Below, piece by piece: positions 1 through 21,868 of a stretch of DNA of 21,868 nucleotides. Origin of the DNA: a virus; the IMG/VR virus record IMGVR_UViG_3300025141_016607, positions 1-21,868 of that record; one strand, written 5' to 3'. Under the pieces are notes generated by a model, which was not told where the DNA came from, ran no database searches, and was given only the letters and a program-made list of their open reading frames with translations. Each line of letters opens with the position of its first letter. The first letter of the stretch is position 1. The translations under genes and the position numbers were made by a program.

Positions 1-108
1 GTTGAAGATGTTGAAGCTATTGAAGATGTTGAAGCTATTGAAGATGTTGAAGCTATTGAAGATGTTGAAGATGTTGAAGATGTTGAAGATGTTGAAGATG
101 TTGAAAAG
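1..108 (+). repeat. In-frame 9-bp/18-bp tandem repeat
   Basis: Twelve consecutive 9-bp units of the form GTTGAAGAT with few variants: one VED unit, three 18-bp pairs encoding VEA-IED (10-63), four VED units (64-99) and a closing VEK unit. All units keep the frame of the gene that continues into 172-501, so the repeat encodes an acidic Val/Ile-Glu-rich stretch. It runs off the left window edge, so the full copy number is unknown. The near identity of units at DNA level suggests recent expansion by slippage. Confidence 0.9.
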
Positions 109-501
109 CTCGAAATTCCGCAGAAGATAAGCAGAAAAGATGTAATTAATATGATATTAAGAGGAGAGAACATGGCAGAGGCCAGAAAGATATCCATAGC
201 TGAGCTTAGAGATATTATTTTAGAATCATTTTATCCCGATTATGGATCTTATCGTCCACCCCAGCCAGCAGGGTATGAATATAGGGCCGCACCGGTCGTA
301 GTATCCAAAGACTCAGAGGGCACAGAGTTTGATGTGCTTGATGATTACGATGGAGTCACCGTTGCGTATAAGGCTGATGCCGGCGTAATAGACTATCAGC
401 CCAGAAATAGGCTCGTTAAAGAAGAGGCGCTAAGAAGGATAATAAGAGAGGATATTATTTCTTCTCTCATCGAGTCTAAAAAAAAAGATTTTAGACGGTG
501 A
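1..501 (+). CDS. Unknown acidic repeat protein, 5'-truncated, frame ends at 501
   Basis: I do not recognise this protein. The frame is open from the first base of the window. It encodes the acidic VED/VEA/IED repeat (about residues 1-36 of the visible part), then a link and the body ending SKKKDFRR. Three short hydrophobic helices share a look: KISRKDVINMILRGE, KISIAELRDIILES and KEEALRRIIREDI, each ending in an I/L-x-E-like group. An ATG at 172 has a strong SD (GAGGAG at 161-166, five bases before), so a shorter product MAEARKIS... may be made from it; but AGA-GGA-GAG are also ordinary codons here, so the SD could be chance. The frame stops at 499-501 just after nine A, while coding-like sequence continues in the +1 frame to 763 (separate entry). 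Probably one gene of 1-763, read by a frameshift or broken by an indel. Lying just before gp32 does not tell its function; a structural or scaffold role is only a guess. Confidence 0.6.
   Translation, partial: VEDVEAIEDVEAIEDVEAIEDVEDVEDVEDVEDVEKLEIPQKISRKDVINMILRGENMAEARKISIAELRDIILESFYPDYGSYRPPQPAGYEYRAAPVVVSKDSEGTEFDVLDDYDGVTVAYKADAGVIDYQPRNRLVKEEALRRIIREDIISSLIESKKKDFRR
478..486 (+). other. A9 run at the reading-frame change
   Basis: Nine consecutive A in the context AGTCT-A9-GATTTT. Before it the coding frame starts at positions 1 modulo 3; after it the protein-like frame is 2 modulo 3, which is a +1 (or -2) change. One A fewer would restore a single frame. It could be a homopolymer assembly error, a real indel, or slippage during transcription or translation. 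The sequence alone cannot tell these apart. Confidence 0.6.
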
Positions 502-763
502 AGCGGATGAGGATGAGGATGAAAAAAGAGAGGACGAAGCTGGCTCTCTGGGCGGAAGCAGTATTTCAGGATGGACGGGTCCATTGGGAGTGGGATCTGG
601 TCAAAGCTATGAAAATTTAGCAAAAAGAAACGCTGGCTTTTTCGGAGGCGGTCATTTAGCCAACCCTGACGCTCCCTCTAGAATAGTTAAGCAAGCCAAG
701 AGATGGGCAGATGGAACTGCTGGAAGAGGAGGCAAGAAGAAAAGAAAGAAATCTAAAAACTAA
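488..763 (+). CDS. C-terminal continuation of the unknown protein in the +1 frame
   Basis: From ATT-TTA at 488 this frame encodes about 91 residues: an acidic patch (ILDGEADEDEDEKREDE), a Gly/Ser-rich part (GSLGGSSISGWTGPLGVGSG), a middle part with HLANPDAPSRIVKQAKRWAD, and a very basic tail (GRGGKKKRKKSKN), stopping with TAA at 761. The frame is open back to 446 but has no ATG, no convincing GTG/TTG start and no SD there, so it is unlikely to be a separate gene. It reads best as the C-terminus of the protein encoded upstream, reached by a frame change in the A9 run. The alternation of acidic then basic blocks suggests a nucleic-acid or scaffold contact, but no family is recognised. Confidence 0.55.
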   Translation: MLDGEADEDEDEKREDEAGSLGGSSISGWTGPLGVGSGQSYENLAKRNAGFFGGGHLANPDAPSRIVKQAKRWADGTAGRGGKKKRKKSKN

Positions 764-784
764 TAAACTAATAAACTAATAAAA
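761..784 (+). repeat. TAATAAAC triple repeat with stacked stops
   Basis: Two exact copies of TAATAAAC and a third TAATAAAA directly follow the coding sequence. The first bases are the stop codon of the preceding frame, and the repeat places stop codons in several frames. It begins the gp32 leader region. No other role is visible. Confidence 0.7.
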
Positions 785-803
785 AACTAAATTTTGAACA
801 TTT

Positions 804-879
804 CCCAGCTATTGGGTAAATTTAAATTGTGCTTAGCACAGATAAACTAAAAACTACATTATAAACATTGGAGTAAAAA
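804..879 (+). promoter_or_regulatory. Candidate gp32 autoregulatory leader (pseudoknot/hairpins)
   Basis: Two short hairpins precede gp32: CCCA (804-807) with TGGG (813-816), loop GCTAT; and TGTGC (828-832) with GCACA (836-840), loop TTA. The loop bases GCTA (808-811) of the first are also complementary to TAGC at 834-837, so an H-type pseudoknot is possible as an alternative to the second hairpin. From 841 to the SD GGAG (870-873) the leader is A/U-rich with no visible structure. T4 gene 32 mRNA is known to use a pseudoknot followed by an unstructured A/U-rich stretch to nucleate gp32 binding and repress its own translation. The layout here is the same, but the stems are short and the match is inference. 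Confidence 0.4.
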
Positions 880-1650
880 ATGGCAGTTGATTTTGATGCA
901 ATTCGTAAAAAATTAGAGAGATTGAGTGGTAATAACAAAAATCGATCTCTAACATGGCGACCAACAGAGGGAGAGGAACATACAGTTCGACTGATTTCTT
1001 TTCCAGATAATGATGGCCAGCCCTTTAAGGAGCTTTGGTTCTACTATAACATAGGAAAGGAGAGGGGTCTTTTAACTCCTCATCAGTTTGACAACCCAGA
1101 TCCTATTCAGGAGCTTATTAACAAGCTTCGAGAGGAGGGATCTAAAGAATCTTATGAATTAGCTAAGAAGCTCTATCCCAAGATGAGAACCTATGCACCT
1201 GTTATCGTACGAGGCGAAGAGGATAAAGGCGTTCAGATCTGGGGATTCGGCAAGATGGTTTATCAGGCACTTCTTGGCTTGATGCTTGACGAAGACTATG
1301 GTGATATAACAGACCCACTTGATGGTCGCGATATCAAAGTAGTTTGTTCAAAGCAGCCAGGAAAGAAGTGGGCGATGACAGAAGTTCGGCCAAGAGGAAG
1401 GCAATCTAATCTTTCAGAAAATTCGTCAGATGCAAAAGAGTGGCTGAGCAATATTCCCAATCTCGACGACCTCTATGAGTGTAAGTCATATGATGAACTT
1501 TCAAAGATTGTCAATGATTGGCTTGGAGAGGGAGAATCAGAGTCAGATTCTGGAAATCGATCTTCAAATAACACACCCGCAGTTAGTGCCCCTGGATCTT
1601 CAGGATATTCAAGTGTAGATGATGCATTTGCTGACCTGATGGCAGACTGA
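880..1650 (+). CDS. 32: Single-stranded DNA-binding protein, T4 gp32 type
   Basis: A 256-residue gp32-family protein that would coat single-stranded DNA at the fork and during recombination, with UvsX and the helicase as likely partners. It shows a basic N-terminal segment (IRKKLERLSGNNKNRSLTWRP), a gp32-like core with aromatic clusters (LWFYYNIG near 50-60, VQIWGFGKMVY near 118-128), a Ser/Asn-rich linker (about 215-245) and an acidic tail ending DDAFADLMAD, as expected for partner binding. Unlike T4 gp32 (ligands His64, Cys77, Cys87, Cys90), the core has no cysteine between the first aromatic cluster and residue 150, so the zinc site appears absent. The start has a good SD (GGAG, six bases before ATG). 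A strong terminator follows, so it can be made in excess over the downstream genes. The family call rests on overall pattern and context. Confidence 0.85.
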   Translation: MAVDFDAIRKKLERLSGNNKNRSLTWRPTEGEEHTVRLISFPDNDGQPFKELWFYYNIGKERGLLTPHQFDNPDPIQELINKLREEGSKESYELAKKLYPKMRTYAPVIVRGEEDKGVQIWGFGKMVYQALLGLMLDEDYGDITDPLDGRDIKVVCSKQPGKKWAMTEVRPRGRQSNLSENSSDAKEWLSNIPNLDDLYECKSYDELSKIVNDWLGEGESESDSGNRSSNNTPAVSAPGSSGYSSVDDAFADLMAD

Positions 1651-1668
1651 TAATCTGTATAGATTTCT

Positions 1669-1697
1669 ACGAGGGGCTATGAGAAGCCCCTCGTTTT
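1669..1697 (+). terminator. Rho-independent terminator after gp32
   Basis: Perfect 10-bp stem: ACGAGGGGCT (1669-1678) pairs with AGCCCCTCGT (1685-1694), with a six-base loop, followed by a short T run (1694-1697). It lies 18 bases after the gp32 stop and just before uvsX. The T run is only four bases, so read-through into uvsX is likely and would set a gp32:uvsX ratio. Confidence 0.85.
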
Positions 1698-1729
1698 AAG
1701 CAACCATGGGAAGAAAGGGGGTTCAAACA

Positions 1730-2893
1730 GTGTCAGACAGGAAGAAGGGAATAGAAGACTTCACATCAGATTTAATAGTTGCTCTAAACAAGGAGCACGG
1801 TGCAAGGGTAGCCTATAATCTTAGCCAAGATGAGTCACCTACGCATGTCAAGAGGTGGATATCAACAGGATCCAAGCTGTTAGATTACATCTGCTCAAAT
1901 AGAAGAAATGGAGGACTTCCAGAGGGGAGGATAGTTGAAATATTTGGTCCACCCTCCATAGGAAAATCTCACATCGCAACTCAGGTAGCAAGAACTACCC
2001 AGCAGATGGGGGGAATCGCCGTCTATATAGACACTGAAAATGCTACATCAGTTGAGAATTTGCAAATGCTAGGAGTAGATGTTTCTCAGCGATTTGTATA
2101 CGTTGACACTCACTGTACAGAAGAGGTTTTTAAAGTTGCAGAGTCTGTAATCCTAAAGTCAAAGGGAATGAACAAGGATGTTCCAGTTACATTAATTTGG
2201 GATTCTGTTGCTGCGTCTTCTCCCAAAGCTGAACTTCTAGGAGATTATGATAAGGAGACTATTGGGCTTCAAGCTAGAACAATATCCAAGGGAATGAGAA
2301 AGATAACTGGGGTTATTGGAGATCAAAATGTTTTATTTGTCATACTAAATCAAACTAGAATGAAAATAGGGGTAATGTTTGGGGATCCTACAACAACGCC
2401 AGGCGGAAAAGCAATTCCATTTCATGCCTCCACGAGGATCAAGCTGGGAGCAGGCCAGCAGATAAAGGATGGAGAGGACGTGATCGGAATCAACGTTTCA
2501 GCAAAAACTATTAAGAACAAAGTGGCTCCCCCTTTTAGAACATGTAATTTTGAGATTCACTTCGGAGTCGGGATTAAAGAGCATGAACAGATATTTGACT
2601 TTTTGAGAAAGCATGGGCCAGAGGTAGTTGACGGAATAGAAACGTCTGTATCGGGAACTGGAGGGTGGAAGAATCTTCTAGTTAAGAATACAATATCAGA
2701 AAAGGTTGTCGTTGAAAGAAAGTTTAGAAAAAATAATTTTGATAAGATATTATGCGACCCTGAGTGTAAAAAATACTTAGATGATCTACTGGATAGAGCA
2801 ATGGTTAAAAAGTTTGCTGTAGAAGATCCGGATATAGATGTTAATTCATACGTAGAAGTTGAATCTATAGCCCAGTCACTAAAAGAAAAATGA
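1730..2893 (+). CDS. uvsX: RecA/UvsX-family recombinase
   Basis: ATP-dependent strand-exchange protein for recombination-dependent replication and repair, loading on DNA coated by the gp32 product. From the GTG start (387 residues) it shows Walker A GPPSIGKS at 73-80, the catalytic-glutamate region YIDTEN near 99-104, Walker B VTLIWDS near 153-159, and the RecA-core block NQTRMKIGVMFGDPTTTPGG. The latter is closer to bacterial RecA wording than to T4 UvsX. The open frame reaches an ATG at 1706, but that lies almost on the terminator and has no SD. GTG 1730 has a purine-rich SD (AAGGGGG at 1714-1720), so I chose it. The stop overlaps the next start (ATGA), so the exonuclease is translationally coupled. 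I am sure of the recombinase family; UvsX versus RecA naming is by context. Confidence 0.93.
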   Translation: MSDRKKGIEDFTSDLIVALNKEHGARVAYNLSQDESPTHVKRWISTGSKLLDYICSNRRNGGLPEGRIVEIFGPPSIGKSHIATQVARTTQQMGGIAVYIDTENATSVENLQMLGVDVSQRFVYVDTHCTEEVFKVAESVILKSKGMNKDVPVTLIWDSVAASSPKAELLGDYDKETIGLQARTISKGMRKITGVIGDQNVLFVILNQTRMKIGVMFGDPTTTPGGKAIPFHASTRIKLGAGQQIKDGEDVIGINVSAKTIKNKVAPPFRTCNFEIHFGVGIKEHEQIFDFLRKHGPEVVDGIETSVSGTGGWKNLLVKNTISEKVVVERKFRKNNFDKILCDPECKKYLDDLLDRAMVKKFAVEDPDIDVNSYVEVESIAQSLKEK

Positions 2894-3861
2894 AGAAGTC
2901 TAACGATGATTTGATTCTGATAGTAGATGCCTTAAATTTATTTACCAGACACTTTGTTGCTCATCCTGCAAGGGGAGTGAATGGTGAGCACGTGGGTGGC
3001 ATTGTAGGATTTATGTACGCAATAGCTGATTTTTCAGAAAGATTCAAGCCAAGTCAAATAATTGTTGTGTGGGAAGGAGGGGGATCTTCTAGAAGGCGAT
3101 CTATTTTTAAAGACTATAAGCAGAAGAGAAGGCCTGCAAAGCTTAATAGATTTAATGAGGAGGGAGAGATGCCAGATACTGTTGAGAATAGAAATCATCA
3201 AATTTCTATTCTGGTTGAGATAATGAAGAATCTTCCCATAGTTCAAGCATATGTTCCTGACTGCGAGGCAGATGATGTTATAGGATACATCTCAAAATAT
3301 AGATTTAAAGATAGCAGAAAATTAATAGTCTCATCCGATAAAGATTTCTATCAGCTTTTAGATAATTCCACAATAATCTACTCCCCTACTTGGAAAAAAT
3401 TTATAACAAGAAAAGAGGTACTAGAAAAATTTGAGATATCTCCAGAAAATTTTTGTCTTGCAAAGTCAATATGTGGAGATCCATCGGATAACATAGCTGG
3501 CGTGGATCGTGTAGGATTTAAGACACTTTCCAAGAGATTTCCGGAATTTTCACAACAATCAAGTATTTCCATATCAGATGTCATTTCCAAGTGTAAATTG
3601 ATGCTTTCAGAGGGTAATAATCTAAAGGCAATTAAAAATATTTCGGAGTCCGAAGGCTTGATCAAAAGAAACTGGTCTCTGATATATCTTGATACCGCAA
3701 ACTTAGCAGCTCACCAGATTTCAAAGATAAATTATATACTTGATAATTTTAAACCTGATAGAAAGAAGATACAGGTTATGAGAACCCTTATTAGAGAGGG
3801 AATTCAAACTTTCAATATCGATAGACTCTTTTTATCTTTAAACCATGTAGGAAGAACATGA
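2890..3861 (+). CDS. 5'-3' exonuclease / flap endonuclease (FEN, T4 RNase H type)
   Basis: Structure-specific 5' nuclease that should remove RNA primers and 5' flaps on the lagging strand. Of 323 residues, the metal-binding and DNA-binding marks are visible in family order: D13 in LILIVDALN, YKQKRR at 76-81 (helical arch), DCEADD at 124-129, SSDKD at 148-152, and the helix-hairpin-helix-like GDPSDNIAGVDRVG at 196-209. The C-terminal third (about 225-323) is less conserved. It overlaps uvsX by four bases (ATGA) and the helicase gene by four bases (ATGA), placing it in a tight replication operon. It could be called T4 rnh-like or the 5' nuclease domain of Pol I. The biochemical type is well supported; the exact substrate is inferred. 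Confidence 0.92.
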   Translation: MKKSNDDLILIVDALNLFTRHFVAHPARGVNGEHVGGIVGFMYAIADFSERFKPSQIIVVWEGGGSSRRRSIFKDYKQKRRPAKLNRFNEEGEMPDTVENRNHQISILVEIMKNLPIVQAYVPDCEADDVIGYISKYRFKDSRKLIVSSDKDFYQLLDNSTIIYSPTWKKFITRKEVLEKFEISPENFCLAKSICGDPSDNIAGVDRVGFKTLSKRFPEFSQQSSISISDVISKCKLMLSEGNNLKAIKNISESEGLIKRNWSLIYLDTANLAAHQISKINYILDNFKPDRKKIQVMRTLIREGIQTFNIDRLFLSLNHVGRT

Positions 3862-5231
3862 ATTCACATTTTGGGCAATACGGAAAATCTTTTCAGGAAA
3901 AGATCTTTCAAGCGTTTATAACTGATCAAAATTGGGCTGCTCAAATGATAGAGGTTATGACACCTTCATATTTTGAGCAAAAGTATCTAGGCTTTTTAAC
4001 AGAGAGATATTTTTCATATCAGGAAAAATATAAGTCATTTCCAACACTTCCATTGTTGATATCGATAATACGTGACGACTTGAGAGAAGGGAATGATATA
4101 ATTTTAAGAGATCAGATAATTGAGTTTCTTCATAGGATTAAGATGAATCCTGATCTTGGAGATCTTGACTATGTCAAAGAAAAATCACTTGATTTTTGTA
4201 GGAAGCAATCATTAAAGGATGCACTTGAGAAAGCAGTTGAGCTAATAGCGTCTGACAAGTATGAATCTGTTGTCGACCTTATGAAAAATGCTATATCTAG
4301 GGGAATGCCGTCAACTCTTGGCCATATTTTTTTTGAAGATTACGAAAGCAGATTCACAGAAATAAGTCGATTTCCATGCCCAACTGGAATTCCAGAACTT
4401 GACAAGAGGGGAATTTTAAGCGGAGGGCTAGGAAGGGGAGAGCTAGGTGTCATTACAGCACCCACAGGAGTTGGAAAATCACACTTCCTTGTAAATCTTG
4501 GAGCAGAAGCTTTATCCCGGGGAAAGAATGTAATTCACTACACATTTGAACTATCCGAGAGAGCAGTGGGAATTCGGTATGACAGTAACCTGTGTGAGAT
4601 CCCAAGTAATGACGTCATTGATAGGAAAGAAGAAGTCATTGCTGTGTATGAGAAGGCTGAATTAGGGCGGCTAATTATTAAAGAATATCCCACAGGATCT
4701 GCATCTGTGATGACAATAAGAAATCACATAGAGAAGCTTTTATTAAAGTCTTTCGTACCAAGCCTGATAATTATAGATTACGCGGATATCATGCGTTCTT
4801 CAAGACGATATGACTCCCTTAGACACGAACTAAAGCTGATTTATGAGGAGTTGAGAAATCTCGCAATGGATATGAACGTCCCAATCTGGACAGCCTCGCA
4901 GTCGAATAGAGATGCAGCAAATGCATCTGTCGTGGGATTAGAGAATATGTCTGAGGCCTATGGAAAGGCAATGGTGGCAGATGTAGTATTATCACTATCA
5001 AGAAAGCCCATGGAAAAGTCTTCAGGAGTTGGCAGGTTATTTGTGGCAAAGAATAGAGCAGGGAGGGATGGAATTCTTTATCCAGTTTTGCTTGATACAT
5101 CAATGTCTAAAATTCGAGTTGTAGAAAATAGTGAAGAGATGTCGCTGGAGGAGGTCTTGAAGACAGACACAGCATCTATGAAAAATCTTTTAAAGAAGAA
5201 GTGGAAAGAGGTTAACGGTGATGATGGGTAG
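3858..5231 (+). CDS. Replicative DNA helicase, DnaB / T4 gp41 type
   Basis: RecA-fold hexameric helicase that should unwind DNA ahead of the fork. Its 457 residues hold an N-terminal helical domain (about 1-150, primase-contact type) and a C-terminal ATPase: Walker A APTGVGKS at 201-208, FELSE with the probable catalytic Glu231, Walker B LIIIDYADI at 303-311, and the sensor-like TASQSNR at 345-351. The linker before the ATPase carries the usual TGIPELD...GGLGRGELGV pattern. It overlaps the exonuclease gene by four bases. No separate primase or helicase loader appears in this window. DnaB family membership is clear; gp41 orthology is inferred from the uvsX/gp32 neighbourhood. Confidence 0.92.
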   Translation: MNSHFGQYGKSFQEKIFQAFITDQNWAAQMIEVMTPSYFEQKYLGFLTERYFSYQEKYKSFPTLPLLISIIRDDLREGNDIILRDQIIEFLHRIKMNPDLGDLDYVKEKSLDFCRKQSLKDALEKAVELIASDKYESVVDLMKNAISRGMPSTLGHIFFEDYESRFTEISRFPCPTGIPELDKRGILSGGLGRGELGVITAPTGVGKSHFLVNLGAEALSRGKNVIHYTFELSERAVGIRYDSNLCEIPSNDVIDRKEEVIAVYEKAELGRLIIKEYPTGSASVMTIRNHIEKLLLKSFVPSLIIIDYADIMRSSRRYDSLRHELKLIYEELRNLAMDMNVPIWTASQSNRDAANASVVGLENMSEAYGKAMVADVVLSLSRKPMEKSSGVGRLFVAKNRAGRDGILYPVLLDTSMSKIRVVENSEEMSLEEVLKTDTASMKNLLKKKWKEVNGDDG

Positions 5232-5260
5232 CTGTAAATATTATTGATGAAGGAGGCAGA

Positions 5261-7777
5261 GTGGCAACTTTTAATGATGCTCTTAGAAAAAGTATTGAAT
5301 ACTTCAACGGCGATGAATTAGCTGCAAACGTTTTTGTCACAAAGTACGCGCTATGTGATAAAGAAGGAAACTTTTATGAAGAGACGCCTGATGACATGCA
5401 CCGGCGCCTCGCAAGGGAGTTTTCTAGAATTGAAAAGAAATATGAAAATCCCATGTCTGAAGGGGAGATATATGAGCTTTTTAAGGATTTTAAATTTGTA
5501 ATTCCTCAGGGAAGCCCAATGGCGGGAATAGGCAACGACCATCAGATCCAGTCACTATCCAATTGTTTTGTGATAGAGTCTCCATGGGACTCTTATGGGG
5601 GAATACTCAAGACAGATCAGGAGCTGGTTCAGATAGCAAAGAGGAGGGGCGGAGTTGGGTTTGATATCTCATCTATTAGGCCTAAAGGGCTCTCGACTGC
5701 AAATGCTGCGAGAACAACTGATGGCATAGAAGTATTCATGGATAGATTTTCTAATTCCTGCAGAGAGGTGGCCCAGGGAGGACGACGCGGTGCATTGATG
5801 ATAACGATTTCTGTCCATCACCCCCAGATAAGAGACTTTATTAAGATCAAGCAAGAGCTTACAAGGGTCACGGGTGCAAATATTTCTATAAGGCTAACTG
5901 ATGAGTTCATGTGCGCTGTTGAAGATGACGCAAATGTAGAGCTAAGATATCCCGTAGATAGTGATGAACCAGTGATGAAAGAAAGTGTAAGGGCAGCAGA
6001 CATATGGGATGAAATAATTTCATCAGCTCATAAGACTGCAGAGCCGGGCCTTCTTTTTTGGGACACAGCTAAGAAATTAACACCATCAGACATTTATGCT
6101 GATGAGGGATTCGGGTCTATATCTACTAACCCTTGTGGAGAAATAATTCTATCAGCTTACGATTCATGCAGATTGATGCTTATCAATCTTTCTTCTTTTG
6201 TAGACCGGCCGTTCAAGAAGAATTCAAGATTTAATTTTAAAAAGATGGCAGAAATTTCTCATAAGGCACAAAGACTCATGGATGACATGATAGATCTCGA
6301 AATAGAGCAGATCGATAAGATTTTGGAAAAGATAGGCTCTGATCCGGAGCCGTCCAAGGTGAAGAAAATTGAGAGAGATTTATGGTCTAACATAAGGGAT
6401 CAAGCCATCAAGGGAAGGAGAACTGGACTGGGAGTTACTGCTGTTGGAGATACACTTGCTGCCCTAAATATAAGATACGGATCAGACAAATCTATCGACA
6501 TTGTTGAAAAAATTTATAAAACACTTGCAGTCAGCGCATATAGTTCTTCCTGTATTATGGCAAAAGAAAGAGGACCATTTCCTATTCATGATTTTTCTAA
6601 GGAGACGTACCATCCTTTTCTTAGAAGGATATGGGAAGAAGACCCAGAGCTATTGCAGATGAATGAAAGGTGGGGAAGAAGAAATATTTCATTAACGACT
6701 ACTGCTCCAGCCGGATCAGTTTCTGTTCTAGCACAAACCACGTCTGGAATAGAGCCGGCATATCTACTAAGGTATTCGAGAAGAAAGAAAATTAATCAGG
6801 ATGTAGAGCCAGGCGCTCGAATAGACTTTATTGATGATTTGGGTGATAAATGGCAGGAATATGATGTGTATCATCATGGATTTAATAGGTGGAGAGATTC
6901 TTTAAAAATACCTGAAGGAAAGACAATGTCTTATGAATCTCTTGAAGAAATGAGCCCATACTATAAATCTACGTCTAATGACATTGACTGGATTCAGAAA
7001 GTCAAGCTGCAAGCTGCAGCACAAAAATGGATCTGTCACGCCATCTCTAATACAACAAACGTTCCATCTAATACAGATGTTAGTACAATAAAAGATATTT
7101 ACATGCAAGGATGGAAGCTTGGGTGCAAGGGCGTAACTGTTTATAGGGATGGATCTCGATCTGGGGTTCTAGTCTCCAAAGAAGATAGCAACATTGACAA
7201 CAATAGGGAAAAGGGTTATATTTTTTATCACAATGCTCCCAAAAGGCCAAAAAGTTTGGAATGCCAAATAAATCATGCCACCATTAAGGGTGAAAGCTGG
7301 ACTATTCTCGTCGGCCTTCTAAACAACAAGCCATATGAAATTATTGGCGGACTTTCAAAATATGTCGAGATACCCAGAAAATATTCAACGGGTGTGATCA
7401 TCAAGCATCCCAGAAAGACGATGAATTCAAAATATGATCTATCATTTGGAGAAGATGATCATCAGATCATAGTTAAGGACATCGTCTCAGTGTTTGACAA
7501 TCCAAATTATAGCTCGTTTACTAGAACGATATCACTTGCACTTAGACATGGAGTTCCAATTCAATATTTGGTCGAGCAGCTTCAAAAGGATAGGGACGCC
7601 GACATGTTTACATTTGCAAAGGTGACAGCTAGATGTCTTAAGAAATATATCTCGGATGGGACTAAGCCAGGAAATGGGACTATTAGATGTAATTGCGAAT
7701 CAGCTGATCAGCCCAATATCGTGTATCAGGAAGGATGCGCTACATGCTTGACATGTGGTTACGCAATGTGCGGATAG
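5261..7777 (+). CDS. nrdJ: Class II (adenosylcobalamin-dependent) ribonucleotide reductase
   Basis: Makes deoxyribonucleotides from ribonucleotides using a B12 cofactor, independent of oxygen and of a separate radical subunit. The 838 residues include the active-site set of this class: Cys102 in LSNCF and Cys303 in DSCRL (likely redox pair), and Asn290-Pro-Cys292-Gly-Glu294 (thiyl radical cysteine and general acid/base). There follow TTTAPAGSVSVLAQTTSGIEP in two parts around 480-505, and GCKGVTVYRDGSRSGV near 625. The C-terminus has four cysteines (826, 829, 832, 837; GCATCLTCGYAMCG), the thioredoxin-reduced tail. Start GTG 5261 has a full SD (AGGAGG at 5251-5256). No nrdA/nrdB is seen. The phage would depend on host or environmental cobalamin. 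No intein or split is visible. Confidence 0.95.
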   Translation: MATFNDALRKSIEYFNGDELAANVFVTKYALCDKEGNFYEETPDDMHRRLAREFSRIEKKYENPMSEGEIYELFKDFKFVIPQGSPMAGIGNDHQIQSLSNCFVIESPWDSYGGILKTDQELVQIAKRRGGVGFDISSIRPKGLSTANAARTTDGIEVFMDRFSNSCREVAQGGRRGALMITISVHHPQIRDFIKIKQELTRVTGANISIRLTDEFMCAVEDDANVELRYPVDSDEPVMKESVRAADIWDEIISSAHKTAEPGLLFWDTAKKLTPSDIYADEGFGSISTNPCGEIILSAYDSCRLMLINLSSFVDRPFKKNSRFNFKKMAEISHKAQRLMDDMIDLEIEQIDKILEKIGSDPEPSKVKKIERDLWSNIRDQAIKGRRTGLGVTAVGDTLAALNIRYGSDKSIDIVEKIYKTLAVSAYSSSCIMAKERGPFPIHDFSKETYHPFLRRIWEEDPELLQMNERWGRRNISLTTTAPAGSVSVLAQTTSGIEPAYLLRYSRRKKINQDVEPGARIDFIDDLGDKWQEYDVYHHGFNRWRDSLKIPEGKTMSYESLEEMSPYYKSTSNDIDWIQKVKLQAAAQKWICHAISNTTNVPSNTDVSTIKDIYMQGWKLGCKGVTVYRDGSRSGVLVSKEDSNIDNNREKGYIFYHNAPKRPKSLECQINHATIKGESWTILVGLLNNKPYEIIGGLSKYVEIPRKYSTGVIIKHPRKTMNSKYDLSFGEDDHQIIVKDIVSVFDNPNYSSFTRTISLALRHGVPIQYLVEQLQKDRDADMFTFAKVTARCLKKYISDGTKPGNGTIRCNCESADQPNIVYQEGCATCLTCGYAMCG

Positions 7778-7783
7778 GATTGT

Positions 7784-8101
7784 ATGATTGATATAACGAA
7801 AACTGCACAAAAAGAGATTAATCGCCTTCTTAAAGAAGAAGGTGAAAATATTGGACTCCGACTAGGAATTAAGGGTGGAGGCTGCTCAGGATTGAGCTAT
7901 ATTCTCGAATTTACATCAGAGAGAGAGGGAGATACGGTTCTAAATCACAAGGAATTTAAAGTGTTTCTCGATCGAAAGTCAACGATATATCTAAGTGGTA
8001 TCCGGCTCGATCATCAAGGCGGTCTGTCTGGACGGGGCTTCGTATTTGAAAATCCCATGGCAAGTAATACTTGTGGGTGTGGGGAAAGTTTTTCGATTTA
8101 G
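7784..8101 (+). CDS. iscA: A-type iron-sulfur carrier (IscA/HesB/ErpA family)
   Basis: Small carrier (105 residues) that binds iron or an Fe-S cluster and hands it to client proteins. The three family cysteines are present: Cys34 in GGGCSGLSY, and Cys97 and Cys99 in TCGCGESF. The signature FENPMASNTCGCG is typical. SD AGGA (7776-7779) sits close to the ATG, six bases after the nrdJ stop, so the two are probably co-translated. No visible phage protein here is an obvious Fe-S client, so it may supply a host enzyme or a phage enzyme outside the window. The family is certain; whether it is functionally IscA, ErpA or SufA is not decided by sequence. Confidence 0.93.
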   Translation: MIDITKTAQKEINRLLKEEGENIGLRLGIKGGGCSGLSYILEFTSEREGDTVLNHKEFKVFLDRKSTIYLSGIRLDHQGGLSGRGFVFENPMASNTCGCGESFSI

Positions 8102-8122
8102 CGTTTTATTATTGAGGTGACT

Positions 8123-8725
8123 ATGAAGTGGGTGACAAAGATATCTGGCCTTTTAAAGGACGTCGAGCTAAGAAAGAATCCTGTGATAGTCAGGGTTAAT
8201 AAATTTGATGAAAAGTCAGCAAAAGAATTTAGTGATCAAGTTGCAACAGCCCATAACACAGGACAAAAAGTTATTCCTGTGGTAATAGATTCGTATGGGG
8301 GACAGGTTTATAGTCTTATGACAATGATAAGCGCCATTAAACATTCAGAGATCCCAGTTGCAACTATAGTTGAGGGCAAGGCTATGTCATGCGGAGCTAT
8401 TCTCTTTTCATTTGGTGAAGAGGGAATGAGGTTTATGGATCCCAATGCAACAGTAATGATTCATGATGTCTCTTCTATGGAAAAGGGTAAGGTGGAAGAG
8501 ATAAAAGCATCAGCAGAAGAGACGGATCGACTTAATAAAATAGTTTATGAAATGATGGCAGTCAATTGTGGCAAGAAAAGGGATCATTTTTTAAAGCTAG
8601 TTCATAAAAAAGGTCATGCAGACTGGTTTTTAAATTCTCAAGAGGCCAAGAAGCATAATTTAGCAAATCAAATAAGGGTCCCCACCCTCAGAATCAGCAT
8701 AGACGTCGATATAGAATTCGACTAA
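8123..8725 (+). CDS. clpP: ClpP-like serine protease
   Basis: Barrel-forming serine protease of the ClpP/SppA-fold. Catalytic triad from the ATG start (200 residues): Ser89 in GKAMSCGAIL, His114 in VMIHD, and Asp167 in ADWFLNSQEAKKHNL, matching the ClpP order GQAAS-G, MIH and D-F-s-eEA--yGL. The oxyanion-type DSYGGQVYS (56-64) is also present. A GTG at 8117 is in frame, but SD GAGG (8114-8117) overlaps it; ATG 8123 is five bases after the SD and is my choice. No Clp ATPase is encoded nearby, so it would need the host ClpX/ClpA or act alone. It could serve host-protein turnover or, as in some phages, head maturation; the sequence does not choose. Confidence 0.88.
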   Translation: MKWVTKISGLLKDVELRKNPVIVRVNKFDEKSAKEFSDQVATAHNTGQKVIPVVIDSYGGQVYSLMTMISAIKHSEIPVATIVEGKAMSCGAILFSFGEEGMRFMDPNATVMIHDVSSMEKGKVEEIKASAEETDRLNKIVYEMMAVNCGKKRDHFLKLVHKKGHADWFLNSQEAKKHNLANQIRVPTLRISIDVDIEFD

Positions 8726-8738
8726 AGAGAGATATAAA

Positions 8739-10313
8739 GTGTTATTTTTAGATCAAGATGTCCAAATAGAAAGTCAAAATACGTATCCTAATATTCTTAG
8801 TGTCGAAGCAATAAACTTTCTTGCGAATATGACTAGAAAGTTCAGCACTGAACTCGATGGACTTCTTACTCAGAGAGAGAGCCGTCAAAAGTTTTATGAT
8901 GAAGGATACTCTCCCAATTTTTCCTTAGAATGTGAAGACATCAGAGAGGGCGACTGGAAGGTGGCAGAAATACCCGATGATATTAAAGATAGAAGAGTAG
9001 AGATAACAGGTCCAGTTGATAGAAAGATGATAATAAATGCGCTTAATTCTGGTGCTAACGTATTTATGGCAGATTTTGAAGATTCACTGTCTCCCACATG
9101 GAAGAATTTGCTTGAAGGTCAGCAGAATTTAAAGGATGCTGTTAGAAAAACTATAACTTACGATCATCCCACAAAGGGGACTTACACACTTAATGAGAAG
9201 GTGGCAACATTGTTCGTAAGACCAAGAGGGCTGCATCTCAAAGAAGACCATTTTCTAGTGGACGGCAAGCCAATCCCAGCATCATTTTTTGATTTTGGAC
9301 TATTTTTCTTTCACAACGCTAAAGAACAGATTGATCTTGGAAGTGCTCCTTATTTCTATATTCCAAAGTTAGAGCATCGTCTAGAAGCGAGATTGTGGAA
9401 TGATATATTCAATTGGTCACAAGATGAGCTAGGAATTAAAAGAGGAACAATAAGGGCTACAGTCCTAATTGAAACACTCCCAGCATCGTTCCAGATGGAT
9501 GAAATTCTATGGGAGCTAAAGGATCATTCAGCGGGATTGAATTGTGGAAGATGGGATTATATTTTTAGCTACATTAAAACCTTTAGAAATCATTCGGATA
9601 AAATTTTACCAGATAGATCTTCTGTCACTATGGAGAGAAAATTTATGAAGTCCTACAGCAATCTTTTGATTAAGACATGCCACAAGAGAGGAATTCATGC
9701 TATGGGCGGAATGGCGGCTCAAATCCCAATTAAGAATAACTCTCATGAAAACGATAGAGCTCTATCTGCAGTTAGACGGGACAAGTATCGAGAAGTAATT
9801 TCGGGACACGATGGAACATGGGTTGCTCATCCAGGGCTAGTTCCGGTGGCAAGGGAAATATTTGACATTCACATGAAAGATTTAAACCAGATTAATCACT
9901 ATCTAGACTATAATGTCACACAACAAGATTTAATAAAGTGTCCTGAAGGAAAGATTACTGAAGAGGGTTTGAGAAAAAATATAAACATCGGTATACAATA
10001 CATCGAAAATTGGTTAAGGGGTAATGGATGTGTTCCGCTTTATAATCTAATGGAGGATGCTGCGACTGCAGAGATATCTAGAACACAGACATGGCAATGG
10101 ATTAAGCATAAGAAAATTAATATGACTGAGTTTAATAGAATTTTAGCTGAGGAATCTCTAAAAATAAAAAATGAAGTGGGAGATGATTTGTTCTTTAATG
10201 GAAGATTTAATAAGGCGATAGAGCTGTTTAATTTAATTTCGGTATCAAGCGAGCTTATAGACTTTTTAACATTACCGGCATATAATGTGCTGGTTGGAGA
10301 AAAAAATGATTGA
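8739..10313 (+). CDS. aceB: Malate synthase A (glyoxylate shunt)
   Basis: Condenses glyoxylate with acetyl-CoA to malate, the second step of the glyoxylate shunt. At 524 residues it is full length (the E. coli enzyme is about 533) and aligns from end to end. Visible landmarks are [20 protein letters not shown] (86-105), [13 protein letters not shown] (109-121), the catalytic-arginine block RPRGLH with Arg163, IETLPA at 244-249, the family signature [16 protein letters not shown] (263-278), [11 protein letters not shown] (356-366), and [12 protein letters not shown] with the probable catalytic Asp440. Start GTG 8739 has a weak SD (AAGAGAG). The stop lies inside the start region of aceA, so the two genes are coupled. 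Nothing suggests decay: all active-site blocks are intact. Base use matches its neighbours, which argues for long residence rather than a recent insert. Confidence 0.97.
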
Positions 10314-11631
10314 TGATAATGGATGTTGCGCTATATGTGGCAATTATGAGAAAAGATGCTCTTGCGAGTATGAGGCAAACAGATCCGAGAATAATATAAG
10401 AGATCGGTGGTCTGGAATAAGAAGAACATGGGGAAAAAAAGAAATAGATCGTCTTCGAGGAAGAGTTAATATTAAACATTCTCTTGCAACAGATGGATCA
10501 GAAAAACTATGGAGATTGCTCAATAAGGAAGAGCCGGTCGCTGCACTTGGAGCACTCACTGGAAATCAGGCCGTTCAGCAGGTCAAGGCTGGATTGAAGG
10601 GGATATATGTGAGCGGATGGCAAGTGGCAGCAGACGCAAACCTTTCAGGGAACACGTATCCCGATCAGAGCCTATATCCCGCAAATAGTGTTCCAAATCT
10701 TGTAAAAAGAATTAATCAGTCTCTTCATAGAGCAGATCAAATTGAAAGCTCTGAAGGAATACATACAAGAGACTGGATGGTCCCCATTATCGCTGACGCA
10801 GAAGCAGGATTTGGAGGACAGCTTAATGCTTACGAGCTAATGCGGTCAATGATTGAAGCTGGTGCCGCTGGAGTCCATTTTGAAGATCAGCTGTCCTCAG
10901 AGAAGAAATGCGGCCATCTTGGCGGAAAGGTTTTACTTCCTACATCTCAATTTATTAAAACTCTCAAAGCTGCGCGTCTTGCAGCAGATGTAATGGATGT
11001 TCCAACCGTCCTTATAGCCCGGACAGATGCAAATAGCGCAAAGCTGCTAATGTCAGATATAGACCCCCATGATCACGAATTTTTAACTGGTGAGAGAACA
11101 TCGGAGGGATTTTATAGAATATCTGGAGGAATTGATTGTGCCATTTCAAGAGGTCTTGCATATGCGCCCTACGCTGACTTACTATGGTGTGAAACATCGA
11201 CACCAGATTTAAATGAAGCAAAGAAATTTGCTGATGCGATTCATGAGAAATTTCCGGGTAAGCTGCTTGCGTATAATTGCTCTCCATCATTTAATTGGAG
11301 GATGCACCTGGATGAGGAGACAATTTCTATTTTTAGACAAGAGCTAAGTAAGATGGGATATAAGTTTCAATTTGTCACACTGGCAGGATTTCACTCTCTT
11401 AACCTCTCAATGTTCGAGCTATCTAGAAAGTACAAAGATCACGGGATGTCTGCATACGTCGAATTGCAAACCAATGAGTTCATGGAGGAAGGTCTCGGAT
11501 ACACAGCAACAAAGCATCAGAGAGAAGTGGGTACGGGATATTTTGATGCAGTCAAGCAGGTAATAGTGGGCAGCGAAGCATCTTCAACTCTAGCACTAAA
11601 GGGATCTACAGAGTCCAATCAGTTTGAGTAG
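10306..11631 (+). CDS. aceA: Isocitrate lyase with Cys-rich N-terminal extension
   Basis: Splits isocitrate into glyoxylate and succinate, the first step of the glyoxylate shunt. From ATG 10306 (SD GGAG at 10295-10298; the longer frame from 10285 lacks an SD) it has 441 residues. The catalytic motif KKCGHLGGK has Cys202. Other family blocks are [19 protein letters not shown] (103-121), ADAEAGFGG (163-171), HFEDQL (191-196), [27 protein letters not shown] (two adjoining blocks) and NCSPSFNW. The first 20 residues carry Cys7, Cys8, Cys11, Cys18 and Cys20 (CxxC...CxC), a possible small metal knuckle absent from the E. coli enzyme as I recall it. The N-terminus is about 15 residues longer than there. 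It overlaps aceB by eight bases. No aceK (isocitrate dehydrogenase kinase) is seen. Confidence 0.97.
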
Positions 11632-11640
11632 GGAATGATC

Positions 11641-12450
11641 ATGAACAGGGTAGTGCTTTTTGATATGGATGGAACTCTCACAAAGTCACGAAATAAGATT
11701 GATGACTCAATGATAGACTGTGTTATCGACTTATTGAGATACTGTGATATAGGAATTGTCACTGGCAGCGGATTCGACTATTTAAGTGAACAATGCTCTG
11801 ATTTATGGGAAAATGATAATTTTACCCCTGGGAAAAATGGTCAAAATAACATAACTCTTTTTCCCTGCAATGGAACTCAGGCATTTAAAAGATTCGAGGG
11901 AGAGTGGATATCATTTTATGAAAAGAATATGAGAGAGGAAATTGGAGGAGAAAGATTTTCTTCATTACTCCAGGGAATTCTAAGATTGCAGACCAAATAT
12001 GTGAATGATTATTTTAGAAAAGGTCCGCTCACAGGGAATTTTGTCTCAATAAGAGGTTCGTTAATCAATTGGTCTCCAATAGGCAGGTGTGCAAATAGTG
12101 AAGAAAGAGAAAAATTTTCTAAGATTGATAAAAAATATAGTATACGGCCAAATTTAAGATCACAGCTGCTATTCTTTTTAGAATCAAGATATATTGAAAA
12201 TGTTATAGTCTCATTGGGCGGTGATACATCACTTGATATATACCCGCGAGGCTGGGATAAGACTCATGTCCTTAAACATTTTGATAAAAATATTGACGCG
12301 TGGTTTGTTGGAGATAGATGCCATGGAGCGGGAAATGATAGATCAATTTACGAACGGCTTCTTCCCCAAAAAAGATCTTTTCAAACTACAGGACCCAATG
12401 AAACAATTAGAATAATTTATGATAATATTATTCCGGGAATAGATAATTAA
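11641..12450 (+). CDS. pmm: Eukaryotic-type phosphomannomutase (HAD-IIB)
   Basis: Likely interconverts mannose-6-phosphate and mannose-1-phosphate (possibly also the glucose forms), feeding GDP-mannose for glycan synthesis. It belongs to the HAD-fold family of PMM2/Sec53, not the alpha-D-phosphohexomutase family common in bacteria. From ATG 11641 (SD TAGGGA 11629-11634; ATG 11635 is too close to it) it has 269 residues. Visible are the DMDGTLT motif (Asp8 nucleophile, Asp10), PCNGTQAFKRFEGEW, the sugar-binding block NWSPIGRCANSEERE, GGDTSLDIYPRGWDKT, and the metal block FVGDRCHGAGND. It follows aceA by nine bases. Possible roles are host surface glycan change or virion glycosylation; no partner glycosyltransferase is in the window. 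Confidence 0.88.
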   Translation: MNRVVLFDMDGTLTKSRNKIDDSMIDCVIDLLRYCDIGIVTGSGFDYLSEQCSDLWENDNFTPGKNGQNNITLFPCNGTQAFKRFEGEWISFYEKNMREEIGGERFSSLLQGILRLQTKYVNDYFRKGPLTGNFVSIRGSLINWSPIGRCANSEEREKFSKIDKKYSIRPNLRSQLLFFLESRYIENVIVSLGGDTSLDIYPRGWDKTHVLKHFDKNIDAWFVGDRCHGAGNDRSIYERLLPQKRSFQTTGPNETIRIIYDNIIPGIDN

Positions 12451-12475
12451 TGTTTTTAAAATATGGTAAAAAATA

Positions 12476-13414
12476 ATGGATAAGGATTTTTATAATTCAT
12501 CATCTTCTAATAAACTGGGATGGCTTCCATCATGGTTTGGATGTGAACATTTTGATGACGAGCTCGTTAAATCTATTAAGAAATGGCAGAAAGAGCACGG
12601 ATTGACAGCAGATGGGCTATGTGGTCCAGGAACATATAGGAGAATATGGACCGATCGACAGGCTCATATCTCTGATTTCGAGCCTAGGCGTCCTGCTAAT
12701 TCCTATCTTGCAGGTGACAAACACATTGTTCATAATGGAAAGTTCATTCCAATTGAGTGGAATAAGGTTATTTTGTGGGACGAGCCAGATGGCCTGGCGA
12801 TAAAGCCGGGAAGATATTATGACAATAGCGGAAAGGAAGATAGAAAGCCCACGATGTTTGTCAATCACTGGGATGTGTGTCTTTCTGCAGAATCATGTGC
12901 GAGAATCTTGAATAACAAGGGAATATCAGTTCATTTTTGTCTGGATAACGATGGAACCATATATCAGCTTCTAGATACACAACACGGAGCCTGGCACTGC
13001 AGCAAGCAACAAGGGAATAAGAAAAGCATAGGGATAGAGATTTCCAATGCATATTACCCTAAATATCAGAGCTGGTATGTGGATCACGGCTTTGGAGAGA
13101 GGCCCATCCAGGAAAATGGGTGGGTCCATGGTAAAAAGAAAGATCCCTTTTTGTGGTTTTATCCTGAGCAGATAGAGGCACTCAAAGCTTTGTGGAAAGC
13201 TGTTAATATTGGCCTGGGAATTCCGCTTGATCACCCTAAAAATGATGACGGAAGCTCGTGCACCACAATTCACAAAGGCTGTGAACGGGGAACGTTCGAG
13301 GGATTTTGCAACCATTATAACTTCGTTAAAACAAAAATAGACTGTGCTGGGCTGGATATGGCTGGGCTTCTTGAAGATGTCCGTCAATCTCCACAGTATT
13401 GCCTTGACCGATAG
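12476..13414 (+). CDS. N-acetylmuramoyl-L-alanine amidase with peptidoglycan-binding domain
   Basis: Probable endolysin that cuts the amide bond between muramic acid and the stem peptide. In 312 residues it has an N-terminal peptidoglycan-binding type 1 domain (about 12-58; VKSIKKWQKEHGLTADGLCG) and an Amidase_2 domain with likely zinc ligands His131 (FVNHWD), His280 (CNHYNF) and Cys290 (KIDCAGLD). The substrate-side blocks HFCLDNDGTIYQLLD and SIGIEISNAYY are also present. It has no signal peptide or membrane segment, so it would need a holin. The SD is poor (only GGT near 12465), suggesting low translation. It sits oddly between two metabolic genes. It could instead be a virion-associated lysin, though that usually clusters with tail genes. 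Confidence 0.9.
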   Translation: MDKDFYNSSSSNKLGWLPSWFGCEHFDDELVKSIKKWQKEHGLTADGLCGPGTYRRIWTDRQAHISDFEPRRPANSYLAGDKHIVHNGKFIPIEWNKVILWDEPDGLAIKPGRYYDNSGKEDRKPTMFVNHWDVCLSAESCARILNNKGISVHFCLDNDGTIYQLLDTQHGAWHCSKQQGNKKSIGIEISNAYYPKYQSWYVDHGFGERPIQENGWVHGKKKDPFLWFYPEQIEALKALWKAVNIGLGIPLDHPKNDDGSSCTTIHKGCERGTFEGFCNHYNFVKTKIDCAGLDMAGLLEDVRQSPQYCLDR

Positions 13415-13446
13415 AAAAAATTTATTCAGGACCAAAGGAGATAATT

Positions 13447-14448
13447 GTGAACTTACTTGAGTATGTGTGGCTAGATGGAAATAAAACGCAGGGATTGAGA
13501 AGTAAAATAAAAGTTCTCGAAAGCTGGGATGGATCTCTGGATTCAGTTCCTTCTTGGAACTTTGATGGATCTTCTACAAATCAGGCTCCAGGAGACGACT
13601 CCGAAAGAGTTCTTTTGCCCGTAAGATTGTATAGATTTAGAAATAAAACTCTCGTCCTCTGTGAGGTTTTTAATCCTGATGAAACGGCTCACGATAGCAA
13701 TACTAGATCTAGTCTTAGATCTTTTTTGAGCTCTCATCCGGCGCAGCTCTCATGGTGGGGATTTGAGCAAGAATATTTTATAGTCCAGGATTCTCAGCCA
13801 ATAGGATTCTTTAATGACCCAGGACCTCAGGGTCCATATTATTGTAGTGTTGGAGGAGATAAGGCTATAGGAAGACAGCTAGCTGAGCATCATACCCTAT
13901 CATGCCTGGCATCCGGCTTAACAATAACTGGAATGAATGCCGAAGTTGCTCCGGGACAGTGGGAATATCAGTGCTTCGCCAAAGATCCGCTTCAGGCAGC
14001 AGATGATTTAATCATATCTAGATATATTCTTTGTGCTCTCGCAGAGGAGAGAGGGCTAGATATCGATTTCTCTCCAAAACCAATAAAGGGTGACTGGAAC
14101 GGAAGCGGATGCCACACTAATTTCAGTACATTAAGGACGAGAGAAACTGGCGGAAAAGAATATTTTGAAAGGCTTCTTCTAACAATGAGACAAAGACATG
14201 ATTTTCACATAGAGGGCTACGGTGAACTTAATCACGAAAGGCTGACAGGCTTACACGAGACTCAAAAAATAGATGAATTTAGCTGGGGCGTGGCAGATAG
14301 AGGAGCATCAATTAGAATTCCTAGAGACACAGCTAAAAATGACTGGAAGGGGTATCTTGAAGATAGAAGGCCAGCTTCTAATTGCGATCCCTACACTGTG
14401 GTGAATTTGATCTCTGAAGCAATAGACATAAGTGATGAATTATCATGA
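13447..14448 (+). CDS. glnII: Glutamine synthetase type II (eukaryotic-type GSII)
   Basis: ATP-dependent joining of ammonium to glutamate to give glutamine. At 333 residues it is the compact GSII form, not the roughly 470-residue bacterial GSI (GlnA). Motifs are in order: YVWLDG and LRSK, WNFDGSST (37-44), GFEQEY (105-110), GPQGPYYC (126-133), GMNAEVAPGQWEYQ (162-175), GDWNGSGCHTN (215-225), RLTGLHET, GVADRGASIRIP (281-292) and GYLEDRRPASNCDPY (302-316). All substrate and metal blocks look intact. GSII enzymes lack the adenylylation loop of GSI, so the host GlnE/PII switch should not act on it by that route. GTG start with a strong SD (AAAGGAG 13434-13440, six bases before). Its stop overlaps the next start (ATGA). 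Confidence 0.96.
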   Translation: MNLLEYVWLDGNKTQGLRSKIKVLESWDGSLDSVPSWNFDGSSTNQAPGDDSERVLLPVRLYRFRNKTLVLCEVFNPDETAHDSNTRSSLRSFLSSHPAQLSWWGFEQEYFIVQDSQPIGFFNDPGPQGPYYCSVGGDKAIGRQLAEHHTLSCLASGLTITGMNAEVAPGQWEYQCFAKDPLQAADDLIISRYILCALAEERGLDIDFSPKPIKGDWNGSGCHTNFSTLRTRETGGKEYFERLLLTMRQRHDFHIEGYGELNHERLTGLHETQKIDEFSWGVADRGASIRIPRDTAKNDWKGYLEDRRPASNCDPYTVVNLISEAIDISDELS

Positions 14449-14735
14449 CAATGAAATTTGCGTGGACACTTTTTATTCTAAGCGCAGCTGCATGTGCATT
14501 GTTCTCTCTAGGAAGGGTTGTTGGAAGGCTTGATGAAATCAATGATCGCCGAGAGGAGAAAAAAGATTTTAAAACTATAAAGGCAGAACTCTTAGTCACA
14601 GATTTAAGAGAATCCCATGAAGACGTAGACTGTGAGATAGAAGAGGCTCAGTGTGATACAGTTGTCGTAGATTTGAAGAGATATAAGGATAGGAAAGAAA
14701 TTTTAAAAAGATTCCATAAGAAACGACCGCTGTGA
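14445..14735 (+). CDS. Small protein with one N-terminal membrane segment
   Basis: Not recognised. The 96 residues begin with a hydrophobic helix (about 4-27: FAWTLFILSAAACALFSLG then RVVG), followed by a charged helix (RLDEINDRREEKKDFKTIK) and a soluble tail rich in acidic then basic residues. This topology (N-in anchor plus charged, coiled-coil-like tail) resembles inner-membrane spanins, and the amidase gene is nearby, but there is no lipoprotein partner and the function is open. It has a four-base overlap with glnII, so it is coupled to it. ATG 14451 is an equally possible start. No lipobox: the residue three before the Cys is Ala, not Leu. Confidence 0.65.
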   Translation: MTMKFAWTLFILSAAACALFSLGRVVGRLDEINDRREEKKDFKTIKAELLVTDLRESHEDVDCEIEEAQCDTVVVDLKRYKDRKEILKRFHKKRPL

Positions 14736-14788
14736 GGAAAATTGGTGTACATTTACATATTATGATTTAATATTTGTAGAGGTATTAT

Positions 14789-15253
14789 ATGTCGTGGATC
14801 CCACCAAAGTCTCCCTATAATTTAATTCAAGAGCATTTATGGCATGATCCATGGAAGATTTTTGTTGCTTGCATATTTTGCAATCTTACTAAGAGGGTTG
14901 ACGCCGAACCCTATATGTGGAAATTTTTTGACAAATACCCAGATCCTAAGTCCGTAGCCGACGCCAATCAGAATGATATACAGAAGATGATACAGCCTCT
15001 AGGATTATCAGAAAGGAGGTCTAGAGCTCTCATAAAAATGTCTGATGGTTACATTAAAGACGACTGGAAAGATTCACCAGAGATACTTTATGGGATCGGA
15101 AAGTATGCTTCTGATGCCTATAAGATATTTTGCCTAGGAAGGTGGAGAGATGTAGAGCCCAAGGACCATGCTCTCAACGATTATCACTCATTCTTAAAAG
15201 AAAGGTCAGAATCCAGCTCGCTTGTAATTGCAGCTGAAAAGTTGCCCTCATAA
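14789..15253 (+). CDS. MBD4-like HhH-GPD DNA glycosylase
   Basis: Predicted mismatch-specific glycosylase that removes T or U from G:T and G:U pairs. Its 154 residues follow the catalytic domain of vertebrate MBD4 from end to end: WIPPKSPYNLIQEHLWHDPW (3-22), the helical core with FCNLTKR, MWKFFDKYPDPKSVADA (43-59), QPLGLSERRSRAL, the helix-hairpin-helix LYGIGKYASDAYKIF (100-114), and PKDHALNDYHSFL with the catalytic Asp126 at the site of MBD4 Asp560. No methyl-CpG-binding domain is attached. SD GAGGT lies before ATG. The last 70 bases overlap the convergent phosphoesterase gene on the other strand. It could be a looser HhH uracil/thymine glycosylase, but the MBD4-specific wording is unusually clear. 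Confidence 0.88.
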   Translation: MSWIPPKSPYNLIQEHLWHDPWKIFVACIFCNLTKRVDAEPYMWKFFDKYPDPKSVADANQNDIQKMIQPLGLSERRSRALIKMSDGYIKDDWKDSPEILYGIGKYASDAYKIFCLGRWRDVEPKDHALNDYHSFLKERSESSSLVIAAEKLPS

Positions 15254-15900
15254 GTTCTAAGCCTTGAGACTCCGTCATCTATTACTACGTAGGTTTGATG
15301 AGTTACCCAATCTCCAGAGTTGATATACGTTTTAATATTTTGATCTGAGTCGATCCATATTAATGCTTCCGGATTGTGAGTGTGTCCCATAATGAACACG
15401 TCAATGTCATCGTTATATTTTAAAATATCGATTATACTTCTCAGCTTGTGCTTTTTGATATGCCTTTCTGTCCACCATGTTGAAAAGTCAAAATCAAATA
15501 TTTTCTCAAGAACATTCTGAATTAATGACACAAATTTAACAAAAAGCTTTCTATGAAGAAATCCCGAATCATAGGAATCTCCATGCTCGATTCTAAATTT
15601 TCTATTTCCTTCTTCAAATTCATATTTTTTAACAAATTTAACACCCAACATCTCCTTACCGACGAGATCGATCAGGCTTTCATCATGATTTCCCACTACA
15701 TAGATCACTTCTTTTTCTCTGTCTATAGCAGAAAGAATCTCAATACACCTTTCCGTGAAAACAGGAATCTTAATAAAGTCTATAATATCTCCAGCCAATA
15801 TCATTTGATCGTATTCAATTGATTTTAAGAGCTGAAGTAGCTCTGCAGACTTATAGAATCTGCTTCCAATATGGGTATCTGAAATGACTATTCTTTTCAT
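15184..15900 (-). CDS. Calcineurin-like metallophosphoesterase (LpxH-like)
   Basis: The only minus-strand gene. Its 238 residues carry the full two-metal phosphoesterase set: DTH (Asp8, His10), GDIIDF (Asp38, Asp41), GNHDE (Asn71, His72), HGD (His106) and GHTHNP (His173, His175). The order and spacing, with HGD followed by a long helical insert (about 112-160; DFDFSTWWTERHIKKHKLR), recall UDP-2,3-diacylglucosamine diphosphatases of lipid A synthesis, but the lipid-specific residues cannot be confirmed by eye. It could also be a general nucleotide or nucleic-acid phosphoesterase. No clear SD precedes its ATG. It shares a divergent promoter region (15901-15989) with the next gene and overlaps the glycosylase gene at its 3' end by 70 bases. 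Confidence 0.85.
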   Translation of the reverse strand: MKRIVISDTHIGSRFYKSAELLQLLKSIEYDQMILAGDIIDFIKIPVFTERCIEILSAIDREKEVIYVVGNHDESLIDLVGKEMLGVKFVKKYEFEEGNRKFRIEHGDSYDSGFLHRKLFVKFVSLIQNVLEKIFDFDFSTWWTERHIKKHKLRSIIDILKYNDDIDVFIMGHTHNPEALIWIDSDQNIKTYINSGDWVTHQTYVVIDDGVSRLRTYEGNFSAAITSELDSDLSFKNE

Positions 15901-15938
15901 TGAACAATTTTTCTACAGGTGTTATATTACAACTATAA

Positions 15939-15962
15939 CTAGGCAATGTATTATTGACCTAG
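15939..15962. promoter_or_regulatory. Inverted repeat in the divergent intergenic region
   Basis: CTAGGCAAT (15939-15947) and ATTG-A-CCTAG (15953-15962) form a nine-base-pair inverted repeat with a single extra A and a five-base spacer. It lies centrally in the only divergent gap of the window, between the phosphoesterase and the gene at 15990. It fits an operator for a dimeric regulator or an RNA hairpin in the leader. I see no convincing -35/-10 pair on either side. Confidence 0.45.
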
Positions 15963-15989
15963 ATCATTAGCTCAAAGATGGAGGGAGAG

Positions 15990-16220
15990 ATGAATTCTTA
16001 TAAATTATCAGACGAGGTAATTTCTCAAATAGCAAAGTTAATTCAATTAGCAATTCTTACTGGAACTGATGTAACAGATAATCTTAGAACATTAAGCGTC
16101 GAAGAGTCACAATCAGACGAAGGATTTTTAATTTTAACTCCAGAATATAGAGAGATGGGAGAATCACAAGTTTCAAAGCTTCTGTCCGAAGTAGAAGGGC
16201 TGTCAAAAACAGCCAGCTAG
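15990..16220 (+). CDS. Small unknown protein
   Basis: Not recognised. From ATG 15990 it has 76 residues, predicted mostly helical: YKLSDEVISQIAKLIQLAIL, a polar middle (GTDVTDNLRTLSVEESQSDEG) and a helical C-terminus (SQVSKLLSEVEGLSK). An upstream ATG at 15978 is in frame, but the SD GGAGGG (15980-15985) lies between the two and fits ATG 15990. It is the first gene of the plus-strand run to 19540 and ends on the SD of the MazG-like gene. No cysteines, membrane segment or known motif. Confidence 0.65.
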   Translation: MNSYKLSDEVISQIAKLIQLAILTGTDVTDNLRTLSVEESQSDEGFLILTPEYREMGESQVSKLLSEVEGLSKTAS

Positions 16221-16230
16221 GGAAAATAAC

Positions 16231-16641
16231 GTGGACGAGTCAAAAGTCAAACATCTCGCTGATATAGATACTGATTGCCTGAGACAAATGTTTGAGCTAA
16301 GGGAGAGGTTTATGATCGATCTTATCGAAAAATATCCTTCGTGCAACCCTCAGTGGCCGCTTGACTTATGTGAAAAATCTCATCAGCAGTATTGCAGAGA
16401 TATTGCTCTTAGAGGGGTTGAAGAAATGTTTGAAGCACTCCAGCATTTGAAAAACTGGAAACCTCATAGAACAACAGAAATCAAAGAGTTTGATAAGAAT
16501 AAGTTTTTAGAAGAAATAGTGGATGCTTTTAATTATTTTTTTTCGTTAATAATCTTAACAGGGTATTCTGCGGATGATCTATATGATGCCTATTTGAAGA
16601 AGGATAGGATAATTCATGAAAGACTCAAAAATGATTATTAA
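16231..16641 (+). CDS. MazG/dimeric-dUTPase-like all-alpha NTP pyrophosphohydrolase
   Basis: Likely hydrolyses a nucleoside triphosphate (dUTP or another (d)NTP) to the monophosphate and pyrophosphate. Of 136 residues, the metal-binding glutamates sit in RGVEEMFEAL (Glu64, Glu65, Glu68) and in LEEIVDAFNYF (Glu95, Asp98), the ExxE...ExxD arrangement of the all-alpha NTP-PPase superfamily. A C-terminal AYLKKDRIIHERLKNDY resembles the lysine/arginine-rich end of dimeric dUTPases. GTG start with SD TAGGGA seven bases before, overlapping the previous stop. With ThyX and the glycosylase it would fit uracil exclusion; MazG versus dUTPase specificity is not settled. Confidence 0.78.
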   Translation: MDESKVKHLADIDTDCLRQMFELRERFMIDLIEKYPSCNPQWPLDLCEKSHQQYCRDIALRGVEEMFEALQHLKNWKPHRTTEIKEFDKNKFLEEIVDAFNYFFSLIILTGYSADDLYDAYLKKDRIIHERLKNDY

Positions 16642-16864
16642 TTCTGGAAAACTATCACATTCAGAATTAAAAAAAGATTTCATGTTTACATCCGTAGACC
16701 ACCTTGTTGAGATAATTGAAGGGATAGATCTAGATATTCAATCTGGTGACATATTATTTGATAGAGATGCCTCTTATCTTTGCTTTAATTCAACAAGCAA
16801 AGAAGACCTAATAAATATGATAAAAAATATTAGAATTGAGGAGAATTTTCTTGATAAGTGTTAA
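16616..16864 (+). CDS. Small unknown protein
   Basis: Not recognised. 82 residues, mixed alpha/beta by eye, with FTSVDHLVEIIEGIDLDI, GDILFDRDASYLCFNSTS and KEDLINMIKNIRIEENFL. It overlaps the preceding gene by 26 bases and the following one by 14, in different frames. SD AGGA stands about seven bases before the ATG. The tight overlap on both sides suggests that it is a real gene working with its two nucleotide-metabolism neighbours, but the evidence for function is only position. Confidence 0.6.
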   Translation: MKDSKMIINSGKLSHSELKKDFMFTSVDHLVEIIEGIDLDIQSGDILFDRDASYLCFNSTSKEDLINMIKNIRIEENFLDKC

Positions 16865-17825
16865 AGAGCTTTTTAAATCTCAAAAAGAGTTTAATGATCT
16901 GTTTTATGATCTTGAGTCGTTGAGCGATGATGAAAAAGAGGAAATAACAAAATCTCTATCTCTTGCTCTTCATTCTGAGGTCAGCTCTCTCATTTCAGCG
17001 ATTAACTTTAAAGATCACAAACATAATAGAAGGGAGATTGATAAATGCAAGATTCTGTTTGAGTCTGTGGATGCGTTTAGATATATTTTATCTATTTTGA
17101 ATATATGGGAAATTTCTAGCGATAACTTTTTAAAAGCCTTTGATGATAAAGACGTTTTTTTAAACTTGCGTCATTCTCATGGTAAGAAGAGATGGAATAA
17201 GGGACCGGTAGTTATTGTTGATATTGATGATGTCATAGCAGATTTTAGAAATAACTTTTCTTCATGGGTAGAAAATAGATACAATATAGACATAGATGTT
17301 GAATCGCCGGAGTATTATTTTATAACAGATTTAGTTAAGCATGGAATTAATCCCGAGGGTGTTTTTTTAGATTTTGTAGCAGAGGGCGGGTTTAGAAGTC
17401 TTTCTCCCGTCGAAGGGGCTGTAGAATTTTTAAAGGGGCTAAGGGAAAGAGGATGCTGGATTCAATTATTGACCGCAAGGCCCGCAGATAATATACGATG
17501 CTTTTATGACACATACGGATGGCTGTCTGATCACGATATTGTCTTCGACAAGATAGAGTTCAGTACTGAGAAATTTAGGTGGTGTGCAACTTCTGAGTAT
17601 TACGATAGCGGATCTATACTTTTTGCAATCGATGATTCACCAAAGCATGCAGAAGACTATTCACAGCACGGCATTAAATGCTGTGTTCCAATGAAAAGCT
17701 ATAATAAGCAAGTTTGGAAAAATGATAACATAATAACTTTTTCAAAATTTGAAGAAATTTTTAAAATTATTGAAAACACCCAATATAATGATCAATCTAG
17801 GAGAAAGATCAATGCCCCAGAATAA
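16851..17825 (+). CDS. Fusion: degenerate MazG/dUTPase-like domain plus HAD nucleotidase
   Basis: From TTG 16851 (SD GAGGAG 16838-16843, seven bases before) the protein has 325 codons. Residues about 5-110 match the MazG/dUTPase-like protein encoded two genes upstream: ESVDAFRYILSILNIWEISSDNFLKAF parallels its EEIVDAFNYFFSLIILTGYSADDLYDAY. Most catalytic glutamates of the first motif are lost (SEVSSLI in place of EEMFEAL), so this half may be inactive or structural. Residues about 117-310 are a HAD phosphatase of the 5'(3')-deoxyribonucleotidase kind, with DIDDV (Asp124, Asp126), LTARP (207-211) and AIDDSP (259-264). It probably dephosphorylates a (deoxy)nucleotide, perhaps with the pyrophosphohydrolase as partner. 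It overlaps both neighbours. Confidence 0.78.
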   Translation: MISVKELFKSQKEFNDLFYDLESLSDDEKEEITKSLSLALHSEVSSLISAINFKDHKHNRREIDKCKILFESVDAFRYILSILNIWEISSDNFLKAFDDKDVFLNLRHSHGKKRWNKGPVVIVDIDDVIADFRNNFSSWVENRYNIDIDVESPEYYFITDLVKHGINPEGVFLDFVAEGGFRSLSPVEGAVEFLKGLRERGCWIQLLTARPADNIRCFYDTYGWLSDHDIVFDKIEFSTEKFRWCATSEYYDSGSILFAIDDSPKHAEDYSQHGIKCCVPMKSYNKQVWKNDNIITFSKFEEIFKIIENTQYNDQSRRKINAPE

Positions 17826-18789
17826 AAATTTACAACCCATCACACTTCCAATGGATCTTAAATTTGATCAAGATCCCCAGACAGAATTTTTTAATAATCT
17901 TAAAGCTCTCAAGGTTGAGCTTGTTGATTACCCAACTCACCAACAGGCACTTAATGTAGCATGGCAGTATGTAAAGGCAACTTGGGCAGATGACCCTGGT
18001 GACACTTCACCGGATGTTTCACAAAGAGAGCTTAGCAAGAATCTTGAAGATGTACTTTGCTTTCGTGCTCTTCCCACTCCCATGGAATGCATGGGGTTTA
18101 CATTTAAATTAAGTGGCCTTTCTTTTCAAGAAGTAACACATATTATTAGACATCGTGCGGGATCTTTCGCTGCTCAATGTACTGGTGACAGAGATTTAAG
18201 AAATGATCCCGCAGTCATTCCAGAGGCAGTTCAAAATTCCCCAGAATTTCTTGAGAGGTGGAAAGATCTGGTATTGGAGTCAAAACAGCTTTATTCTGAC
18301 ATGACAGATTCAAGGGACGTGTCCATGATGGACGCCCGAATGATTCTTCCAAAATGTATGACATCATTTTACCTAATGAGAATGAACTTGAAAGATTTAT
18401 TGGGATTCATACGTCAAAGACAGGATGTTCAAATACAACCGGCAGCTGATAATATTTTAGCTGCAGCTATGGCAAGAGAGCTAATTAGAGTTCTTCCAGA
18501 GACATCAGTTGCAATAGACTTTAGTAGACCGGATATGCACTATGTCAAGACATTCCGAGTCAACATTAATGATGAGTGGACCAGCAGAGGAACAAATCTT
18601 TACTGGCCAGAGCCAAAGAATGATATTTTTGAATATCACCCCGAAGACACTATCTATCAAGGACGGAGAGAAGATATCAATGGAACAAACAATCCCGGAG
18701 GGGCCACTGTGTTTGAAAATATCTGGAATTCTTTAATGGAAGATATACGTAGAATGACAATAAGCTATAAATCTCTCTATGACATCTAA
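17812..18789 (+). CDS. thyX: Flavin-dependent thymidylate synthase-like protein (ThyX family)
   Basis: Predicted to methylate dUMP to dTMP with FAD and methylene-tetrahydrofolate. From ATG 17812 (SD AGGAG 17799-17803) it has 325 residues, well above the usual 220-250. The ThyX signature RHR-x7-S appears as RHRAGSFAAQC (113-123), with Cys123 where Ser is usual, followed by GDRDLR. ARMILP (175-180) and NLKDLLGFIRQRQDVQIQ (192-209) correspond to the family's nucleotide and folate-facing helices, but the usual AQxE wording is changed. The last 95 residues are an extra part (DEWTSRGTNLYWPEPKND...). It is either a divergent ThyX or a relative with changed substrate. It overlaps the preceding gene by 14 bases and the next one by 11. 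Confidence 0.82.
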   Translation: MPQNKNLQPITLPMDLKFDQDPQTEFFNNLKALKVELVDYPTHQQALNVAWQYVKATWADDPGDTSPDVSQRELSKNLEDVLCFRALPTPMECMGFTFKLSGLSFQEVTHIIRHRAGSFAAQCTGDRDLRNDPAVIPEAVQNSPEFLERWKDLVLESKQLYSDMTDSRDVSMMDARMILPKCMTSFYLMRMNLKDLLGFIRQRQDVQIQPAADNILAAAMARELIRVLPETSVAIDFSRPDMHYVKTFRVNINDEWTSRGTNLYWPEPKNDIFEYHPEDTIYQGRREDINGTNNPGGATVFENIWNSLMEDIRRMTISYKSLYDI

Positions 18790-19540
18790 ATTGTCTCGTA
18801 AAACACAGGACAAGAGACTTCACTCTCTAACCAATTTTATTACACGCGATGTCATGAGATTGATTAAAGGTATGACAACGATCATATATACTAGGCAGGT
18901 CAATAGAGATGAATTCATATTAGACCTCGAAACTAAATCAAACGAATTATTGGAGATGAGACCGGGTAGCTTTCCGCTAAGAATCGATAAGTCCACTCTC
19001 ACAGATGAATATATCGAACATGTTGACACAGACTTATCGATAACAGTTGAAATTGATAGGAATTCTGATCGATTTAATGTGAGCGCCTCAGATAAACCGC
19101 TTCTCGGAATCTCAGACATAGGAATGCACATTCTCGTAGAGCTGCCAGAAAATTTAAGAGACAGTGATATGAAAATATTAAGAGATGAAATTTCTAATTC
19201 GGTAAGACATGAATTAGAGCATATTAGTCAGGGACACAAGAGTGACAATCCTTTTTCTGTATATGGAAGGGGAAGAGAGTATTACACCTCTATTCACGGT
19301 CCTAGTGATGTGGATGGAGATTTTGCAAAATACTTGCTAGACTCTTCAGAGATTCCAGCATTTGTGAGAGGACATTCTCATAATTCTAAAAGCCGATCAG
19401 ACCTTGAGCGAAGGATAGATAAATTTCTATGTGTGTATAGAGAAAAGAATTTAATCAATGATTATGAAAAGACTATTATTTTCAATTCATGGGCTGAGTG
19501 GTCTAAAAGATTTCTTAAGCAAAAAAGATTTTTAAGTTAA
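18779..19540 (+). CDS. Putative HExxH zinc metallopeptidase-like protein
   Basis: 253 residues of no family I can name with certainty. HELEH at 144-148 (context SVRHELEHISQGHK) matches the HExxH zinc-protease motif, and Glu191 in SSEIPAFVRG, 43 residues later, could be a third ligand of a gluzincin-like site. The N-terminal part (1-60) is basic and helical; 65-125 is beta-rich. No signal peptide or membrane segment. It overlaps thyX by 11 bases. It could process phage or host proteins; the motif alone does not prove peptidase activity. Confidence 0.6.
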   Translation: MTSKLSRKTQDKRLHSLTNFITRDVMRLIKGMTTIIYTRQVNRDEFILDLETKSNELLEMRPGSFPLRIDKSTLTDEYIEHVDTDLSITVEIDRNSDRFNVSASDKPLLGISDIGMHILVELPENLRDSDMKILRDEISNSVRHELEHISQGHKSDNPFSVYGRGREYYTSIHGPSDVDGDFAKYLLDSSEIPAFVRGHSHNSKSRSDLERRIDKFLCVYREKNLINDYEKTIIFNSWAEWSKRFLKQKRFLS

Positions 19541-19560
19541 AAAAAATAACCTTTATAGAA

Positions 19561-19568
19561 TATAATAA
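19561..19568 (+). promoter_or_regulatory. Candidate late-type promoter element TATAATAA
   Basis: TATAATAA lies in a 50-base gap, 30 bases before the deoxyribosyltransferase start. The same octamer stands 32 bases before the polymerase start at 21149. No -35 box is visible, as in T4 late promoters (TATAAATA). The reading is supported by the repeated word and constant spacing only; A+T-rich gaps make chance matches easy. Confidence 0.35.
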
Positions 19569-19590
19569 AGATGTCTTATTTGGAGGAAAA

Positions 19591-20031
19591 ATGAAGGCAT
19601 ATATAGCGAGCTCCTGGTTTAATCCAGTGGCAAATCAAGAAGTAAATGACATTATTCACGCATTAGAGTCAAATGGATTCGAGATCTTTTCACCTCGTGA
19701 CTTTTTTGTATGTCCGCCAGATGCAGACCTGGCTACCCAAAAGTCCACGTATGAGGGAAATCTTCATCATCTTCATGAATCTGACTTGATGGTGTGTAAC
19801 ACTCACGGAAAGGACATGGGATCCATCTTTGAAGCTGGGTATTTTAAGGCTCTGGAAAAGCCAATTGTATATTTCTGTGCTGGGCTTCCCGCGGGTGCGA
19901 AATTCAACCTAATGCTAGCACAGAGTGGAGTTAAAGTATGCACTTCTAAAGAAGATCTTAGCGATTATCTCTCTAGATGTAGTGAAGCAAATATTATGCT
20001 TATAGAAAAATATCACGGTGATATTGAGTAA
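19591..20031 (+). CDS. Nucleoside 2-deoxyribosyltransferase family protein
   Basis: Predicted to move or hydrolyse deoxyribose between nucleobases (or nucleotides) in deoxynucleotide salvage. The 146 residues show the Rossmann-like family pattern: YIASSWF at the N-terminus, FSPRD (33-37), and the core DLMVCNTHGKDMGSIFEAGY with Asp75 and the probable nucleophile Glu81. KPIVYF follows. Strong SD (GGAGG) before ATG. It may belong to the DNA hydrolase/DNPH1-like branch that cleaves deoxynucleoside monophosphates; this cannot be settled by eye. It is preceded by a gap with a possible promoter. Confidence 0.85.
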   Translation: MKAYIASSWFNPVANQEVNDIIHALESNGFEIFSPRDFFVCPPDADLATQKSTYEGNLHHLHESDLMVCNTHGKDMGSIFEAGYFKALEKPIVYFCAGLPAGAKFNLMLAQSGVKVCTSKEDLSDYLSRCSEANIMLIEKYHGDIE

Positions 20032-20040
20032 TGGTAATAG

Positions 20041-21090
20041 ATGGGAAAAGATTACTATAGTATTCTGGGTGTCGATAGAGGCGCTGATGATGATCAAATT
20101 AAAAAAGCTTATAGAAAGCTAGCTTTAAAACATCATCCCGATAAAAATCCTGATGACCCGAAGTCTGAAACGAAATTCAAAGAAATTTCTGAAGCTTATG
20201 AATGTCTTTCAGATTCAGAAAAAAGAAGAAGCTATGACATTTTCCCGGACGGCGGCATGGGAGGTTTTTCTCACTCTGGCGGCGATGATATTTTTCAGCA
20301 CTTTTCTGATATTTTCAATCAAACATTTGGAGCAGGATCAAATCCATTTCGAAAGTCTGGATATGAGTCCTCTGTAGTTAAGGGAGAGTCAGTTTCTCAT
20401 AATATACAGGTGACCCTAGAAGATGTTCTTCACGGGTCTACTCAGAAAATAACATTTTCAGCAGGGGTCAGTTGCGGTGGATGTGATGGAAAGAGATACC
20501 AGAATAAAAATGATATCACTGCATGTGATGTCTGCAAAGGTGCTGGTAATGTCATGTATGATGCCGGAGCGATGAGAGTCACCACGACTTGTCGACAATG
20601 TGGGGGAGCTGGAGTCGTTATCAAAACTCCCTGTTCACAATGTCGTGGAAGCGGAATGCTAGACAACACAAGATCTCTAAATATCAGCATTCCAGCGGGA
20701 GTTGCTGATGGGAATCAGTTGAGGCTAGAGGGATGCGGTCACAGACAACCGGGGTCTACAATTCCGGGAGATCTTTTAATAAATATATCTGTTAAAAAAG
20801 ATGAGAGATTTGAAAGACGAGGCCCTCATGTTTATGGAACAAGAAGGATTTCGTTTAAACAGGCAGCAATAGGATGCACCATAGATCTAGATCTGATAGA
20901 TGGAAAGATAAATCTTCTCATACCCCCGGGAACACAGTCTCATACGATGATGAGTATTAAAGAAAGGGGCCTCCCAATAGATGTAGGGGATCCAGAAAGG
21001 GGAAACCACTACGTAACTGTCATAGTTGATGTACCCACAAAAATAAGTAAGGCAGATAGAAGACTAATTGAGCAGCTCAATTTATTTTAG
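20041..21090 (+). CDS. dnaJ: DnaJ (Hsp40) co-chaperone, full-length type I
   Basis: Co-chaperone that activates DnaK ATP hydrolysis and delivers clients. Its 349 residues have all parts of a type I DnaJ: J domain (1-70) with HPD at 32-34 and [21 protein letters not shown] in the first helices, a short Gly/Phe part ([14 protein letters not shown]), four CxxC zinc repeats (CGGC, CDVC, CRQC, CSQC; about 145-205), and the C-terminal client domains ([35 protein letters not shown]). The first repeat departs from CxxCxGxG (CDGKR). It starts nine bases after the preceding stop with only a weak SD. No dnaK or grpE is in the window, so it should work with host DnaK, for instance at replication complexes or in virion folding. 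Confidence 0.95.
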
Positions 21091-21116
21091 CGCGTGTAAA
21101 AATATTTATTTTGTTT

Positions 21117-21124
21117 TATAATAA
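21117..21124 (+). promoter_or_regulatory. Candidate late-type promoter element TATAATAA
   Basis: Second exact copy of the octamer at 19561, here 32 bases before the dnaE ATG in a 58-base gap. It is followed by TTATAAGGTAAGG, which holds the probable SD. TTATAA occurs on both sides of TAATC, so a short A/T palindrome is also present. Same caution as for the first copy. Confidence 0.35.
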
Positions 21125-21148
21125 TCTTATAAGGTAAGGTGCACATAC

Positions 21149-21868
21149 ATGTCAAAGTTTAAAAATATCATACTCCCTAATAGATTTGTGGGGCTTCATG
21201 CACACAGCGGAACAGGCTCTCCATATGATGGTCTGGGATATCCAAATCAGCACATAGACTTTGTTCTATCAAACGAAATGGATGCATGGGCGCTTACTGA
21301 TCATGGAAACGGAAATGGTTTGGCACATGCACATGCTTATGCAAAAAAACTCAAAGATCGTGGTCAAAAGTATAGACAGATCTATGGAGTGGAATTTTAT
21401 TTTGTTCCCTCTCTTAGGAGCTGGAGAGTTGAGTATGAAGATCATAAGGAACAAGCAAGACTTGCAAGAACTGCAAAGAAGTCGAAAGAAAAAGTTGATA
21501 TTGATTCTGAGGATGAAATTAGCGCCGGCCTAATTGTCGAAAATGAAGATGACACAAAGTCAGACTACAGCCGAGACATGTGGAAGAGGAGATATCATCT
21601 TGTAGTTTTTGCTAAAAATGCACAAGGCCTACAAAATCTCTTTACTCTAGTCAAGAAGTCTTACACACAGGGATTCTATAGATTTCCAAGAATTGACTAT
21701 GATCTTTTAAAGCAGCATGGTGAGGGACTCATTGTTTCAACTGCCTGCGTGGGCGGGCTCGCTGCTTCAATTTCGATCAGAGGAGAGGCAGAGGGGAAGA
21801 CTTTCAGTGAAATTCAGAGAAACTTGCAAAATATGTCAGATAGATTTGTTGATGCTGTTGGTTTTGAA
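21149..21868 (+). CDS. dnaE: DNA polymerase III alpha subunit (DnaE type), N-terminal part, cut by window end
   Basis: Start of a family C replicative polymerase; the frame is open to the last base (240 codons). The visible part is the PHP domain: FVGLHAHSGTGSPYDG with His17 and His19, WALTDHGNGNG with Asp51 and His52, IYGVEFYF with Glu82, YHLVVFAKNAQGLQNL (149-164), and IVSTACVGGLAASI. Between Glu82 and YHLVVF lies a charged insert of about 50 residues (92-145; EDHKEQARLARTAKKSKEK, SEDE, ENEDD) longer than I would expect. Polymerase palm and thumb are outside the window. With gp32, UvsX and a gp41-type helicase it would replace the usual family B polymerase of T4. SD AAGG is about ten bases before ATG. 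Confidence 0.9.
   Translation, partial: MSKFKNIILPNRFVGLHAHSGTGSPYDGLGYPNQHIDFVLSNEMDAWALTDHGNGNGLAHAHAYAKKLKDRGQKYRQIYGVEFYFVPSLRSWRVEYEDHKEQARLARTAKKSKEKVDIDSEDEISAGLIVENEDDTKSDYSRDMWKRRYHLVVFAKNAQGLQNLFTLVKKSYTQGFYRFPRIDYDLLKQHGEGLIVSTACVGGLAASISIRGEAEGKTFSEIQRNLQNMSDRFVDAVGFE

Follow-up and report, generated by a model that had tools for sequence, protein, structure and literature searches.

A stand-alone MBD4-type DNA glycosylase encoded by a marine phage belongs to a large, almost purely viral family whose genes co-occur with, and usually lie near, genes for thymidylate synthase (TS)-like enzymes altered for another substrate. This association is new here; the glycosylase seldom accompanies canonical ThyA and never accompanies canonical ThyX. 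With moderate confidence, we propose that the main viral job of the enzyme is the repair of deaminated 5-substituted cytosine, including, in the clade of the virus analyzed, a route to the modified base that would run through a divergent ThyX. The sequence under study (the window) is a virus record of 21,868 bases from IMG/VR with 39% G+C, and the glycosylase gene occupies positions 14789-15253 of its plus strand, beginning with an ATG that is preceded by GAGG eight bases upstream.

Membership of the 154-residue catalytic domain in the MBD4 family is near certain. A phmmer search of all PDB chains returned human MBD4 as the best match (E = 5e-45), and the top 15 matches are without exception catalytic domains of MBD4 from human or mouse (E from 5e-45 to 6e-43), aligned to residues 1-145 of the viral protein. 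MutY (E = 1.7e-5) and then MIG (E = 0.018) are the next families. An AlphaFold2 model built from 30 viral sequences (pLDDT 92.3) superimposes on human MBD4 with Z 24.6 and an rmsd of 1.1 Å over 143 residues at 46% identity (VIA), and Foldseek TM values against MBD4 are 0.86-0.98. The folds of MutY, MIG and EndoIII align with Z ~13 (13.6 and below) at 6-9 Å. The preliminary description had proposed, from the sequence, that a phage encodes the MBD4 catalytic domain as a stand-alone protein, and these sequence and fold matches bear this out.

The sole Pfam domain match is HhH-GPD, the superfamily that includes MBD4; PF03167 (UDG superfamily) was not among the Pfam matches. A profile match favoring a generic EndoIII enzyme, named earlier as an outcome that would speak against the MBD4 assignment, did not appear: the NCBIfam nth model scores 29.6 bits against a cut-off of 211.7, and mutY scores 26 bits against 287, and both identities were rejected. 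Furthermore, the only cysteines in the protein are Cys 28, 31 and 115, so the four-cysteine [4Fe-4S] cluster of EndoIII, MutY and MIG is impossible here. Sequence, fold and the lack of Fe-S cysteines thus rule out a generic EndoIII/MutY/MIG identity. No PHROGs family matches the protein, and PADLOC gives only a weak match (17.6 bits) to a MIG-like nicking endonuclease. The methyl-CpG-binding domain is absent from the 154-residue ORF, and a 96-residue ORF upstream is without any Pfam match.

Asp560 is the catalytic residue of human MBD4 (PMC5406665). Its equivalent in the window protein, Asp126 (codon at 15164-15166, plus strand, as for the codons below), is Asp in all 87 viral homologs aligned, so that the loss of this residue in relatives, which the preliminary description had raised as a possible objection, is not seen. 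Equally invariant is Tyr106 (15104-15106; human Tyr540), which lies in the HhH-GPD element LYGIGKY and is Tyr in 87 of 87 homologs, and Gln14 (14828-14830; human Gln449) is Gln in all 85 rows that cover the column. The equivalents of Asn467 and Thr469 are also invariant in every viral row covering those columns, and that of Leu508 stays Leu, Met or Phe. Because Asp560, Tyr540, Gln449, Asn467 and Thr469 are all kept, glycosylase chemistry is expected to be kept as well, and the conserved residues make it likely that the viral proteins are catalytically active.

Two other positions depart from the human enzyme. Arg468 of human MBD4 inserts into DNA and fills the void left by the flipped base (PMC5406665). 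The corresponding residue is Leu33 in the window protein (14885-14887) and is never Arg in the 86 viral rows that cover the column (Leu in 54, Gln in 21, Cys in 10 and Met in 1). The equivalent of Lys562 is Ala in the window protein and mostly Ala, Val or Glu in other viral homologs. Since neither residue is kept, the substrate or base-pair preference of the viral enzymes could differ from that of human MBD4.

Relatives of this glycosylase are widespread among viruses. A scan of IMG/VR with a single protein yielded 38 loci, and at least 577 virus-contig stretches were found to encode relatives in a profile-derived scan. A collection of 50,697 phage records yielded eight matches, from five phages (AXL1, DoCa6, YB23, Donnerlittchen and cyanophage S-TIM54); their homologs carry the annotations ENDO3c, endonuclease III or hypothetical. 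Prokaryote genomes (85,000) were scanned twice, both times with patterns that divergent bacterial homologs could escape. One scan gave 17 pattern matches with no relative among them, and the other recovered six relatives, all in marine metagenome-assembled genomes; at least one of these loci (L124) is flanked by genes that look phage-like by eye. Within the reach of these patterns, a cellular reservoir for the gene was rejected. Two haloarchaeal plasmids carry weaker matches.

In a tree of 72 proteins, which took in one human MBD4 sequence, human MBD4 has a weakly supported place (83/80) among the viral sequences, close to two large-contig loci, and Nth and MutY are extremely distant. Carriers of the divergent ThyX form one clade on the glycosylase tree, and carriers of the altered ThyA-like enzymes described below are scattered over several. 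Two unusual gene structures were also encountered. At L015:5998-7236 an MBD4-like reading frame continues stop-free into an Fpg/Nei-type glycosylase (MPEGPE..., Pfam H2TH 1e-18), and an internal ATG with GAGGAG upstream suggests either a restart or a two-glycosylase fusion. At G070:15166-15414, on a divergent-ThyX contig, a truncated MBD4-like copy contains in-frame TGA and TAG codons, representing either a decayed gene or recoding.

The glycosylase gene in the window is followed by a cluster of genes related to nucleotide metabolism. Its 3′ end is overlapped by a convergent gene (15184-15900, minus strand) for a calcineurin-like metallophosphoesterase (Pfam Metallophos, 8.8e-13), whose place is conserved in loci L001, L008, L012, L042 and L045. 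Then come, all on the plus strand, the C-terminal part of an all-alpha dCTPase/dUTPase-like pyrophosphohydrolase of family PF08761 (16231-16641; dUTPase_2, 4.4e-5), which by eye resembles T4 gp56; a PF08761-like domain fused to an NT5C deoxyribonucleotidase (16836-17825; dUTPase_2 3.9e-5, NT5C 4.8e-10); the divergent ThyX-like enzyme (17749-18789, with a probable start at ATG 17812; Thy1, 3.9e-19); and, as the last conserved gene of the module, a nucleoside 2-deoxyribosyltransferase-like protein (19591-20031; PF05014, 1.4e-15). This order recurs in most loci of the window clade: both PF08761 genes are conserved upstream of the divergent ThyX, and the deoxyribosyltransferase-like gene lies downstream of it in nearly all loci.

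Other genes in the window encode metabolic enzymes. Malate synthase A (8739-10313) and isocitrate lyase (10285-11631) both score over their NCBIfam cut-offs and constitute a complete glyoxylate-bypass pair in a phage, which is also present in viral loci L004 and L040. Matches to this pair in the phage collection mostly look bacterial, and only the record ‘Phage C48C1’ (isocitrate lyase, 56%) has the look of a phage. Directly upstream of the glycosylase region, positions 13447-14448 encode a glutamine synthetase of the GlnII type, whose score of 344 bits falls short of the 500-bit cut-off, with homologs in L014, L018 and L040. The window starts inside a low-complexity VED/AIEDVE repeat (1-105) located at the N-terminus of an ORF, and a tRNA scan of the window found none.

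Four of the isolated phages present a different arrangement. In AXL1, DoCa6, YB23 and Donnerlittchen the glycosylase gene has a short ORF on one side and a gene of nucleotide pyrophosphohydrolase type on the other, the latter followed by genes for a ‘thymidylate synthase’ and a dCMP deaminase; the operon of AXL1, in which the glycosylase is gp65, also includes DHFR. The hosts of AXL1, DoCa6 and YB23 are Stenotrophomonas and Xanthomonas. In phage DLP4 the operon is the same except that the glycosylase gene is missing, a clean single-gene difference.

The ThyA-like enzymes of glycosylase carriers are mostly altered at a position that governs substrate choice. Residue 177 (E. coli numbering) determines the use of dCMP over dUMP, and no positions discriminate experimentally enriched modified-cytosine contigs better than 177, where Asn gives way to Asp, and 147 (PMC8670742). 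We found Asp at position 177, as in T4 dCMP hydroxymethylase, in 17 of 19 ThyA-like proteins examined from glycosylase carriers. Position 147 is also altered in 16 of the 17 Asp177 enzymes, with S-TIM54 keeping His, and the enzymes of AXL1, DoCa6, YB23 and Donnerlittchen all combine Asp177 with Pro147. Many phages with an Asp177 TS, including DLP4, DoCa10 and PaMx28, are without the glycosylase, which is therefore optional. The Asp177 TS of locus L131, which as a lone query retrieved just three loci, adjoins a 440-residue ORF (L131:1577-2899, minus strand) that looks glycosyltransferase-like by eye, has no Pfam match and could modify hydroxymethylcytosine.

In the window clade the partner is a ThyX-like protein from a divergent family (323-354 residues, Thy1 E about 1e-20) that shares the fold of ThyX (Z 17.0, with an rmsd of 2.9 over 212 residues). 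Its RHR motif is at residues 134-136 in the window protein, and the family signature is RHRAGSFAAQCTGDRD. Throughout the family, Ser88, Arg90 and Tyr91 of the T. maritima enzyme are replaced by Cys, Gly and Asp, giving CxGD for SxRY, so that the dUMP-type motif RHRx7S with Arg90 and Tyr91 is lacking. Because hhalign aligned only the C-terminal part of the divergent and canonical enzymes, this residue mapping rests on the hmmsearch and phmmer alignments. In PolB, the equivalent of Arg90 binds the pyrimidine O4 (PMC5003785). We infer that the loss of this O4 donor and the gain of an adjacent carboxylate resemble the Asn-to-Asp switch of ThyA, and on these two residue changes the divergent ThyX is a candidate dCMP-modifying enzyme. 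No dCMP-acting ThyX was found in the literature searched. Sixteen of 35 records with the divergent ThyX also carry a second, canonical ThyX, so that dTMP does not depend on the divergent copy in those records. Among isolates, a homolog (46%) is present in Geobacillus phage GR1, and the family also occurs at L151:8031-8999.

To assess the association between glycosylase and altered synthases, we compared contigs of at least 40 kb. Of 35 that encode the divergent ThyX, 21 carry the glycosylase (one copy being broken), compared to none of 27 with canonical ThyX (p = 1e-7); among records with an Asp177 TS, 26 of 46 carry it, compared to five of 35 with an Asn177 TS (p = 9e-5). When already-known carrier records and duplicates were dropped, the counts became 12 of 26 versus none of 27 for ThyX (p = 4e-5) and 10 of 30 versus two of 32 for ThyA (p = 0.008), p values that, like those above, correct only partly for shared ancestry and include no correction for multiple looks. 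The seed of the Asp177 scan was a phage without the glycosylase, and its alignment also held carrier sequences. Proximity is also pronounced, in that the divergent ThyX lies within 7 kb of the glycosylase in 22 of 29 cases (4.7 expected by random placement), and for the Asp177 TS the corresponding count is 18 of 24 at a distance of up to 8.5 kb (5.6 expected). As the divergent-ThyX carriers form a single clade, their association may go back to one event that has been maintained since. Roughly a quarter of the 53 carrier records, many of which are fragments, have neither type of altered synthase, and two have a canonical Asn177 ThyA.

A case among characterized phages connects the family to modified cytosine. 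In Xp12, 5-methylcytosine replaces all cytosine, and the authors of the AXL1 study found a homolog of gp65 only in Xp12 among the relatives of AXL1 (PMC9206674), this paper being our source for the Xp12 homolog. AXL1 DNA is resistant to enzymes whose sites contain G/C, and the same authors suggested 5-methylcytosine (PMC9206674). The TS enzymes include the dCMP methylase of Xp12 (PMC5175136). Taken together, the fold, the conserved residues, the partner enzymes and the Xp12/AXL1 case make repair of deaminated 5-substituted cytosine the most economical reading.

Under the proposed mechanism, a 5-modified form, synthesized as a nucleotide, would take the place of cytosine in carriers. Deamination would then convert 5-methylcytosine to T, or 5-hydroxymethylcytosine to 5-hydroxymethyluracil, in either case opposite G. 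The glycosylase would flip out this thymine-like base, and Asp126 would cut the N-glycosidic bond as in a mono-functional enzyme, starting base excision repair of the phage DNA. UDG does not repair T:G or hmU:G, and on this reading the MBD4-type glycosylase serves to remove such lesions. In the window clade, the divergent ThyX encoded 2.5 kb downstream would make the modified nucleotide, and the dCTPase-like and 5′-nucleotidase proteins would shape the nucleotide pool. We predict on this basis that the window phage itself contains modified cytosine. The preliminary suggestion that such a phage might carry methylated cytosine is therefore favored, with a different source for the modification: a phage DNA C5-methyltransferase was rejected because it occurs in only two of 53 carrier records, and nucleotides premodified by dCMP-type TS homologs or the divergent ThyX are the more plausible origin.

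The main competing explanation is general uracil repair, in which the glycosylase substitutes for UDG by removing U opposite G, and possibly U derived from dUTP, making modified cytosine unnecessary. MBD4 enzymes act on U:G as well as T:G, UDG is encoded in only one of the 53 carrier records, and genes for PF08761 dUTPase-like and thymidylate-type proteins adjoin the glycosylase. These points keep alive the earlier idea that the protein polices uracil together with its neighbors. However, phages with canonical synthases face the same uracil problem, and in the reduced sets the glycosylase was found in none of the 27 contigs with canonical ThyX and only two of the 32 records with canonical ThyA; moreover, the synthases linked to it carry changes in residues that bind the substrate. 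We regard uracil repair as rather unlikely to be the main role, and favor the modified-cytosine role over it.

Much less probable is that the divergent ThyX produces a modified nucleotide of dUMP type, with the glycosylase and the deoxyribosyltransferase-like protein clearing 5-hydroxymethyluracil or other thymine analogues from DNA and the nucleotide pool. ThyX chemistry does pass through a 5-hydroxymethyl-dUMP intermediate (PMC3498832), MBD4 acts on hmU:G (PDB titles 4ew0, 4e9h), and NT5C and nucleoside 2-deoxyribosyltransferase-like genes are part of the module. However, hydroxymethyluracil derived from dUMP would face A, which is not an MBD4 substrate, and the Asp177, dCMP-type ThyA partners in unrelated carriers would be left unexplained. 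A role in attacking host or competing-phage DNA, instead of repairing the phage's own, seems more remote still. The gene can behave as an optional single-gene cassette, being present in AXL1, DoCa6 and YB23 and missing from DLP4 at the same spot, but MBD4-type enzymes need a mismatch with G that intact DNA does not offer, the gene lies in a replication/nucleotide operon, and the PADLOC match noted above is weak.

Repair of deaminated 5-substituted cytosine would address a general problem. In phages with fully substituted cytosine, the deamination product is not uracil and escapes UDG. Cells handle deaminated 5-methylcytosine and 5-hydroxymethylcytosine with MBD4 or TDG, and the literature searched offers no phage answer to this lesion. 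If our reading is correct, a viral MBD4 family linked with dCMP-type synthases would be that answer, and would provide both a marker gene for modified-cytosine phages in metagenomes and a pointer to possible new ThyX chemistry. More tentatively, a large group of marine phages might substitute 5-modified cytosine for cytosine and possess a complete make-and-repair module for it, composed of a new flavin-dependent, ThyX-type dCMP C5-(hydroxy)methyltransferase and the viral MBD4-type glycosylase, the latter a possible relative of the eukaryotic enzyme. The weakly supported position of human MBD4 inside the viral diversity likewise raises the question of where eukaryotic MBD4 originated.

A phage MBD4 is not described in the literature searched, which was largely open-access. 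Compared with known systems, the window protein most closely resembles the human and mouse MBD4 (MED1) catalytic domain, with which it shares the whole fold, the equivalents of Asp560, Tyr540, Gln449, Asn467/Thr469 and Leu506-Gly507, and the lack of an Fe-S cluster. The viral protein differs in having no methyl-CpG-binding domain, in its replacement of Arg468 and Lys562, and in the location of its gene within nucleotide-metabolism modules. MIG.Mth, EndoIII and MutY belong to the same HhH-GPD superfamily, and MIG performs a similar job (G:T), but these enzymes are far more distant in fold and in sequence (E 2e-5 at best) and are set apart by their four-cysteine cluster. AXL1 gp65 and its Xp12 homolog are members of the same viral family as the window protein. 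The publication on gp65 describes an ENDO3c protein, doubtful in activity and with a putative Asp141, and does not note its likeness to MBD4 (PMC9206674); in our alignment the catalytic Asp matching that of MBD4 is Asp144. Among the partner enzymes, PolB, a UMP C5-methylase of the ThyX family, is a relative with altered substrate and one of the closest folds to the divergent ThyX, but it keeps the O4-binding Arg where the divergent enzyme has Gly with Asp next to it. The T4 gp42 dCMP hydroxymethylase and the Xp12 dCMP methylase have the same Asp177-type active site as the ThyA-like partners of the carriers, whereas in the window clade a ThyX-type enzyme stands in place of such a synthase.
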